Below the pieces are notes generated by a model. It was not told the origin of the DNA and did no database searches. It saw only the letters and a program-made list of their open reading frames with translations. Below, one piece after another: positions 1-64,000 of a stretch of DNA of 64,000 nt. Numbering within the stretch: position 1 is the stretch's first letter; the number at the start of each line of letters is the position of its first letter. This DNA comes from an uncultured Spirochaetia bacterium. GTDB taxonomy: Bacteria > Spirochaetota > Spirochaetia > CAKZLE01. The DNA is taken from the NCBI GenBank assembly GCA_937125225.1, contig CAKZLE010000002.1, positions 1-64,000 of the forward strand, written 5' to 3'. The translations under genes were made by a program, and so were the position numbers.

Positions 1-79
1 ATTTTTGAATTTTTGGAAATACATGGAACTGTGATGGCCGTTTTCACTGCCCATGAAAATCATTTTGCAAACGGCTCAA

Positions 80-108
80 TTGACACTTTATAGTGTTCAT
101 GGTATTTT
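80..108 (+). promoter_or_regulatory. Sigma-70 type promoter for the SurA/PpiD-like gene
   Basis: TTGACA at 80-85 and TATTTT at 103-108 are separated by 17 bases, ahead of the chaperone gene that starts at 155. The -35 is a perfect match and the -10 matches four of six consensus bases. No competing gene lies between them. Confidence 0.6.
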
Positions 109-154
109 TTGTACGCTATCCTACTAAGATATTTGTAACAATAAGGACTTATCA

Positions 155-1669
155 ATGCCATCAAACACACAAGACAATGTAAAAGAGTTAAAACCTAAAA
201 AAGAGGGACACAAAAAAAATCTGAAATGGTATCTCGGGGCAGCTTTCCTCGTATTGACCGTAGCGGTTTTTGTATTAGCTCCCTTAGCAGGGGTTTTTGC
301 TCCATCTAGTAGCTCTCTCATATTCGGAGAATATGACGGAACTCCTATAGAGTATGCCTACGGAAACTATTTCTATGACCAGCAGCAGAATATTGCATCT
401 ACCTGGGATGAAGATACAACTGATGAGAACTATCAGTGGCAGGTATACCAGATTTGGAAGCAGGCATTCGATAACACTGTTATCAACACTGCAATCATGA
501 ATGAAGTAGAGAAGAGTGGTATCTTCGTCACAGATAGTGCAGTAGACACCTACCTGTTGACTCAGGGACCCTATATCGATGAGAACGGATCTTTCAGTTC
601 TGAAGCATATAATGCGACTTCATCCTCTCAGAAGAGTACTATCAGAGAATCTATTAATGAATCTATAGCCTACCAGACGGTAGTCAATGATATGTTCAGC
701 TCTATCTACTCAGCAAATGAGATTGAATTCATTAAATCGATCGCAGCTTCAGAAAAGAGTTTTGACTATGTGGTATTCCCTCTTTCAGACTATCCTTTAG
801 AACTTGTAAAGAATTATGCTCAGATGAATCTCATGGATTTCACTGAACTTAAAGTAAGTATCATCACCCTATCAGCTGATGATGCAGATGCTGCAAAGAG
901 CATCTATGATGAGATCAAATCTGGTGCGGTACTCTTTGAGGATGCAGCCAAGAACAATTCTACAGATGGTTTTGCTGAAGACGGTGGAGAGGCTGGATGG
1001 TTCAACTTCTACGATGTTGCTCAGATCCTAGCTGATGAAGATAAGGCACATGCTGTCTACTCTCTTGGAGTAGACGGAATAAGCGAGATGTACGAGACTG
1101 AATACGGTTTTAATATCTTCAGAGTTAATGAAGGTCCTAGGCTTCCAGATCTAGAAGATCCTGAAAAGATCGACTTCATCAAATCATTCATGATCAGTCG
1201 AGAGACTGCTATGGTTACTGACTATATGTCACAACAGGCTGAGTTATTCTCTGCAGCAGTGGCTTCTGACGGATTCAAGGTCGCTGCTGTAAGTAACGAT
1301 TATGATATTCATACTGCTGAAGCTACTCCTCTGAACTATAACAGTTCGACTTTCATGAAATCCTTCGCATACACTGATGCAGATCAGTATCTTGCAGGGA
1401 TCCAGACCGATGATGCAGCCCTAAAAGCTCTATATGCTACTGAACAAGATGAACTCTCTCAGGTCATCTCTATCGGAGATGGGGTACTCGTAGCATATTG
1501 TACTGAAGCAATTGATAATTCAGAGTCACTCACTACTCTAGAGATGTTCTATCCCTATATGGTTCAGCAGATCCTTCAGACAGAATACACTACCCTCGTG
1601 TTCGATAGTGAGAAACTCACTGATAATTTCATGACTGTATTCTTCTCTGATATCATGCAGAACAGTTAA
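155..1669 (+). CDS. SurA/PpiD-like membrane-anchored peptidyl-prolyl isomerase
   Basis: A 504-residue protein with a cytoplasmic Lys-rich N-terminus, one membrane segment at about residues 25-50, and a large extracytoplasmic part. Residues ~60-220 look like a SurA N-terminal chaperone region. Residues ~225-330 resemble a PpiC/parvulin domain, including a GGEAGWF turn and a YGFNIFRV strand. By family it should help fold exported and outer-membrane proteins on the periplasmic face of the inner membrane. The ATG at 155 is preceded by AAGGA at 143-147. The gene is monocistronic, with a promoter at 80-108 and a terminator at 1711. Parvulin activity is uncertain because the domain is divergent; it may act only as a chaperone. 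Confidence 0.75.
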   Translation: MPSNTQDNVKELKPKKEGHKKNLKWYLGAAFLVLTVAVFVLAPLAGVFAPSSSSLIFGEYDGTPIEYAYGNYFYDQQQNIASTWDEDTTDENYQWQVYQIWKQAFDNTVINTAIMNEVEKSGIFVTDSAVDTYLLTQGPYIDENGSFSSEAYNATSSSQKSTIRESINESIAYQTVVNDMFSSIYSANEIEFIKSIAASEKSFDYVVFPLSDYPLELVKNYAQMNLMDFTELKVSIITLSADDADAAKSIYDEIKSGAVLFEDAAKNNSTDGFAEDGGEAGWFNFYDVAQILADEDKAHAVYSLGVDGISEMYETEYGFNIFRVNEGPRLPDLEDPEKIDFIKSFMISRETAMVTDYMSQQAELFSAAVASDGFKVAAVSNDYDIHTAEATPLNYNSSTFMKSFAYTDADQYLAGIQTDDAALKALYATEQDELSQVISIGDGVLVAYCTEAIDNSESLTTLEMFYPYMVQQILQTEYTTLVFDSEKLTDNFMTVFFSDIMQNS

Positions 1670-1710
1670 GAGTGGTTATTTCACTAGATACCTGGTGAAT
1701 AGCTAAATAG

Positions 1711-1746
1711 AACCCCATCGATTGATTCATTCAATAGGTGGGGTTT
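1711..1746 (+). terminator. Rho-independent terminator after the SurA/PpiD-like gene
   Basis: An AACCCCA / TGGGGTT stem, extended inward by ATTGA / TCAAT around a TTCAT loop, is followed by TTTTT on the plus strand, 42 bases after the stop codon. Confidence 0.85.
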
Positions 1747-2000
1747 TTCTTTACTTTCTAGTTACTAACTATTTTGTTCAATTATGCAGTATCCCTGATT
1801 TCAGTTTAAGAAGGTTTACGACTATACATCCTGTAAATGATTCAACCACCACACCTAGCAAATCGAATTACAGTGATCTACAAGACGATATGCATCAATG
1901 TTGACTTAGCTGCATGACTACATAAAAGAATATTCAAAAATCCATTGCCTATCATAGTTATTGAGGAACTAGTTATTAAGACAATCTAACAGAACAAGAA
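1747..2000. other. Intergenic stretch without a recognisable gene
   Basis: This lies between two convergent transcription units, each closed by its own terminator. I see no ribosome site, conserved coding pattern or RNA structure here. A short open frame that begins inside the preceding terminator is judged spurious. Confidence 0.6.
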
Positions 2001-2036
2001 AAGGCTACAATGAATTGATATTCTGTTGTAGCCTTC
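2001..2036 (-). terminator. Rho-independent terminator after lepA
   Basis: A perfect 10-bp stem (AAGGCTACAA at 2001-2010, TTGTAGCCTT at 2026-2035) is followed on the minus strand by TTTTCTTGTT. It sits 23 bases past the lepA stop. Confidence 0.85.
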
Positions 2037-2058
2037 GAATTAGCATATTTGGTAAGTG

Positions 2059-3870
2059 CTAGTCTTCATCTTCACCTTTGAGGACTGCGAGGAATGCGCT
2101 CTGAGGAACTTCTACGTTACCTACCATCTTCATTCGCTTCTTTCCCTCTTTCTGCTTCTCAAGAAGTTTACGCTTTCTTGAGATATCACCACCGTAACAT
2201 TTTGCGGTGACATCCTTACGATACGCAGAGATAGTCTCCCTAGAGATGATCGTATTACCGATGGACCCCTGAATGGCTATCTTGAACTGTTGTTTAGGTA
2301 TCTCGCCTCTGAGTTTCTTACAGATCTGACGAGCACGGTACACCGCATTATCCCGGAATACCAATTGAGAGAGAGCATCTACGATTGAAGAGTTCACCAT
2401 GATATCAAGTCGTACAAGATCAGTCTTTCTATGTCCAAGCAGGTCATAATCGAAGGAGGCATAACCACGACTGACAGATTTGAGTCTATCATAGAAGTCA
2501 AAGAGTACCTCAGCAAGAGGCATCTCATAAATGAGTTCTACTCTGCGTTCATCAATATAGTTCATTGCGACCTGAACACCTCGTTTCTCGATACAGAGAC
2601 TGATGATGTTTCCCATATAATCGGTAGGTGTTATCAATTGAGCTTGAATATAGGGCTCCTCGGATTCTTCGATCTTCATCGGATCGGGGAATTCAAGAGG
2701 ATTATCGATCTCAATCTTCTCTCCTGTCTTGAGTAAAAGATTATACTGTACTGATGGTGAGGTGAAGATGATAGAAAGTCCAAACTCCCTCTCGATTCGT
2801 TCCTGAACCACTTCCAAATGGAGTAATCCCAAGAATCCACATCTGAATCCAAATCCCAGTGCAGCGGAGGAGTCTTTCTCATAGACTAAAGAGGCATCAT
2901 TGAGTCTCAGCTTATCGATAGCTGTCTGAAGTTCCTCATAATCATTTGAATCTATTGGGTAGATCGATGAATAGACTACCGGTTTGACATCTTTGAAACC
3001 GGACAGAGGAGCCTTACAGGGGTTTTTCGTCTCGGTGACAGTATCTCCTACACGAATATCTGAGATAACTTTTATTCCTGCGATAATATAACCTACATCA
3101 CCAGCAGAAAGATCTGGAGTCTGAACAAGGCCCATCTGAAAGAAACCGATCTCTTCGACGATATAGGTAGCATTACTGTGAAGCAATAGTATCTCATCCC
3201 CTTTTCGAAGTGTTCCTTCGAAAACACGGATATGAATGACAACACCTCTGTAGGCATCATAGTGAGAATCGAATATCAGGGCCTGAAGAGGATTCTCCCT
3301 CTTCCCTTTCGGATGAGGTATATATTCTGTAATCATCTCAAGTAAGTCATCAACACCGACTCCAGTCTTTGCTGAAACAAGTGCTGCGATGTCAGGATCA
3401 AGGCCAAGATCATGATCGATCTGTCTCTTGACCATTTCGATATCTGCACTCGGTAGATCGATTTTGTTTATAACCGGGATGACTTCGAGATTAAATTCCA
3501 AAGCCATATACATATTCGCTAGAGTCTGTGCTTCAACACCCTGAGATGCATCTATAAGAAGCAGCGCACCCTCACAAGAGGATATTGCCCGAGAAACCTC
3601 ATAGGAGAAGTCTACATGTCCTGGTGTATCTACGAGATTCAATTCGAAGACCTGACCGTCGAGACCGGTATAAGGTATGGTCACAGCCTGTGATTTTATC
3701 GTGATCCCTCTTTCTCGCTCAATGTCCATAGAGTCCAGCATCTGTGTCTGGATCTTTCTCGCTTCAACGATTTTAGCTCGTTCGATGAATCGATCGGCTA
3801 AGGTTGATTTGCCATGGTCAATATGGGCAATGATACAGAAGTTTCGTATTTTCGAGATATCTTTACTCAT
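2059..3870 (-). CDS. lepA: Elongation factor 4 (LepA), translational GTPase
   Basis: A 603-residue protein of the usual LepA length. GTPase motifs are AHIDHGKS at 15-22, DTPGHVDF from 81 and NKID at 135-138. The LepA-specific C-terminal domain is present, with the conserved run ending near KRKLLEKQKEGKKRMK. EF4 acts on ribosomes and is thought to remodel stalled or immature complexes. It starts 22 bases after the ftsH stop, with AGGA nine bases before the ATG, so it is probably cotranscribed with ftsH. It is the last gene of the minus-strand run; the terminator at 2001 closes it. Confidence 0.98.
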   Translation of the reverse strand: MSKDISKIRNFCIIAHIDHGKSTLADRFIERAKIVEARKIQTQMLDSMDIERERGITIKSQAVTIPYTGLDGQVFELNLVDTPGHVDFSYEVSRAISSCEGALLLIDASQGVEAQTLANMYMALEFNLEVIPVINKIDLPSADIEMVKRQIDHDLGLDPDIAALVSAKTGVGVDDLLEMITEYIPHPKGKRENPLQALIFDSHYDAYRGVVIHIRVFEGTLRKGDEILLLHSNATYIVEEIGFFQMGLVQTPDLSAGDVGYIIAGIKVISDIRVGDTVTETKNPCKAPLSGFKDVKPVVYSSIYPIDSNDYEELQTAIDKLRLNDASLVYEKDSSAALGFGFRCGFLGLLHLEVVQERIEREFGLSIIFTSPSVQYNLLLKTGEKIEIDNPLEFPDPMKIEESEEPYIQAQLITPTDYMGNIISLCIEKRGVQVAMNYIDERRVELIYEMPLAEVLFDFYDRLKSVSRGYASFDYDLLGHRKTDLVRLDIMVNSSIVDALSQLVFRDNAVYRARQICKKLRGEIPKQQFKIAIQGSIGNTIISRETISAYRKDVTAKCYGGDISRKRKLLEKQKEGKKRMKMVGNVEVPQSAFLAVLKGEDED

Positions 3871-3892
3871 TTAATTCGATCCTAATTGTTTT

Positions 3893-5785
3893 TTAATGGA
3901 AACTTGTTGGGGAGACATAGGCCTCGAAGCCCAAAAGCTCTCTGATCTCAGCGTCATCAAGAGTCTCTCGTTCCATCAAGGAGTCGGTCAATGTCTCAAG
4001 ATGGTCTTTATGCGCTGCTAGTGTAGCTCTTGTCTCATCTAGAGATTTCTTGAGGAACTTCGATACTTCAGAATCGATCTTCTTAGCTGTATCCTCGGAG
4101 TAATCCTTATGTTGTGCGATCTCTTTCCCAATGAAAAGAGGTTCGTCTTCCTGTCCATAGCAAACGAAACCGAGAGAACTCATACCCCACTCCGTCACCA
4201 TCTTCCTAGCGATATTTGTCGCCTGTTTGATATCATTGGAAGTTCCAGTAGTCGTCTCACCATAGATTAATTCCTCGGCTGCGAATCCACCCATGCAGAC
4301 TTTAACATAGTCTGAGAGCCAGCTACGGTTCTTCGTATAGGAATCCTTTTCTGGTAAAGAGATCGTTAGCCCCAGTGCCTGCCCATGAGGGATGATAGTC
4401 ACCTTATGGAGTGGATCGACATTATCAAGATAGTAGTACATAAGAGCATGTCCAGCTTCATGATATGCTGTTGCCCTCTTCTCTTCTTCGGTCATCATCT
4501 TTGATTTTCTGGCAACACCCAAGATGGTCTTGTCCCTTGCCAGTTCGAAGTCTTCCATATTCACTTTGCTTCGTGAGGAACGTGCTGCAAAGAGAGCAGC
4601 CTCATTCACAAGATTCGCAAGGTCCGCCCCTGAAGTACCTGGAGTCGCTCTCGCTATTCTGGAAAGATCAACCGATTCATCAAGAGTGATCTTCTTACAG
4701 TGAATCTTCAAGATAGCCTCTCGTTCTTGTACATCCGGCATATCAACGACGACCTGTCGGTCGAATCGACCCGGTCTCAAGAGTGCGGAATCGAGAACAT
4801 CAGGTCTATTTGTGGCTGCGATTACGATGACACCTGTCTTGGTATCGAATCCATCCATCTCAACGAGCATCTGGTTCAAGGTCTGTTCTCTCTCATCATG
4901 GCCACCACCATATCCAGCACCTCTTGTACGACCTACGGCATCCAACTCATCGATGAAGATGATACAGGGAGAGTTCTTTCGTCCCTGTTCGAAAAGATCT
5001 CTGACTCGGCTCGCACCGACACCAACGAACATCTCAACGAAATCTGATCCAGACATATGGAAGAACGATACACCAGCCTCTCCTGCAACCGCCTTGGCGA
5101 GCAGAGTCTTACCGGTTCCAGGCATACCTACTAAGAGTACTCCCTTTGGGATCTTTGCCCCGATATCAACGAATCTCTTTGGGCTTTTGAGGAATTCTAC
5201 AACCTCTTGCAGCTCATATTTTGCCTCTTTCTGTCCTGCAACATCGTCAAAGGTGATCTTCACATCACTATCTTTATACTGTTTAGCCTTACTTTTACCA
5301 AAGCTAAAGGCTTTATTACCACCACCTTGAGTCTGTTTGTAGATCATCCAGAAAAAGAAGATGAAGATGATCCAAGGAACGAGTTCAAAGAGGATCTGTA
5401 TTGCAGAGACACCTTTCACCGAACCTGTGATCCGGACTCCTGACTCTAAGAGAATCGGCATCAAAGCTTCATCATAGTAAGGTATCCTTGTAGTATACTG
5501 TACAGGAAGACCATTGGTCGTCGTTGTCATAACAAAGTTGACTTCATTAGAATCCAGTATCTCCACAGATGCTATCTGGTTTGACTGTAGATAGTTCAAA
5601 AAAGTCGAATAGGGGACTTCCTGTCCTGTTGTATTGGTATTCGAGAAGACCAGCATGGCAAACATGACGATCAGAAAGAGCAGAAAGATCAGAGCAAATC
5701 GATTCTTTCCAAAATCGAACTTTGGCCCATCTCCTCCCTGATTTGGTTTATTCTCGTTGTTATTATCATTATTGTTCAAACTCAA
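3893..5785 (-). CDS. ftsH: ATP-dependent zinc metalloprotease FtsH
   Basis: A 630-residue inner-membrane AAA+ protease. Membrane segments lie at ~29-48 and ~129-149 around a small periplasmic domain. Walker A GMPGTGKT is at 220-227, Walker B IFIDE at 276-280, the second region of homology ends in RPGRFDR near 338-343, and the zinc site HEAGH is at 442-446. It degrades misassembled membrane proteins and short-lived regulators. The start is a TTG at 5785, with TAGGAG six bases upstream; both lie inside the end of tilS, giving a 17-base overlap and likely translational coupling. The Asn-rich N-terminus is unusual but short. Confidence 0.98.
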
Positions 5786-7196
5786 CTCGATCTCCTACTG
5801 ATTCAATGCGTAATGAGAGCATCGTACCAGATATATCATTTAATTCGATTTTACAGGTTGAGGAAATTCGATCAAACCAGCCAAAGGCTTTGCCAAGAAT
5901 ACCTATCACCTCATCGTGTGAGACGATCACAGGGATCTTCCAGCGTTCTTCTTTAGGAATCTTCCAATCATTGTACAATTTGACTACTCTCTTCGTACCA
6001 TGTGCGAATCCTATCACATCCCCCTCGAGATATGACCTGACAATCAATTTTCCTCTAATAGCATCTTTAGGAATACATACCCGCTGCATATCGACTTCAT
6101 CAATCGATTCACATATCAGATCATATCCCGGGAATAAACAGATACTGCCCGAATCTATTACTTTAAGATAACGATTTTTAGTAGTAGGAACAACCATAAT
6201 AGTCAAAAAAACGGTCTCTTTTACCAGATTACAGGTAATACCTTTCAGACTGAATAGATTCTTCGATTCAGAAAGCTCTCCCAATCCATTGAGGGCCAAC
6301 TTCTGTATGACTGCAAAGGGTAGATCCTCTTCTTCTTTGCATACAATGTTCCACCCACGATAGAGTAACTCCATTCTCTCATATTGAGAAAGGGATTCAA
6401 AGACTGAGCTGTTCCAAGAAACTGAATGCTCTGTGATCGTAAGCAGTGAATCCAGATGCGAAGTCTTCCCTTGAAGATAAGATGAAGTTATCTCCATCTT
6501 ATCAGCCATATGCCCAAGGGCACTCTCATATCCTGGATAAAGTTCCTGAAGGAGTGGTATCACTCTGTTCCTTACCCTGTTTCTCTCATAAGAATCACTC
6601 AGATTGGTAGTATCAATCGAATAGGTTAGATCCCTTTTGTCTAGATAAGACAGGATGGAACTTTTGGGAATCTGTAAAAGTGGACGGATGACATTTCCTA
6701 TCCTTCCCGGGATACCGGTAAGACCATGAACTCCAGACCCTTTGAAGAGTCTCATCAGAATGGTCTCAATCTGGTCATCCTTATGATGTCCTGTCAGAAT
6801 ATGATCATACCTATATTCCATTCTACAGTTTTCAAGCAAGGTATATCTTATCTCTCGAGCAGCCTCTTCGATCCCTTTTCCTCGCTCCTTGGCAAGATTC
6901 TCGATCTCACCTCGCTCACATCTCAGGAGATGTAACGCTACCTTGTACGAAGAGGCAGCCTTTTTTATAAGCTGTTCCTCTTTCGATAATTCAATTGAAT
7001 CTCTTAGGGCATGATTCACATAGGCTATACCAAGCCTCATCGAAGGGATATCTAAACTGAGCGTATGTAGGACTTCAAGGAGGAAGAGAGAATCTGGCCC
7101 TCCTGAGAATGCTAAGAGGAGGTGCTGACCATTACAATGAGCCGTTAGACTCTTTCTGACCTGATCGATCAGGACCTTTTCGTCTGTTATATTCAT
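5769..7196 (-). CDS. tilS: tRNA(Ile)-lysidine synthase
   Basis: A 475-residue PP-loop ATPase with the signature SGGPDS at 31-36. It converts C34 of the CAU-anticodon tRNA(Ile) to lysidine, so that AUA is read as Ile. Further N-terminal motifs are ALRDSIELSKEE and GHHKDDQIET. The C-terminal part (~280-475) is the usual poorly conserved TilS tRNA-binding region, with a WKIPKEERWKIPVIV segment. The ATG at 7196 is preceded by AAAGGTG at a good distance, so the 65-base overlap with pth is probably real. The gene order pth-tilS-ftsH matches Borrelia. Confidence 0.93.
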   Translation of the reverse strand: MNITDEKVLIDQVRKSLTAHCNGQHLLLAFSGGPDSLFLLEVLHTLSLDIPSMRLGIAYVNHALRDSIELSKEEQLIKKAASSYKVALHLLRCERGEIENLAKERGKGIEEAAREIRYTLLENCRMEYRYDHILTGHHKDDQIETILMRLFKGSGVHGLTGIPGRIGNVIRPLLQIPKSSILSYLDKRDLTYSIDTTNLSDSYERNRVRNRVIPLLQELYPGYESALGHMADKMEITSSYLQGKTSHLDSLLTITEHSVSWNSSVFESLSQYERMELLYRGWNIVCKEEEDLPFAVIQKLALNGLGELSESKNLFSLKGITCNLVKETVFLTIMVVPTTKNRYLKVIDSGSICLFPGYDLICESIDEVDMQRVCIPKDAIRGKLIVRSYLEGDVIGFAHGTKRVVKLYNDWKIPKEERWKIPVIVSHDEVIGILGKAFGWFDRISSTCKIELNDISGTMLSLRIESVGDRVEFEQ

Positions 7197-7752
7197 TGAT
7201 CACCTTTGATAAATCAGCACCTGAGAGGATAGCTTCTAGAGCCTGAGCTGCAGATGCAACACCGAAGAGCATACTTTCAAGCTCATCACCTTCAGGAATA
7301 CCTAATACATGATCGACTACTGATATACCTTGAGCAGGTCTACCAACACCAATGTATATTCTTGTGAATTCACCTGATGAAGCATATTCCATGACTGACT
7401 TGATCCCATTATGACCTGCAGATGAACCTTTTCGTTTAATTCGGATCTCACCGGGAGGCAGATCCATATTATCACAGATGAGTATGATATCAGAGACAGT
7501 ATAAATTGAAGTATTCAAAATATGAGGAAGGATCGTCCCTGATCTGTTCATAAACGTAAGGGGCTTGATAATAGTATACATACCACTACCAGCCCCCTTT
7601 TTTGATGTACCAACAATATATGGTTTCAAGAAACGTTTTTTGAGTTGAATATCAAGAGTACGAGCTAGGGCATCTACAGTGAGAAACCCGACATTATGCC
7701 GAGTGTTCTCATATTTCCTGCCAGGATTTCCTAGACCCAATACTAAAGACAG
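7132..7752 (-). CDS. pth: Peptidyl-tRNA hydrolase, probable CTG start
   Basis: A Pth-family protein that recycles peptidyl-tRNA released from ribosomes. The conserved LGLGNPG, NTRHNVG and DNMDLP motifs are present, with GSSAGHNGIKS in the C-terminal half. An ATG exists only at 7866, deep inside the L25 frame, and would add about 38 Arg/Lys/Leu-rich residues that are not typical of Pth. The CTG at 7750-7752, one base after the L25 stop, follows AGAAGGAGA at normal spacing and aligns with the family start (CTG-S-L-V-L-G-L-G-N-P against M-K-L-I-V-G-L-G-N-P). I infer a rare CTG start giving 206 residues. Family assignment is certain; the start is not. Confidence 0.9.
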   Translation of the reverse strand: MSLVLGLGNPGRKYENTRHNVGFLTVDALARTLDIQLKKRFLKPYIVGTSKKGAGSGMYTIIKPLTFMNRSGTILPHILNTSIYTVSDIILICDNMDLPPGEIRIKRKGSSAGHNGIKSVMEYASSGEFTRIYIGVGRPAQGISVVDHVLGIPEGDELESMLFGVASAAQALEAILSGADLSKVINEYNRRKGPDRSGQKESNGSL

Positions 7753-7753
7753 A

Positions 7754-8359
7754 CTATTCTCCTTCTGTTTCCTCAACTTCTTCCTCTTCAGGAGTCTCTT
7801 CAGTCTCAGCCTTCTTTGATACAACAGTAACGACTGTTCTATCTTCGTTGATGAGCAGTTTGACACCCTTAGGAACTGAAAGGTCTTTCACATGGATACT
7901 CTCATTCAATCCAAGTTCATTGATATCAACGGAGAATGCATCTGGAATATCTTTTGGAAGACATTCGATCTCGACCTCATGTAGTACGTGTTCAAGAAGA
8001 CCACCGTCTTTGACACCCTTCGAACTACCAACGAGTGTGATATTGACTGTAGTATGAAGAGTTTCACCCTTTACTACCTCGAAGAAGTCAAGGTGCATGA
8101 TACTATCTGTGAATAGTGCTCCCTGATAATCTTTGATCAATACTGAATATGATTTTCTACCGATCTTAATAGTAATAATACTGCTTTCGCTTATTGACTT
8201 TACTTCATTACTAAATTCTTTTGCATCTACTGCAAGATGAACTGGATCATTCTTACCATAGATAACTGCTGGGATCATACCAGCTTTTCTTAATCTACGA
8301 GATTCACTGGAACCTAAAACATCTCGTTTAACACCTTTTAAGGCTACTTTAGTACTCAT
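7754..8359 (-). CDS. rplY: Ribosomal protein bL25 (CTC/TL5 form)
   Basis: A 201-residue, two-domain L25 of the CTC type. The N-terminal 5S-rRNA-binding domain spans ~1-95 (SRRLRKAGMIPAVIYGK), followed by the beta-barrel C-terminal domain and an acidic tail. The ATG at 8359 has AAGGAG six bases upstream. A longer frame running up to 8494 is open but passes through the tRNA-Gln gene, so I reject it. The gene lies between tRNA-Gln and pth and is probably cotranscribed with both. Confidence 0.95.
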   Translation of the reverse strand: MSTKVALKGVKRDVLGSSESRRLRKAGMIPAVIYGKNDPVHLAVDAKEFSNEVKSISESSIITIKIGRKSYSVLIKDYQGALFTDSIMHLDFFEVVKGETLHTTVNITLVGSSKGVKDGGLLEHVLHEVEIECLPKDIPDAFSVDINELGLNESIHVKDLSVPKGVKLLINEDRTVVTVVSKKAETEETPEEEEVEETEGE

Positions 8360-8385
8360 ACGAAACTCCTTCTGTGAGTAGTTTA

Positions 8386-8457
8386 CTGGGGCGGCAGGAT
8401 TCGAACCTACGAATGCCGGCACCAAAAACCGGTGACTTACCGCTTGTCGACGCCCCA
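8386..8457 (-). tRNA. tRNA-Gln (anticodon TTG)
   Basis: Folds as a full cloverleaf: acceptor TGGGGCG / CGCCCCA, D stem GAC / GTC, anticodon stem CCGGT / GCCGG with loop TTTTGGT (anticodon TTG), and T stem GTAGG / CCTGC with loop TTCGAAT. The discriminator base is G. The 3' CCA is not encoded. It sits 26 bases upstream of rplY on the same strand, so the primary transcript probably carries both. Confidence 0.95.
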
Positions 8458-8463
8458 ATGAAA

Positions 8464-8483
8464 AGAGGGTACATGTACCCTCT
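8464..8483. terminator. Perfect 20-bp palindrome just upstream of tRNA-Gln
   Basis: AGAGGGTACA is followed directly by its reverse complement. The plus strand continues ATTTTTTT and the minus strand TTTTCATT, so it could be a leaky terminator for spoVG in either reading. It lies 6 bases from the 5' end of the tRNA and downstream of the tRNA promoter. An operator or a processing hairpin is therefore also possible. Confidence 0.55.
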
Positions 8484-8521
8484 ATTTTTTTCAATGATTG
8501 CGTGAATGCAACGTTTGGAAG

Positions 8522-8548
8522 ATTATACGTTTTTTAAAAATTTGTCTA
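8522..8548 (-). promoter_or_regulatory. Promoter for tRNA-Gln / rplY
   Basis: A perfect TATAAT on the minus strand (8522-8527) lies behind a TAGACA-like -35 (8543-8548). The 15-base spacing is short; the overlapping CTAGAC gives 16. It is placed between the spoVG stop and the tRNA. Confidence 0.5.
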
Positions 8549-8574
8549 GATATTTAACGTAATTCTTAGATAGA

Positions 8575-8859
8575 TTATTCGACCTTATGGTGTTCTTCTG
8601 GTTCTTCGGGAGCATTCTTATACTCTTCGAGAATCTTATCCTGTAGAAGACCTCTGAAATCTGAACTAATTGGATGAGCTACATCCTTATATTCTCCATT
8701 TTTCGTCTTACGACTCGGCATTGCGATGAACGCACCATTCTTCCCCTCTATGACCTTCACATTATGTACAACGAAAACATTGTCGAAAGTCACCGTTACA
8801 TAAGCTCTAAGCTTCCCCTCCGTTGATACCCTACGAACTCTGATGTCAGTAATTTCCAT
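8575..8859 (-). CDS. spoVG: SpoVG-family nucleic-acid-binding regulator
   Basis: A 94-residue SpoVG homologue: [11 protein letters not shown] at the N-terminus, the conserved FIAMPSRK core, and a DVAHPIS segment. In Borrelia and in Gram-positive bacteria SpoVG binds DNA and RNA and acts as a global post-transcriptional or transcriptional regulator. The ATG at 8859 follows GGAGG with proper spacing; the frame extends eight codons further upstream, but without a ribosome site. The C-terminus is acidic and His-containing. Its position next to the L25/pth block matches Borrelia. Confidence 0.95.
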
Positions 8860-8938
8860 GTGCCCCTCCATGATGTTTATCAAACAACTCTTTGTAACAA
8901 AAAAGAATATAACTGATATTATTGTAACCCCCTTTTAC

Positions 8939-9811
8939 CTAGTCGGCAAGTACTTTTATGGGGATTACCTTTACATTGGGTATTGAACGTATATCTTTGA
9001 AGAGTTTCTCACTCAATATAGCATCATCAGTGAGGGCTACAAGAGAAGAACCACTTCCCGATATCAGGATTGAATCAAACCCTGACTCATCAAGAATCCT
9101 CTCCATCTCACGATATTGAGGATGTCTTTCATTGAGAACGGGAGTAAACGAATTGAAAAATTTCCAAGATCTCACCGGGCTTTGATACATCCGCTCAAGT
9201 TCACTTCCATTGAGAGATCTCTCAGCCCCCTGCCCATTCGCTCTTAATTCATCAAGAAGTGAGAATGCGATGGGGGTCGAGACTCCGAAAGCAGGAAGAA
9301 CGATAACTCCTTTAAGATCTTCTCTAGGAGAAAGCTCTTTGAGGCATTCCCCTCTTCCGGTCACTAATGAGGCAGGCCCACCGAGAAAGAAGGGAACATC
9401 GCTTCCGACCTCCGCCCCGATCTCAAATAAGCTCTCTACTGCGAGAGGATGGCCGGTGAGGGACTGGAGCCCCATAAGGACCGATGCTGCATCTGAGGAG
9501 CCTCCTCCAAGGCCTGCAGTCACAGGGATCTGCTTGTCACATCGAATATCTATATCTAGATTGATATGTGTAGCAATACAGAATCGTCTGCACGCCTGAT
9601 ACATAGTATTGCTCTTGACCGGGATTTCGGATCCATCATCTATCTTACAGAGAAATTCCCTAGAAGGATGAATGGTCATGTCGATCGTATCAAAGAGATT
9701 CACTTTCTGAAAGATCGAGGTTAGCTCATGAAAGCCATCTGATCTCTTGTCATGAATATCAAGATGTATATTGATCTTTGCAGGTGCTTTCATACATATG
9801 TGTGAGTTCAT
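8939..9811 (-). CDS. ispE: 4-diphosphocytidyl-2-C-methyl-D-erythritol kinase
   Basis: A 290-residue GHMP kinase with the ATP-binding loop PVTAGLGGGSSDAA at 96-109, an N-terminal KAPAKINIHLDI strand, and a C-terminal ISGSGSSLVAL glycine-rich motif. It phosphorylates CDP-methylerythritol in the MEP route to isoprenoids, so this organism uses the non-mevalonate pathway. It lies upstream of spoVG with a 79-base gap. The start at 9811 has only a weak ribosome site; Met7 is an alternative. Confidence 0.95.
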   Translation of the reverse strand: MNSHICMKAPAKINIHLDIHDKRSDGFHELTSIFQKVNLFDTIDMTIHPSREFLCKIDDGSEIPVKSNTMYQACRRFCIATHINLDIDIRCDKQIPVTAGLGGGSSDAASVLMGLQSLTGHPLAVESLFEIGAEVGSDVPFFLGGPASLVTGRGECLKELSPREDLKGVIVLPAFGVSTPIAFSLLDELRANGQGAERSLNGSELERMYQSPVRSWKFFNSFTPVLNERHPQYREMERILDESGFDSILISGSGSSLVALTDDAILSEKLFKDIRSIPNVKVIPIKVLAD

Positions 9812-9865
9812 GCCTCAAGTCTACCTTCAGCGATAAAATCAGTCAAACCTTTTTCATCTGAAATA

Positions 9866-9895
9866 TTGACAATTCATGCTTCCAATAGGTATGGT
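9866..9895 (+). promoter_or_regulatory. Promoter for the small acidic protein gene
   Basis: TTGACA at 9866-9871 and TATGGT at 9890-9895 are 18 bases apart. Transcription would begin near 9902, after the first in-frame ATGs at 9876 and 9891. This supports the later start chosen for the gene. Confidence 0.6.
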
Positions 9896-9929
9896 GTTAA
9901 CAGTCATAAATGTACAGGAGGGATGGACA

Positions 9930-10187
9930 TTGTTAGACGAACTCGAAAACGAAGATTCATTTGATGACGAAGAACTGTTTGATGAGATAGAGATCCAAGA
10001 GGACCGACCGGTGTATGATGAGGCCTTCATGGATGAAGATCTTCTTGAAGATCCTTTTGATGACAGCATTACTGATGAGTATGATGAAGGGAATCTTAAC
10101 GAAGAGGGCTTCCATATTGAGAAGAACGACTTTGCTGAAGAGACCAATATCTACGGGATAGAGGAATCCTTTGATTTTGAAGATTAG
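9930..10187 (+). CDS. Small, extremely acidic protein of unknown function
   Basis: Unrecognised. From the TTG at 9930 the product is 85 residues, of which 38 are Asp or Glu, with a single Arg and a single Lys. The start is supported by AGGAGGG at 9916-9922, seven bases upstream. The frame is open further back to ATG 9876, but that codon lies between the -35 and -10 elements. An ATG at 9923 is out of frame, abuts the ribosome site, and gives only 13 codons. The gene has its own promoter and strong terminator and stands alone between minus-strand genes, so it is clearly expressed as a unit. The charge pattern resembles nucleic-acid mimics or RNA-polymerase accessory proteins, but that is only a suggestion. 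Confidence 0.7.
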   Translation: MLDELENEDSFDDEELFDEIEIQEDRPVYDEAFMDEDLLEDPFDDSITDEYDEGNLNEEGFHIEKNDFAEETNIYGIEESFDFED

Positions 10188-10196
10188 AAACTATCA

Positions 10197-10229
10197 ACAG
10201 AGACTGTATTGAACAGTCTCTGTTTTTTT
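10197..10229 (+). terminator. Rho-independent terminator after the acidic protein gene
   Basis: A perfect 11-bp stem, ACAGAGACTGT / ACAGTCTCTGT, with loop ATTGA, is followed by seven T on the plus strand. It begins 10 bases after the stop codon. Confidence 0.92.
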
Positions 10230-10234
10230 CTTTT

Positions 10235-11620
10235 CTAAAAGAATATCCTTGAGTTTGAAAAAGAGGCATTCATCCCAGAGCTCTCACTATTCCCCAACTG
10301 TCCGCTACCATTCTTACCAGCACCATAGACAGAATCTCCTACAATCCAAATCAGAGTATGTTGATAACCAGCATCTACTTTAATGACATCACCTCTAACC
10401 TCTCTCCAAGTAGCGATGTAACTGTTCTGACTGAGACCAATACCCAGTTTGCCATATGTACCATTCGTTCCAGTACACCAGAGTGTATTATCATTCTTGA
10501 TAGCCATCGAATAATTCATACCAGATGAAACCTCTTTGACATCTTCCAGAGCCTTCTCAGGTAAAGTCCTATAAGAAAAAGCATTGGTATCATTTCCAAG
10601 TTCACCCAATGAGGAGGAACCCATTGCCCATAACTCATCATTGGTCGTGATGAACATCGTATGTGTCAATCCTGCTGAGACTGCCCGAACTCCGGATGTG
10701 ATCAATGTCGGAATTCGTCTTTCAACTGTATCGCCAAGACCGAGATTACCATTATTATTCTCTCCAAAGCCATAGAGCGCGCCATTATTCGTGATAAACA
10801 AGGTTTCCTGACTTCCAGCTGATACAGCGGCGACCCCATCAGCAATATGAGTAAAAGTATGTGTATTATCTGTAGAATTGTTTCCGAGTCTATAATTCGA
10901 CCCATTCCCAGTTCCATAGAGCTTCCCGTCTGAATCTATGACCATCGTATGATAATAACCACAATCGACAGCAATTACACCACTACGAACCTTCACCGGC
11001 AGGTTGACTTCACTATAGTCACCAGTACCTAACTGACCATAAGAGTTACCACCAGTAGCATAGAGGTCCCCATTATCCTTGAGAATCATCGTATGATGAT
11101 GGCCTGCAGAGATAGCTTTGACGCCTTCCATAATCTTGATCGGATGAGTTTCATTGCGAGTTGTACCAGTACCGAGCTGACCATTACCATTCTGACCCGC
11201 GGTGTACAAAGATCCATCTGATTTGAGGAACATACTATAGAAACCTCCAGCAGATACGCAACGGATGCCAGGATCCAAAGATCCCCAAAGAGCATACAAG
11301 GTGATATTTGATGAAAGAATAAAGATATTCTCAGCATACTTATAGGTGGTTCCATCACCTGTGGGAGAGGTGTTCCAACCTAAGAAACCATACCCGTCTC
11401 GCCTAAGCATACCAGTATTATCTTTTACCTGTGCATTTTCATATCGTTCATAAGAGCCTCCATCGTACGGAACTGTACCAGAGTTCGCTCCGTTGGGGGC
11501 ATACGTTACCGTATAATCACCTGAACCATTAGCCGAACCATCATCTACACCAGGTAACGGACACCCATAGAACAATAGGCTCATGATAACCATCAAAATC
11601 AGTGCTCTTATGTTTCGCAT
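10235..11620 (-). CDS. RCC1-repeat lipoprotein with an InlB-type repeat
   Basis: A 461-residue exported lipoprotein: signal peptide with lipobox FYGC (Cys20). Residues ~36-112 form a Listeria/Bacteroides (InlB B-repeat-like) module, with DGYGFLGWNT and ITLYALWG. Seven RCC1/BNR-type repeats follow, each carrying a G-x-N-x-x-G-x-L-G-type turn (for example GQNGNGQLGTG and GENNNGNLGLG), which should fold as a seven-bladed beta-propeller. Location is the periplasm or cell surface and the role is unknown, perhaps protein binding. TAAGGA precedes the ATG at 11620. It is flanked by unrelated transcription units and is probably transcribed alone. Confidence 0.85.
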   Translation of the reverse strand: MRNIRALILMVIMSLLFYGCPLPGVDDGSANGSGDYTVTYAPNGANSGTVPYDGGSYERYENAQVKDNTGMLRRDGYGFLGWNTSPTGDGTTYKYAENIFILSSNITLYALWGSLDPGIRCVSAGGFYSMFLKSDGSLYTAGQNGNGQLGTGTTRNETHPIKIMEGVKAISAGHHHTMILKDNGDLYATGGNSYGQLGTGDYSEVNLPVKVRSGVIAVDCGYYHTMVIDSDGKLYGTGNGSNYRLGNNSTDNTHTFTHIADGVAAVSAGSQETLFITNNGALYGFGENNNGNLGLGDTVERRIPTLITSGVRAVSAGLTHTMFITTNDELWAMGSSSLGELGNDTNAFSYRTLPEKALEDVKEVSSGMNYSMAIKNDNTLWCTGTNGTYGKLGIGLSQNSYIATWREVRGDVIKVDAGYQHTLIWIVGDSVYGAGKNGSGQLGNSESSGMNASFSNSRIFF

Positions 11621-11791
11621 TCCTTACTCCTATATAAATTGCCATCAGAGGCCTTTCATACTTTTTATAACAGTGTATATACTTGTTTATAAACATTCAA
11701 CTGCTTATGGATGACAGGTATTATCAAATCGTCCATTAGTATGGCATATATTAAAGAGGTGCTTCATGTGTCTTTGATTTTAAGAAAGTCT

Positions 11792-11821
11792 GAGGGACTA
11801 CATCTTGTAGTCCCTCTTTTT
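11792..11821. terminator. Strong hairpin just past rsfS
   Basis: A perfect 11-bp stem, GAGGGACTACA / TGTAGTCCCTC, with a 3-base loop, begins 2 bases after the rsfS stop. The T-run (TTTTT) is on the plus strand; on the minus strand the stem is followed by AGACTTTCTT. It probably ends the rsfS operon and may also stop plus-strand transcription. Confidence 0.7.
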
Positions 11822-11823
11822 CA

Positions 11824-12180
11824 TTATGCTGAGATATCTACTACTTTTCCTAGATACCAGAGTTTTTCCAGTTCATAGAATGATCGCATCTCTTCTGTCA
11901 TGACATTGATGACAATATCTCCACAATCAACAAGTTCCCATCCATTCTCAGAGATCTTCTTGTGTCTGTGATTGACCTGCATCTCGAGATCAACAAGCTC
12001 ACCCTGGATCTCTTTAACAAGACCCCTCATATGCCCCAGACTCGTTACAGTCGCTATGATGAAATAGCTAGTCCAACTGCTTACCTCAGAGACATCGATA
12101 CATACGACATCCCCACCTTTATGATCCTGTACAAAAGCAGCCAACTGCCTTACTTTACTACCAATCTCGTCATCCCCCAT
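11824..12180 (-). CDS. rsfS: Ribosome silencing factor RsfS
   Basis: A 118-residue RsfS/Iojap protein, of standard length. Conserved features are the D-V-S-x-x-S-x-W-T-S-Y-F strand (DVSEVSSWTSYFIIAT) and WELVDCGDIVINVM. It binds ribosomal protein uL14 and blocks subunit joining under starvation. AAGG precedes the ATG. It is the last gene of the rplU operon, and its association with nadD is typical across bacteria. Confidence 0.93.
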   Translation of the reverse strand: MGDDEIGSKVRQLAAFVQDHKGGDVVCIDVSEVSSWTSYFIIATVTSLGHMRGLVKEIQGELVDLEMQVNHRHKKISENGWELVDCGDIVINVMTEEMRSFYELEKLWYLGKVVDISA

Positions 12181-12210
12181 GGGTACCTTTTCTCCTTATC
12201 TACTCGATTA

Positions 12211-12867
12211 TTACTCTAATCGTCTTAAGATATCGTTTATCAATTCCTTCCCATACATTCCATTGTAGAGAGGTCTATCATACATGTCGATCTGATATTC
12301 TATCAGATTCGGTTCATTATCATCTTTATCCCCAAGGCTCAGCAAGAAGTCTTTCACCTTCCTGTCTGGTATATCCTCGGTTAATATCAGGATCTTTTCG
12401 ATTACCTGATCACTCGCAAGCAATTTGGCATTCCGGTATAAAGTCGCCCAGCGACTGTCGTAGAGACCAACATACCCATTTTCTTGATTCAGGTCAAATG
12501 CTTCTAGGCTATCTAGGATAGTAAAAAGGGCAAACGCCTCTTTTATATCAGCTGAGACTACATAATCTATATCTAACTCGAGAAGATCCTCTAGTATCTC
12601 TTCCAATACCTGAACATCTGTAGTCCTGCCATGTTCCTCAGCAGTCACACCATTGATTACAGTTGGACCTGGAATCTTAATGATGGCACTCTTCTCACTC
12701 TTCGTATGATACAGGAGAAGATGAAGTTCATATCCGGAGTCTGTCCTCTCATCACTGATAATACATAAGGTTACCTTGATCTCACCACCAGTACCGATAC
12801 TACATGAGAGGAATAGAGGTAGGAGTACTAAAATCATTACCATCAAGGATATCAAAAACCTTCTCAT
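12211..12867 (-). CDS. LCP (LytR/CpsA/Psr)-like lipoprotein lacking the catalytic arginines
   Basis: A 218-residue lipoprotein with lipobox LFLSC (Cys22). Residues ~40-130 resemble a short LCP domain: a strand ending IIKIPG where LCP proteins have a SIPRD-type motif, then a V-x-x-I-L-x-x-L-x-x-L-x-I-D-Y-V-V segment like the LCP signature. The Arg residues that bind the polyprenyl pyrophosphate are not seen, so transferase activity is doubtful. The gene overlaps yqeK by four bases (ATGA) and precedes rsfS. An LCP-family gene occupies this slot in Borrelia, which supports orthology by position. Assignment rests on weak similarity plus synteny. Confidence 0.6.
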   Translation of the reverse strand: MRRFLISLMVMILVLLPLFLSCSIGTGGEIKVTLCIISDERTDSGYELHLLLYHTKSEKSAIIKIPGPTVINGVTAEEHGRTTDVQVLEEILEDLLELDIDYVVSADIKEAFALFTILDSLEAFDLNQENGYVGLYDSRWATLYRNAKLLASDQVIEKILILTEDIPDRKVKDFLLSLGDKDDNEPNLIEYQIDMYDRPLYNGMYGKELINDILRRLE

Positions 12868-13440
12868 GGACTACACTCTCGACACATCTTCTCATAGAGT
12901 TCTCTTCCTGGGCCGATATCTGTGACCCCCTTGGTTGAAAAATAGCTGAACTGCATCTCTAGGATGAGTCTTACCATCGCTTGAAGAGATGGTAGTGAAT
13001 AGATCCTATCTTTATCATCATCACTGAGATGAGTCCTTCCAGGCTCGATGTAATCAGCGATGAAGAGTATATAACCAGGCTCTCCCATCTCTACATGTCC
13101 GGTCGTATGCCACCTGATAGAACGCCATATCGCTTCGATCTCAGACTCATCAAAGGGCATCTGAGAATCCCACTGATTGAAGAGTTGAGCCCCAGCAAGA
13201 CCATGGAGTAACATAGGGTTCTCAAACTCATAGGGAAGCGCTATAAGCTTATGCTTCTCAATAAAATCCAACAACTCCCCTTCAGACCATCTCCTTGCTA
13301 CATCATGCCACAGGGCAGCAGCACTCAAGAGTTCCCTTCGATAACCAAAACGTTCAGCAATCGAGATTGCCACCTGCTCAGTTCTCATGGTATGCTCATA
13401 TCTCTCCTGAGAGATTGTTGAGATGATATGCTGTCGTAAT

Positions 13441-13457
<17 letters not shown>
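12864..13457 (-). CDS. yqeK: YqeK-type HD-domain phosphohydrolase
   Basis: An HD-superfamily protein of about 197 residues: H-T-M-R near the N-terminus, AAALWHDVARRW as the central HD motif, and HGLAGAQLF and IRWHTTGH as later metal-site histidines. YqeK proteins hydrolyse diadenosine tetraphosphate symmetrically. The classical nadD-yqeK-(LCP)-rsfS order is kept. The frame is open to an ATG at 13481, but ATG 13457 makes a shorter overlap with nadD and begins MDYIDKL; neither has a strong ribosome site. Confidence 0.88.
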
Positions 13458-15325
<1,868 letters not shown>

Positions 15326-15341
15326 GCTGAATTTCTCCTAT

Positions 15342-15653
15342 TTAAGCTTTAATCTCTTTGATGAGCAATTGGGTATATTTTTGTCTATGACCCTGTTTTC
15401 TCTTGTAACCCTTTCTTCTTTTGAACTTGAAAACCATGATCTTTTTACCTTTAATCTGGTCTTCAAGGACAGCTGTTACTTTAGCGCCCTCAACATATGG
15501 CTTACCAACGACGGTGTTATCACCATCAGCAACCATAAGCACTGAATCGAACTCTATAGTTGCTCCAGTTTCCATATCGATTTTATCGACTTTCAGTACA
15601 TCGCCTTCTTGAGCCTTGTACTGTTTACCTTTGATTTCTACCAATGCGTACAT
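15342..15653 (-). CDS. rplU: Ribosomal protein bL21
   Basis: A 103-residue L21, the usual length, with MYALVEIKGKQYK at the start and the conserved KFKRRKGYKRKQGHRQ near the C-terminus. The ATG at 15653 lies nine bases after AAGGA; an in-frame GTG at 15662 is too close to that site to be used. First gene of the operon running to rsfS. Confidence 0.97.
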   Translation of the reverse strand: MYALVEIKGKQYKAQEGDVLKVDKIDMETGATIEFDSVLMVADGDNTVVGKPYVEGAKVTAVLEDQIKGKKIMVFKFKRRKGYKRKQGHRQKYTQLLIKEIKA

Positions 15654-15691
15654 GAAAATCACATCCTTAATTCTTAATTTATGCAGGATAC

Positions 15692-15721
15692 CTTATACCA
15701 TAAGGTACGCCCAGTGGTCAA
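15692..15721 (-). promoter_or_regulatory. Promoter of the rplU-rpmA-obg-nadD-yqeK-rsfS operon
   Basis: Minus strand: TTGACC (15716-15721), an 18-base spacer, then TATAAG (15692-15697) with a TGG extension just upstream (extended -10). The -10 lies in a short inverted repeat (TACCTTAT / ATAAGGTA). No terminator separates argS from this site. Confidence 0.65.
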
Positions 15722-15736
15722 TAGCATTCAAATACT

Positions 15737-17506
15737 TTACATACTTTCTAGGAAAGGAATACCTATTAGGGTGAAAGCATTCTTCAAGACCTGTAAAGCC
15801 ATGGTTGACAGAGTTACTCTAGCCTTGATCATTCTCTTATCTTCACAACGGAGGATCGGGTGATCATGATAGAACTTACTGTACAGTTTTGAGAGATCGA
15901 ACAGGTATGATGCTATCAATGAGGGATTCATATCAGCGCCAGCGGCCATAACGACCTCAGGATAGCCGGCAAGCAGTTTGATCAACTCTCTCTCCTCTGT
16001 CTCGACGAGTAGTGCTGGATCGAAACTATAGGTATCTACCTCTTCTGAGATACTCTCATATTTCTTTAACATACTGCAGATACGAGCGCCCATATACTGT
16101 AGATAGGGGCCTGTATTACCGGTGAAAGACAAAGAGTCCTTAGGGTCGAAGATCATATCCTTATTGGGATTGACCTGCAGGAGATAGTAGTTAAGAGCTC
16201 CTAGGGCTACTGATGAGGCTGTCCTCTCGATATCACCGACCTCAGATTCACGTCCCTTTGCCGTGATCTCATCTGATGCCATCTGTTTGAGTTTAGCGAA
16301 GAGATCATCAGCGTCTACGACGGTACCCTCTCGAGATTTCATCCGTCCCTCGGTAAGGTTCACCATCCCATAAGAGAGATGATACAACTGTTCTGCCCAA
16401 GACAGTCCAAGTTGAGAAAGCACATAGAACAACACGGTAAAGTGGTACTTCTGCTCTGAACCGACAACATAAATAAGTGAGTCGAAAGGCCAATCCTTAT
16501 GTCTAGCGATAGCAGTACCGATATCCTGTGTCAGATAGAGAGAGGTCCCATCCTTTCTCAACAGGACCTTCTTATCAAGTTTTATGGGTTCTAAGTCTAT
16601 CCAGACCGTCCCCTCCTCATCTTTGTAGAAGACCCCATCTTCAAGGCCTTTGAGAATCTCATCTCTACCCTTCATATAGGTCTTGCTCTCATAGTAAAAG
16701 TCATCGAAGGAGATCCCGGTAGTCTTGTAGGTCTCAAGGATCCCATCGATAGTCCATCGATTCATCCTCTCCCACAGTTCTATGATCTCAGGCTCACCCG
16801 CTTCCCATTTCGAAAGCATCGCTTGCGCCTCTTTCTCTGCGGAAGGATCCTCTTTAGCCCACTGAGCGAATTTGACATAATATTTTCCTACGAAGTGATC
16901 ACTCTTGATACCAGTCGATTGTGGGGTATCCCCATTGCCGAACCGTTGATAGGCAAGCATCGATTTACAGATATGGACGCCACGGTCATTGATCAGATTG
17001 ACCTTTCTCACATCGGCCCCATTGGCTTTCAATATACGAGAGATGGATTCACCGATAGAATCATTTCTCATATGACCGAGATGTAGCGGTTTGTTCGTGT
17101 TCGGACAGGAGAACTCTACCATGATCTTCTTCCCTGCATGGGAATCAGTCTCACCGTAGGCCCCTTTATTATTATCGAGGGTTTCTTTTAAAGATGTAGC
17201 TAATGCTACCGTATCGATCCTGATATTAAGATAGGGACCTGCTACAGATATCTCACCTGCAGGTCTCTCCTCGAATGTGTTCAATGCTTCGAGAGTCAAT
17301 TGAGCAATCTGGGCCGGTGCCCGTCTAAGACTCTTAGCGAACGTGAAGAAGGGAACCGCGATGTCTCCCATCTCTGACTTAGGGGGCTTCCCTATGAGGA
17401 TATCATCCTCAGTCATGGAATCAGAGGAACCGGTAAGTTCGACTGCAACACTTTTCACTGCATTGAAGATCACCGATCTCCACATACTCTTTATATCTGC
17501 TATCAT
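15737..17506 (-). CDS. argS: Arginyl-tRNA synthetase
   Basis: A 589-residue class I synthetase. The HIGH-type motif is HLGH at 142-145, and the KMSKS equivalent is MKSREGT, both in the bacterial ArgS form. The N-terminal Add-1 domain (~1-110) and the C-terminal anticodon-binding helices (NYYLLQVNPNKDMIFDP onward) are present, ending in the ArgS-like helical tail. It charges tRNA(Arg). It lies 68 bases downstream of mtaB on the same strand and may be cotranscribed with it. Confidence 0.97.
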   Translation of the reverse strand: MIADIKSMWRSVIFNAVKSVAVELTGSSDSMTEDDILIGKPPKSEMGDIAVPFFTFAKSLRRAPAQIAQLTLEALNTFEERPAGEISVAGPYLNIRIDTVALATSLKETLDNNKGAYGETDSHAGKKIMVEFSCPNTNKPLHLGHMRNDSIGESISRILKANGADVRKVNLINDRGVHICKSMLAYQRFGNGDTPQSTGIKSDHFVGKYYVKFAQWAKEDPSAEKEAQAMLSKWEAGEPEIIELWERMNRWTIDGILETYKTTGISFDDFYYESKTYMKGRDEILKGLEDGVFYKDEEGTVWIDLEPIKLDKKVLLRKDGTSLYLTQDIGTAIARHKDWPFDSLIYVVGSEQKYHFTVLFYVLSQLGLSWAEQLYHLSYGMVNLTEGRMKSREGTVVDADDLFAKLKQMASDEITAKGRESEVGDIERTASSVALGALNYYLLQVNPNKDMIFDPKDSLSFTGNTGPYLQYMGARICSMLKKYESISEEVDTYSFDPALLVETEERELIKLLAGYPEVVMAAGADMNPSLIASYLFDLSKLYSKFYHDHPILRCEDKRMIKARVTLSTMALQVLKNAFTLIGIPFLESM

Positions 17507-17574
17507 ACCTTTCTATACCCTATATATCTATTTTTCGTTACTATACTCTTCATTCTTTCTTTTTGCAATCAGAC

Positions 17575-18897
17575 CTAGTTGAATTCAATGAAAGTGCTTT
17601 TAAGTATCTCGTCTTTCCTGTGAAGTTTTACGAGACACAGGTCACCTCTCTGGTGACTCTCTGGTAGACCCGCTATCGGAGCTTTGAGGTAGTTCGCACT
17701 GATGCCGTATACTTCCCCCTCTCGCTCGCCCTCGATGATCATCTCGACCTCTTTACCATCCCATCGTCTCATATAGTCTTGATACAACTCATGAGAGAGT
17801 GTTCTCAGATCTCTTGCCCGTTCGTCTCTACGATACTCGGGAACCTTTCCTTTCGCATCGTACAGAGCGGTTCCCGGTCTTGGAGAGAACGGAAATACAT
17901 GGACTTGGGAAAAACCTGTATCGATGAGAAAGTCTCGCGTCATCTGAGCATCCTCATCGAGTTCACCGGGAAGACCTGTTATGATATCAGCTGCGAGAAA
18001 GGGATCATCCTTCACGGCAAGCAGCTTCTTTAATTGCTTTGCTGCCTCTAGGAGATCAAAATCTCTGTTCACTGCTCGAAGGAGTTTGGGTGAGGCGCTT
18101 TGTATGGGAATATGGAAGTGAGGTTGGACTCTAGGGTCTCGGCAGACCTCGATGAGTTCGTCACTGATCATATCCGGTTCGAGGGAGGAGAGTCTTATAC
18201 GCATCCTACCCGAGACTGCATCTAGGGTCATCTTGAGGACTCCTGGAAGATCGATATCACCATCACGGTAGGCGGTGATGTTCACACCGGTAAAGACGAT
18301 CTCACGATACCCTTCTCTCTCGATATCCAGGCATCTAGCAACCACCTGATTCGCACTGAGACTGACAGCGGCTCCTCTTGCGAGGGTCACTCGACAATAG
18401 GCACATGCATTATCACAACCATCTTCGATCTTGAGAAAGGCCCTTGCATGGTATTGGAAGGTTATCGCCTTGTAGTCGAATGGAGTTGAAGTCCCCTGCT
18501 CACCTGAATTCAGAAATGAGGTTATCCCCTCATATAATGAGATGTTCGCAGAAATGAGATGTTCTAGATAGGCCGGAAGCTTGAGGAGATCAGCCTTGTT
18601 ATCAAGAGGGACAACCACCAATCGATCGGCAAGCCTTCCCACATCCTCAGGATCCATCTGTGCATAACATCCAGTGACGAGCACGACCGGTTCATGATCC
18701 ATAGCCGCAAACTTCCTGATCATCCTGCGGGCCTTCTGCTCAGCCTTACTTGTGACGGTACAGGTATTGACAATATAGAGCTCAGCATCCTCTGAAGGTT
18801 TGACTACGGTGAAGCCATGGTTCGCGAAGACATCTGCAAGCCCTTCACTCTCGCTCTGATTGAGCTTACATCCTAGGGTAAATAACGCTATTCTCAT
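17575..18897 (-). CDS. mtaB: tRNA t6A37 methylthiotransferase MtaB
   Basis: A 440-residue radical-SAM methylthiotransferase. The N-terminal UPF0004 domain holds three cluster cysteines (FTLGCKLNQ, NTCTV, VTGCYAQ). The radical-SAM CxxxCxxC is in EDGCDNACAYC, and the TRAM-like tail is short. It makes ms2t6A at position 37 of ANN-decoding tRNAs. ATG 18897 gives the typical MRIALFTLGCK start; an upstream in-frame start at 18951 would overlap the tyrA end and adds unconserved residues. Gene gap to tyrA: 10 bases. Confidence 0.93.
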   Translation of the reverse strand: MRIALFTLGCKLNQSESEGLADVFANHGFTVVKPSEDAELYIVNTCTVTSKAEQKARRMIRKFAAMDHEPVVLVTGCYAQMDPEDVGRLADRLVVVPLDNKADLLKLPAYLEHLISANISLYEGITSFLNSGEQGTSTPFDYKAITFQYHARAFLKIEDGCDNACAYCRVTLARGAAVSLSANQVVARCLDIEREGYREIVFTGVNITAYRDGDIDLPGVLKMTLDAVSGRMRIRLSSLEPDMISDELIEVCRDPRVQPHFHIPIQSASPKLLRAVNRDFDLLEAAKQLKKLLAVKDDPFLAADIITGLPGELDEDAQMTRDFLIDTGFSQVHVFPFSPRPGTALYDAKGKVPEYRRDERARDLRTLSHELYQDYMRRWDGKEVEMIIEGEREGEVYGISANYLKAPIAGLPESHQRGDLCLVKLHRKDEILKSTFIEFN

Positions 18898-18907
18898 TTG
18901 GGTATAT

Positions 18908-19648
18908 TTATTCTCCTGTCTCTGCCTGATCGAGTTTGGCAAGGACATCATTCAATGATTCATTGAGTTTCAGGTGCATATCATGGGTATAGGGATTGAA
19001 CCTCTGTAGATCATAGAAGAGTTGCATCGGGTCATTACAGGTCTGTTCGATGATCTCTAGGAGACTCCGATAACCGGTCGTCCCGATCGTACTATGGCTT
19101 AGGTCTAACTCACCAAGGACTCTTCCGATAAAGTGTGTGATCCCCTGTGTGAAGGCAGCCTCTCTATCATGTTCTTCGGGTGTCATCTCGATGACATCTA
19201 GTTCAAAACTCTCTCTGAAACACTTCAACCAGAAAGCTATTCTCTTCTCATCACATCTTAGCGGTGAGAATACAAGAGGGAGAGACCTCACCCCATTTCG
19301 CCCTGAATCGGGTCCGAACATCGGGTGTGTAGCAATACATTGAACATCTGGGGGCAGGATCTCCATCATCTGTCTTGCAGGCATGACCTTCACAGAACAG
19401 GTGTCCATGACAAGAGCCCCATTCTTGATCAGAGGAGCCATCTTCTCAAGGACTCCCCTCACAGAGGATATTGCAACACAGAGAAATATGACATCTGCCT
19501 GACAGAGCTCTTCGAAACTACAGAGCGTAACGCCTTTCAGGTCGAATTCTCTCTTTGTTCTGTTATATGCGATCACATCGAATCTCTTTGCCATGAGTGA
19601 GGCCCAGAAACTACCAAATCGTCCAAGTCCATATATTCCAATCTTCAT
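18908..19648 (-). CDS. tyrA: Prephenate/arogenate dehydrogenase (TyrA family)
   Basis: A 246-residue monofunctional TyrA: N-terminal Rossmann motif GLGRFGSF at 7-14, then THPMFGPDSG, and a C-terminal helical domain with FTQGITHFIGR, which holds the substrate-site histidine region. It oxidises prephenate or arogenate toward tyrosine. There is no chorismate mutase or ACT domain, and the protein is at the short end of the family. It is first in the minus-strand tyrA-mtaB-(argS) run and is divergent from pta. Confidence 0.9.
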   Translation of the reverse strand: MKIGIYGLGRFGSFWASLMAKRFDVIAYNRTKREFDLKGVTLCSFEELCQADVIFLCVAISSVRGVLEKMAPLIKNGALVMDTCSVKVMPARQMMEILPPDVQCIATHPMFGPDSGRNGVRSLPLVFSPLRCDEKRIAFWLKCFRESFELDVIEMTPEEHDREAAFTQGITHFIGRVLGELDLSHSTIGTTGYRSLLEIIEQTCNDPMQLFYDLQRFNPYTHDMHLKLNESLNDVLAKLDQAETGE

Positions 19649-19799
19649 GCGCCTATCATATAAAAAAGCTGTTCATCTGTATAGTACACTTATATGTAGC
19701 TGATATAAAAAGTATCCCATATAGTTTTAGTACTATGCTAATTTCACCCATTCATGATATGCTCTATTTGAATTTTTTAACAATTACGGGAGATTACGC

Positions 19800-20798
19800 A
19801 TGACATTTTCAGAGAAAATGAAACAAAAAGCTAAATCGCTGCAGAAGGTGATCGTCCTTCCTGAAGGAACCGAGTCACGAACCATAGCAGCATCCCAGCA
19901 GATCATGGACGAGGGACTTGCCTCCAAAGTCTATATTCTGGGAAATGAAGAGACAATCAAGAAGAACGCTGAAGCCGCTGGTACCCAGTTGACGAGCGTC
20001 ACCATCCTAGACCCTGCATCATCCGATAAGATCGATGTATATGCTCAAGAATATGTAGAGTTGAGAAAGCATAAGGGTATGACATTCGACGTTGCAAAAG
20101 AACAGATCATCGATCCTCTCAAATGGGGTGCGATGATGGTACGGCTAGATGATGCTCAGGCAATGGTAGCTGGTGCAGAGAATGCAACTGGAAAGGTCCT
20201 TGTTGCAGCTTTCACGATCATCAAGACTCAACCAGGAACCAAATATGCCTCATCCTGTTTTGTCATGTGTACCGATAAGACAGACCTGGGTGTCGATGGA
20301 CAGTTCATCTTCTCAGATTGTGCTACTATCCCTGATCCTACAGCTGAACAGCTTGCAGAGATCGCTATAGCATCTTCAGATTCTTGTAAGGTATTCCTTG
20401 AGGCAGAACCGGTAACAGCCCTGCTCTCCTTCTCAACGAAGGGTTCAGCAGCTCATCCGAATGTAGACAAGGTCACTGAGGCCCTTGAGATGGTAAAGAC
20501 AAAGAGACCTGAACTCAATGTTGATGGTGAATTGCAGTTAGATGCAGCTATCATCGATTCAGTCGGATCCAAGAAGGCTCCAGGCTCAGCTGTCGCAGGT
20601 AAAGCCAACGTCCTCGTATTTCCCGACCTTCAGTCTGGAAACATCGGCTACAAACTCGTACAGAGACTCGCAGGCGCTGAGGCTTACGGACCAATCCTTC
20701 AGGGATTCGCTAAACCGGTAAGTGATCTCTCACGAGGATGCAGCATCGAAGATATCGTGGTTACATCAGCGATCACCATGGCTCAGGCAGACCTCTAA
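19800..20798 (+). CDS. pta: Phosphate acetyltransferase
   Basis: A 332-residue stand-alone PTA_PTB-domain enzyme. It begins TFSEKMKQKAK and carries LPEGTESRT, KYASSCFVM, FSTKGSA and the C-terminal DLSRGCS segment. It interconverts acetyl-CoA and acetyl phosphate in fermentative acetate formation. GGGAG precedes the ATG. The gene is monocistronic, with a terminator right after; no ackA is present in this window. Confidence 0.96.
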   Translation: MTFSEKMKQKAKSLQKVIVLPEGTESRTIAASQQIMDEGLASKVYILGNEETIKKNAEAAGTQLTSVTILDPASSDKIDVYAQEYVELRKHKGMTFDVAKEQIIDPLKWGAMMVRLDDAQAMVAGAENATGKVLVAAFTIIKTQPGTKYASSCFVMCTDKTDLGVDGQFIFSDCATIPDPTAEQLAEIAIASSDSCKVFLEAEPVTALLSFSTKGSAAHPNVDKVTEALEMVKTKRPELNVDGELQLDAAIIDSVGSKKAPGSAVAGKANVLVFPDLQSGNIGYKLVQRLAGAEAYGPILQGFAKPVSDLSRGCSIEDIVVTSAITMAQADL

Positions 20799-20833
20799 TC
20801 CTTAAGAGGACTATTGATCTCATGATGACTTAG

Positions 20834-20868
20834 AAAAGCCCTACAGGATCATTCCTGTATGGGCTTTT
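20834..20868. terminator. Bidirectional terminator between pta and ksgA
   Basis: AAAAGCCC and GGGCTTTT flank a TACAGGA / TCCTGTA stem with a single bulged base. T-runs are on both strands. The hairpin overlaps the last codons of ksgA, which converges with pta. Confidence 0.85.
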
Positions 20869-21718
20869 TCTCTAATAGGGTAAAGATTCCCAGCATCTGA
20901 TCGATCGAGAGTCTCTCGGCCCTGATTCCTGGGTCATACCCTCCATCAGTCAGGATCTCTGAGATATCGCTCTTACTTAGATCCGAGATACCCGACAGAT
21001 TGTTCAATATCGTCTTTCTCCTGCTAGAGAACATCCTATGCACCATCTTGAGAAAATCTACTCGCTTCTCTGAAGCAAGAAGAGGAGTCTCTCTTCGTTT
21101 CATTCGTACTACTGCAGAGGTCACATCGGGAACAGGAAAGAAGGCTCCAGGCTGAATATCAAACAGATGTTCTACATGATAATCAAGGCTACAGAGGACA
21201 GAGAAGGCAGAATATTGTTTACTTCCAGAGGGGGCACACATTCTCTGTACAACCTCTTTTTGAAGAGTGAACACCATAGTGGGAACAAGACACTCCTTCT
21301 CAATAAATGAGGCTATAGTCTGAGCTCCGATATTATAGGGAAGGTTCCCACAGATCACATCCGGTGATTGATGAGCCTTCCAATAGTTCGGCCAGTTCTT
21401 AAGGACATCACCTTCGATTATCGAGAAGTCACTCTCATCACCGAAAAACTCCTTGAGAAGAACGATGAATCCCTTATCGATCTCAAAGACGGTCAGTGAC
21501 GAGACTTTCGGGATGATATCATGAGTGATCGCACCGATTCCCGGACCTACCTCCCAGCAGACAGTGTCTTCGGTCAACGCCATCGAATCGATGATCTGAG
21601 CTCTTGATCCTTCGGAGAGGAGGAAGTTCTGTCCAAACCGCTTGTTCATCGACAATCCATTACTCTCGAGTAATTTCTGTATTTCCTTTGGTGAATCGTA
21701 ACGAAATGCTTTGCTCAT
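20849..21718 (-). CDS. ksgA: 16S rRNA (A1518/A1519) dimethyltransferase
   Basis: A 289-residue KsgA/RsmA: KRFGQNFLLSEG at the N-terminus, EVGPGIGAIT as the SAM-binding loop, and GNLPYNIG as the NLPY catalytic motif. The C-terminal helical domain carries the conserved FSSRRKTILNNL. It dimethylates two adjacent adenines in the 3' end of 16S rRNA. ATG 21718 is chosen; a start at 21757 is open, but adds a Lys-rich leader inside comEC. With 21718 the overlap with comEC is 59 bases, so expression is probably coupled. Confidence 0.95.
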   Translation of the reverse strand: MSKAFRYDSPKEIQKLLESNGLSMNKRFGQNFLLSEGSRAQIIDSMALTEDTVCWEVGPGIGAITHDIIPKVSSLTVFEIDKGFIVLLKEFFGDESDFSIIEGDVLKNWPNYWKAHQSPDVICGNLPYNIGAQTIASFIEKECLVPTMVFTLQKEVVQRMCAPSGSKQYSAFSVLCSLDYHVEHLFDIQPGAFFPVPDVTSAVVRMKRRETPLLASEKRVDFLKMVHRMFSSRRKTILNNLSGISDLSKSDISEILTDGGYDPGIRAERLSIDQMLGIFTLLEKKPIQE

Positions 21719-23114
21719 AGGCCTCTTCTTCTCTTCTATTTTGGAAAATCCTACCATAGATAGCTATGAACCGTATAGCCGTAAGCAGGAGGATTGTTAC
21801 AGGATAAGGAGGAATTCTTAGATGAGACCCATCAATCGAGGGAAACTTCGAGAACCAGAGAGAGAGTTGATCAGTCAGGTAGAAGAGAAGCCTTAGGACC
21901 TCATCAGGGATTGGGATTATCAGGATTACAAATGATGACCCCATATAGGCCATGATCAATGGAGTGAGCAATAGCGAGGCTACAAGCCCCACAGGGTACC
22001 AGACTCCGAACATAGCGAAGATGAGAGGAAGGGTCATCACCGTAGCCGCCAAAGAGGCACTGAACAGGGAGAGCAACGAAGCTAATGCTCTGCAGGGTAT
22101 GTGATCACTCAAATCGATAAACCCCATGATTATCCCATAGATTGCAGCATAGGAGAGGAGAAACCCAAAGGATTCACCATGAGAGGGGAACAACATGAGG
22201 TGTAGATACCACGTTATGAGAAGACTCTCTTGTAATGACTGCTCCCTACAGAGTCGCGAGATACAGAAAAGTATCCCCGCCCGTATAAGAGAGGCTCGAA
22301 ACCCTGCGATGAAGATAAAGAGGAGTATGAAGATCATTGTCAGGATTTTGGCTGCACTCTCCGGAAGGAGTTTCTGAGTGAGTAATCCGATGCATAGACC
22401 GAGAACATATAGATGCATCCCGGAGAGTGCGATAAGATGCCTCGCTCCCGAACCGGTGATCTGATTGATAAGAGGCAGATCGGGATCAGCACTCTCCCCT
22501 AAGAGGAGAAGTCTCCCAAGTTGACTCTCCCCATAGGGAAGCTGAGAAAGTCGTTCAAGAATGATTCGTATGACACCTCTTCTAAACTCTAGGAGTCGAG
22601 GAATTTCATCCCCTACCCGTTCCAATGAGGATATGAAACAGATACCCTCTGAGACTCCAGAGATCTCAAAACGGATTCGCTCCCCCCAGTAGTATTCACA
22701 ATTCCCTCTCGTGAGGACCTTGAGTTGCCCATATGAGCCCGTGTTTCTGATTTCCTGGTCTGGGAGAAGTATCATAAAGACATCACCGGTGAGCATCTTT
22801 TGGTGATTCTTGATATATACAGAGTCCTCTTTGAGGGTCATCTCGAGCATGACCGAAGGCCCATTTTCAGAGAAGGGTACAAGATCGAATTCCCGTTCAG
22901 GGAGGAAGGTCATACAAATGAGCCCGGCAAGGATGAGCAATAGTAATCTTTTGTGGAACATCTTCCTTAAAAAAAGATAGAGTTCAATTAGGGAAAGTAG
23001 GAGGATGAGATAACCCCGTCCAAAGTTGCTTACACAAAGATATACCATGAGCGCAGTCACGAGGAGGATAAACTCTTCAATAAGAGGGATGGTATAGGAA
23101 TGGCTTCTACTCAC
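21660..23114 (-). CDS. comEC: ComEC/Rec2-type membrane protein, channel domain only
   Basis: A 484-residue polytopic protein. The ComEC competence domain (~200-460) carries the signature GSGARHLIALSGMHLYVLG and about ten membrane helices. N-terminal helices (~8-70) and a small soluble domain (~85-175, the OB-fold/DUF4131 region) precede it. Full ComEC proteins also have a C-terminal metallo-beta-lactamase-like nuclease domain, which is missing here. ComEC moves single-stranded DNA across the inner membrane during uptake; whether the short form is active is unknown. It is transcribed with ksgA. Confidence 0.85.
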   Translation of the reverse strand: MSRSHSYTIPLIEEFILLVTALMVYLCVSNFGRGYLILLLSLIELYLFLRKMFHKRLLLLILAGLICMTFLPEREFDLVPFSENGPSVMLEMTLKEDSVYIKNHQKMLTGDVFMILLPDQEIRNTGSYGQLKVLTRGNCEYYWGERIRFEISGVSEGICFISSLERVGDEIPRLLEFRRGVIRIILERLSQLPYGESQLGRLLLLGESADPDLPLINQITGSGARHLIALSGMHLYVLGLCIGLLTQKLLPESAAKILTMIFILLFIFIAGFRASLIRAGILFCISRLCREQSLQESLLITWYLHLMLFPSHGESFGFLLSYAAIYGIIMGFIDLSDHIPCRALASLLSLFSASLAATVMTLPLIFAMFGVWYPVGLVASLLLTPLIMAYMGSSFVILIIPIPDEVLRLLFYLTDQLSLWFSKFPSIDGSHLRIPPYPVTILLLTAIRFIAIYGRIFQNRREEEAYEQSISLRFTKGNTEITRE

Positions 23115-23153
23115 ATATCAGGATAAACAAAGAATACTGATATGTGATTCAGA

Positions 23154-23900
23154 TCAGAGGTTCATATAAAGAGCTAAAAGAGGCAGATCGATCTTTCGGT
23201 TCTTCGCCATCGTAAGGAGTCTTGCCGATAGACGCTCTTTCGAAGAATCGGAGTTATGGGTATCCTCAAGTAGGGAGAGGATCTTCTTATATCTATCCTC
23301 CTGTTGAAGATAGTTGAACATATACTCTTTCATGATATTCCTGTTATCAGGAAGTCGAACCGTTTCGAACCTTTCATCATTCCCTGAGAGCTTATCGGCT
23401 AAGGTAAGAGGAGCCATCTCATCATAGAGATGGAGTAGCTTCTCATACTCATCAAGAGACTCGTCAGTGATAAACTCAGCCTCATCCACGAGATTCTTCA
23501 ACTCAAGTCTCCGTTTCATAGCCAGATCGGATTTCCTATTCTTCGCTGCAGTCCACAGATATACAGCTACCGCCGCTCCACCTGCAAGGAGCATCTCATC
23601 TATAACGGGAAATGGATCCCTCACGACGAAGGAGAAGAAGAAATAGGTCACCAGGAATGCTAGCGCTGAGTTTATAAGTCTTGGGATATATTTCAATTCC
23701 TGTATCCAACCATCGACTGCATAGTCGATCGCTGAATAGAGTCTATATTCGATAGTCTCTTTCAAAGCTGTATCACCAGCTGAGGAGGTCCCTATGATGA
23801 TATCTTCATCATCCCAAGAGATGACCTGCCTCGTATCAAGAAAGGGACTGAGCATGATGATATCATTCTGGTTTCTTCTAACCGCATAAAATGGTTTCAT
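23154..23900 (-). CDS. Two-helix membrane protein of unknown function
   Basis: Unrecognised, 248 residues. There is an N-terminal soluble part (~1-75) with an acidic WDDEDIIIGT segment, two adjacent membrane helices at about 80-97 and 103-123, then a Lys/Glu-rich cytoplasmic part of some 120 residues. ATG 23900 follows AAGGAG at nine bases; the in-frame ATG at 23927 lies inside a hairpin and has no ribosome site. It sits between pgm and comEC on the same strand. Confidence 0.75.
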   Translation of the reverse strand: MKPFYAVRRNQNDIIMLSPFLDTRQVISWDDEDIIIGTSSAGDTALKETIEYRLYSAIDYAVDGWIQELKYIPRLINSALAFLVTYFFFSFVVRDPFPVIDEMLLAGGAAVAVYLWTAAKNRKSDLAMKRRLELKNLVDEAEFITDESLDEYEKLLHLYDEMAPLTLADKLSGNDERFETVRLPDNRNIMKEYMFNYLQQEDRYKKILSLLEDTHNSDSSKERLSARLLTMAKNRKIDLPLLALYMNL

Positions 23901-23921
23901 GAGATGGTACTCCTTACGACC

Positions 23922-23941
23922 GGGCATGGATAACCATGCCC
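23922..23941. other. Perfect hairpin between pgm and the following gene
   Basis: GGGCATGG / CCATGCCC with loop ATAA. It lies 41 bases past the pgm stop and just ahead of the ribosome site of the next gene. No T-run follows on either strand. It could be a 3'-end stabiliser or processing signal. Confidence 0.55.
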
Positions 23942-23981
23942 GTATCTATACTATACTACCAAATCGACGTAATAGGAAACA

Positions 23982-25676
23982 TTAGAGTCCAAGAGATTCG
24001 ATCATAGCGTTCTGTCTCTCGAGACTCTCCGCTTTAGCCTCATCAAGGTCATCTTTATGTGAGACACTGAAGAGGTAGAACTTGATCTTTGGTTCAGTAC
24101 CACTCGGTCTGACGATCACCTTGGAGCCACCTTCTAGTCGGATAATGATCACGTTAGCAGGAGGGAGTTCTCCACTCCCATCAAGAAGGTCCTCGACCTT
24201 CACGACCTGCATACCACCGATCTCTGATGGAGTCGCCTCTCGATATCTCTTCATGATCGCATCCATCTCTGCCTTGCCTTCTGACCCAGGATAGTCTTTA
24301 GAGAAGACTTTCTCTAGATAATAGCCATAGGTAACCCAGATCTCTTCAAGCCTGTCTAGCAGGCTCTTTCCCTGAGCGGCATGGTAGAGCATCATCTCTA
24401 CAGCGAGGATAGCCGAAGATACGGCATCTTTATCATGAACGTCAGCTAAGGAGTTGTAACCGTAACTCTCTTCTGCTCCGAATATGAAGCTCTTACCTTC
24501 CTGTGCCATCTTACTCATCTGATCTGCGATATATTTGAACCCTGTCAGAACATCTTCACATTCAGCACCATGCTTCTCCGCTAGGGACCTCAGAAGGTCT
24601 GTGGTCACGATACTCTTCACACAGACTCCCTGATTCTCGACCTTTCTGGTACTCAGAAGATAGTCACACAGGAGAACCGCGATCTGGTTTCCATTGAGGA
24701 GGGAGAAGTCCTCTTTACTCTCATCAGTAGGAAAACCGATACCGAGCCTATCAGAATCAGGGTCAGTACCGAGGATTATATCAGCCTTGACCTTCTTACC
24801 GAGCTCGATAGCAAGGCTCATAGCCTGGGGATTCTCTGGGTTTGGCATGGTTACCGTTGGGAACTTCCCATCCGGTTCTTCCTGCTCTTTCACCACATGA
24901 TAATCGACTCCAAGAGTCTTCAATAGATGCTGAATAGGAACGTTACCTGAACCATGGATCGGGGTGTAGACAACCTTACAAGGGATGTCCTTAGCAAAGA
25001 TCTCCGCTCTCACAGGATCACTCAATACCATCTGGTAATAACTCTCATCAACCTCAGCAGGAACCCCACTGAGTAGCCCCTTCTCAGTCGCCTCATCTAA
25101 GGAAAGTGACTTGATCATATTCCCATCAGTGACGAGACGCACCTTTTCGACGATCCCGGTATCATGTGGAGTAATAACCTGACCTCCATCACTCCAGTAG
25201 ACTTTATAACCATTATATTGCGGAGGATTATGGGATGCAGTGATGACGACCCCGGCGGTAGTCTTGAGATTACGTACCGCATAGGAGAGCAGCGGAACAG
25301 GATGAATCGAATCATAAAGATAGACTCTAACCCCATTCGCACAGAGGACTTCGGCTGTATTCTTTGCGAACACATCTGAATATGAACGTGAATCATACGC
25401 TATGACTACTGAAGCTCCTGAAGGAACCGCTTCATTGAGATAATCTGCGAACCCTTGGGTCACCCGACGTACGATGAAGGGGTTCATGCGGTTATACCCA
25501 CCACCGATAACACCTCTCATCCCGGCAGTCCCAAACGCAAGTTCTGTATAGAACCTATCATGTAGATCATCGACATCATCCTGATTCATAGCCTGGATGA
25601 CCTCTTTTTTGAATACGTCTTCTTCTTCAAATCTCACATAGTCGGAAGCTTTCTGGTAATACATCTCAAAATCCAT
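23982..25676 (-). CDS. Phosphohexomutase (phosphoglucomutase/phosphomannomutase family)
   Basis: A 564-residue alpha-D-phosphohexomutase. The phosphoserine loop is TASHNPPQYNGYK, the metal loop is DPDSDRLGIG, the sugar-binding loop is GAEESYGY, and the phosphate-binding loop is RPSGTEPKIKFY. The FGTAGMRG motif is typical of the PGM2/bacillary phosphoglucomutase branch. It interconverts glucose 1- and 6-phosphate (or mannose phosphates) for glycogen and surface-sugar synthesis. AGGAG precedes the ATG. Substrate preference cannot be fixed from motifs alone. Confidence 0.95.
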   Translation of the reverse strand: MDFEMYYQKASDYVRFEEEDVFKKEVIQAMNQDDVDDLHDRFYTELAFGTAGMRGVIGGGYNRMNPFIVRRVTQGFADYLNEAVPSGASVVIAYDSRSYSDVFAKNTAEVLCANGVRVYLYDSIHPVPLLSYAVRNLKTTAGVVITASHNPPQYNGYKVYWSDGGQVITPHDTGIVEKVRLVTDGNMIKSLSLDEATEKGLLSGVPAEVDESYYQMVLSDPVRAEIFAKDIPCKVVYTPIHGSGNVPIQHLLKTLGVDYHVVKEQEEPDGKFPTVTMPNPENPQAMSLAIELGKKVKADIILGTDPDSDRLGIGFPTDESKEDFSLLNGNQIAVLLCDYLLSTRKVENQGVCVKSIVTTDLLRSLAEKHGAECEDVLTGFKYIADQMSKMAQEGKSFIFGAEESYGYNSLADVHDKDAVSSAILAVEMMLYHAAQGKSLLDRLEEIWVTYGYYLEKVFSKDYPGSEGKAEMDAIMKRYREATPSEIGGMQVVKVEDLLDGSGELPPANVIIIRLEGGSKVIVRPSGTEPKIKFYLFSVSHKDDLDEAKAESLERQNAMIESLGL

Positions 25677-25728
25677 TTAACCACTCCTGATTTCTCTCTT
25701 TTGTTCATAATATCATAAAGACAATCGT

Positions 25729-26418
25729 TTAATCCAATCCTAATTTCATCTTCACTGTTTCGATCAACTGGCCCGGGGTCTCACATATGAGCGAATAAGG
25801 AACCGTCTTTCTCAACTCCTGAGAGGATCTGAAGCCCCAACTCACGATGGAAGGAATCATCTGGGCATTCACTGCCACTTGGTAATCGACTTCAGAATCA
25901 CCTATGAACAATACCCTCTCACAAGGAATCCCGATTAGTCCTGAGATAAAGCGGGCAGAACCTGGATCTGGTTTACCGGGAAAGTCATCACATAGACCTT
26001 GAACCTTCTTGAATGAAAAAGCCCCCAATCTGTTTGCTACGATCCTCTTGGTGAGCTCATGGTCCTTGTTTGACAGGATCGCAACAGGGATTGCCATCTC
26101 TTGGAGCAACTTCAGAAGTCTCTCAATACCTGGATAGGCTATGGTGTTCTCATAGGGGTTCACTCCATAGTTTCTCATCATCTGCGCATACAGGAGATCT
26201 ATCTCCTTCTCTGATAGGCCGTGATCGGCCGGTAATGCATTGATCAGGGAGTTACGAAGTCCATGTCCAACGAAGTCCTTGTAGTCCTCCACGGGATGCC
26301 CCTCATAACCTCTCGATTCGAGTACCGGCTCTATCGCTTGAGCGATATCTGCTATAGTATTGAGCAGGGTCCCATCAAGATCAAAGATGACGGCCTGCGC
26401 TTCTGCTTGTATTTTCAT
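25729..26418 (-). CDS. HAD-family phosphatase (phosphoglycolate phosphatase-like)
   Basis: A 229-residue HAD hydrolase: motif I DLDGTLLNT, motif II ILSNKD, Lys in GKPDPGS, and motif IV FIGDSEVDYQ. The alpha-helical cap between motifs I and II is of the Gph type. The probable substrate is phosphoglycolate or another small phosphate ester. ATG 26418 has AGGA seven bases upstream; the ATG at 26433 is five codons earlier and overlaps that ribosome site. It precedes pgm by 52 bases, likely in the same transcript. Confidence 0.9.
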   Translation of the reverse strand: MKIQAEAQAVIFDLDGTLLNTIADIAQAIEPVLESRGYEGHPVEDYKDFVGHGLRNSLINALPADHGLSEKEIDLLYAQMMRNYGVNPYENTIAYPGIERLLKLLQEMAIPVAILSNKDHELTKRIVANRLGAFSFKKVQGLCDDFPGKPDPGSARFISGLIGIPCERVLFIGDSEVDYQVAVNAQMIPSIVSWGFRSSQELRKTVPYSLICETPGQLIETVKMKLGLD

Positions 26419-26517
26419 GCTCAAATCCTGCATAATAGTATTGTTAACAGGTGTAGATTACGTTCTTGAGTTGGTTATGTCAACGCTTTAGGAATTTAAA
26501 ACGAGAGGAGTATCTAG

Positions 26518-27630
26518 ATGGATTCTGAACAATATATCGCCATACAACCCTGCAGTTCCTATGAGAAGAGTACAGTCCTAAAGGCTGTCCTAACAGTCTG
26601 GGATACTATCGGAATCCCAGATCTCAAGGGTAAGAAGGTCCTGATCAAGCCCAACATTCTCTCAGACAAACCGGCAGGAAAGGCCGTGACTACCCACCCA
26701 GCAGTCGTTGAGGCGGTCTGTAAGATCATCTTAGATCGTGGTGGTCACCCCTGTATCGGTGATTCTCCGGCAATCCAGGGAGCTGGTTTCTTACCCAAGA
26801 ACTGTGGAATCCAAGAGATATGTGAACGTCTTGAAATCCCCTGGGTGGATTTTACTGAGCAGACGACAACCGCCTCTCATAAGAGTGCAACCTTCACTGT
26901 CACAAAGATCATTGATGAGGTCGATTATATCGTTAACCTACCGAAGATGAAGACCCATCAATTCATGTATTTCACCGGTGCTGTGAAGAATCTCTTCGGA
27001 TTGCTACCCTCTCTCTCCAAGAGTCCCTACCATCTGAGGTACTCCTCGAAAAGAGCCTTCGCACGAATGATCTTGGACCTTTATCAGGCGATCCCTGTTG
27101 AGATCCATATCATGGATGCAGTCATCGCTATGGAGGGACCGGGTCCAGGAAACGGGACTCCGAAAAGAGTCGGCGCGATCATAGCCTCAAAGGATGGTAT
27201 CGCCCTTGACACCGCTGTTGTAACTCTCATGGGAGAGATTCCTAAAGAGATCCCCATCCTCAAAGCAGCCTTTGAGTCACAAATGATCACCTCTTTGGAT
27301 CCCAAGACTTTCCACTACCCCCTAGCTACTCCGGATGAGATTCGCCCAGATAGTTATAAGACTATCAAGAGAAGCAGGGATACTAGCATATTCTCCGTAC
27401 TGACGACTCAGATACGCACCTGGTTCACTCCAAAGTCAACAGAGGTCCCTGTCATCGAAGATTTGAGGTGTATCCGATGTAGTAAATGTGTTCAGATTTG
27501 TCCTGCTGATGCTATGAGTCTCACTGATTCAGTCGTGATAGATTATTCGAAGTGTATCAGGTGTTACTGTTGTCATGAAGTCTGTCCGGTAGATGCGATT
27601 ACCATAAATCCACTTGACCACAACCAATAA
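26518..27630 (+). CDS. DUF362 protein with a C-terminal 2x[4Fe-4S] ferredoxin domain
   Basis: A 370-residue protein. The DUF362 domain (~1-310) begins near KVLIKPNILSD and includes NLPKMKTHQ and MDAVIAMEGPGPGNG. The ferredoxin tail (~318-365) has two cysteine sets, CIRCSKCVQICP and CIRCYCCHEVCP. These proteins are common in anaerobes and are presumed cytoplasmic redox enzymes; no reaction is established. AGAGGAG precedes the ATG. It is followed by a membrane exporter gene on the same strand. Confidence 0.92.
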   Translation: MDSEQYIAIQPCSSYEKSTVLKAVLTVWDTIGIPDLKGKKVLIKPNILSDKPAGKAVTTHPAVVEAVCKIILDRGGHPCIGDSPAIQGAGFLPKNCGIQEICERLEIPWVDFTEQTTTASHKSATFTVTKIIDEVDYIVNLPKMKTHQFMYFTGAVKNLFGLLPSLSKSPYHLRYSSKRAFARMILDLYQAIPVEIHIMDAVIAMEGPGPGNGTPKRVGAIIASKDGIALDTAVVTLMGEIPKEIPILKAAFESQMITSLDPKTFHYPLATPDEIRPDSYKTIKRSRDTSIFSVLTTQIRTWFTPKSTEVPVIEDLRCIRCSKCVQICPADAMSLTDSVVIDYSKCIRCYCCHEVCPVDAITINPLDHNQ

Positions 27631-27668
27631 AATAATCATGATGTAATTGAAAACAAGAAGGAGATGTG

Positions 27669-28148
27669 ATGGAGAGTTCTACAATATTAACGACGATACT
27701 GTTCTCTTTTCTGCCGATTGCAGAGTTGAGAGGAGGACTACCTTATGGTTACTTCAACGGAATGCCAATCTGGATGGCCTATCTTATCAGTGTCGGTTGT
27801 AATGCTTGTGTAGCACCTCTTCTTTATATCTTCCTCTCCTCTTTCCATAAACTCTTTTATAAGTTGGGCTGGTATGCTCGACTATTCGACAGATTCGTCG
27901 ATAGAGCCAGACTCAAACTGGAGAGCAAGGTTCATAAATATGGATATCTAGGAGTCATGTTCTTCGTAGCGATCCCCCTCCCTATCACCGGAGCCTATAC
28001 CGGTACACTCGGAGCCTGGATACTAGGAATGGACTGGAAGAGGACCTGTCTTGCAGCGCTTGGAGGAGTGATCATTTCAGGACTCATAGTCTCTACGATC
28101 ATCCTACTCGGTGTAGGGACACATTCAATCTTCATCAAGGCGATATAA
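27669..28148 (+). CDS. COG2426-type small membrane exporter
   Basis: A 159-residue membrane protein of the family annotated as small multi-drug export protein (PF06695). About four helices are visible, with conserved IAELRGGLPYG near the N-terminus and the IPLPITGAYTGTLGAW loop. ATG 27669 is placed 5 bases after AAGGAG; a GTG one codon earlier is an alternative. The drug-export label is inherited from the family, and the true substrate is unknown. It lies 38 bases after the DUF362-ferredoxin gene, likely in the same operon. Confidence 0.88.
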   Translation: MESSTILTTILFSFLPIAELRGGLPYGYFNGMPIWMAYLISVGCNACVAPLLYIFLSSFHKLFYKLGWYARLFDRFVDRARLKLESKVHKYGYLGVMFFVAIPLPITGAYTGTLGAWILGMDWKRTCLAALGGVIISGLIVSTIILLGVGTHSIFIKAI

Positions 28149-28182
28149 TTCACATCGTAGAACACATCAAAAGAGGAACTTC

Positions 28183-30180
28183 ATGTCATTGAATCTCAAA
28201 AACGAACTGAATGAGAAGCAGTATGTCGCTGCATCTACTATAGAAGGTCCTGTACTGATCATCGCTGGAGCAGGATCAGGAAAGACCAGAATGATCACCT
28301 ATCGTATAGCTCATATGCTAGAGATGGGAATCTCACAATCTTCTATCCTAGCACTGACCTTCACCAACAAGGCAGCATCTGAGATGGCAGAACGTGTGAG
28401 GGGACTCACCGGTGATTCCCTACCAAAACTCACCACCTCCACCTTTCATGCCTTCGGAGTCAAAGTACTTCGTTCAAAGATCGAGTTTCTCGGTTTTGAT
28501 CGAAACTTCACCATCTATGATCAGGCAGACAAGAGTTCAATGATCAAGACCATCGTCAGGGACATGAAGATCCCTCTTGATTCGATCGACCTATATGAAC
28601 TCTCTAACCTCTTCTCTGCGATCAAGACAGAAAGGACAAGCTGGAATGATGAGACTCGGACTTATGAGAAGATCTACATAGAATACAATCTACATCTGAA
28701 GGCCTATAATGCCGTCGATTTTGATGATCTTATCACACTCCCCATCAAACTCTTCGACATGTTCCCCGAAGTGCTACAGGAATATCGTGAACGATATTCC
28801 TATATCATGGTTGATGAGTTTCAGGATACCTCTCTTGTTCAGTATCGGTTACTTGAGATGCTAGCGATCAAGACACGAAACATCTGTGTCGTCGGGGATG
28901 ACGACCAATCGATCTACTCTTGGAGAGGGGCCAATTATGAGAACATCGTGAAGTTCGAAAAAGACTTTCCAGAGGTCAAGGAGATCAAACTCGAGCAGAA
29001 CTACCGGTCTACCGGGAATATACTCCAAGCGGCGAACACCGTCATCTCTAACAATACGAAACGTAAGAGTAAAGAGCTTTGGACCGGTAGTGAAAAGGGA
29101 AATATGATCTCGATCTTCCATCCTGACAATGAGGAACATGAGGCAGACTTCATCTGTTCTACCATCAAGGAGATAGCCTTTGATGAGAATATCTCCTATT
29201 CAGAGATGGGAGTCCTAGTCAGGACTAACAGTCTTCTTGCTGTCCTCGAACAGGAGTTCCTCGCACAGCAGATCCCCTATGCGGTATCAGGTGGGCAGAG
29301 TTTCTTCCAGAGGAAAGAGATCAAGGATATAATTGCCTATATGCGATTATTGACGAATCCTGATGATGATGTGAACTTCCTGAGGATCATCAATACACCA
29401 AGGAGAGGTATCGGAAGGGTATCTCTCGAATCCTTGAGAGCCTTTGCCAAGTCACATGAGATGTCACTGTTCTCAGCCGTATCGAAACTCGCAGCAGATC
29501 CGAACCCTCCGATCAAAAACCGGCTCCATGAAGTCTGTATCTCATTCACGGAGCTTATCGATGAGTACAAGAAGAAGATGTTCTCACGTAAGAACATGGC
29601 TCACTCGATGAACACCCTCATCGCGACCATCGACTATCGGGGATATCTGATCACGGAATACCCCGATAATGAGAGGATGGTCAAATGGAAGATGAAGAAT
29701 GTGGAGATCTTCATGGAGATGTTCCAACGATGGGAAAGTGACCCCGATAATATCAAACCGAACATCTATGACTATCTTAACAGGATAACCCTGAATACCT
29801 CTGATACCAAGGAGAAGGAGGAGGGAAAGATAAACCTCATGACTATCCATGCATCAAAGGGACTTGAGTTCAATACCGTCTTTCTAGCGGGTGTAGAGGA
29901 TCATATACTCCCCCATGCCCGTTCCATCGATGAGGATGAGAAGAACCTCGAAGAGGAGAGAAGACTCTTCTATGTTGCTATCACCCGAGCTGAACGTTCA
30001 CTGATCATCACGAGTTGTAGACAGAGAAAGTACCTTCGAGAGATCATTGACTCCTCTCCATCACGATTCCTTGAGGAGATTCCAGCGGAATTACTCACCT
30101 TCGTAGATGAGGATAAGGAGATAACAATCGAAGAGGGACTTGAGAAACTCCGACGATTGAGAGAGAGAAAGGCACAATAA
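28183..30180 (+). CDS. pcrA: UvrD/Rep/PcrA-family superfamily 1 helicase
   Basis: A 665-residue ATP-dependent 3'-5' DNA helicase. Motif I is GAGSGKT at 29-35, and the others follow in order: ALTFTNKAA (Ia), VDEFQD (II), GDDDQSIYSWRGA (III), LEQNYRS (IV), LMTIHASKGLEF (V) and YVAITRAERSL (VI). It works in nucleotide-excision/mismatch repair or replication-fork restart. The length is nearer to Rep/PcrA than to AddA/RecB, and no nuclease domain follows. The pcrA symbol is by family; Rep is an alternative. Confidence 0.92.
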   Translation: MSLNLKNELNEKQYVAASTIEGPVLIIAGAGSGKTRMITYRIAHMLEMGISQSSILALTFTNKAASEMAERVRGLTGDSLPKLTTSTFHAFGVKVLRSKIEFLGFDRNFTIYDQADKSSMIKTIVRDMKIPLDSIDLYELSNLFSAIKTERTSWNDETRTYEKIYIEYNLHLKAYNAVDFDDLITLPIKLFDMFPEVLQEYRERYSYIMVDEFQDTSLVQYRLLEMLAIKTRNICVVGDDDQSIYSWRGANYENIVKFEKDFPEVKEIKLEQNYRSTGNILQAANTVISNNTKRKSKELWTGSEKGNMISIFHPDNEEHEADFICSTIKEIAFDENISYSEMGVLVRTNSLLAVLEQEFLAQQIPYAVSGGQSFFQRKEIKDIIAYMRLLTNPDDDVNFLRIINTPRRGIGRVSLESLRAFAKSHEMSLFSAVSKLAADPNPPIKNRLHEVCISFTELIDEYKKKMFSRKNMAHSMNTLIATIDYRGYLITEYPDNERMVKWKMKNVEIFMEMFQRWESDPDNIKPNIYDYLNRITLNTSDTKEKEEGKINLMTIHASKGLEFNTVFLAGVEDHILPHARSIDEDEKNLEEERRLFYVAITRAERSLIITSCRQRKYLREIIDSSPSRFLEEIPAELLTFVDEDKEITIEEGLEKLRRLRERKAQ

Positions 30181-30219
30181 TACTTGTATCCAACTCATAG
30201 CAGATGGTAAGCTGTTCAT

Positions 30220-31593
30220 ATGGGAATCTCGATCATCACGCTCATAGTCAGTGTATTACTCTTCTCTCTTCTTGCGAGAATATTGAGCTATCAGAGAACT
30301 CTCCATCTGTTCAGCTGGAATCCGACCTACAGGAGAGGGTTCTTCATCTTGGGACTTCTCTCTTTGAGCATACCTCTCACCATCATCCTAGAACGTTCTA
30401 ACTCAGGATGGGATTCTTCACCTCCTATCATCACTTCGGTACTACTCCTTCTTGTTTTGATACCTGCGGCAGTATTGTATTACCATTTCAGGCCGATTCA
30501 ACGACGCATAGCCCTAAAGCCCCTGCTTGTTCTGACTGAAAGACGGGGCGCCTTTGGGATCTCTGACCATGCGATCCTCTGGAGATCTCTACAGAAGGAG
30601 AAGACCTCTGTAAGGCTCACAGAGAAGATCGATGGGAACGAGATGCTCATCAAAGAAGATACACCCTCTCGCTCTCATGTGATCATCTTAAAGGATCTGA
30701 TCCCTGGGACTCAGTATTCCTATTCGATAGATTCCTTGGATGGCATCTCCGGCAGTTTCTCTACCTGCGGGGAAAGTCTCAGGCTCGCGATCGTCTCAGA
30801 TGCCCATATAGGGTCGAGTAAAAGATCACTCAATACGACAAAGAGGATCATACAGACTATCATCGGTCGAGAGGATTCCTTCGATCTTCTGCTCAACCTC
30901 GGTGATATTGTTCAGATGGGTAACCTGAAAGGGAATTATGAGGCTGCCTCGAATGTACTACTCCCCCTTTCGAAACACCTTCCGAGTATCATGGTTCCGG
31001 GAAACCATGATGCATGGGTAGGAGGGCTCAATTCATGGAAGGACGCTTACTATCCAAAGCGACTGAACTCAGAGCTTAGGACACATCAACTCTTTCACCA
31101 CTACAGACCACTTGAAGGCGTACATATCATCACATTGGATCTAGAATGGGGTACTGAGAATTTTTCAAAGGCTCAAAGACACTGGCTCACAGAGCAGTTA
31201 TCAACTATAGCTAAAGATGATATGCTCATTGTAGCAAGTCATGCCTTCTTCTTTGGATCTGGAAGGGTCGTCGATTCGCGAGCTTGGTTCGATCCCATGA
31301 AGATGATCGACACCTTTCACCCTCTGTTTCGTGATAATCATGTAAATCTTGTCCTCTCTGGTCATAACCATCAGTTCGAACATATGAAAGAAGATGGAAT
31401 CGATTATGTGATCGTTGGGACCTTCGGTGGACGACTCGAGAAGCGTATTACCCATAGAAGTAGTGCATCGATCTTCCTCGACCATACCCATCACGGATTC
31501 GCAGAACTCAGCATCGACCGATCCCAGTACTCTCTGATTTTCAGAAACCTCAAAGATGAGGAGATTTATCGGTTTTCTTCTCGTCCCCGTTAG
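30220..31593 (+). CDS. Membrane-anchored metallophosphoesterase
   Basis: A 457-residue protein. Three membrane segments (~3-22, ~42-58, ~68-90) precede a fibronectin-like/purple-acid-phosphatase N-domain (~100-185, with LIPGTQYSYSI). A calcineurin-type phosphoesterase follows, with metal motifs SDAHIG, NLGDIVQ, PGNHD, ASHAF and SGHNHQFEH. It is presumably an extracytoplasmic phosphatase or nucleotidase; the substrate is unknown. It lies 39 bases after the helicase gene on the same strand. Confidence 0.88.
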   Translation: MGISIITLIVSVLLFSLLARILSYQRTLHLFSWNPTYRRGFFILGLLSLSIPLTIILERSNSGWDSSPPIITSVLLLLVLIPAAVLYYHFRPIQRRIALKPLLVLTERRGAFGISDHAILWRSLQKEKTSVRLTEKIDGNEMLIKEDTPSRSHVIILKDLIPGTQYSYSIDSLDGISGSFSTCGESLRLAIVSDAHIGSSKRSLNTTKRIIQTIIGREDSFDLLLNLGDIVQMGNLKGNYEAASNVLLPLSKHLPSIMVPGNHDAWVGGLNSWKDAYYPKRLNSELRTHQLFHHYRPLEGVHIITLDLEWGTENFSKAQRHWLTEQLSTIAKDDMLIVASHAFFFGSGRVVDSRAWFDPMKMIDTFHPLFRDNHVNLVLSGHNHQFEHMKEDGIDYVIVGTFGGRLEKRITHRSSASIFLDHTHHGFAELSIDRSQYSLIFRNLKDEEIYRFSSRPR

Positions 31594-31625
31594 TATTCTG
31601 ACAAGAATTGTAGTATATTTACTGC

Positions 31626-33008
31626 ATGAAAAAAATGTTGCAGACTGATTTGACGACTGGCCCTATTGGGCCCTCCATACGAGCTATAGCGATTCCCGCG
31701 ATGGTAGGGATCATTTTCAATACGATGTACAATCTCGTGGATACTTTCTGGGCGGGAAGGTTCTCCACAGAATCACTGGCCTCACTCTCCCTGAACTTCC
31801 CAGTCTATCTCCTCGCCATGACTATCGGAGTGGGATTCTCCTCAGGTACGAGTGCTCTCATTGCCAACTATCTCGGTAAGAAGGATGAGGTTTCAGCTCA
31901 AAAGATATACTTTCAAGGTATTTCCTATGCACTGATCATCCAGCTCATACTGACTATCCCACTGCTCTTTCTCCTTAAACCGATCTTCGAGCTGATGAAT
32001 GCTGATGCTATGGTTCTCAAAGGAGCTCTTCTATATGGGTATGTCATCGTAGGGGGCTCAGTCATGATGACTATGAACATGGTCATCAACTCAGCATTAT
32101 CTGCTCGAGGACTATCAAAACTCTACAGGAACGTGCTGATCATAGGGTTCTTCCTCAATCTTGGACTAGACCCCATCCTCATGTTCGGGTTCAATATTGG
32201 TGATACCGTGATCATCCCCGAGATGAAAGAGTCGGGAATAGCCTTAGCCACTGTGATCATACAACTATTGAGCGCACTCTACCTCCTGCATAAGGCACGT
32301 ACGTTGCATCTGTTCCAAGATGCTAGACCCAAAGATTTCAAGCCTTTGAAAAGTAGAGGACTAGAGCTCTCTTCACAGGTGATCCCAGGAATGGTCAGTT
32401 TCATGATCATGGCAACAGGAACTTTCGTCATAACCTTCTATATTTCACGATATGGTACCAATGTGGTGGCAGCCTATGGTTCAGCGATCAGGATCGAGCA
32501 GATTGCTCTAGTCCCAAATATGGGTATCAATACAGCACTCATGGCCATGGTGGGACAGAATAATGGGGCGAAGAAGATAGATAGGATCACAGAGTCCTAT
32601 AGAACAGCACTCTTCTATGGATTCTTGATCATGATAGTCCTGCTTACACCAGTCCTCATCTTTGGAAGACAACTCATAGGGCTTTTCACCGACAATGCAG
32701 AGGTCATCTCCATAGGTTATACCTATCTGCTCATCCAGGGGATCACTCATTTCAGCTATATTATCATGGCTCAGTCTAACTCAGTCCTGCAAGGTCTAAA
32801 AAGACCAGGAATGATCATGTGGACGGCCCTCTATCGACAAGTAGTTGCACCTGCAGTCATCTTCACATTCCTCTCCATAGTCTTAGGAATGCGAGAGAAT
32901 GGGGTATGGTGGGGGCTAGTCATCGTAAACTGGAGTGCGGCACTCTTCTCACTATATTGGACTCGAAAAAAGATCAAACAGGCAGCATTAGCATTAACCG
33001 GGGAGTAA
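31626..33008 (+). CDS. MATE-family multidrug/Na+ antiporter
   Basis: A 460-residue MOP-superfamily exporter with twelve expected helices. The MATE N-lobe signature is visible (AIPAMVGIIFNTMYNLVDTF, FWAGRFS), and there is a second internal repeat beginning near GLELSSQVIPGM. It exports cationic drugs or metabolites in exchange for Na+ or H+. No clear ribosome site precedes the ATG; TATATT ends seven bases before it, so a leaderless message is possible. Confidence 0.93.
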   Translation: MKKMLQTDLTTGPIGPSIRAIAIPAMVGIIFNTMYNLVDTFWAGRFSTESLASLSLNFPVYLLAMTIGVGFSSGTSALIANYLGKKDEVSAQKIYFQGISYALIIQLILTIPLLFLLKPIFELMNADAMVLKGALLYGYVIVGGSVMMTMNMVINSALSARGLSKLYRNVLIIGFFLNLGLDPILMFGFNIGDTVIIPEMKESGIALATVIIQLLSALYLLHKARTLHLFQDARPKDFKPLKSRGLELSSQVIPGMVSFMIMATGTFVITFYISRYGTNVVAAYGSAIRIEQIALVPNMGINTALMAMVGQNNGAKKIDRITESYRTALFYGFLIMIVLLTPVLIFGRQLIGLFTDNAEVISIGYTYLLIQGITHFSYIIMAQSNSVLQGLKRPGMIMWTALYRQVVAPAVIFTFLSIVLGMRENGVWWGLVIVNWSAALFSLYWTRKKIKQAALALTGE

Positions 33009-33061
33009 CTGAAGAAAGTAACCTAGTAATTGTTCAAGTTCCTCTATAGACTGATTCAGCT

Positions 33062-34357
33062 ATGACTAAAACAACCACTCTGACTAAGAAGAGACTATTC
33101 CACCTCTGGCTTCCATTGGCTCTCATGTGGCTTGTGATGGCCGTAGAACAGCCTGCAATAACCGCGATCATCTCTCGTTTACCGAATCCTACCATAGAGC
33201 TTGCCGCCTTCGGGTATGCCTTTGCTCTCGCCCTTCTTATCGAGGGGCCTATCGTTCAGATGCTCTCTGCAGGTACTGCTATCACTAAAGATATCGTCTC
33301 CTATCGGAGATTACTTTTCATATTACATCTACTCGCCCTTCTGATAACTTCTGTTCATCTGATCTTTTGCATCCCCTCAGTCTATACCTGGTTCTCTCTA
33401 GAGATCATGGGTCTCCCGAAAGAGATGATCACCCCCTCTTACAGAAGTTTCGTTGCAATGATCCCATGGGCCGCAGCGGTTGGGTATAGACGTCTATGGC
33501 AGGGGGTCATGATCCGTTATGGAAAGACAAAGGCAGTACCAGTCATCATGTATCTTCGCCTTTTCGTAGCTGCATCCGTCTTGATCACAGGACTGCTGAT
33601 CAACACTATCCCCGGAGGTCTCCTCGGAGGTATTTCACTCTCAGTAGGGGTCATTGTTGGTATGATCGCAGCAGGAGTGTATGTACGCCCTATCATCAAG
33701 GAGATGCCCAAAGAGGATCTTTCCACTCCCTCGATGCCTATCTCAGAGATGGTACGGTTCTATTTCCCTCTGGCATTGACCTCTTTGATCACCCTTGGGG
33801 TGAGACCCCTTCTTAATTTTGGAATTGCTAGAGGTCTCTACCCGCTAGCATCACTGGCCATCTGGCCTGTTGCTCTAGCCTATATCTTCATCTATACATC
33901 GATCTCCATGTCAATGCAGGAGATCGTCATTGCCGAGCAGAAGAATGAACAGACCCTTTTGGTGATCACTGCGTTCATCAAACGTGTAGGGCTCGTCCTG
34001 TTCCTTCTCTATATGGTGATCCTTATCTCGCAGGCCTGGAAACTCTGGTTCATCAACCTGTCAGGTCTTCCTGCAGACCTATTAGAGTTCCTTCCTCTCA
34101 CCTTGACCGTCTTATGCCTCATGCCCATCTTCTACTCATTCATCTCTTTCTTCAGAGGTCTATTGGTCCTTGCTCATAAGACCCGTACCATCACCATTGG
34201 GGTGAGCATCAATGTTTTTCTCATGCTCATCATGATCAATGTGCTCACACAAGGTATTGGTCTTCCCGGGGTGTATGCCGCATCGATAGCCTTTGCAAGC
34301 TCTTATGGAGTCGAGACCCTATTCCTCATGACCCAGACAAAGACTCTACGAAAATAA
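33062..34357 (+). CDS. MOP-superfamily transporter, ANK-like
   Basis: A 431-residue protein with about twelve helices in two repeats. The second half begins with FYFPLALTSLITLGVRPLLNF. This region resembles the animal ANKH (progressive ankylosis) exporter more than a standard MATE, by the pattern of W-P-L-A-L and R-P-x-x-N-x-x-x-x-R. It is unlike its neighbour at 31626 apart from overall topology. The substrate is unknown; ANK relatives export ATP, pyrophosphate or citrate. It could equally be a divergent MATE. Confidence 0.7.
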   Translation: MTKTTTLTKKRLFHLWLPLALMWLVMAVEQPAITAIISRLPNPTIELAAFGYAFALALLIEGPIVQMLSAGTAITKDIVSYRRLLFILHLLALLITSVHLIFCIPSVYTWFSLEIMGLPKEMITPSYRSFVAMIPWAAAVGYRRLWQGVMIRYGKTKAVPVIMYLRLFVAASVLITGLLINTIPGGLLGGISLSVGVIVGMIAAGVYVRPIIKEMPKEDLSTPSMPISEMVRFYFPLALTSLITLGVRPLLNFGIARGLYPLASLAIWPVALAYIFIYTSISMSMQEIVIAEQKNEQTLLVITAFIKRVGLVLFLLYMVILISQAWKLWFINLSGLPADLLEFLPLTLTVLCLMPIFYSFISFFRGLLVLAHKTRTITIGVSINVFLMLIMINVLTQGIGLPGVYAASIAFASSYGVETLFLMTQTKTLRK

Positions 34358-34378
34358 TGCATCCTCCCTATCCTCAAC

Positions 34379-34407
34379 TTGACATATAGTCTCACGTCCT
34401 GTATATT
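34379..34407 (+). promoter_or_regulatory. Near-consensus promoter of the TetR operon
   Basis: TTGACA (34379-34384), a 17-base spacer, and TATATT (34402-34407). The first base of the -35 lies 22 bases after the stop of the preceding transporter gene. The -10 lies inside the palindrome at 34398-34439. Confidence 0.88.
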
Positions 34408-34439
34408 ACCACTGGTAATTACCAGTGGTAATATACAGG
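34398..34439. promoter_or_regulatory. Perfect 42-bp palindromic operator
   Basis: Both 21-base arms match without a mismatch (arm: CCTGTATATTACCACTGGTA plus A) and there is no spacer. It covers the -10 hexamer and the transcription start, ending nine bases before the TetR start codon. In the message it would also form a long 5' hairpin that contains the AGG of the ribosome site. The most likely role is TetR autorepression. Confidence 0.9.
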
Positions 34440-34447
34440 AGAGCTAC

Positions 34448-35047
34448 ATGAGAAGACACACAGTCAAAGCAAAGAGACAGTTCATTGATATGGTACTTAT
34501 CATGCTTGAAGAGGGAAAATCACTTCGGGAGATAAATCTACGGCAAATAGCTAAACGAATCGGATGTGCACATACGAACGCCTATAACTACTTTGAATCC
34601 TATGAACAGTTGATCTGGTACTCTCTTGAAGAGGCCCAGCTGAGAATGCTCATAGGGGGAGGTATCAAGGATCCTAGTCATATTGACTACGACACTCTTC
34701 CCAATATCTTCGAATCATATATTGATTTTGTCATTGCCCATCCGGCCTGGTATCGCCTTATCTGGATGGACAGACTCATAGGACCTCCACCGTTAGAGAT
34801 CAGAGGATCATTGGTACTACCCGGAGATATCTTGAATCGATGGATGAGAGAACGACATCCTGATTCCAACCAAACAGTGAAAAAGACGGGAATCCTACAC
34901 AGTTTTCTTCATGGTGAACTCTCAAAGTATGTGACTAACCGCAGACTCGAAGAAATTTCAAGCTACAAAGAACAGCTCCTTGAGGATCTAAGACTCCTAG
35001 AGAACCTATTGTTCCTGAAAGAGGCTCATATTACCAATTTGACTTAG
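34448..35047 (+). CDS. TetR-like transcriptional regulator
   Basis: A 199-residue protein. The N-terminal helix-turn-helix (~8-55) reads INLRQIAKRIGCAHTNAYNYFESYEQLIWY, the TetR pattern with a Y-x-Y-F recognition helix. The C-terminal ligand domain (~60-199) has HPAWYRLIWMDRL. ATG 34448 follows AGGAGA; an upstream open start at 34379 would lie in the promoter. It probably represses its own operon through the 42-bp palindrome. The ligand is unknown; the neighbouring exporters and the next membrane protein are candidate targets. Confidence 0.88.
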   Translation: MRRHTVKAKRQFIDMVLIMLEEGKSLREINLRQIAKRIGCAHTNAYNYFESYEQLIWYSLEEAQLRMLIGGGIKDPSHIDYDTLPNIFESYIDFVIAHPAWYRLIWMDRLIGPPPLEIRGSLVLPGDILNRWMRERHPDSNQTVKKTGILHSFLHGELSKYVTNRRLEEISSYKEQLLEDLRLLENLLFLKEAHITNLT

Positions 35048-35058
35048 GAGAAGAACCT

Positions 35059-35916
35059 ATGTTGTATAGAAGATCATTAATAACCCTTGTGATCATTATC
35101 ACTTTCTTTGCTATCATCGCCACTAGCAGCGGTATATTCTCTCACCAGGGTGAGGGAGCTAGCTCCTACAAGACTATTCGTTCAGAAGAGATCGAACTCT
35201 ATGGGATAGGTCCCTATACGCATATGTCTTCAGATGTAGCGATCCAGGGTATCGCACAAGATATCATCACTCTCTTTTTAGCCCTTCCAGCCCTACTACT
35301 CTCCTTCATCTTTTCCTTAAGAGGTTCGATCAGGGCACAATTGATCTCTACGGGGACGCTAGTCTACCTTCTCGTCACCTATCTTTTCTATCTGACCATG
35401 GGGACTTACAACTATCTGTTTCTTATCTATTGTGTATTGCTCTTTTCCTGTTTCATGGCTGTATCACTTTCACTCCTATCCCTTTACCACCAACGATTCC
35501 ATACAAGATTCGATAACAGGCTTCCCTATCGTTTCTGCGGTTCTTTTCTTGTGGTGAATTCTATTATGATCGGTATGCTCTGGTTGAGTATCATCGTACC
35601 TCCTCTTATCGATGGAAGTATCTATCCTGATGCACTCGATCATTACACAACCTTGATAGTCCAGGGGATGGATCTGGGACTTCTACTACCTTTTGGTATC
35701 CTGTGTGGGATACTCCTGATACGAAGAAACCCCAAGGGCTATCTCCTTGCCTCAGTCTATATGGTATTCCTCACATACTTGATGGCAGCGCTTATCGGTA
35801 AACTCATTGCGATGGGGCTCCATGGAGTATCGATCATACCTGCTATCTTTATCATACCTGTGATTGAGGCATTCGCTGTGTATTGTTCGGTGAGGATTCT
35901 CTGTGCTCTAAAATGA
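35059..35916 (+). CDS. Polytopic membrane protein in the TetR operon
   Basis: Unrecognised, 285 residues. An N-terminal hydrophobic anchor (~7-27) precedes a short polar loop (~28-68), followed by about seven hydrophobic helices (~72-90, 97-115, 118-142, 160-182, 205-225, 232-255, 258-280). AGGAGA precedes the ATG, 11 bases after tetR, so the pair is one operon under the palindrome. Its product may be what TetR controls, for example a channel or exporter component. Confidence 0.75.
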   Translation: MLYRRSLITLVIIITFFAIIATSSGIFSHQGEGASSYKTIRSEEIELYGIGPYTHMSSDVAIQGIAQDIITLFLALPALLLSFIFSLRGSIRAQLISTGTLVYLLVTYLFYLTMGTYNYLFLIYCVLLFSCFMAVSLSLLSLYHQRFHTRFDNRLPYRFCGSFLVVNSIMIGMLWLSIIVPPLIDGSIYPDALDHYTTLIVQGMDLGLLLPFGILCGILLIRRNPKGYLLASVYMVFLTYLMAALIGKLIAMGLHGVSIIPAIFIIPVIEAFAVYCSVRILCALK

Positions 35917-36018
35917 TCAGGAATTGATCCTTAGGAGAGGATCTTCAGAATCTAAATAATATCGTCACCTGTCTTTTTAGAGAGGAGTGGCAAGAGTTCT
36001 CTCTACAGGTTCTCATCA

Positions 36019-37113
36019 TCATGAACTCCTGAGGTCTCTCTTCATCTCATATAATCCTATATCAGCACGATTGATCAAATGTAGCAGTGTATCCTTGATT
36101 CGGTATTCAGCTATACCATAGGAGAAACTCATCTTCTTGAAGGGAAACAGCTCAGAGTCCTTCGAAATAGCTGAGAAATCATCGACTGAGAAAAGACCAG
36201 GATATTCCTTCTGGTATCTCACTAATAAAGATTCTACGGTCACCTTCTGGTATCTATCGAGGAGTTTCTTCATGACTATCTGAGCTTTAGCGAAGGTTGC
36301 TTGAGGGAACATCAGAAGAAACTCGTCCCCACCCCAGCGTCCTGCAAAATCGGTCTCGCGAAGGGCCCCATTGAGCATACTCCCGAACTCCTTGAGGACG
36401 AAATCACCGAAAAGATGTCCATACCAGTCGTTGAGAAGCTTGAATCTATCTAGATCCATCATCACGATACTGAAGATACTGCCATAACGTGAAGCACGCC
36501 TTAATTCGGTATTCACATCTTCCTCTATCTTGATACGTGATCTGAGACCTGTCAGGTCATCGGTACTGATCACCTGCTCTAACTCCTTATAGGCCTCATT
36601 CACATCTTTGATTCGATGATGAACTACATCTTCCATGATCTGAGATAAGCTCTTGTCAGAACTCTCTAAGCCCGTTTCAGCGAATACTGCTGAGGCTGTT
36701 GGATAGGAGAGATGCATATGCTCGAATAAGAATTCACCCTCTTTAGAAGTGCTGATCACAAATGATACCCTAAGGTCCTTCAAAGGAACCGTTTTTGTAT
36801 CAAGATCGATTGAGATGTCGAGAACGGCAATATAGAGAAAGATATCTGAGGAGAGTGCCTTTACCCTGCTTTGTCGGATTTGGTAATCAATGGGCGCAGG
36901 AATGGTATCTAGCTCTTGCTTGAGGTTTTTGAGACTCTGATCGAAGGAAAAGGCCACCGTATACTTGAGAGGGCCGAAACCGGTGAGGTTCTTACTTACC
37001 GTGGGAAGAATGGTCGCTATATCTCGCTCGATAAAGAACCTCTTGAAGAACTCCTTGATGAAATGATCACAGAGTTCATGTGTTGATTCTTCTACCTGTT
37101 GTATCAATGTCAT
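36019..37113 (-). CDS. Diguanylate cyclase with a novel N-terminal domain
   Basis: A 364-residue soluble protein. The C-terminal GGDEF domain (~182-360) has DLTGL at 186-190, MDLDRFKLLND, active-site GGDEF at 261-265 and the inhibitory RETD site at 252-255, so it should make c-di-GMP with product feedback. Residues 1-180 form an unrecognised, possibly sensory domain without membrane helices. The domain is interrupted near VESLLVRYQKEYPGLFSVDD by an insertion before the final strands. Monocistronic. Confidence 0.9.
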   Translation of the reverse strand: MTLIQQVEESTHELCDHFIKEFFKRFFIERDIATILPTVSKNLTGFGPLKYTVAFSFDQSLKNLKQELDTIPAPIDYQIRQSRVKALSSDIFLYIAVLDISIDLDTKTVPLKDLRVSFVISTSKEGEFLFEHMHLSYPTASAVFAETGLESSDKSLSQIMEDVVHHRIKDVNEAYKELEQVISTDDLTGLRSRIKIEEDVNTELRRASRYGSIFSIVMMDLDRFKLLNDWYGHLFGDFVLKEFGSMLNGALRETDFAGRWGGDEFLLMFPQATFAKAQIVMKKLLDRYQKVTVESLLVRYQKEYPGLFSVDDFSAISKDSELFPFKKMSFSYGIAEYRIKDTLLHLINRADIGLYEMKRDLRSS

Positions 37114-37348
37114 AGTCCTACCCTAGTCAACCCCAATTTATTCTGATAATCATTGGAACGTAAGTATAACAGTCAAATATTGAATACTGACTATCAACGT
37201 TCTATTAATTGTAGCATACAATCAAACTATAACAAAAAAAAATTCATCTTTATTGTCTACACACAAAGAAATAACGGTTATAAAGAAAATTATTATCTTT
37301 ATGATAAAGAGTTACAAGTGAGGATCTGATCAATGACTAAAGGAGATC

Positions 37349-38104
37349 CTATTGGGTATGATCTTTGTTGATCATCACCGCAAGGTACCCCGCGCCGAAC
37401 CCATTATCAATATTGACTACAGAGATTCCTGAGGCACAACTATTGAGCATAGCAAGAAGTGCTGATACTCCCTTGAAGTTCGCCCCATACCCGACACTTG
37501 TCGGTACTGCGATCACAGGAACATCAACGAGACCGCCCACAACGCTTGCAAGAGCCCCTTCCATACCGGCTACCGCTATCACGACCTCTGCAGAGCGTAT
37601 CTCTTCCAATCTATTGAGGAGTCTGTGAATCCCAGCTACCCCCACATCGTTGAAGCGCTTGACTTCATGCCCGTAGAATTCGATAGTCTTTGCAGCCTCT
37701 TCAGCAACGGTATGATCCGAGGTCCCTGCACTCACTACAGCGATAGCACCCCGTCCCTGTCGTTCAATCTTCTGATGAGTGATCGTCAGGATCTGAGAAT
37801 CTTTTGCATAGACTGCATGAGGAAATTGATCCTTAATCTCTTCGTAGACCTCCTCTTTGAGGCGTGTCCCAAGAACATTGATCCTATTAGTGTCGAAATG
37901 AGAGAGGATATCCCGTATCTGTTGTGTATTCTTACCCGCACAATAGACGACCTCTCCCTGCCCGGTTCTCCGTTCCCTGTCCATATCGAGGACAGAATGG
38001 CCAAGATCGGTAAAATAGAGAGATTGAACCTCTGCTGCTGCACAGCTGACATCGATCTCTCCTGATCTTACCTGTGTCAAAAGTTCTTCTAATCTATTCA
38101 TCAT
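37349..38104 (-). CDS. larB: LarB, pyridinium-3,5-biscarboxylate mononucleotide synthase
   Basis: A 251-residue LarB of the PurE-like carboxylase fold. It carboxylates and hydrolyses nicotinate adenine dinucleotide, the first step of nickel-pincer nucleotide synthesis. Family features seen: EVVYCAGKN, VVSAGTSDHTVAEEA, GVAGIHRL, VAGMEGALASVVGGL and PTSVGYGAN. ATG 38104 has AGGGG at normal spacing; a GTG two codons earlier is possible. It overlaps the end of larE by 11 bases and is the last gene of the operon. Confidence 0.95.
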   Translation of the reverse strand: MMNRLEELLTQVRSGEIDVSCAAAEVQSLYFTDLGHSVLDMDRERRTGQGEVVYCAGKNTQQIRDILSHFDTNRINVLGTRLKEEVYEEIKDQFPHAVYAKDSQILTITHQKIERQGRGAIAVVSAGTSDHTVAEEAAKTIEFYGHEVKRFNDVGVAGIHRLLNRLEEIRSAEVVIAVAGMEGALASVVGGLVDVPVIAVPTSVGYGANFKGVSALLAMLNSCASGISVVNIDNGFGAGYLAVMINKDHTQ

Positions 38105-38921
38105 CTCCACCCCTTTTATCGATCGAATTCATATTACCCATGCTATACCCACCCAGATCACATGTGACAAAACGATATCCGAACCCCTTCAAGGCCCTAT
38201 CGGTCTGTCCCATCGTATCACTAGAGAGAAATCTAACCATATCCCCGGCGGCAAGCTCGATCCTTGCGAGCTCTCCATGAGTCCGTACTCTGACGGCAGG
38301 AAACCCGAGTTCATGGAGAAACACCTCTGCAGACTCGATTCTTCTCAAGGCTTCAGGAGTCACCCTCGTATCATGAGGGATCCTCGTCAGAAGACAGGAA
38401 TAGGCTGGTTTGTCGGCAAAGGGAAGCTCCCACTCTGCACTAATCTCCCTGATCTCACTTTTCGTGAAACCAAGTTCAAGGAGAGGACTCTTCACCTTCA
38501 ACTCTCTCAAGGCCCGCATCCCAGGACGGTGATCACCAGTATCATCTGCATTCGTACCATCCATAAGGATCTCTGCACCCCAACTCTCAGCCTCTTTCTT
38601 GATCAGGTTGAAGAGTTCTCTTTTACAGAGATAACATCGATCTTCAGGATTATCGAGGATTGATTCAGGGATTGGGTATGAGAGGATATGATGTTCTACC
38701 TCTTTGATCGTTGATACATAGGCTGAAGCCTCGGCTATCTCCCAATCCGGGACATAGGGAGGATCTACTGATACTGCGAGTATCGGGGAGAGCCCCGCCC
38801 TCACAAGCGCTGTAAGTAAAAAAGAGCTGTCAACACCCCCAGAATAGGCAATAGCACATCTGTCGTAGGAGGATGCCCAGAGCTTGAGTCTATCGAGTTT
38901 ATCTAGGAGTTCAGCTCTCAT
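38094..38921 (-). CDS. larE: LarE, ATP-dependent sacrificial sulfur transferase
   Basis: A 275-residue PP-loop enzyme with SGGVDSS at 27-33 and CYLCK at 96-100. The sacrificial cysteine is Cys176 (AYSCLLTRIP), the same number as the characterised Lactobacillus plantarum LarE. It adenylates a carboxylate of the pyridinium precursor and donates the cysteine sulfur, leaving dehydroalanine. It may instead be a cluster type, but no extra cysteine trio is seen near the C-terminus. The start overlaps the larC stop by one base (TGATG). Confidence 0.95.
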   Translation of the reverse strand: MRAELLDKLDRLKLWASSYDRCAIAYSGGVDSSFLLTALVRAGLSPILAVSVDPPYVPDWEIAEASAYVSTIKEVEHHILSYPIPESILDNPEDRCYLCKRELFNLIKKEAESWGAEILMDGTNADDTGDHRPGMRALRELKVKSPLLELGFTKSEIREISAEWELPFADKPAYSCLLTRIPHDTRVTPEALRRIESAEVFLHELGFPAVRVRTHGELARIELAAGDMVRFLSSDTMGQTDRALKGFGYRFVTCDLGGYSMGNMNSIDKRGGDDE

Positions 38922-40255
38922 CAGGAGAGCTCCTCATAGAGTTTTTTTAAGGAGATCCCTGTCTCTAATGCGATCCTTCTCATATCATCAGCCTCAGGTT
39001 TCGATGAAACGACCTCACCTTCATAGGTACTACTCTTCACTCTCACCTCACCATAGGAGGTCTGCTTTACCGATATTGTTCTCTCTAACATAGTCTGTTC
39101 TACCGGATATTCTCTCACTCCTGCCGTAGAAGTCTCAGTGAATAGTATCTTATAGATCTTTTCTTTATTGGCAGTAGTACTCATGACAGACAGGAGATTC
39201 CCAGGTCTTCCTTTCTTCATGATGACTGGGGTGATATAGACCTCTTTAGCTCCGGCTGACCACAGTCTATCAGTGACATAGCTGTAGAGTTCCGGGCTCA
39301 TATCATCGATATTCGTCTCGATCATGACCACACTCTCTCTAGAATTCTCTTCGATCTCTCCAAGATAGACTCTCAACACATTGGGAATCTCTGTATCTCG
39401 TGTACCTATCCCATACCCGACGGTATCAAAGGTAAATCCGGTAGTGCTCACGAACTCATCTACGACAGATGCGAGAATGGCAGCACCTGTTGGAGTCGTC
39501 ATCTCCTTCATCACGGCTCCAGACTTCGTTGGTATACCTTTGAGTATCTCGACTGTAGCAGGCGCCGGCACAGGGATCTTACCATGGGCACACTGTACGA
39601 AGCCTCCACCAAGCTCAGGAGAAGTCGATATGATCCTATCAGGTTTGAGATAATCGATTGCTACAGCTGCAGCTATGATATCTACGATAGAATCAACAGC
39701 ACCGACTTCGTGAAAATGAACCTCATCGACCGGTTTGTTGTGAACCTTAGCCTCTGCCTCAGCGACAAAGAGGAACATCTTCAAAGAGAGTTCCTTCACA
39801 TGGTCATTGAGATGACTTGATTCTATGATATCCCTGATTACCGCAAAGTTACGATGTTCATGATCACCATGAGAATGCTCGGTATGGTGATGATGACCAT
39901 GGTCATGCCCTTCGTGTTCATGATGTTCATGATGTTCATGATGTTCATGATGTTCATGATGCTCATGGTTATGTTCATGGTTATGTTCATGGTTATGTTC
40001 ATGGTTGTGTTCATGAGTATGCTCTTCATGTTCATGGTGTTGGTGATCATGGTGCTCGGAATCAAGATGAACATGGGCTTGAGTCCCGGTTATCCCCTTT
40101 CTCATAGCGGTAGTGCACTCTAAACTCCAACCTGCCACATGAAGAGAGGAAAGAGCCTTTCTGATATGATCTTCAGGTACCCCAAGATCCACCATCGCTC
40201 CAATATGCATATCTCCACTTATCCCGGCAAAGGGATCATACATCAATACTTTCAT
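38921..40255 (-). CDS. larC: LarC, nickel-inserting cyclometallase, full length with a His-rich insert
   Basis: A 444-residue LarC in one uninterrupted frame; in L. plantarum LarC is made by a programmed frameshift of larC1/larC2. LarC uses CTP and inserts nickel into the dithio-pyridinium nucleotide. Family features: YDPFAGISGDM at the start, DEVHFHEVGAVDSIVD, VPVPAPATVEIL, ETNIDDMSPE and VIMKKGRPG. Between about residues 61 and 134 is a low-complexity run with 39 histidines, alternating with Glu, Asn and Asp, which should bind or store nickel. It overlaps the TsaA-FmdE gene by four bases (ATGA). Confidence 0.96.
   Translation of the reverse strand: MKVLMYDPFAGISGDMHIGAMVDLGVPEDHIRKALSSLHVAGWSLECTTAMRKGITGTQAHVHLDSEHHDHQHHEHEEHTHEHNHEHNHEHNHEHNHEHHEHHEHHEHHEHHEHEGHDHGHHHHTEHSHGDHEHRNFAVIRDIIESSHLNDHVKELSLKMFLFVAEAEAKVHNKPVDEVHFHEVGAVDSIVDIIAAAVAIDYLKPDRIISTSPELGGGFVQCAHGKIPVPAPATVEILKGIPTKSGAVMKEMTTPTGAAILASVVDEFVSTTGFTFDTVGYGIGTRDTEIPNVLRVYLGEIEENSRESVVMIETNIDDMSPELYSYVTDRLWSAGAKEVYITPVIMKKGRPGNLLSVMSTTANKEKIYKILFTETSTAGVREYPVEQTMLERTISVKQTSYGEVRVKSSTYEGEVVSSKPEADDMRRIALETGISLKKLYEELS
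39917..40015. repeat. In-frame DNA repeats coding the LarC His-rich stretch
   Basis: Two adjacent tandem blocks. One is a 12-base unit coding His-Glu-His-Asn about four times (residues ~81-96); the other is a 9-base unit coding His-His-Glu about five times (residues ~99-113). Both keep the larC frame. Unit identity is nearly perfect, suggesting recent slippage expansion. Confidence 0.9.
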
Positions 40256-41385
40256 CCTATTATCTCCTTATGGATCCCAGATCCATCTAATATATCATAA
40301 TCATCATTCATACAACCTCTACAGGCTGTAGGGTCTTTCTTACTCATTTTCCCTCCCATCACACTCTCTCCACAGATACGACAGATCTGTGAAGGTCGTA
40401 TCGGTGCATAGGCAGGAATAGCTATATCTACCTCTTCACAGGTGAAGATACTTGAAGGTTCTATCTCTAGGAGGGCGAAACCAGCCTCCCTGGCTACTGC
40501 TCTATATTGAGCTTTCAGCCCTTCATCCCGATTCTGTCCCACGATAACCTTCTCGAAGAGAGGATTGAATTCAGGTGCAACCTCTGCGAGGATACCCTTC
40601 ACTTCCGGCTTGAGGAGAAGTCTTACCCCCTTCCCATCTCTTTTCGTGAAGGTAACAGCACTCTTCCCATACTCTTTGAGGATCAGCCCATTATTCCCGA
40701 GAGTGGCCCCACTCACATACTGGATACCATCAGCGAAACAACTGTTGATCTCAATGATCGCCAGGAGTTCTTCCAATCCACCATCCCGATGAAAGACATC
40801 AAGAGTCTGACCAGATCGTTGTGCAAGTCTTTCCAGACCGAATACGGAAGCTATGACCCCATAGGCCAAACCTGGACAGAAATGGCCATGGAGAGCACCA
40901 CTGTCTAGAAGGAGTCTCTTCTTATCATTGCTTTTGAGGGCCTGAAGGATCGAGGCTCGCGGATTATCCTTGAAGAACTCATCTTGATAGTCAGCATCGA
41001 CGATCTGGTCCTGGGCTGCGATCCAAGGCTTGATATCGATCAAGGGAGTCCCATCAAGGGCATCTAGACCTGTGACCGTCAATCGATTACCTTCGATCTT
41101 GAGTAACTTCACCGTAGTAGTACCGATCGTACTCGGTCTATTGGGAGTCCTGCAGGCAAACACACCTCGCTCCCCACGATAGTACCACTCATTGATCAGT
41201 GAGTAAGAATTGCTCTTATGGAAGTGAAAGAGTACCTGCAGATACATTCGTTCCTCTATCCCGAGCAGTCCCTCTACGAACTGCTCATCAAGAATGAGGA
41301 TACTTTCCTCACGTTTCATCTCGAAGGGGTCAGCCTTCTCGGTATATTTACTCTTTATCGTTCCGATAGTGGGTATGCTTATCAT
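40252..41385 (-). CDS. TsaA/TrmO-like domain fused to an FmdE domain with a zinc ribbon
   Basis: A 377-residue fusion. Residues ~1-135 are a TsaA (TrmO/VirR) SAM-dependent methyltransferase-like domain, with GVFACRTPNRPSTIGTTTVK and GLDALDGTPLIDIKPW. Residues ~155-310 are an FmdE domain, with LHGHFCPGLAYG (166-170 core), Cys216 and GATLGNNGLILKEYGKSA. Residues ~331-360 are a zinc ribbon with Cys335, 338, 355 and 358. Neither domain has a known role in NPN synthesis. It sits between the ABC ATPase and larC with four-base overlaps on both sides, so a role in metal handling or cofactor modification is inferred from context. Confidence 0.9.
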   Translation of the reverse strand: MISIPTIGTIKSKYTEKADPFEMKREESILILDEQFVEGLLGIEERMYLQVLFHFHKSNSYSLINEWYYRGERGVFACRTPNRPSTIGTTTVKLLKIEGNRLTVTGLDALDGTPLIDIKPWIAAQDQIVDADYQDEFFKDNPRASILQALKSNDKKRLLLDSGALHGHFCPGLAYGVIASVFGLERLAQRSGQTLDVFHRDGGLEELLAIIEINSCFADGIQYVSGATLGNNGLILKEYGKSAVTFTKRDGKGVRLLLKPEVKGILAEVAPEFNPLFEKVIVGQNRDEGLKAQYRAVAREAGFALLEIEPSSIFTCEEVDIAIPAYAPIRPSQICRICGESVMGGKMSKKDPTACRGCMNDDYDILDGSGIHKEIIG

Positions 41386-42155
41386 AGGGAAAAACGCTCC
41401 TCGTGTTTTGGTATGATGGTAGGGATACTATCCTTCCAGTGGATATCTACAGGGATATCATAGATATCCCCTATGAGCTCACTCGTAATAGCAGATCTAT
41501 CTATGGTGGTGATGACCTTTCCTGCCTTCATGAAGATATACTCATCTGCGAACCTGCAGGCAGTATTGAGATCATGAATAGTCAAGAGGATCTTCGTCCC
41601 CTCAGTCTGTGCGATATCCTTGAGCAGGATGAGTATCTCTAACTGGTTCTTTATATCAAGTGCGGCAGTAGGTTCATCAAGGATCATGATGGGAGTCTGC
41701 TGCACAAGGGCTCGGGCTATTGCAACCTTCTGCAACTCCCCACCACTGAGTTGGTAAAGAGGTTGTAGAGACTGTTCTTCCAAAGAGAGTCTCTCTATAG
41801 TCGCCAATGTGATGTCGATATCTGATTGAGAAGCTCTGAAACCCATATGGGGGATCCTGCCGAAGAGGACCGCATCAAATACACTAATATAACAGGTATG
41901 AGCTCTCTGAGGTACATAGGAGATCATCTTGGCGATCTCTTTCTGTGATAATGAGGACAAGGGACGTCCCATGATTGTGATTGATCCCCTCTGTGGGTCA
42001 ACGATCCTATTGATCGAACGAAGCAACGTCGTCTTTCCCGATCCATTAGGTCCGAGTATCGCTGTGACTCCACTCTTCTTCGCCTGAAAGCCGAGATCCT
42101 TTAGAATATGTTTATCTCCGAAAGAGACTGAGAGATTCTCTACGGTAATACTCAT
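41382..42155 (-). CDS. ABC transporter ATPase, FecE/BtuD type
   Basis: A 257-residue ATPase: Walker A LGPNGSGKTTL, Q-loop YVPQRAH, signature LSGGELQKVAIARAL, Walker B MILDEPTAALD, and H-loop TIHDL. It powers the permease encoded just upstream. ATG 42155 shares one base with the permease stop; a TTG one codon earlier is possible. The family imports siderophores, haem, cobalamin or chelated metals; nickel is inferred from the neighbouring lar genes. Confidence 0.94.
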   Translation of the reverse strand: MSITVENLSVSFGDKHILKDLGFQAKKSGVTAILGPNGSGKTTLLRSINRIVDPQRGSITIMGRPLSSLSQKEIAKMISYVPQRAHTCYISVFDAVLFGRIPHMGFRASQSDIDITLATIERLSLEEQSLQPLYQLSGGELQKVAIARALVQQTPIMILDEPTAALDIKNQLEILILLKDIAQTEGTKILLTIHDLNTACRFADEYIFMKAGKVITTIDRSAITSELIGDIYDIPVDIHWKDSIPTIIPKHEERFSL

Positions 42156-43216
42156 CAATGATACCCTTTGATTAACAGATAGATGAAAAGAGGAGCCCCG
42201 ATGAAGGCAGTGATGATCGCAACCGGCAGGACCCTCGGCATGAGGACAGTCCGGGCAATAAGATCCGAAACCATCAGGAGTATGCTACCGGTAAGACACG
42301 AGGAGATTAGAAAGAACCTATGGTCTTCACCGGTCAGTCTTCTTGCCATATGAGGCGCTGCAAGACCTACGAAACCAATCACACCGACAGTAGCAGTGAT
42401 CACTGCGGTAAGTAGTGAGGCGATCCCCATAGAGACGGCTCTGAGTCTCCCAATCGAAACACCAAGTCCTGCGGCCGTCTCTGAACCAAGAGCTATAGCA
42501 TTATACTTCCAGCTCTGTGAGAGGAGACCAATAGTACAAGCCACAGATATGATACTCAAGAAAAGGAGCTCATTCCAAGTCACCCGTCCAACATCACCAA
42601 AGGTCCAGAAGACAATCGCAGATAGCTGAACGTCATCAGCGAAATATTGAAGGAACATCGTCCCTGCAGTGAATAGCGAGCCGAGGGTAACTCCCACGAG
42701 TACCATAACCTGTGGGGTGACCGTTCGTAATCGACTGATACGAATCAGGATCGCAGAGGCTCCCATTGATAGGGTGAAGGCAAATAGAGCTGTTCGGTAA
42801 GGTGCAAGGATCTCTATGATGTGATCACTTGATACCAGAACAGAAGAGCTACTGAAGAACATGACTGATAAGGCTGCACCAAAAGCAGCCGCATGAGAGA
42901 TTCCTAGAGTATAGGGAGATCCGAGTGGATTCTGTAATATCGTCTGCATCACCGCACCAGCGAGAGCAAGAGCTCCACCGGTCACTAGGGCACTCAAGAC
43001 TTGCGGTAACCGTATATTGAGGATGATCGATCTATTCGTACTGCTACTTGCCGAGGAAAACAGAACAGAGAGTATCTCACGCAGAGAGAGGGTCACCGAA
43101 CCTAGAGAGATTGAAAGGAGAATGAGGATAGGAATCAATATGAGTTCGACTGCTATCACTAGCCTCTTCTTTCTCAAATAACTCTCATAGGAGTTCATCA
43201 CAGTTGAACTGTTCAT
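42155..43216 (-). CDS. ABC transporter permease, FecCD/BtuC type
   Basis: A 353-residue permease with about ten helices. Signatures: LRLPQVLSALVTGGALALAGAVMQTILQNPLGSPYTLGISHAAAFGAA in outline, and GFVGLAAPHMARRLTGEDHR near the C-terminus, where it contacts the ATPase. It overlaps the binding-protein gene by four bases (ATGA). Start Met1 is supported by that coupling; Met7 is an alternative. Confidence 0.94.
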   Translation of the reverse strand: MNSSTVMNSYESYLRKKRLVIAVELILIPILILLSISLGSVTLSLREILSVLFSSASSSTNRSIILNIRLPQVLSALVTGGALALAGAVMQTILQNPLGSPYTLGISHAAAFGAALSVMFFSSSSVLVSSDHIIEILAPYRTALFAFTLSMGASAILIRISRLRTVTPQVMVLVGVTLGSLFTAGTMFLQYFADDVQLSAIVFWTFGDVGRVTWNELLFLSIISVACTIGLLSQSWKYNAIALGSETAAGLGVSIGRLRAVSMGIASLLTAVITATVGVIGFVGLAAPHMARRLTGEDHRFFLISSCLTGSILLMVSDLIARTVLMPRVLPVAIITAFIGAPLFIYLLIKGYH

Positions 43217-44331
43217 AGCGGTAGCCTCTCGAAGGCAAGATCCCTACAGGCTTCATTCACTAGGGAGAATACTTTTTCACCAAGGAGAAACTCATAGATC
43301 TCATCAGCCTTCAATTCAGGATCAATACCTGAGAAGTTCTCCTCATGCACGATCGTCCCAATATAATAGGCATCTGCAAGGATAGAGCCAAAATTCTGTG
43401 TATACAGATTATAGGGGAGTACCCCGTAGACTCTACCGTCATGGACTGCCTGCAGATGCTGATAGTATTCCCTATGTTGTAATTCATAGATACTGTTAGA
43501 TTCATCCCCTGACAGGATGCTCGAGATATCGATAAAGATGATCTCTGGATCCCAAGAGAGAATCTGCTCTTTGGAGATATCGATCTGTCTCGTTGTCTTA
43601 GCAGCTTCGAGGACGGCATTGGTCTTGGTGAAAACGAATGGAGGATACTGTTGTTCTGTTGAGGTGATTCCTCTTGTCCCCTTATAGGCGATACCACCTA
43701 TATAACTACTTGGAGAGCCTGCTGAACCAGAACTGAGCACTTCAAGCTCAGCTAACGTCTTGTCAAAGAAGGCTATGACCTCTTCTGCCCGATCACTGAC
43801 ACCTAGTATCCTACCCATGAGCCGTAGAGAACCATAGAGATCCTCTCTTCCAGAAAGAAGATCCCCATAGGCCAGGGTGACTACCGGGATCCCGGTCCTA
43901 TCCATCAATTCCTGTCCATCATATCCAGACTCGGGGAAGGTTTTGAAGATCACCTGGGGTCTTTTCTCCAGACTCAGGATCAGTTCAGGATTATCTTTTC
44001 CTCGGAACTCTCCGAAGATCGGTAGCTCTTTTAGTTCTGGGTGTGCGAGTATATAGGGTCTCGCTGCGAACATCTCCCTACCCGATTCGATGTCATCAAC
44101 TGCGATGACCCTATCGGTCACCTGTAGATAGGTCGCCAACCGCAGAGCTCCTGGACCAGAACAGATGATCGAATTCACATCCTCAGGAAGAGGAACTTCA
44201 CGTCCGTAGGAGTCAACGATCGAAATCAGATTCTCATCTCTGATCTCAAAGGTCCCTATAGAGGTTATAGGTATGGTACTCACTGTTAAAATCATGAAAG
44301 AAATCAACAGAATCTTAGTTTTAATTCTCAT
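43213..44331 (-). CDS. Periplasmic metal-chelate binding protein (FecB/BtuF-like)
   Basis: A 372-residue exported protein, with a signal peptide at ~1-26 (hydrophobic ILLISFMILTVSTIPI, no lipobox). The Peripla_BP_2 fold follows, with VDSYGREVPLPEDV at its start and a long connecting helix near 175-200. It captures the substrate for the FecCD-type permease. It is the first gene of the operon reaching larB, divergent from the DeoR-family regulator. GGTGAG lies just before the ATG. Confidence 0.9.
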   Translation of the reverse strand: MRIKTKILLISFMILTVSTIPITSIGTFEIRDENLISIVDSYGREVPLPEDVNSIICSGPGALRLATYLQVTDRVIAVDDIESGREMFAARPYILAHPELKELPIFGEFRGKDNPELILSLEKRPQVIFKTFPESGYDGQELMDRTGIPVVTLAYGDLLSGREDLYGSLRLMGRILGVSDRAEEVIAFFDKTLAELEVLSSGSAGSPSSYIGGIAYKGTRGITSTEQQYPPFVFTKTNAVLEAAKTTRQIDISKEQILSWDPEIIFIDISSILSGDESNSIYELQHREYYQHLQAVHDGRVYGVLPYNLYTQNFGSILADAYYIGTIVHEENFSGIDPELKADEIYEFLLGEKVFSLVNEACRDLAFERLPL

Positions 44332-44425
44332 ATCTCACCATATTATCACCACATCTCACTTTTTACAACCCTGTTTCACCATTCGACCCTTTTCAAATCA
44401 GAAGATCCCCTATATACTAAGAGAC

Positions 44426-45199
44426 ATGGAAAATCAGGATAAACTATTACAACCAGAACGGTTAGCACGAATTCTTTCTCTTCTTGAAGATCGAGGTACG
44501 ATAAAAGTATCTGATCTGAGTATCCTCTGTAATGTCTCTGAAAACACTATTCGACGAGACCTCATCGAACTTGAGGAATCAGGGAACTGCTCAAGAAGTA
44601 AAGGCGCTGCGACCTCCACTAAGAGAAGTCAGGAGCTTACCCCCTTTTCAAGAAGAATTTCTGATCATCACAAGAAGAAACGGTTGATAGCAAAGAAGGC
44701 CGCTAGAATGGTTACTAGTGGTGCTACGATCATCCTCGATTCCGGGACCACTGCAGTAGAACTTGCACAGGAGATCTCTCAGATGAGCCATATAACGGTC
44801 ATCACCCCCTCTCTTGAGGCGGCGCAGATCCTATCAGGCCTACCGAACATCACCCTGATACTCCCTGGGGGGATTGTGAATCCCTCTTCACGGTCTTTGA
44901 CCGGACAACCGGCAGAGCAATTCTTCAGTTCTATCAATGCCGATATTCTCTTCCTTGCAGTGAAGGCCCTCTCTATCGAAACAGGGCTTAGTGACCATAC
45001 GATCATCGAAGCCTCCGTAAAACAGGAGATGATCCGGTCAGCTGAGAGAGTCGTCGTATTAGCTGACAGCTCTAAACTTGACAAGAAAGCTTTGAGTAGG
45101 ATCGCTCCTATCACTGTGGTTGATACGCTCATCACAGATGAGTTATCAGACTCAGACTTTTTGCATAAACTTCGAGCACAAGGCATCACCGTCTACTAA
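44426..45199 (+). CDS. DeoR-family transcriptional regulator
   Basis: A 257-residue regulator. The N-terminal winged helix (~7-60) has the DeoR signature VSENTIRRDLIELEESG, followed by a DeoRC sensor domain with ATIILDSGTTAVELAQEI, LPGGIVN and ADSSKLDKKALSRIAP. DeoRC domains bind sugar phosphates. ATG 44426 fits the family; a longer frame from 44273 overlaps the divergent gene. TATACT sits eight bases before the ATG, so the leader would be very short. It is divergent, with a 94-base gap, from the metal/lar operon, which it may control. Confidence 0.9.
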   Translation: MENQDKLLQPERLARILSLLEDRGTIKVSDLSILCNVSENTIRRDLIELEESGNCSRSKGAATSTKRSQELTPFSRRISDHHKKKRLIAKKAARMVTSGATIILDSGTTAVELAQEISQMSHITVITPSLEAAQILSGLPNITLILPGGIVNPSSRSLTGQPAEQFFSSINADILFLAVKALSIETGLSDHTIIEASVKQEMIRSAERVVVLADSSKLDKKALSRIAPITVVDTLITDELSDSDFLHKLRAQGITVY

Positions 45200-45222
45200 A
45201 CGATAAAATCACAACCTCTACT

Positions 45223-45252
45223 ATGTCACTCACCCTACCTGCATGATATAAT
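45223..45252 (+). promoter_or_regulatory. Promoter for the gene at 45317
   Basis: A perfect TATAAT (45247-45252) lies 18 bases after ATGTCA (45223-45228). It is placed between the DeoR-family gene and the next coding region. Confidence 0.6.
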
Positions 45253-45316
45253 CACTTAGAGGGGAATCCCTTACGTATTCCCTTTGAGAGAAACTGAGGG
45301 ATTCAGGAGGACCACT

Positions 45317-46168
45317 ATGGGATCAGTTGATACGATGGCCGGATGGCCGATTCTCTTGACGAAGACGATGAAGAGTCCTGAACCCTGGGTAGAGGATTCA
45401 GTGAAAGGGCTCTCCTATCATCACCTTGTGTTCTTTCCATCTCAACAATATAGCCTATTCACTAGACGATCTGTTATTCTTGCACTTACAGATGATGGGA
45501 TCATCTATGCAGACAAGGCGAGAACAGTGGTAATAGCCTTCAAAGACATCAACACCTGCAAGCATCTGAATATCCTCCTTCAAGGAAGATTGATGATCGT
45601 CACAGAAGATCATGTCTACAAGGTAGATTACAATCTCACCATGGATTCTCTTGTCATCCCCTATATCGAGGCATACAGAGAATTCCTGCGAGAGAATATC
45701 TCTAAGTTCAAGATCGATGTCGGTTTGACGAAGGTCCTACTCGAAGGAGAGGGCTCGACAAGAGATATGCTCTATCATGAGAACCTGAAGATGTATAACT
45801 ATCTCAAACAGCTTCTACCAGATGAGGATGAGAAAGAATTGATCTATTATCAGAAGAGCACTGAACAGGTAGGGCTGAAGTCTCATTTCCAGTCAAGACA
45901 TTACTATACCCCCTATCTTATCATCAAGACCGAGAGGGAGTTGATCCTCTATAATGAAGAGACTCATGTCTCGAAGAATCCTTCCGATTATGGGATACAG
46001 ATGAATCATATCGCCTGGGATGACACGATCAGGTTCTCTCTTGAAGATCACCACATGAATGGAGTTCTGAGGATCTTGAGAGGGTCTAGGACCCTCTTCA
46101 AGCTGCATGTCCCCCAGGAATCCCTAAAACTGGCATCTCAATTCTGTTTTATCTTGAATAGAAGCTGA
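45317..46168 (+). CDS. Cytoplasmic protein of unknown function
   Basis: Unrecognised, 283 residues, no signal or membrane segment. Two stretches, ~45-110 (VILALTDDGIIYADKARTVVIAFKDI...) and ~210-283 (ELILYNEETHVSK...ILRGSRTLFKLHV), have the strand-rich look of PH-like or GRAM-like domains, linked by a helical, charged middle. The start is ATG 45317, six bases after AGGAGG; the frame is open to 45284. It has its own promoter. It converges with the AraC-family gene, four bases away. Confidence 0.75.
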   Translation: MGSVDTMAGWPILLTKTMKSPEPWVEDSVKGLSYHHLVFFPSQQYSLFTRRSVILALTDDGIIYADKARTVVIAFKDINTCKHLNILLQGRLMIVTEDHVYKVDYNLTMDSLVIPYIEAYREFLRENISKFKIDVGLTKVLLEGEGSTRDMLYHENLKMYNYLKQLLPDEDEKELIYYQKSTEQVGLKSHFQSRHYYTPYLIIKTERELILYNEETHVSKNPSDYGIQMNHIAWDDTIRFSLEDHHMNGVLRILRGSRTLFKLHVPQESLKLASQFCFILNRS

Positions 46169-46172
46169 GAGA

Positions 46173-47138
46173 TTATCTCATTGGTTTTACCGGAACATAG
46201 ATATCGACGAGGAACTTGCCTTGAGGATGTGATTTTGCATCATTCAGATACAACTCGAAAGGCACCCCGTCAGCAGGCTCATAGCCACTCTGAGAGAGCC
46301 ATGTCCCACAGAGAAAACTCCAAGCCTCAGCGAACTCATCAGCCCCTACTTCGAAGTGACCGATTGCATAGAGTCCACCAGGGATACTCATTTTCCCAAT
46401 CTCACCAGATACTTCTGTCTCAGGGGGAACCGTGATACAGACACTCGTCCTCAGTTTTGATTCTTCGGTCATACCCGGATCATCATGATAGATACAGAGC
46501 ATCTTCGTCTCAGGGAAGTTGATCAAGCCTCTTGCCCCTCCCCAGGTGAAGATCTTACTGAACAATCTGCCGAACAGTTCCGAATCTCCTGCATACGGTC
46601 CAACATGTCTGACATATGCTACGTTCATCTCCTCTACCCTAACTACCTCTACCTTGATATGCTTCGTCTCCATCTCATACCTCCAAACTGTATGTGAATT
46701 ATGATATTCAGTATACATGCGAATCGCTTCGATCTCTTCTCTCCACTTGCTCTCTCTTGGTCTCAGGTTGCTATAGACTTGTCCTAAATTGCTTTTGGTA
46801 TCATAGAGTCTTCTAAACTCTGAGGCAGACATACCAAAGTGAAGTTTGAAGCATTTAGCGAATGAAGAGGGGGTAGAGAAACCCACCGAAAGTGCAACCT
46901 CAGTGACCGGTTCATCAACGTTGGAGACTAGTAGAGCCGCCGCCTTCTGCATCCTGAGACGTTGTATGAATTGAAAGAGAGTCTCATTCATCATGGCTGA
47001 GAAAATTCTATTGAAATGGTACTTTGAGAAGCAGGAGACAGCAGAGAGTTCCTCCAAGGTGAGATCCTCAGATATATGACTCTCTATATGATCGAGGACT
47101 CGATTGATCCTTACCGTATACTGATTCTCCGCTTTCAT
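46173..47138 (-). CDS. AraC-family regulator with a GyrI-like effector domain
   Basis: A 321-residue regulator. The AraC DNA-binding pair of helix-turn-helices is N-terminal (~8-108, with SKYHFNRIFSAMM and VALSVGFSTPSSFAKCFK). The C-terminal GyrI/SbmC/Rob-like ligand domain (~155-320) has YVRHVGPYAGDSELFGRL, GGLYAIGHFEVG and FELYLND. This architecture usually senses hydrophobic cations or drugs. It lies 12 bases after the toroid-fold gene on the same strand and is probably coexpressed with it. Confidence 0.93.
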   Translation of the reverse strand: MKAENQYTVRINRVLDHIESHISEDLTLEELSAVSCFSKYHFNRIFSAMMNETLFQFIQRLRMQKAAALLVSNVDEPVTEVALSVGFSTPSSFAKCFKLHFGMSASEFRRLYDTKSNLGQVYSNLRPRESKWREEIEAIRMYTEYHNSHTVWRYEMETKHIKVEVVRVEEMNVAYVRHVGPYAGDSELFGRLFSKIFTWGGARGLINFPETKMLCIYHDDPGMTEESKLRTSVCITVPPETEVSGEIGKMSIPGGLYAIGHFEVGADEFAEAWSFLCGTWLSQSGYEPADGVPFELYLNDAKSHPQGKFLVDIYVPVKPMR

Positions 47139-47150
47139 CTCACCATTCTC

Positions 47151-48038
47151 CTAGAATCTCTCGAGTATTGTGTAATTCCTGATGGCGATAAGAGCCTTCC
47201 AATTCTCTTTTGCATGCCTCCAGGAATCCTCATATTGTCCCCACCTCCAGTTCGGTTCCCATAATCCATGCTCATCAGCACCCTCCTCAATGAATTTCAG
47301 GTGCATGTCAGCACCAGCTTGGATCAAGGAATAGAGTCTATGGTTAGGGTCTGTGATAAAATCAAAAGGACGGGGAACATAGGTGTTCCACTGGGCGCTG
47401 TCGAGATTCAACAGAGAGTTGATCGCACTCCTCAGAGAGAGAATCATCTGATCCTGCTGAGTCTCATTCACCTGATCGAATAGCGAGAGGTAACAATAGA
47501 TCTCATGTTCAGAGGTAAACTCCTCCATTTCTTGTAATCGACCGATGGCTTCTTGAACCAATCCATCGATATCGAGTTTTCTTACGAGTTCACGTTCTCT
47601 GTTGAGTATCCCAATGATCTCACAGGTAGGATTACCCCAACTCAGATCGATCACCGTACCATCATATTCCTCTTTATATTCCCACCAAGGGGCATGGGGA
47701 TACTCATTCACCTTTGCTGAACAGCATTTCCATCCTTGCCGTCCTGGGATGAAAGCATCCTCAAGATAGGAGACAGCAGCACCTACTAAAGCTTCGGGAA
47801 AGGAGGAGAGCCTCTCAAAGATCTGAAAAGCCTTGGTGACGGCCATTGGAGAGGAATCTGGGAGGAGAAAATCAGGTTCTAGACCTCCTCCGAAACCACC
47901 ATCTGATCGTTGGTACTCTTTTAGAGCACTGAATACCCTACTAGTTGCACCACCGGTAAAACAGGCAGAGAAATAGGCAGAATAGAGTGGATCACAATGT
48001 TCTTTGATATAAGTCCCTGCACGTTCAATCGATACCAT
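47151..48038 (-). CDS. Alpha/alpha-toroid (prenyltransferase-like) protein of unknown function
   Basis: A 295-residue soluble protein. The YQRSDGGFGGGLEPDF element resembles the QW-type repeat of terpenoid cyclase/prenyltransferase toroids. Further Trp-rich segments (WKCCSAKVNEYPHAPWWEY; LWEPNWRWGQYEDSW) are typical of hypothetical proteins with this fold. No DxDD or DDxxD motif is seen, so cyclase activity is unlikely. Context: operon with the AraC-GyrI regulator. Confidence 0.7.
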   Translation of the reverse strand: MVSIERAGTYIKEHCDPLYSAYFSACFTGGATSRVFSALKEYQRSDGGFGGGLEPDFLLPDSSPMAVTKAFQIFERLSSFPEALVGAAVSYLEDAFIPGRQGWKCCSAKVNEYPHAPWWEYKEEYDGTVIDLSWGNPTCEIIGILNRERELVRKLDIDGLVQEAIGRLQEMEEFTSEHEIYCYLSLFDQVNETQQDQMILSLRSAINSLLNLDSAQWNTYVPRPFDFITDPNHRLYSLIQAGADMHLKFIEEGADEHGLWEPNWRWGQYEDSWRHAKENWKALIAIRNYTILERF

Positions 48039-48064
48039 AACACCTCCCCGTCGCTTGACCTCTC

Positions 48065-48832
48065 TTATCTATACTGGTCATCGTTTGCTTTGAATTCGAG
48101 AAAGTCCTCATCCTCTGGGATACTCACATACCACTGATCTGAGATATCTATCTGAATCATTATATCATCAGTGGTGCAAGCGAGAAGATGTCCACCAGCA
48201 CTTCTATCTTCAGTGATGAAATGGAAATGATACCCCGCAGCATTGGCCTCTCCCATATAGTCTGGTAAACGGAAACCGATAATATCTCCAGTGATCTGCT
48301 CGAACTCGAAGATGGGCTGCTCTTTGAGGACTTCTAGGAGGACAGGATAAGGTCTTTGTTGTTCAGGAACACTTCGGGTCTTCACATAAGAGAAGGTCCC
48401 TGAGATCCTGATGCAATAGGGAAGATTCTCTGAAGGAATCCTCTCATCGATATAGGTATAGAGCTCTCCAAGTTCCAGAACCTCTTGAGTTGAGATCGTT
48501 ATATCAGGAGAGAACTCTGTGACTACGGCAAAGGGAGTCATCTCAGAATCAGGAATCACTAGGGCATCGCCATCACTGTTGATCTGGTAGAACACTCCAT
48601 CCAAGGCTATCATCTCACCATCTAGATGTTGTAGCGTTCCCAATCCGGTATCACCATGATCTGACAACTCTCCAAAATTCATATCTCCGTCATATACTCC
48701 CTGTAGAAGAGAGCTCAGGACCGAGTATTGGAAGATGGTATCATCTGAGGGATCGAGGGAATCGGTTGTGTGACAACCGGTAAATATGAAGAATGAGAGC
48801 AGGAGCAGAGTGAATGTAGTAATTCTATTCAT
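48065..48832 (-). CDS. budA: Alpha-acetolactate decarboxylase, lipoprotein form
   Basis: A 255-residue protein with the full family pattern: FQYSVLSSLLQGVYDG, HGDTGLGTLQHLDGEMIALDG, TPFAVVTEF, TRSVPEQQRPYP, and the zinc ligands in AAGYHFHF and GGHLL. The enzyme converts acetolactate to acetoin. The N-terminus is a lipoprotein signal with lipobox FTGC (Cys20), so the mature enzyme should sit on the outer face of the inner membrane or in the outer membrane. ATG 48832 follows GGAGG; the frame runs to a GTG four codons earlier. No acetolactate synthase lies nearby. Confidence 0.93.
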   Translation of the reverse strand: MNRITTFTLLLLSFFIFTGCHTTDSLDPSDDTIFQYSVLSSLLQGVYDGDMNFGELSDHGDTGLGTLQHLDGEMIALDGVFYQINSDGDALVIPDSEMTPFAVVTEFSPDITISTQEVLELGELYTYIDERIPSENLPYCIRISGTFSYVKTRSVPEQQRPYPVLLEVLKEQPIFEFEQITGDIIGFRLPDYMGEANAAGYHFHFITEDRSAGGHLLACTTDDIMIQIDISDQWYVSIPEDEDFLEFKANDDQYR

Positions 48833-48904
48833 GAGAACCTCCACGGTAAGATAGACCTATTTTACCATGAAGGAGTTGATCATTTATACCATTATTTCAT
48901 CAAT

Positions 48905-49642
48905 TCAAGATTTCTGAGAGGTTATCCTCAACCAATTCTGTTCTATGACCGACTCGAACTCATCAAGGGGGAGTCCATACAGCTTTGCAGCTCTCCTGTA
49001 GACCTCTTTGATATCGCAAGGGATCCCTGCCCTCTCATAGAGCCAACTGCAGCCACCCGGGTTATCAGTCTCGAGGAGTACCCGATCTAGAGGGATCAGG
49101 GAGGAGATACCATCCGAGGTTGTTGATCTTAGGATATCGACACTCAAGGTGAAACAAGAGCCGATAGCCAGATACTCTTTTATGAGATCTTCCGGTCCTG
49201 AATACCAGTGAATGATAGATCTTTCGATATGTGAGGCTCTCAGTATCTCCAGGACTTCAGCTTCAGCATCCTTGGTATGGATATTCATGAGTTTGTCATA
49301 TCGAAGGGATTTTCGACAGAAATATTCGAATACAGGCCGCTGCGTCTCAAAGTACTCTTTCGGAGCCCAGAGACGATCAAGACCGACCTCACCAATGAGC
49401 TGAGCCCCGTTGATCTGGTCATCGATCTCATCGAGTCTATCAAGGAAACGATGAGAGATCCAGGGATGCACCCCCAGACCAGGTATGATCATAGATGTGA
49501 GATCTGCCATACTGCAGATCTCACGATAGGAGGAGAGATCCATAGAGACCGCAACAGTCTTTATATGCTCCCTCTCAATCTCTACGATCGCATCAACTCT
49601 ATTCTCATACTGGTCTGCATGGACATGTGCATCGATCACCAC
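48905..49642 (-). CDS. TatD-family metal-dependent hydrolase
   Basis: A 245-residue amidohydrolase-fold protein. Metal ligands appear in DAHVHAD at the N-terminus, GEVGLD (catalytic Glu), NIHTKDAE, IIHWYSG and LLETDNPG. TatD relatives are 3'-5' DNA exonucleases or uncharacterised phosphodiesterases. The start is GTG 49642, which overlaps the stop of the dehydrogenase gene by one base; a second GTG follows immediately. It has an unusual SCFTLSVDIL where typical TatD has a G-Y-F-S motif. Confidence 0.9.
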   Translation of the reverse strand: MVIDAHVHADQYENRVDAIVEIEREHIKTVAVSMDLSSYREICSMADLTSMIIPGLGVHPWISHRFLDRLDEIDDQINGAQLIGEVGLDRLWAPKEYFETQRPVFEYFCRKSLRYDKLMNIHTKDAEAEVLEILRASHIERSIIHWYSGPEDLIKEYLAIGSCFTLSVDILRSTTSDGISSLIPLDRVLLETDNPGGCSWLYERAGIPCDIKEVYRRAAKLYGLPLDEFESVIEQNWLRITSQKS

Positions 49643-50598
49643 TAGCTGTTGACAACATTTGCAGGAGTACCATTGATAAAGTCCTCTACATTCGATACAG
49701 CAGTATCCAATAGTCGTCCTCGTGCCTCAGCGGTAGCCCAAGCGATATGAGGAGTGATGAAACAGTTCTTCGCCATCAACAGCGGATTATCCTTCAAGAT
49801 CGGCTCTGTCGAAACGACATCGAGTCCAGCCCCTGCTATCACACCATTGTTCAAAGCTGTAGTCAAGGCTAGCTCATCTACCAAGGGACCTCTACTGGTA
49901 TTGATCAGAAAGGCAGTCGATCTCATACTCTTCAGACGTTCTTCATTCACGATCCCTTCAGTATCGGCAAAGAGAGGACAGTGAAGTGAGACTATATCGG
50001 AATCTCTGAATACGGTATCGATATCGACGAACTCTGCTAAGGAGGGATCCATCTTCTCTGAGAAGGCATCATAGGCTATGATCTTCATCGAGAAGGCCCT
50101 AGCGATCTGTGCTACCTTCTGCCCGATCCTACCAAACCCGATGATACCTATCGTCTTTCCAGCAAGTTCGATCAGGGGGTAGTTCCAGTAACAGAAATCT
50201 ATAGAACGTTCCCATTCCCCTGCGTAGACCGTATCAGAATGTTCCTTCACATGTTGAGTCAGATGAAGGATATGTGAGAACACCATCTGTGCGACCGAGG
50301 CGGTACCGTAGGTCGGTATATTGGTAACGGGAATACCCCGCTCCTTTGCAGCATTCACATCGACTACATTGTAGCCTGTTGCAAGTACTCCGATATATTT
50401 CAAGGTGGGGAGTCCTGCTATCGTCTGTGCAGACAAAGGGGTCTTGTTCGTAATGAGGATATCGGCATCGACTGCCCTATTGAGAATCTCAGTATCAGCA
50501 GTCCGCTCATATACTGTTACATCCCCTAAGGACCTCAAACCATCCCAACTCAGATCTCCAGGATTCAGAGCAAATCCGTCAAGAACAATAATCTTCAT
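49642..50598 (-). CDS. D-2-hydroxyacid dehydrogenase (glycerate dehydrogenase-like)
   Basis: A 318-residue NAD-dependent dehydrogenase. The nucleotide-binding motif is GIIGFGRIGQKVAQIA. The catalytic Arg lies in NTSRGPLVDE, the Glu in GLDVVSTEP, and the His in NCFITPHIAWAT. It is closest by pattern to hydroxypyruvate/glycerate dehydrogenases (YNVVDVNAAKERGIPVTNIP). AAAGGAAG precedes the ATG. It is coupled to the TatD gene downstream; upstream lies a stretch of decayed coding sequence. Confidence 0.94.
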   Translation of the reverse strand: MKIIVLDGFALNPGDLSWDGLRSLGDVTVYERTADTEILNRAVDADILITNKTPLSAQTIAGLPTLKYIGVLATGYNVVDVNAAKERGIPVTNIPTYGTASVAQMVFSHILHLTQHVKEHSDTVYAGEWERSIDFCYWNYPLIELAGKTIGIIGFGRIGQKVAQIARAFSMKIIAYDAFSEKMDPSLAEFVDIDTVFRDSDIVSLHCPLFADTEGIVNEERLKSMRSTAFLINTSRGPLVDELALTTALNNGVIAGAGLDVVSTEPILKDNPLLMAKNCFITPHIAWATAEARGRLLDTAVSNVEDFINGTPANVVNS

Positions 50599-50610
50599 AG
50601 CTATCTTCCT

Positions 50611-50781
50611 TTATTGTACATTGATGACAAGTCGTCTGTATGCCTTGAGGGATACGATCGGATTATCATCTTTGACTTCAAATATACCATGGATTGTCGT
50701 TACTAAGCTATCTTTCAGCAGCAGAGTAAACCTTCCCTTTAACCTATGAAGAAAAACAGGTGATCGTTTACTGTTTCTATG
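50611..50781 (-). pseudogene. Orphan C-terminal coding remnant before the dehydrogenase gene
   Basis: A 56-codon open stretch that reads like real protein (RFTLLLKDSLVTTIHGIFEV, then KDDNPIVSLKAYRRLVINVQ, stop). It has no ATG, GTG or TTG start, and its 5' side begins right after a stop and a terminator hairpin. It looks like the tail of a gene lost by deletion. The family is not recognised. Confidence 0.45.
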
Positions 50782-50787
50782 CTAACA

Positions 50788-50817
50788 AAAGGGGCCGATA
50801 TGCTTTCGAGCCCCTTT
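50788..50817 (-). terminator. Terminator hairpin, probably of the decayed gene
   Basis: Stem AAAGGGGC (50788-50795) / GCCCCTTT (50810-50817), with CGA / TCG pairing inside across a bulge. The minus strand ends TTTTGTTAG and the plus strand TTTCATC. It follows the coding remnant at 50833-50996 by 15 bases. Confidence 0.65.
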
Positions 50818-50832
50818 CATCAATTACGTGTT

Positions 50833-50996
50833 TTAAATCAATCGCCCTACTCTCAGTTTATGGGTCTTGATCTCATATGGGTCATAGTGATCAGTATACC
50901 TGTTATCTGGGATACTTAATCTTTTCTCGTTCCATGACTATCGAAGGTCCTCTGGATCCGATCATCGATGTCTTCGGCATGTTTCAGAACCTCAAC
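50833..50996 (-). pseudogene. Frameshifted C-terminal gene fragment
   Basis: Two consecutive minus-strand frames read as protein. 50996-50919 gives VEVLKHAEDIDDRIQRTFDS and HGTRKD, then a stop. The next frame, joining near 50920, gives RLSIPDNRYTDHYDPYEIKT and HKLRVGRLI, then a stop at 50833. One frameshift would join them into a continuous C-terminus that ends just before a terminator. I do not recognise the family. Confidence 0.45.
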
Positions 50997-51014
50997 GATT
51001 ACAGTTTAGGATCT

Positions 51015-51221
51015 TTAAACTTGGAAAAAATGAACTGCTACTTCAAAGGAATTCTTTAAAAGGAAGATCATATACCAACAGAAACCGCAAAGCACAATAC
51101 AGCTCAGAGAAGAAAGAATCAGAGATTCTTTTATATGACCTTGGCATTGATTCAGAAGATGACTAGAGGTGAAGAGGTTGAATTCAGACATGAGATCGAT
51201 GTCGATCTTATCATAGGACAA
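51015..51221 (-). pseudogene. Possible further coding remnant with one hydrophobic segment
   Basis: A 68-codon open frame right after the SGNH hydrolase gene, beginning with TTG and reading SYDKIDIDLMSEFNLFTSS, then a hydrophobic stretch SCIVLCGFCWYMIFLL. There is no convincing ribosome site. It may be part of the same decayed locus as 50833-50996 or may be chance. Confidence 0.25.
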
Positions 51222-51238
51222 ACCACATCCAAGAGGCC

Positions 51239-51940
51239 CTAGTCCAGAACCTCACTGACTAATCTCCCAAGGGCTTTTGCTCCAACCTGATTCAGATGGA
51301 CTCCATCGATCGTGAGATGAAGTCCTCTTCGCTTGGAGAGTCTCAAATCGAGTTCTCCGATCCTTGGAACTACAATATCAGTCAAGGTGACTCCGGGGTT
51401 CTTACCCAAGACAAAATCAGGATTGATCGTTCGACCTGTAAGATAATCCTTCTCCCATCGGTTAAAATCGACGAATTTCGCATTGAATTCAACAGAGAGT
51501 CTCTTGAGCTCCTCATTGTAGGAATCGACCTTCTGGTTCACCTCTGAGGTGACATCTTCACCGATACAGGGAATACTGATCATGACTTTCTCGCAATCCC
51601 CGACCAAATCGAGCATTTCTGAGAACTGTTCTCCATAGGCTAAAGGACTCTGGCAGGGTACACCCTTCGCATAGATAGAATTTGAAGCGACTTTCTCCCA
51701 TAGCCTAGAACGATTCAATAGATAGTCATATAGAATATCATTGGTCCCGACAAGGACGATGAGCGTCTCGATGGTATGTTCAAGAAGATGATTCCTTAAC
51801 CTTGACGAGACCCCTCGAAGAGTATCACCTCCCCGGCCATGGTTCTCATACTTTCTTGAGTCTCCCAAATAATCTAGAAAACTACTGCCGGGAAGGCCCT
51901 CTGTGAGGCTGTCCCCAAAACAGATGATCGTTTCTTTCAT
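51239..51940 (-). CDS. SGNH/GDSL-family esterase
   Basis: A 233-residue cytoplasmic hydrolase with all four blocks: CFGDSLTEG (Ser10 region), HGRGGDT (Gly), VGTNDILYD (Asn) and TIDGVHLNQ (Asp-x-x-His). It deacylates carbohydrate or lipid esters; the substrate is unknown. No signal peptide. It follows the GNAT gene by 32 bases on the same strand. Confidence 0.92.
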   Translation of the reverse strand: MKETIICFGDSLTEGLPGSSFLDYLGDSRKYENHGRGGDTLRGVSSRLRNHLLEHTIETLIVLVGTNDILYDYLLNRSRLWEKVASNSIYAKGVPCQSPLAYGEQFSEMLDLVGDCEKVMISIPCIGEDVTSEVNQKVDSYNEELKRLSVEFNAKFVDFNRWEKDYLTGRTINPDFVLGKNPGVTLTDIVVPRIGELDLRLSKRRGLHLTIDGVHLNQVGAKALGRLVSEVLD

Positions 51941-51972
51941 GATCTTCTCTCTCCCTACTAAAAGATGACAGA

Positions 51973-52491
51973 CTATTCAAAGCCCTCTGAGACTTCACTA
52001 TTATCCCTATGGAACAGGGCGATCTTCACTCCATCATCCATCTCCTGGATTTCATGAAGTTCGAACCCACAACGCAGATACAGATCTGTCAGATATTTCC
52101 TATCTGAATAGCATTCCAATCTAACACTATCTATATGAGCCTCTATTGAAGCTCTTAGGATCCAATCGAGCATCGCATCTGCGAGCCCCATACCACTATA
52201 TAGCCGGTCTACCACCAACTTATGTATATACCAATAGGATCTCTCGGGGTCCTCACTCCAGAAGAAGTCCTCCCTCTTCTTGATGATGAAACCACCAGCG
52301 AGGTCACCATCCATATAGAGTCCGTAACACCTTGGGTCTAGATACTTGGTGACAAATGATTCTCTATCAGCGATGTAGATCGGATTCCACATTGCCTGCC
52401 CCTTCTCTGCCAACCAGGCTGCAGTGGACTGATAGATCTTCAATAACTTCTCGAATTCAGCTGCGTTCAACTCTTTTAGTTCCATCTTCAT
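51973..52491 (-). CDS. GNAT-family N-acetyltransferase
   Basis: A 172-residue acetyltransferase. Motif A region: YWYIHKLVVDRLYSGMGLADAMLDWI, in which the usual Q/R-x-x-G-x-G/A loop is R-L-Y-S-G-M-G-L. Motif B region: LYLRCGFELHEIQE. The acceptor is unknown. It probably forms a small operon with the SGNH hydrolase, a common pairing of acyl transfer and removal, though coupling here is only by position. Confidence 0.88.
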   Translation of the reverse strand: MKMELKELNAAEFEKLLKIYQSTAAWLAEKGQAMWNPIYIADRESFVTKYLDPRCYGLYMDGDLAGGFIIKKREDFFWSEDPERSYWYIHKLVVDRLYSGMGLADAMLDWILRASIEAHIDSVRLECYSDRKYLTDLYLRCGFELHEIQEMDDGVKIALFHRDNSEVSEGFE

Positions 52492-52528
52492 ACTCTCATT
52501 GTAATCTCAGAGTCTCTACATGGCAATA

Positions 52529-52569
52529 GATTAAGAAATCTCAATAGGTATTGACACCTATTCTTAATC
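52529..52569. promoter_or_regulatory. Long interrupted dyad over a TTGACA element
   Basis: GATTAAG...AATAGGT is mirrored by ACCTATT-CTTAATC, with seven unpaired bases in the left arm. The central loop and right arm contain TTGACA (52551-52556), which points toward the DUF2202 gene. No good -10 is seen at standard spacing. It could be an operator for either divergent gene. Confidence 0.5.
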
Positions 52570-52618
52570 CACTGCCTGTATCTTCTAAACATGACCTAAA
52601 GAGTCAGGGAGGATTATT

Positions 52619-53140
52619 ATGAGAAAACAGACAATCATCACTATCATCTTGGCAGTATTCCTATTACAAGGGACATTATTCGCAGCGGATCTACTCACCT
52701 CAGCCGAAGAGGATGGGATCATGCTTATGAGAGAGGAAGAAAAACTCGCAAGAGATGTTTATATCGTTCTTTTTGAGACTTGGCACATCGAAACCTTTGA
52801 TAACATCTCATCAAGTGAAGAACAGCATATGAGCGCCGTTGGTAAGATCATCGAACGATATGATCTAGAAGATCCCATAGTCAATGATGAGGTGGGGGTG
52901 TTTACCGATGCCCATCTACAAGGGCTCTACGAGGATCTCATCGAAAAAGGAATGAGAACAGTCGAAGATGCGCTAGAAGTTGGAATCATGATCGAAGAAC
53001 TCGATATTGCAGACCTAGAAGCTCTGATGAGTGAAGACCTTCCAGATGATATCCAGAGAACCTATTCAAGATTATTAAGAGGATCAGAGCGACATCTTGA
53101 CTCCTTCGAGAGTCAGTTAGCGAAGTACTCTTATATATAA
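52619..53140 (+). CDS. Exported DUF2202 ferritin-like protein
   Basis: A 173-residue protein with a signal peptide (~1-22, ending TLFAAD). A DUF2202 domain follows: MREEEKLARDVYIVLFETW and ISSSEEQHMSAVGKII give the E-x-x-x-A-R-D and E-Q-H-M helices of a ferritin-like four-helix fold. Function is unproven; metal binding is plausible from the Glu/His pattern. AGGGAGG precedes the ATG. It converges with the envelope-protein gene; a hairpin separates them. Confidence 0.9.
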   Translation: MRKQTIITIILAVFLLQGTLFAADLLTSAEEDGIMLMREEEKLARDVYIVLFETWHIETFDNISSSEEQHMSAVGKIIERYDLEDPIVNDEVGVFTDAHLQGLYEDLIEKGMRTVEDALEVGIMIEELDIADLEALMSEDLPDDIQRTYSRLLRGSERHLDSFESQLAKYSYI

Positions 53141-53150
53141 GATAATGAAA

Positions 53151-53173
53151 GCCCCCAACGTACTGTTGAGGGC
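53151..53173. terminator. Shared terminator between convergent genes
   Basis: GCCCCCAAC / GTTGAGGGC, with one mismatch, around loop GTACT. The minus strand continues TTTCATT and the plus strand TTAGTCT. It serves the minus-strand envelope gene, and perhaps DUF2202. Confidence 0.65.
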
Positions 53174-53184
53174 TTAGTCTTCAG

Positions 53185-54360
53185 CTACCAGAGCCTGAAT
53201 TCACCACCTGCATAGATATCCATACCACCGGTCGCACCCGATGCGATCCTCAAACCTGCATAGACTTCCAGATTCGGATTCATGAGGTAATGTCCCTCTC
53301 CTTGAACACTAAAGAAAAATGGAGTCACCCAGACAGAGCTGTATCCTACATATGTATCAGCCTCAGCCCACCAATGATAGTCTTCAGGTAGATAGACTAC
53401 TCGACCGTTAACATCTATATTCAGATCTATCGGAGTAGCACTAGTTGGTGAATACTCAACATTCACATCACCATCAGCTTCTAGATAGAGCATATTATCC
53501 ATAAAGAAATCTGCATATTGTCCGATAAGATCAAGATCTATGGCATAGTTCCAGCCTCCACCGGCAGCCTTATTGATGAAAGTACTCAATCTAGCTCGTG
53601 CATCCCAACCATAAACCATATTTGCGATCCGTGCAGCCTCAAAAGCATACATGGGAGAACTACCAATGTAGAGAATCTCCATTGCTCTACCAGGTATGCC
53701 CATCACATCTGCCAACTCCTGCCAATAGGCCACAAGTAGCTTACTACGATCTTCAGTATACTGATTGAGCATAGAATCCTGTCGCTCGAATAGCTCTGTG
53801 ACGGCCTTTACCTTCTCAACGGTTGGTATTACACCAAGCTGTTCCATCATAAGTGTGGCCATCCTGACATTGACGATGGAATGTACTCTTCCGATTCCAA
53901 TACCACCATAAGGAAAAGCCTCGATATCAAGAGTCATCGGAGCAGGTGATATATTCAACTGGGTATCAAAGAATCCACCAGCCTCCCAAAAACCATCCAT
54001 TCCACCAAGATCAAGACCATATTGAATATGATTAATGAGCGGATCAAACTCTATCTCAATATTAGTGGTACCAATATCGACTCTAGCATCTGCATCGATG
54101 ATGGTTCGTGTTTCCAACTGCTGATCAAACGAATAGTAGTTCCCATCGACTGCAACATCTAGATCAAAGGTTCCCGTTCCGACTGAGATCTCCACGACAT
54201 TATCAGCTGCACTCGTACCCACAGTTCCAAGCCCCCCCTCGAAGGTCAACATATCATAGGAAGTCGGTACAACCATTTCATAAAGTTCACTATAATCTGC
54301 TGCAATCACCATAGACAGACTAAAAACAAGCAAGAAGACAACTAAAAGACTTTTTCTCAT
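53185..54360 (-). CDS. Exported envelope protein, probably outer membrane
   Basis: Unrecognised, 391 residues. A classic signal peptide (~1-21, ending MVIAADY) is followed by strand-rich segments at both ends (~45-150 and ~270-391), with alternating hydrophobic residues and a C-terminal aromatic (GGEFRLW), as in beta-barrel outer-membrane proteins. The middle (~165-250) is helical. ATG 54360 follows GGAGG; a longer open frame to 54396 is rejected for lack of a ribosome site. It has its own promoter at 54415-54443. Confidence 0.75.
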   Translation of the reverse strand: MRKSLLVVFLLVFSLSMVIAADYSELYEMVVPTSYDMLTFEGGLGTVGTSAADNVVEISVGTGTFDLDVAVDGNYYSFDQQLETRTIIDADARVDIGTTNIEIEFDPLINHIQYGLDLGGMDGFWEAGGFFDTQLNISPAPMTLDIEAFPYGGIGIGRVHSIVNVRMATLMMEQLGVIPTVEKVKAVTELFERQDSMLNQYTEDRSKLLVAYWQELADVMGIPGRAMEILYIGSSPMYAFEAARIANMVYGWDARARLSTFINKAAGGGWNYAIDLDLIGQYADFFMDNMLYLEADGDVNVEYSPTSATPIDLNIDVNGRVVYLPEDYHWWAEADTYVGYSSVWVTPFFFSVQGEGHYLMNPNLEVYAGLRIASGATGGMDIYAGGEFRLW

Positions 54361-54414
54361 ATCATCCCTCCAGTAGAAAAATAGATGTAGATACAAAGAA
54401 GACCCTCTATTACT

Positions 54415-54443
54415 GTTATACTATAGACTTAGGCACAACGCAA
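54415..54443 (-). promoter_or_regulatory. Promoter of the envelope-protein gene
   Basis: Minus strand: TTGCGT (54438-54443), a 17-base spacer, TATAAC (54415-54420), giving a leader of about 50 bases before the ATG at 54360. Confidence 0.65.
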
Positions 54444-54561
54444 ATATTTTTGATTAATCTTGGTTTTCTTAACATTGTTTATGTGTTCACATTCACATTA
54501 AATATGTATTTATAGACTTTATATTCTATATCATATACTTATTAAAATAATTAAACTTTTC

Positions 54562-54584
54562 TTAAGAATGATTATCATTTTTAA
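54562..54584. promoter_or_regulatory. 23-bp palindrome resembling a Fur/PerR-family box
   Basis: TTAA-x-AATGAT-T-ATCATT-x-TTAA has one mismatched pair and a single central base. The core AATGATTATCATT resembles Fur-family operators. It abuts the -35 of the sulfur operon promoter, where a regulator could block or recruit polymerase. It lies in very AT-rich DNA, so chance is not excluded. Confidence 0.5.
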
Positions 54585-54613
54585 TTGATATTTTCACACC
54601 TATATATTATAAT
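54585..54613 (+). promoter_or_regulatory. Promoter of the sulfur-relay operon
   Basis: TTGATA (54585-54590), 17 bases, TATAAT (54608-54613): eleven of twelve consensus positions. The leader before the first gene is about 60 bases. Confidence 0.88.
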
Positions 54614-54678
54614 TCCCGTAAGTTATTAAATTATGCAATAATTATTGTATAAATCAACAGTATGGAGGATTGGACTAC

Positions 54679-55371
54679 ATGAGCGAAAACCAAGCTGCTG
54701 GATCATCTATTCAGCGTAGTTCCAGGTCAAGAACAAGACCAAAAAAGAAAAAGAAGAACCTACTTCCACAGGCAGCTATTCTAGTTGTACTCGTGGCAGT
54801 GGTGGGAATCCTTCTTGCAAGAACCTCTGCCCTACTCGCTGTCTTCTGGATAACAGGTATGGCTTTTGGATTCATCTTGCAGCGTTCCCGATTCTGCTTC
54901 ACTGCTTCTTTGAGAGACCCTTCTCTTACAGGAAGTACGACGTTGACACGTGCAGTGCTTATAGCATTCGCACTCACATCTTTAGGTTTCTGGGCAATCA
55001 AGTATGGAGCACACCTTAACGGTCTTCCTATACCAGGGCAGAGTTATGTCGTCCCTATCAGTCTTGCGACTGCAGTAGGCGCCTTCATGTTCGGTATCGG
55101 TATGGTTATCGCAGGTGGTTGTGCATCTGGTACTTTGATGCGAGTCGGAGAGGGATTCATCATGCAAGTCCTCTCACTCCTATTCTTCATCATAGGATCC
55201 CTTTGGGGAGCTCATGATTATGGATGGTGGAAACTCAATTTCATGCTCGATGGTAAAGCAATATTCATGCCGGATATCTTCGGTTGGATCGGCGCTATCA
55301 TCGTACAGCTTCTCATCATCGGGTGTCTATTCGTAGCAGCTGCAAAATGGGAAGAGAAGAAAAACAGTTAA
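54679..55371 (+). CDS. yeeE: YeeE/YedE-type sulfur channel, first half
   Basis: A 230-residue membrane protein. A Lys/Arg-rich cytoplasmic N-terminus (KKKKK near 22-26) precedes about six helices. Two conserved cysteine elements of the YeeE/TsuA thiosulfate channel are present: SRFCFTASLRD (Cys73) and AGGCASGTLMRVGEG (Cys148). Full-length YeeE has two such halves in one chain; here the other half is a separate gene at 55899. ATG 54679 is used, with GGAGG ten bases upstream. It should pass thiosulfate or a persulfide-type sulfur species inward. First gene of the operon. Confidence 0.9.
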   Translation: MSENQAAGSSIQRSSRSRTRPKKKKKNLLPQAAILVVLVAVVGILLARTSALLAVFWITGMAFGFILQRSRFCFTASLRDPSLTGSTTLTRAVLIAFALTSLGFWAIKYGAHLNGLPIPGQSYVVPISLATAVGAFMFGIGMVIAGGCASGTLMRVGEGFIMQVLSLLFFIIGSLWGAHDYGWWKLNFMLDGKAIFMPDIFGWIGAIIVQLLIIGCLFVAAAKWEEKKNS

Positions 55372-55391
55372 AGGATTATGAGGAGAGAAAC

Positions 55392-55619
55392 ATGGCAGAA
55401 TATGAACTAGATTGTTTAGGAGAAGCTTGTCCAGTACCACTGATCAAAGCTGAGAAAGAGTTAGATAAGATGAATGTCGGTGATGTTCTTATCGTTGCTA
55501 TCGACCATAGCTGTGCTATGAAGAACGTTCCCGAGTGGGCTCGAAAACAGGGTCACAATGTAGAACTGGATGAAGTCGATGATGGTGAATGGGAAGTAGT
55601 CATCGAGAAGATGAAATAA
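55392..55619 (+). CDS. tusA: TusA-family sulfur carrier, copy 1
   Basis: A 75-residue TusA/YeeD-type protein: LDCLGEACPVPL gives the Cys13-Pro-x-Pro active site, with Cys8 and a third conserved Cys41 (DHSCAMKNV). TusA proteins hold a persulfide on the CPxP cysteine. AGGAGAG precedes the ATG. In other bacteria YeeD/TsuB works with the YeeE channel; here the gene lies between the two channel halves. Copy 2 follows 25 bases later. Confidence 0.95.
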   Translation: MAEYELDCLGEACPVPLIKAEKELDKMNVGDVLIVAIDHSCAMKNVPEWARKQGHNVELDEVDDGEWEVVIEKMK

Positions 55620-55644
55620 ATAATAGGAATTAAGGAGAAATACC

Positions 55645-55872
55645 ATGGCTGAATATGAATTAGATTGTTTTGGGGAAGCTTGTCCGATACCACTGGTAAA
55701 GGCAGAGAAAGAATTAGAAAAAATGAATGTAGGTGATATTCTCATCGTTGCGATCGACCATAGCTGTGCTATGAAGAACGTTCCTGAGTGGGCTCGAAAA
55801 CAGGGTCACAATGTGGAACTTGATGAGATTGATGATGGTGAATGGGAAGTAGTCATCGAGAAGATGAAATAA
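55645..55872 (+). CDS. tusA: TusA-family sulfur carrier, copy 2
   Basis: Also 75 residues, identical to copy 1 at 69 positions; the six changes are all conservative (for example Leu9Phe, Val15Ile, Asp25Glu). Cys8, Cys13 and Cys41 are all kept, so both copies should work. AAGGAGA precedes the ATG. The DNA is also very similar in the second half, consistent with a recent tandem duplication or ongoing gene conversion. Confidence 0.95.
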   Translation: MAEYELDCFGEACPIPLVKAEKELEKMNVGDILIVAIDHSCAMKNVPEWARKQGHNVELDEIDDGEWEVVIEKMK

Positions 55873-55898
55873 AAAAACTGCAGGGGTAGATTCGAAAG

Positions 55899-56432
55899 AT
55901 GAATATACGAAAGAATGCATTTTATAAAGCCTGGTTCAAAGATGCCTGGCCATATGTCACAGGAGCAATACTCCTTTCAATATTCCAGATCGTCACACTG
56001 GCGACAACTGGTAATCCTTGGGGAGTCTCTGGTGTCCTTGCATATTGGGGAGCCTGGATTTTTGAACTGTTCGGCGGTTCAGTAGATAAATGGTACTACT
56101 TTGCTTCTGATGGAGCACAGAATACCTTGAATAATGGAATACTCCAACATGGTGGATCGATCAGAAATATCGGTATCATCATCGGAGCACTCTTTTCATC
56201 TTTAGCTGCTTGTCAGTTCAAGATTAAAAAGATCAAAGCGATCCGACAGGTTGTCGCAGCCATTCTTGGCGGACTCCTTATGGGTTATGGTGCACGAATC
56301 GGTTTCGGCTGTAATATCGGAGCACTTTACAGTGGTATAGCGTCATTGTCTGTATCAGGATGGGTCTACGCAGTATTCCTGTTCCTCGGAGCATATGTCG
56401 GTAGTAAACTACTGGTAAAATTCTTTATGTAA
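55899..56432 (+). CDS. YeeE/YedE-type sulfur channel, second half
   Basis: A 177-residue membrane protein with about five helices. It has the matching channel element YGARIGFGCNIGALYSGIAS (Cys138), and Cys105 at a helix end. I infer that it pairs with the product of 54679 to rebuild a complete YeeE-like pore. The ATG at 55899 has a purine-rich but distant ribosome site (AGGGG). It lies 26 bases after tusA copy 2. Confidence 0.9.
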   Translation: MNIRKNAFYKAWFKDAWPYVTGAILLSIFQIVTLATTGNPWGVSGVLAYWGAWIFELFGGSVDKWYYFASDGAQNTLNNGILQHGGSIRNIGIIIGALFSSLAACQFKIKKIKAIRQVVAAILGGLLMGYGARIGFGCNIGALYSGIASLSVSGWVYAVFLFLGAYVGSKLLVKFFM

Positions 56433-56450
56433 ATTGAGGTTAACAATAAA

Positions 56451-57671
56451 ATGGCTAGAGAGAAGAAAGTAGAAGAATATGATGTTGTCATCATCGGTGG
56501 TGGTGCTGCCGGTCTTACAGCAGGTATCTATAGTGGTCGTGCGAAACTTAAGACGATCCTCATAGAGAAGTCACTCGTAGGTGGTCTTGCTACCTATACA
56601 AACGAGATCGAGAACTATCCAGGATTCCCTGAGGGAACGACTGGTCTTGGACTGATGGAATTATTCCAAAAACAGGCTAAGAAGTTTGGTGTTAAGTTCA
56701 AGGGAACTGATGTTAAGTCTGTTGATCTGAAAGGACCCATCAAGACTGTTGAAACTTTCAGAACTACCTACAAAGCTAAGACCGTCATCATCGCATCAGG
56801 TGGACGACCAAGAATAACAAGAGCTGAGAATGAAGAAGAATTCCTGTTCGATAAGGGAATCTCCTTCTGTGCTACCTGTGATGCAGCAGCGAACACAGGA
56901 AAAGACGTTCTTGTCATAGGTTCTGGAGATGCAGCAGTCGAAGAGGGAATGTTCCTTACCAAATTCGCAAACAAAGTCATCGTCTCTGTCATGCATGAAG
57001 AGGGAAAGATGGATTGTAATGAGATCGCTAAGGCAGAAGCCTTAGAGAATCCCAAGATGGAATTCATCTGGAACACCGTATGTAAGAGATTCGAAGGTGA
57101 AGAACACTTAACTAATGTAGTACTCACAGACCTGAGAAACGGTAGTGAAGTGAACGTTCCTGTAGACACCTGTTTCGAATTCATCGGATATATCCCTAAC
57201 ACAGAGATCTTCAAAGGTATCATCGATATGACTGATAGAGGCTATGTACTCGTCAATGATAAGATGGAAACCAATGTAGAGGGTGTTTTCTCAGCTGGTG
57301 ATGTGACAGAGAAATTCCTCAAGCAGGTCTCAACAGCAGTTGGTGATGGTGCTGTCGCAGGATATGCTGCAGAACGATACATCGCAGAGACAGAACAGTA
57401 TAACTCACAGATTCTTGCGAAGAATCAGTTTGTCTATGTATATGATGCTTCTTGTCCTAATTGTCAGAACAAGATGCTTGAGATCGAGGCTATCGAAACC
57501 AAGACCGAGGGAAAGATCAGTTTCTGTAAAGTCGATGTATACAAGTCTAAAGGATTATCAGATAGAATGGGTGTCTCAGTATTCCCAAGTGTAGCTGTAG
57601 TCAAAGATGGAGCGATCGTCGATGTATTGACTGAAGATTTCTCCCAATCAGTTTTAGAGACCTATCTCTAA
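56451..57671 (+). CDS. Thioredoxin reductase fused to a thioredoxin domain
   Basis: A 406-residue flavoprotein. The FAD motif is GGGAAG at 16-21, the redox pair CATC is at 140-143, the second dinucleotide motif is GSGDAA at 157-162, and the FAD-closing segment is VFSAGDV. Residues ~320-406 are a thioredoxin-like domain with CPNC at 335-338. A reductase-thioredoxin fusion is known in Mycobacterium leprae. Here it probably delivers electrons to persulfides on TusA or the channel. The CPNC pair differs from the usual CGPC, which would shift its redox potential. Cytoplasmic; 18 bases after the channel gene. Confidence 0.93.
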   Translation: MAREKKVEEYDVVIIGGGAAGLTAGIYSGRAKLKTILIEKSLVGGLATYTNEIENYPGFPEGTTGLGLMELFQKQAKKFGVKFKGTDVKSVDLKGPIKTVETFRTTYKAKTVIIASGGRPRITRAENEEEFLFDKGISFCATCDAAANTGKDVLVIGSGDAAVEEGMFLTKFANKVIVSVMHEEGKMDCNEIAKAEALENPKMEFIWNTVCKRFEGEEHLTNVVLTDLRNGSEVNVPVDTCFEFIGYIPNTEIFKGIIDMTDRGYVLVNDKMETNVEGVFSAGDVTEKFLKQVSTAVGDGAVAGYAAERYIAETEQYNSQILAKNQFVYVYDASCPNCQNKMLEIEAIETKTEGKISFCKVDVYKSKGLSDRMGVSVFPSVAVVKDGAIVDVLTEDFSQSVLETYL

Positions 57672-57698
57672 GGATACAGAGGAAGTAAAGGAGTTCTC

Positions 57699-58610
57699 AT
57701 GAGAAAGAGAAATTATCTTATAACTGTCGTATGTGTACTGATGACACTTCTCGTGTTCGTCAGTTGCGGCAACTATGCAGAATCAGGTACTGTCATCATT
57801 GATGGTAAAGAAGCTGCAAAACTCGTTGATACCAACGGTGTGATCCTTGTTGATGCCCAGAAAGCATCAGCCTATGCTAAAGGTCATATCGAAGGAGCTG
57901 TCAACATCGGGCGAACAGACATAGTGAAGAAAGGCCTAGTAGTCAACATGCTAGCTGATAAAGCGGTAATCGAAGAGGTCTTCGGTTCACGAGGTATCAG
58001 TAATTCTACGACTGTCGTCATCTATGATAATAATGCCAATATGGATGCTGCCAGATTATGGTGGACGTTCCTCGTCTATGGACATGAGAATGTCAAGGTA
58101 GTCGGTGGCGGATTAGAAGAGATGGTACGGGCAGGTTTCACAACTTCGACAGAGGCTGTCAATGTTGCACCAGCAACATTCACCGCATCCGAGAAGAATA
58201 CAGATCTGATCGCGACCACTGCTGAAGTCCTTTCCCAGGTCAACGACCCGATGGATGATGTAGCATTGATTGACACCAGGACGATCGAAGAGGTCGAAGT
58301 GGGGACTATCCCCTCCTCTATCCATATCAACTATGTCAAGAATAACTATAATGATGGTACCTACAGGAAGATACAAGATATCAGGATCATCTATAAAGAG
58401 GCTGGAATCACTCCAGACTGCACGGCTATCATGTACTGTAAGACCTCTATTCGAGGGGCTCAGACTTTCTTGGCGCTCTACAATGCAGGCTATAGAAATC
58501 TGAAGTTGTATGATGGCGCATGGATCGAATGGGTATTAGATGCAGATAGACCTGTACAATTACCCGAGAACGACGCACCGGTCATTTCAAATACTCAAGA
58601 TGAATCTTAG
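57699..58610 (+). CDS. Two-domain rhodanese lipoprotein
   Basis: A 303-residue lipoprotein with lipobox VFVSC (Cys23). Two rhodanese folds are present: domain 1 (~33-140) with IIDGKEAAKLVD, GHIEGAVNIG and an Asp (D110) in place of the active Cys; domain 2 (~165-290) with VALIDTRTIEE and the active loop MYCKTSIRGAQ (Cys247). This is the usual inactive-plus-active layout of thiosulfate sulfurtransferases. It is anchored outside the inner membrane, where it could strip sulfane sulfur from thiosulfate. It lies 27 bases after the reductase gene. Confidence 0.93.
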   Translation: MRKRNYLITVVCVLMTLLVFVSCGNYAESGTVIIDGKEAAKLVDTNGVILVDAQKASAYAKGHIEGAVNIGRTDIVKKGLVVNMLADKAVIEEVFGSRGISNSTTVVIYDNNANMDAARLWWTFLVYGHENVKVVGGGLEEMVRAGFTTSTEAVNVAPATFTASEKNTDLIATTAEVLSQVNDPMDDVALIDTRTIEEVEVGTIPSSIHINYVKNNYNDGTYRKIQDIRIIYKEAGITPDCTAIMYCKTSIRGAQTFLALYNAGYRNLKLYDGAWIEWVLDADRPVQLPENDAPVISNTQDES

Positions 58611-58651
58611 AGTTTGAATATAGAAAATGAGAGAGAGATAAGGAGACGTAA

Positions 58652-60427
58652 ATGAAGAGATTAAGATTGATAAGTATCTTATTACTTACACTAGTACTGT
58701 CATTCAGCTTTATAGCTTGTAGTGCTAAAGAAGAGGCTGCACCTGTAGTCGAAAAGACGACTGAAGTCAAGACTGCTGTTGTTGAGAAGGCTCCAGAACC
58801 TGTAGTGGATCCTGTTGTCGAGGCAGCAAATGCTTTCTTTGCAAATAAACCAGATGACAGTTATCTGATCAAAGAGACTGCTTTTGTCGACATGGTAAAA
58901 GCTGGTGAAGAACCCTTCATCCTAGATATCAGATCAGCTGCTGACTATGAAGCTGGACACGTAATGGGTGCTTTCAATGCTCCTTGGGGTGCGACTGCGA
59001 TCCCAGCAGCCTTGAGTCAACTCCCTGTAGACCAGACCGTCTATGTATATTGTGTAAGTGGTCAGACTGCAGGTCAGACTGTCGCATTGCTCAACGTAGC
59101 TGGTTTCGATGCAAAATCAGTACGATACGGTTATAAACTCGGAATATCTAAAGTAGAGGGAGTCGAAGAGGTCATTGAGACTACTCCTAACTTCCTTGAA
59201 GATCTTGGGACTGAGATCGACCCAGCTATTGAAGCTGCGATCGTAGATTACTATGCAACACTGAATGCTGATGAGTCTACCAAGAGTAATATCATCGCTG
59301 CTTCAGCTGCTAAAGACAATCTAGATGCTTCTGAGGGAGAAATCGTTGTTGTCTCTATTAGAAAAGCAAGTGACTTCGAAGACAAACACATCGAAGGTGC
59401 TATCAACATCCCTTACGGAAAAGGTATGCAGGAGAACTTCTCACAACTACCTAAAGACAAACAACTGTATGTATACTGCTATAGTGGACAAACAGCTGGT
59501 CAGACCGTTGCTATCCTGAAACTCCTTGGTTATGATGCTGCATCAGTCAAGAGTGGTTTTGGAACAGGTATGAGTGGTGGTGGATGGAATAACGAAGGTC
59601 TTCCTATCATACAGACCAACGTTGTTGAAGAGGCTGCAAATGCATACTTCGCAGAAAAAGCCGCTGATAACAATATCATCAAAGAGGATGCGTTCCTAGC
59701 AAAGATCGAAGATGGAGAAGAACTCTTCATCCTTGATATCAGAAAAGCTTCGGACTATGAGGCAGGACACATCATCGGTGCTTATAGTGCTCCTTGGGGT
59801 CCAACTGCTATTCCTGCTGTACTTGAGAATCTACCTACAGACCAGACAGTATATGTCTATTGTGTAAGTGGCCAGACTGCAGGACAGACAGTCGCACTTC
59901 TCAATGTAGCTGGTATTGAAGCAAAATCCGTACGATATGGATTCAAACTTGGAATCTCAAAAGTCGAAGGCTATGAAGATTTCGTAGTTACTGAACCCTA
60001 TGAGATGGAAGAGCTTGGAAATACTATCGATCCACAGATCGAAGCTGCGATCGTCGATTATTATGCTACGCTGAATGAGGATGAGAGAACCAAGAGTAAC
60101 ATCATCTCTGCAGAGGCTGCAAAAGATCTTCTCGATGCATCTGAAGGTGAGATCGTTCTTGTATCGATCAGACAACCTGCTGACTATGCTGCAGGACATA
60201 TCGAAGGTGCTATCAATATTCCTTGGGCACAGGGTATGCAGACAAGTTTTGAGCAACTTCCTAAAGATCAGCAGATCCTTCTCTACTGTTATAGTGGACA
60301 GACTGCAGGTCAGACCGTCGCTATCATGAAACTTCTTGGATATGATGTCGCATCAATCAAGAGTGGTTTTGGAACCGGCATGAGTGGTGGTGGATGGAAC
60401 AACGAAGGTTTCCCTGTTGTTCAGTAG
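58652..60427 (+). CDS. Four-domain rhodanese lipoprotein
   Basis: A 591-residue lipoprotein: lipobox FIAC (Cys23), then an Ala/Glu/Val/Pro linker (~25-55), then four rhodanese domains. All four keep an active cysteine, at 134, 276, 404 and 546, in alternating loops CVSGQTAGQ and CYSGQTAGQ. The spacing shows an exact A-B-A-B duplication of 270 residues. Domains B end in a GMSGGGWNNEG loop. It is anchored extracytoplasmically and should carry up to four persulfides. It is the last gene of the operon; a strong terminator follows. AAGGAG precedes the ATG. Confidence 0.95.
   Translation: MKRLRLISILLLTLVLSFSFIACSAKEEAAPVVEKTTEVKTAVVEKAPEPVVDPVVEAANAFFANKPDDSYLIKETAFVDMVKAGEEPFILDIRSAADYEAGHVMGAFNAPWGATAIPAALSQLPVDQTVYVYCVSGQTAGQTVALLNVAGFDAKSVRYGYKLGISKVEGVEEVIETTPNFLEDLGTEIDPAIEAAIVDYYATLNADESTKSNIIAASAAKDNLDASEGEIVVVSIRKASDFEDKHIEGAINIPYGKGMQENFSQLPKDKQLYVYCYSGQTAGQTVAILKLLGYDAASVKSGFGTGMSGGGWNNEGLPIIQTNVVEEAANAYFAEKAADNNIIKEDAFLAKIEDGEELFILDIRKASDYEAGHIIGAYSAPWGPTAIPAVLENLPTDQTVYVYCVSGQTAGQTVALLNVAGIEAKSVRYGFKLGISKVEGYEDFVVTEPYEMEELGNTIDPQIEAAIVDYYATLNEDERTKSNIISAEAAKDLLDASEGEIVLVSIRQPADYAAGHIEGAINIPWAQGMQTSFEQLPKDQQILLYCYSGQTAGQTVAIMKLLGYDVASIKSGFGTGMSGGGWNNEGFPVVQ
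58811..60424 (+). repeat. 810-bp tandem internal duplication in the four-domain rhodanese gene
   Basis: Two copies of about 810 bp lie in frame, boundary near 59620. Protein landmarks recur exactly 270 residues apart. The two copies have diverged at many third positions, so it is not brand new. Confidence 0.9.
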
Positions 60428-60456
60428 ACTTCACATAACTTGAATCTAGACTTACC

Positions 60457-60487
60457 GGCACTCTGCACATGCAGAGTGCCTTTTTTA
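60457..60487 (+). terminator. Strong terminator of the sulfur-relay operon
   Basis: A perfect 10-bp stem, GGCACTCTGC / GCAGAGTGCC, with loop ACAT, is followed by TTTTTTATTT. Confidence 0.95.
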
Positions 60488-60525
60488 TTTCTGCGTACTT
60501 GACTTACTATGCTATACTTTTGAAT

Positions 60526-62109
60526 GTGACTAACATAAAGAAGATCGATTACAGTACCCACATATTAATACGTCTCATTCCTCTAATCTACATTATGATT
60601 TGGAGTCTCTTTCAATATTCCACTCTTACGACCTACCCCTTCATGCATTCAGATGAATCCTGGCTCAGTGGTCTGAGTAGATGGATGCTCGAATCAAAGA
60701 GCCTTGGAGTCACTGAACCTTTCTTCAATACATATCAGAGAGCTCCACATGCGATCAAGAGTCTCTTTCATGGGATCCAGATGGTCGGTATCTCACTTTT
60801 AGGGTATTCGCTTCAGGTCATCAGATCCATATCTCTTCTGTTTGCAGCAGGCTCACTGCTGCTTTTCTTTCGTATCCTACGATCTTATGGCCTTTCAACG
60901 ACGATCTCCTTCTTTGGGATGCTCCTCATCTCTGCAGACAATCAGTTTCTCTATATAAGCCACCTCGGCAGACAGGAGATCATGCTTGTCTTCATGCTGC
61001 TTCTAGTCCTCTATCTCATCAGGCGATTTGAAAAACATGAATTGTCTACTCTAAGCTGTTTCGGCTTGGGGATGCTCACAGGTTCAGCCTTCCTACTTCA
61101 TCCCAACGGGATCCTAGTCATACTAGCCGGTCTAACACTCTTCAGCTTTAGTTCTTGGAGTACGAAGCGGCAAATCATGATCTATGGAGCTGGCGCATTC
61201 CTCATAGTTGGCCTCGCATTGATAGCTAGCCTGATCATGAATCCCCACTTTCTCACAAGTTATGCGGCATATGGGAAGACACTGGGGGTGGGCGAATCGA
61301 TTATTTCAAAGATCTTGAACTACCCGAACTTCTACAGGAAGATCTATTACCAGGTCAGTGGGACCTATTATACTCCACCAGTCATGATAGAGCTGATGCT
61401 GCTATCATTGACCTATATCATCAGTGCCCTACTCCTGATAAAGAAGAGAGTTGAACTTCCTCATATTTTCTCGCTATTAATGGCATCTTTAGTGATGCAT
61501 GCAGGATTCATCATCATCGGAAGATACGGTCAGCCGTCAGTGATACTCTTCTTTCCATATGGTTATCTGATCATGATCCTGCTCATCAACAGGATCAGAG
61601 CACAACGATGGATGAGGAGTGCTCTTATCGCACTACTGTTTCTGATTCTATCAACAAGCACCTTCACCGAGGTCAGACTCATGATTGACCAACAGTCTGA
61701 CTATACCGAATATACTCAACACATCGCAGGGAACATTGGTAACGAGGCAAAGGTTCTCGGTAACCTCAATACCGATTATGCCCTCTCTGCAGGACAATTA
61801 TATGATTGGAGGAATCTTGAGCCGGCCTATCGGGAGGGGTACTCGTTCGAACAATATGTAAAAGAGAATCATATCGAGTATATCATCTATCCTGATGAGA
61901 TAGATCTCATCTACGAGAGGCGGCCAAAATGGAATGGGATCTATGGGAACATCGCCCTCATGTATGAGGAGATGCAGGTATTCCTCTCTGAATCTTGTAT
62001 CGAGATCGGTAGAGGTATCAGTCCGACCTATGCGATGAGGATCGTTCGTTATCAAGGTGATCAAGATTGGGGGTATCGAATCTATCAGGTAGTCTCTGAT
62101 CAGTCGTAG
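60526..62109 (+). CDS. GT-C-type membrane glycosyltransferase (ArnT/PMT-like)
   Basis: A polytopic protein of about 527 residues with roughly eleven helices and a soluble C-terminal domain (~400 onward). An acidic motif near the first loop (HSDESWLSG) matches the D-E catalytic site of polyprenyl-phosphate-sugar-dependent glycosyltransferases. It likely adds sugar to an envelope lipid or protein. The frame is open back to an ATG at 60469, but that codon is inside the preceding terminator. GTG 60526 (or TTG 60520) follows an extended -10, TGCTATACT at 60510-60518, so the message may be leaderless. The start is uncertain; the family is fairly clear. Confidence 0.8.
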   Translation: MTNIKKIDYSTHILIRLIPLIYIMIWSLFQYSTLTTYPFMHSDESWLSGLSRWMLESKSLGVTEPFFNTYQRAPHAIKSLFHGIQMVGISLLGYSLQVIRSISLLFAAGSLLLFFRILRSYGLSTTISFFGMLLISADNQFLYISHLGRQEIMLVFMLLLVLYLIRRFEKHELSTLSCFGLGMLTGSAFLLHPNGILVILAGLTLFSFSSWSTKRQIMIYGAGAFLIVGLALIASLIMNPHFLTSYAAYGKTLGVGESIISKILNYPNFYRKIYYQVSGTYYTPPVMIELMLLSLTYIISALLLIKKRVELPHIFSLLMASLVMHAGFIIIGRYGQPSVILFFPYGYLIMILLINRIRAQRWMRSALIALLFLILSTSTFTEVRLMIDQQSDYTEYTQHIAGNIGNEAKVLGNLNTDYALSAGQLYDWRNLEPAYREGYSFEQYVKENHIEYIIYPDEIDLIYERRPKWNGIYGNIALMYEEMQVFLSESCIEIGRGISPTYAMRIVRYQGDQDWGYRIYQVVSDQS

Positions 62110-62852
62110 GTCCTATGGATCATAGATGAGAAGGTATCAAAACCCTCCATACTACATTGCCTCGGCCTCTGTAGAGGATTATCGTAACGTTGGAGTCTTC
62201 CACCATTACTCTCATCCATCGTATAGAGGGTATCAGAGAGGATGATCGCCTCCCCCACATCATGAGTCACGAATACCACTGAGGTATCAGTCTCTTTCCA
62301 AAGTTCGATCACAAGTCGCTGTTGAGCACTCCTACTCTTTGGATCTAGGCTTGCAAAGGGTTCATCCATAAGCAGGACTTTTGGCCTGATCGCAAGAGCT
62401 CGAGCGAGAGCTGCTCTCTGTTTCATCCCCCCTGATAGTTCATGAGGGTATTTATCTTTATGAGAAAGCATCCCTGCGCGTTCAAGATAGGACTCAATAT
62501 ACCCCTTTAATTCTAAAGCACTCATTTTTGGATACCGTTTTTTTAACGGAAAGAGCATGTTCTCATAGACGGTCTTCCAGGGGAAAAGCTGATCGAACTC
62601 CTGAAATATCATGATCCTATCCATCGATGGTGAGGAAACTCTTCTATCCTCGATAAGCAGCAATCCCTCATGGTACTGTTCGAATCCAGCTAGGACTCGC
62701 AATAGAGTAGATTTCCCACAACCTGAATTTCCGAGGATACAGACAAACTCCCCAGGCAGAACTGTTAAAGAGACCTTTTCCAGAACAGAGACAGAGGTCT
62801 GAGCATCAGTATAACTGAAGGATATCTCTCTCATTGATACCATGGGAATCAT
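62100..62852 (-). CDS. ABC transporter ATPase, SsuB/TauB type
   Basis: A 250-residue ATPase: Walker A LGNSGCGKSTLLR, Q-loop MIFQEFDQLFPWKTV, signature LSGGMKQRAALARAL, Walker B VLLMDEPFASLD, and H-loop VTHDV. The LFPWKTV segment is typical of nitrate/sulfonate/taurine importers. ATG 62852 follows GGAGGTG and overlaps the permease stop by four bases. It converges with the glycosyltransferase gene, overlapping its end by ten bases. Confidence 0.94.
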   Translation of the reverse strand: MIPMVSMREISFSYTDAQTSVSVLEKVSLTVLPGEFVCILGNSGCGKSTLLRVLAGFEQYHEGLLLIEDRRVSSPSMDRIMIFQEFDQLFPWKTVYENMLFPLKKRYPKMSALELKGYIESYLERAGMLSHKDKYPHELSGGMKQRAALARALAIRPKVLLMDEPFASLDPKSRSAQQRLVIELWKETDTSVVFVTHDVGEAIILSDTLYTMDESNGGRLQRYDNPLQRPRQCSMEGFDTFSSMIHRTYD

Positions 62853-63628
62853 TGAGCACCTCCGTTTGAATGTTTGACCCTACGTTCTATTCTTTTGAAG
62901 AGGATATCTTCGATGACTAGTCCGATGATGATCAGGACTAACAGTCCAGCATACATACCTGAGGTATCCATGAAGACCCTCTTATTGAAGATATACCAGC
63001 CAAGACCTCCATACAGTCCAATTACACCGAAGACCATCTCAGCACTGATCACAGCTCTCCAGGAGCGAGCCCAGGCGATTCTGAGACCGGCGACCATATA
63101 GGACCAGGAGCTTGGGATAAGGACATGGATTATCAGCCCCCATCTTCCATACTCATAGTTTCGCCCGATATCGAGGAAGGTCCTGTTCACCGAACTGAAG
63201 CCTGCATTGAAGTTGATCACCATAGGCCAGAGCACCGCATGGATCACGATGAAGAAGATAGAGAGGGTCCCTGTACCGAACCAGAGGATGACAAGAGGAA
63301 GCAATGCGATACCGGGTAGAGGATGTGCGATCGAGGTAAGGACCTCTACCCCGCTAGCGAGGAGGGGGAATAGGTAGGAGACTATCGAGAGAATAAGAGC
63401 AAATAACGTTCCGAGGATCATTCCGCCGAACACCAGTGCCAGAGATACTCCGATTCGTAAAAGAAGGGTACCCCCGACTAGATCATCTACAAGGGCTCTC
63501 AAAATATCTAAGAGTGAGGGTAGAATCAACTCTGATACGAATCCTGTAGAGACTATGAGTTCCCAAAGCAATAGGAAACTCGCAATCCAGAGTACATGCT
63601 CAATTGTTCTTCGTGGTCTCTTGTTCAT
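62849..63628 (-). CDS. ABC transporter permease, SsuC/TauC type
   Basis: A 259-residue permease with about six helices. The EAA loop is in the segment RIAWARSWRAVISAEMVFGVIGLYGGLGW, and HPLPGIALLPLVILWFGTG is the conserved permease stretch of this family. It forms the pore for the ATPase at 62100. It begins two bases after the binding-protein stop. Confidence 0.94.
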   Translation of the reverse strand: MNKRPRRTIEHVLWIASFLLLWELIVSTGFVSELILPSLLDILRALVDDLVGGTLLLRIGVSLALVFGGMILGTLFALILSIVSYLFPLLASGVEVLTSIAHPLPGIALLPLVILWFGTGTLSIFFIVIHAVLWPMVINFNAGFSSVNRTFLDIGRNYEYGRWGLIIHVLIPSSWSYMVAGLRIAWARSWRAVISAEMVFGVIGLYGGLGWYIFNKRVFMDTSGMYAGLLVLIIIGLVIEDILFKRIERRVKHSNGGAQ

Positions 63629-63630
63629 AC

Positions 63631-64000
63631 CTATTCCCAGACCAATAGCTCTCTAGCTACTGGAATATCTTCAAGATACCCCTGTTCATACATGAATGAG
63701 CCAAAATGTTCCATCCCTAGAATCTCCGAGGAAAAGATCATCCCCTCTTCTCTCAGGTATGCTTCGATCACGGAGGGCTCTAACTCATAGACATCAGCTA
63801 AGAGAGCGGCAGCCTCTGTCGGATCTTCAGTTATCAGATCGATCGCCTCCTGAAGGGCACTAGTAAAAGCTTCGTAGAGTTCGGGTTCTTTCTCATGAAA
63901 CTCTTCTGTAGCATATCCCACGATAAAGGTGAAGGGAGCCCCGAAGGCCTCCTCTCCTGAGAGGATCATTCTCGCACCAGCTAATCCCTGCTCCCTGAAG
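63631..64000 (-). CDS. ABC substrate-binding protein, C-terminal part (runs off the window)
   Basis: About 123 C-terminal residues of an NMT1/SsuA-like periplasmic binding protein; its 5' part lies beyond the window end. Visible features: FHEKEPELYEAFTSALQEAI, EDPTEAAALLADVY and FGSFMYEQGYLEDIP, the helical tail typical of nitrate/sulfonate/thiamine-precursor binders. The substrate is not decidable. A sulfonate ligand would fit the nearby sulfur operon but is only a guess. Confidence 0.88.
   Translation of the reverse strand, partial: FREQGLAGARMILSGEEAFGAPFTFIVGYATEEFHEKEPELYEAFTSALQEAIDLITEDPTEAAALLADVYELEPSVIEAYLREEGMIFSSEILGMEHFGSFMYEQGYLEDIPVARELLVWE

Follow-up and report, generated by a model that had tools for sequence, protein, structure and literature searches.

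The window, a 64,000-nucleotide stretch of DNA from an uncultured Spirochaetia bacterium, contains a small monocistronic gene on the + strand between genes that both lie on the minus strand. The features of the locus are listed below.

9866..9895, + strand: promoter-like site, TTGACA (9866-9871) and TATGGT (9890-9895) with an 18-nt spacer, 10/12 matches
9916..9922, + strand: Shine-Dalgarno sequence AGGAGGG, 7 nt 5' of the TTG
9930..10187, + strand: CDS of a hyperacidic protein of 85 aa, TTG start, stop at 10185-10187; supported by orthologues and codon-position bias
10068..10121, + strand: codons of the subfamily motif ITDEYDEGNLNEEGFHIE (alignment A4), which reads ITDEYDE..LNEEGF.IE in relatives
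10196..10234, + strand: intrinsic-terminator-like hairpin with a 12-bp stem (10196-10224), then the T run TTTTTCTTTT
8939..9811, minus strand: ispE, the divergent neighbor upstream of the acidic gene
10235..11620, minus strand: RCC1-repeat lipoprotein-like gene between the acidic gene and rsfS, convergent with the acidic gene
11824..12180, minus strand: rsfS (ribosome silencing factor), the conserved convergent neighbor in the class

The promoter, ribosome site, TTG start, and terminator that a first-pass annotation had described as an independent transcription unit are all present at 9866-10234, and its account of an extremely charged product encoded on the strand opposite to the neighbors was borne out. 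The protein contains 38 Asp or Glu residues out of 85 (17 D and 21 E), one Lys, and one Arg, for a net charge of about -36, and its local acidity is the highest among the 421 stop-free frames of at least 50 aa in the window (0.52 D/E over 50 aa; the runner-up reaches 0.36). An alternative in-frame ATG at 9876 gives a longer ORF but sits 5' of the -10 hexamer, which makes TTG 9930 the better start; the copy in a sister genus aligns from an identical TTG-TTA (LLD...) start. TTGACA is also present upstream of the acidic gene in loci L002, L003, L004, and L083, and 84 of the 122 acidic genes have an upstream promoter score of at least 10/12 (8.8% in shuffles). Since the opposite strand at the same loci is also rich in strong promoters (at least 10/12 in 59/122), we take these scores as supportive only.

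Beyond rsfS, the window contains an HD-domain gene, a cytidylyltransferase-like gene (nadD by context), and obg. The RCC1-repeat gene also bears List_Bact_rpt, and in the sister genus it was not seen between rsfS and the acidic gene. Elsewhere in the window, positions 38921-40255 (minus strand) encode a protein containing a long stretch of His/Glu-rich repeats (NHEHNHEHHEHHEH...), and positions 58652-60427 (+ strand) encode a protein that, judged by eye, consists of tandem rhodanese-like repeats in two nearly duplicate halves.

The gene is not the orphan that it had been taken for. Comparison of the window protein with 60 genomes yielded three convincing orthologues besides itself (G001, G029, and G003; E 9e-16 to 1e-10), all of them divergent from ispE in related genera; 12 further matches were weak (E 0.02 to 0.5), most of them in long frames. 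Between the window and a sister-genus sequence that is probably the named counterpart of G001 (L137, JAIPFY010000011.1, Spirochaetia bacterium Tobar13m-G40), the 85 aligned codons differ 17, 13, and 46 times at positions 1, 2, and 3, a third-position bias which argues that the ORF is coding and constrained. The profile A4, consisting of seven members of the window clade, matches 8 of 196 class genomes at one place apiece, namely the seven training members and one held-out genome (G072), and a comparison of coordinates with the rsfS search placed all 8 matches at the acidic-gene locus. Sequence similarity of the window protein is clear within families f1, f3, and f17 and undetectable to other subfamilies.

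Comparable genes throughout much of the class were recognized by position and composition, in a survey anchored on rsfS, which was located in 187 of 198 class genomes. We examined 90 class loci, comprising the 30 best-scoring and 60 chosen, mostly one per genus, from the rsfS matches listed. Because ORF calling from the first start overlooked genes (G032/L240), it was replaced by an acidity test, which required a stretch of 50 aa free of stops, at least 36% of it D/E, oriented convergently with rsfS and ending no more than 700 nt from the rsfS stop. Of the class loci, 87 were testable (3 others were cut off) and 55 contained such a stretch, as did 65 of 77 testable named loci (of 80) and a single one of 44 loci belonging to the phylum's other classes. 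Control placements in the class loci gave 1/87 on the same strand and 0/87 upstream of rsfS. The sole positive outside the class, L263, comes from the end of an open frame of 531 aa, only just reaches the 0.36 threshold, and is probably a chance occurrence. The acidity test additionally recovered L102, L104, and L120 (families f9 and f41). An earlier, stricter ORF rule placed the acidic gene in 63 of 98 genomes and 31 of 39 families, a count that leaves out the window genome, where rsfS lies outside the gene's locus. Treponema parvum, T. porcinum, and T. socranskii are among the named carriers.

Under the stricter rule, the gene was undetected beside rsfS in 10/10 f8, 2/2 f19, 7/9 f11, and 7/12 f24 genomes, and the failure to detect it there in several lineages, such as f8 and f19, implies that it is dispensable. 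Displaced copies were sought in eight f24 genomes without the gene beside rsfS, one of them of 1.1 Mb, and none were found in a search whose limited sensitivity is seen in the recovery of three of four controls (G149 was missed).

Synteny with ispE, proposed in the first-pass annotation as a check, holds in the window clade and in 65 of the 120 loci whose far neighbor was called, rsfS being the steadier neighbor in a comparison biased towards it by the rsfS-anchored survey. A better test is provided by genomes in which ispE and rsfS lie apart (G035, G005, and G028), where the acidic gene goes with rsfS. In the window, the order and strands relative to rsfS are as in the class, but the RCC1-like gene intervenes and rsfS is 1.6 kb away. 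The acidic gene is a translated-looking, conserved gene that stands alone at the rsfS-ispE locus in a large part of the Spirochaetia, neither orphan nor narrow; the earlier suggestion of lineage specificity is correct in the wide sense of a gene of this class, given the single probable chance occurrence elsewhere, and incorrect in any narrow one.

Of the 63 acidic ORFs collected, 43 overlap rsfS tail to tail by at least 12 nt, and in 18 there is no overlap. The commonest stop offset is -21 (22/63), with the stop of the acidic gene inside rsfS. A Ser-rich RsfS tail accompanies 38 of the 43 overlapping pairs, 1 of the 18 nonoverlapping pairs, and none of the 44 loci in other classes. The SSKSS-type Ser-rich RsfS C termini (class loci L047 to L136) appear to have arisen as a side effect of the antisense overlap, and illustrate how an overlap of two gene tails can reshape the end of an unrelated protein. 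The C-terminal motif of the acidic protein (LDYDDFDE-like) is retained in 7 of the 18 nonoverlapping cases and is therefore selected as protein. Downstream of rsfS in the Treponema-type loci L141, L145 to L148, and L153, the divergent ispE is preceded by a perfect TTGACA/TATAAT promoter ending only a few bases short of the start codon, suggesting that the ispE mRNA is leaderless there.

Among 28 pairs listed, dN/dS is 0.03 to 0.28 in the 15 close pairs with dS above 0; 12 are saturated and 1 has a dS of 0. Across 102 sequences, the family has a median length of 98.5 aa and a median charge of -48, and D and E make up 56% of core residues. In a set of 31 family representatives, aromatic residues recur with a periodicity that peaks at 100 degrees per residue, with a z of about 10 relative to block shuffles, a value that does not translate into a probability because the representatives share ancestry. 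This periodicity is compatible with an acidic chain that forms an amphipathic helix, aromatic along one face. The heptad [FY]x3[FY]x2[FY]x3[FYL] occurs in 15/31 representatives (shuffle mean, 1.0) and the strict C-terminal motif in 20/31 (shuffle, 0.76); neither is therefore universal, and the window protein has neither in its strict form. Together, purifying selection, aromatic periodicity, and a C-terminal motif kept without overlap indicate a real protein with putative partner-binding motifs.

Motifs differ among subfamilies: the window clade is marked by the motif at 10068..10121, the Treponema set by EPYDD.E.EDGY, and the A5 set by an N-terminal YDDNFDDYENDFDDDFDDF plus a C-terminal DYDDGLDYDDFDE. 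The A5 profile matches 18 of 196 class genomes once each, 10 of these matches being absent from the sequences used to build it, and by comparison of coordinates all 18 adjoin rsfS in convergent orientation; the match in G097 carries an internal stop. Profile absence is weak evidence, since A5 missed genomes in which the anchored test finds the gene, as well as G022 and G050, both in its training set. Comparison by hhalign of the window subfamily (A4) or the Treponema set (A2) with the heptad-bearing A5 gave probabilities below 2%, and the joining of the window clade and the Treponema set with the A5 family rests on synteny (position and orientation) and composition.

No match above cutoff was found for the window protein in Pfam, where six relatives also had none, or in NCBIfam, PHROGs, and PDB sequences. 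Its only sub-threshold Pfam match, to SART-1, was rejected, and Rfam scores for CsrB-like (16.4 against a gathering threshold of 71) and SCARNA4 (21.6 against 60) were so far below threshold that we treated them as chance. AlphaFold, from a shallow alignment of 10, gave a pLDDT of 58.6 and no secondary structure. Literature searches found nothing on a hyperacidic rsfS-linked family. Small disordered polyanions are a known kind of protein, and this locus-bound family appears to be undescribed within the literature searched.

A DNA-mimic or polymerase-associated role, as put forward in the first-pass annotation, remains the leading idea by analogy. Our tentative reading (probability of roughly 0.4) is that the acidic protein would be a free-standing polyanionic mimic or competitor of nucleic acids, resembling the acidic C-terminal region (CTR) of the delta subunit of RNA polymerase (RNAP). 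The protein alone would be disordered; short aromatic-faced helical segments and the C-terminal aromatic-acidic motif would fold onto a basic, nucleic-acid-binding candidate partner, and the rest of the polyanionic chain would compete with DNA or RNA on that partner. The outcome would be the freeing or recycling of a nucleic-acid-binding machine, either core RNAP or, given the rsfS next door, the ribosome, with nucleoid protein as a further candidate target. If the rsfS adjacency has a function, it would favor the ribosome over RNAP. It is a long shot that a class-wide disordered polyanion, forming a pair with RsfS through their convergent, overlapping genes, would strip or shield the nucleic-acid-binding surfaces of ribosomes or RNAP at growth stop; if this were true, translation silencing and machine recycling would be set at one locus.

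Other roles for such a chain have to be weighed. Acidic-aromatic stretches act in eukaryotic ribosomal-protein and histone chaperones, and an acidic, aromatic-punctuated, probably disordered chain might likewise escort free basic proteins by binding ribosomal or HU-like nucleoid proteins before assembly. The conserved neighbor is a ribosome factor, and excerpts of one study report that Treponema pallidum RsfA binds L14 (PMC3400551), both in line with a chaperone; however, the adjacency is convergent rather than cotranscribed and no profile or PDB match was found, and we consider a chaperone unlikely, if plausible. The composition of the family, more than half D and E, would also suit a general polyanion that buffers cations (Mg/Ca) or charge and has no specific partner, but buffering needs neither conserved specific motifs nor a helical spacing of aromatics, and this role seems improbable.

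The arrangement of the locus allows two further explanations. Convergent and often overlapping 3' ends would make the transcripts of the acidic gene and rsfS mutually antisense, so that expression could be coupled whatever the protein does. The frequency of overlaps of at least 12 nt and the recurrent -21 offset speak for such a regulatory pairing, but overlap is lacking in 18/63 pairs, a whole gene intervenes in the window, gene order could persist passively through overlap alone, and selection at the protein level is clear from dN/dS; we regard it as a rather poor prospect. That the frame is not a gene, being antisense to the Ser-rich rsfS tail or a product of chance, would agree with the way in which Ser-rich tails track overlap (38/43 against 1/18, and 0/44 in other classes). 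Against this stand the persistence of the frame without overlap, with the C-terminal motif in 7/18 cases, dN/dS well below 1, the codon-position differences, and the near absence of the frame from the 44 other-class loci, and this explanation is scarcely credible.

Conservation of the acidic gene extends through much of a class whose members include pathogens as well as gut symbionts; the gene keeps to one locus, adjoining a ribosome silencing gene that is nearly universal, and its motifs are constrained. Low-complexity filters hide small hyperacidic proteins, and genes of this kind are easily missed.

A polyanionic nucleic-acid competitor of the proposed type can be compared with three known systems. 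The SSB acidic C-terminal tail is the tail of a folded protein and ends in Phe; an acidic-aromatic C-terminal tip is common to both, whereas in the present family acidity extends over the entire protein, and the tip typically ends in Asp or Glu. Known DNA-mimic proteins of the DMP19 type are folded. Neisseria DMP19 is described, in excerpts of PMC5722371, as a DNA mimic that competes with DNA for the histone-like HU protein. Strong negative charge is shared with DMP19, but the window protein has no predicted fold, and AlphaFold gave no globular structure with phosphate-like charge spacing. The delta CTR of Bacillus RNAP (residues 91-173, net charge -47) explores the main channel of the polymerase and competes with nucleic acids, and in excess it displaces RNA or DNA from RNAP, according to excerpts of PMC7749165. 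Both are disordered (by prediction in the window protein, a polyanionic region of about 80 aa) and polyanionic, with about 83 to 85 residues and charges of -47 in delta and about -36 in the window. Unlike delta (RpoE), the acidic protein stands alone at another locus without an HARE-HTH N-terminal anchor, and in part of the class it has aromatic heptads. The delta HARE-HTH domain (PF05066) had no match in the window protein or the window genome; it was found in 4 of 41 genomes searched, with four of five matches in frames of 309 to 328 aa. The likeness to the delta CTR and the failure to find delta in the window genome therefore lead us to favor a stand-alone polyanionic competitor, and the family offers a test case for either the function of the delta acidic tail as a separate protein or a new ribosome-linked factor.

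Follow-up and report, generated by a model that had tools for sequence, protein, structure and literature searches.

The gene at 58652..60427 (+ strand) of the window analysed here, that is, the first 64,000 nucleotides of contig CAKZLE010000002.1 from an uncultured Spirochaetia bacterium, encodes a 591-aa putative lipoprotein precursor that carries an export signal and four rhodanese domains in A-B-A-B order, each with an intact active-site Cys. The protein is a doubled form of a known two-site envelope rhodanese, the doubling being recurrent, and is of interest as a variant, not as a new type of protein. It is reasonably probable that it acts as a periplasm-facing lipoprotein sulfurtransferase, built from a doubled A-B module with two active sites, that feeds YedE/TusA import and thiol-dependent reduction; its operon partners recur beside its relatives, and the doubling is repeated within the family. 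It is not well settled how fermenting anaerobes reduce thiosulfate in the absence of the customary respiratory reductases, a question with a bearing on the souring and corrosion of oil and gas wells. A conserved operon in which envelope rhodaneses, both of their sites intact, are coupled to YedE/TusA import constitutes a concrete, testable pathway, and the repeated doublings are natural replicates for what additional sulfurtransferase sites bring.

The precursor starts with a signal peptide (58652..58720) that ends in a lipobox-like FIA-C23. FIAC at residues 20-23, judged by eye, fits the relaxed lipobox of spirochaetes, and a simple lipobox pattern picks out 60 of 87 homologues, many of the others carrying a plain signal peptide. 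The first A-B unit, identified by a unit HMM match and by its Cys columns, spans residues 52-321 (58805..59614) and contains Cys134 and Cys276; the second, identified by the same HMM, spans residues 321-591 (59612..60424) and contains Cys404 and Cys546. Apart from Cys23, the protein has no further Cys. PF00581 (Rhodanese) matches in four stretches (E 1.1e-53, 180.4 bits against a gathering cut-off of 22.2), and membership of the Rhodanese superfamily is indicated both by this domain score and by the active-site Cys that opens the catalytic loop. When the protein is compared with itself, a shift of exactly 270 residues gives 198 identical residues out of 321 (62%), far ahead of all other shifts; the runner-up, at 412, reaches 22% identity, and none comes near the shift of 270. 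Gapped comparison gives 71% identity for A1/A2, 75% for B1/B2 and 41-45% for A/B, all 18-37 sd over shuffled controls, and the difference between these values suggests that A and B are older paralogues and that the A-B pair was doubled later. The first-pass annotation had proposed the A-B-A-B order, the four cysteine positions and A-to-A and B-to-B distances of exactly 270 residues, all of which are borne out by the ORF sequence, Pfam and the self-comparison that it called for. Equal spacings are also found in other doubled homologues (271/271 in L055, 269/269 in L068 and 279/279 in L081), which makes the exact 270-residue spacing less remarkable than it first seems. Between the two halves, 45% of third codon positions differ, which rules out an assembly error or a recent copy as the source of the repeat. 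With dN of 0.19 and dS of 1.08 (dN/dS ~0.18), the repeat is best read as a duplication of long standing that purifying selection has maintained.

Relatives were collected by an alignment-based scan of GTDB genomes, patterns made from the single sequence having been too specific to retrieve any. Among the best 80 of 322 relatives, which were examined, the hosts are anaerobic Spirochaetota, Halanaerobiales, diverse Clostridia and one Calditrichota genome, and the family occurs in known thiosulfate or sulfur reducers, including Halanaerobium, Dethiosulfatibacter, Fusibacter and Spirochaeta smaragdinae (L025). The usual member is ~310 aa long and has one A-B unit, that is, two domains. Such (lipo)proteins of Spirochaetota, Halanaerobiales and Clostridia, for example L033, L025 of S. 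smaragdinae and L047 of Halanaerobium congolense, contain the same unit (~45-65% identical) with both Cys and have the same neighbours, but differ from the window protein in having one unit instead of two. The four-domain form is found at no fewer than 16 further loci, at lengths of 585-610 aa and with all four Cys present. Other A-B-A-B proteins, such as those of Dethiosulfatibacter (L068), Fusibacter sp. 3D3 (L106), Calditrichales (L055) and Acidaminobacter (L111), have the same architecture and four Cys and are 42-50% identical to the window protein over the full length. Within the window's own class, 44 of 297 genomes hold the A-B family, and two units in one 591-aa frame are found only in the window's genome.

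Of 103 units, 102 carry the A-site Cys and all carry the B-site Cys; the sole exception has Ser at the A site and belongs to an ankyrin-fused protein. The search patterns held GQTAG, but not all of them demanded Cys and a match in either domain was enough, so the search itself does not wholly account for this conservation. Judging from these sequences, two intact sites are the rule of the A-B family and not a peculiarity of the 591-aa protein. The earlier claim that all four sites are intact is therefore upheld, whereas its corollary, that this is exceptional for tandem rhodaneses, is not, both Cys being conserved throughout the two-domain relatives. The classical TST/MST enzymes (1rhd, 1e0c and 1urh) have the rhodanese fold of each domain in common with the window protein, but they contain one dead domain, whereas every domain of the window protein keeps its Cys; their pattern of an inactive N-domain and an active C-domain is seen instead in the neighbouring protein RHO2. 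A tandem rhodanese with two active sites has been described, by its title, in Desulfitobacterium hafniense (Prat 2012, in PMC6148476); it is alike in its two active sites but, as far as the title tells, is not doubled. The best structural and sequence match, PDB 1yt8 of Pseudomonas aeruginosa, also has four rhodanese domains per chain, but its identity is ~17%, its whole chain does not superpose (rmsd 27 Å), it is not an A-B-A-B repeat, and at least its first domain is without Cys (VYDDG). A literature search for proteins with four rhodanese domains found no paper, most subscription journals lying outside its coverage.

The model of the two-domain relative L033 has a mean pLDDT of 91 and a pTM of 0.83. 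Set against the PDB, the predicted A-B unit resembles rhodanese domains, but its two domains are not packed as in the tandem TST/MST enzymes (rmsd ~10 Å, TM ≤0.42), a comparison that is based on a prediction. The full-length model of the window protein, built from an alignment of 17 sequences only, has a pLDDT of 84 and a pTM of 0.54, which means that the domains are confident and their overall arrangement uncertain; it gives no sign of a rigid rod, the shape that had been proposed. That proposal placed a persulfide carrier or storage rod on the cell envelope, and its parts fare differently. The envelope location fits the sequence and the operon, with which a role as a multi-site persulfide carrier is also plausibly consistent. 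A multi-site store or rod, in contrast, is highly improbable: although one anchored chain bears four intact Cys, at most four sulfurs on a 64-kDa protein make a poor store, most relatives have two sites only, and a location next to import genes speaks for throughput, not for storage.

A maximum-likelihood tree built from A-B units pairs the two halves of the window protein as sisters (SH-aLRT 99) and places a two-domain protein from a genome of the same family beside them (SH-aLRT 96); by the same tree, the other A-B-A-B proteins named above were doubled separately from the window lineage. One ancient A-B-A-B duplication, with all first units as one clade, is rejected (p 5e-57), and so is a single doubling event, with all doubled units as one clade (p 3.6e-5). 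Between the single and doubled states, the tree requires a minimum of 7-8 changes, and well-supported branches make at least four of them unavoidable. Losses rather than gains may account for some of these changes, and the multiple-origin signal could in part be imitated by gene conversion from one half to the other, but the near saturation of synonymous sites in the window protein argues against recent conversion there. More than one independent doubling in the family is well supported by this sequence evidence. At three loci (L046, L051 and L074), two separate A-B genes lie next to each other, followed by split YedE-TusA-YedE, as an unfused counterpart of the doubled protein. It might be supposed that the doubling is selectively neutral and brings no functional gain, given that the two-domain and four-domain forms are found in the same neighbourhoods; this is unlikely in view of the repeated origins, the low dN/dS between the halves and the retention of all four Cys in 17 of 17 doubled proteins. 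A functional doubling, as we prefer to read it, would put more loading sites on each membrane anchor, with the same effect as a pair of adjacent A-B genes in relatives.

The four-rhodanese gene is the last of a seven-gene unit on the + strand. A sigma-70-like promoter (TTGATA-17-TATAAT, 54585..54613, 11 of 12 by consensus match only) precedes the N-terminal half of a YedE/TsuA family protein (54670..55371; Cys76 in RFC and Cys151 in GGC), followed by a first TusA-like protein with a CPVP motif (55284..55619, the true start being probably near 55392), a second with a CPIP motif (55645..55872; 69 of 75 residues identical to the first), the C-terminal half of YedE/TsuA (55899..56432; Cys138 in GFGC), a thioredoxin reductase fused to a thioredoxin-like domain (56451..57671; CATC and CPNC motifs) and RHO2 (57699..58610), a tandem-rhodanese lipoprotein whose domain 1 is without an active Cys (YDNN) and whose domain 2 has Cys247 (YCKTSIRG). 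An intrinsic terminator, consisting of a 10-pair stem and a T-run, lies directly 3' of the four-rhodanese gene (60457..60480), and the stretch from promoter to terminator is apparently one transcription unit. The TusA genes sit between the two YedE halves, over which the three relay-type Cys are divided, and tandem doubling of TusA is also seen at L033, L049, L059, L084, L092 and L103. Across the family, 65 of 84 loci, among them all 17 with the four-domain form, have a one-site rhodanese no more than 1.5 kb away. Within 8 kb of the A-B gene, YedE is found at 37 and TusA at 39 of the 84 loci; more than half of the loci show no YedE/TusA near the A-B gene, partly owing to contig ends. At L038 (12027-15073) and similar loci of Halanaerobium and other Clostridia, an unsplit YedE lies beside a CoA-disulfide-reductase-like flavoprotein with a C-terminal rhodanese.

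For the substrate, the direction of flow, the partners and the benefit of doubling, we infer a scheme in which each active-site Cys would take sulfane sulfur off thiosulfate or polysulfide to form a persulfide; the sulfur would then be passed, either directly or via the one-site neighbour RHO2, to the split YedE importer and the two TusA proteins, and electrons from the thioredoxin reductase-thioredoxin fusion would serve sulfide release or thiol regeneration. The YedE Cys motifs are as expected of a three-Cys relay, and CPxP is present in both TusA copies. The catalytic loop, CY[ST]GQTAGQ, is without the basic residues of bovine-type rhodanese, where they favour thiosulfate, so the substrate may be polysulfide or persulfide. 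In YeeE/YeeD (TsuA/TsuB) of E. coli and Spirochaeta thermophila, the nearest pair to have been studied, thiosulfate is moved by a cysteine relay and split on the CPxP Cys (PMC11073785). The YedE and TusA neighbours have matching Cys motifs, but unlike that system the window has YedE split into two genes, two TusA and extra envelope rhodaneses. The YTD cluster of sulfur disproportionators (PMC12998232), defined by yedE, tusA and dsrE, has the first two in common with the window; no DsrE was found among the seven operon genes, which include rhodaneses and a thioredoxin reductase instead.

A rhodanese-plus-Asr route of thiosulfate reduction has been proposed for Halanaerobium, in an isolate of which rhodaneses go up with thiosulfate (PMC5497025). 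In the host genome, AsrA and the NIR_SIR sulfite reductase are absent and no AsrC scores over the cut-off, so no known enzyme would be there to reduce the sulfite that thiosulfate yields, and complete reduction by this route is not evident; a sulfite reductase as partner was rejected on the same grounds. AsrA is also absent in the Fusibacter, Dethiosulfatibacter and H. congolense assemblies checked. The substrate may be sulfur, polysulfide or the sulfane atom alone of thiosulfate.

The A-B family is probably related to RdlA/PhsE, rhodaneses found in thiosulfate reducers. RdlA of H. congolense (Ravot 2005; Q6Q1E2 in PMC5573963) shares with the family its organisms and the context of thiosulfate reduction and, from what these sources give, may be either the A-B protein or the adjacent one-site rhodanese; it is reported in H. 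congolense and S. smaragdinae (PMC3035371), and no phs genes were found in the seven-gene operon. The A-B proteins might be periplasmic thiosulfate-splitting enzymes in the RdlA/PhsE role, with sulfite released outside and sulfur import secondary. The presence of the family in H. congolense (L047) and S. smaragdinae, the rhodanese activity reported there (Ravot 2005, as cited in PMC3035371) and the greater amount of rhodanese with thiosulfate in the Halanaerobium isolate all agree with this, but either of the two adjacent rhodanese genes could be rdlA, and the host and several other carriers are without AsrA; overall, we judge such a role to have a rather low probability. It is still less probable, indeed quite improbable, that selenium, another chalcogen or an oxyanion is handled instead of sulfur. 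Relatives of YedE/TusA do include the selenium-associated YedE/YedF, and a cluster linked to selenite/tellurite in Geobacter encodes the rhodanese lipoprotein ExtH, but on the YedE/TusA genes of the window the NCBIfam selenium-associated YedE/YedF models and the thiosulfate TsuA/TsuB models alike match weakly and far under cut-off, and the carriers are chiefly sulfur or thiosulfate reducers. Our search found no direct assay for the A-B family. Beyond the sulfurtransferase reading favoured here, we entertain with some doubt that recurrent, independent doubling is adaptive in that it creates a multivalent sulfur relay, with four persulfide sites per anchor loading the split YedE/TusA importer, which would constitute an undescribed extracytoplasmic delivery system of fermenting thiosulfate/sulfur reducers.

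A few members depart from the usual forms. The 1251-aa lipoprotein-like protein at L034 (1-3756, G049:C14), considered as a longer rhodanese array and rejected as such, consists of ankyrin repeats, a long EP repeat and one A-B unit, the one with Ser at the A site; its genome also carries a normal A-B gene (L084). L031 (7646-8161) is a 171-aa single-domain relative with a B-type domain only. L014, with an in-frame TGA, was considered as a selenoprotein but looks like a short degraded remnant, and no intact copy was found in its genome. Downstream of the sulfur unit in the window, and convergent with it, genes for an ABC ATPase, a permease and a probable substrate-binding protein of the nitrate/sulfonate/thiamine-precursor type occupy 62100-63969 (-). 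Between them lies one hydrophobic ORF of 546 aa (60469-62109, +), whose listed start falls inside the terminator and whose real start is probably further downstream.
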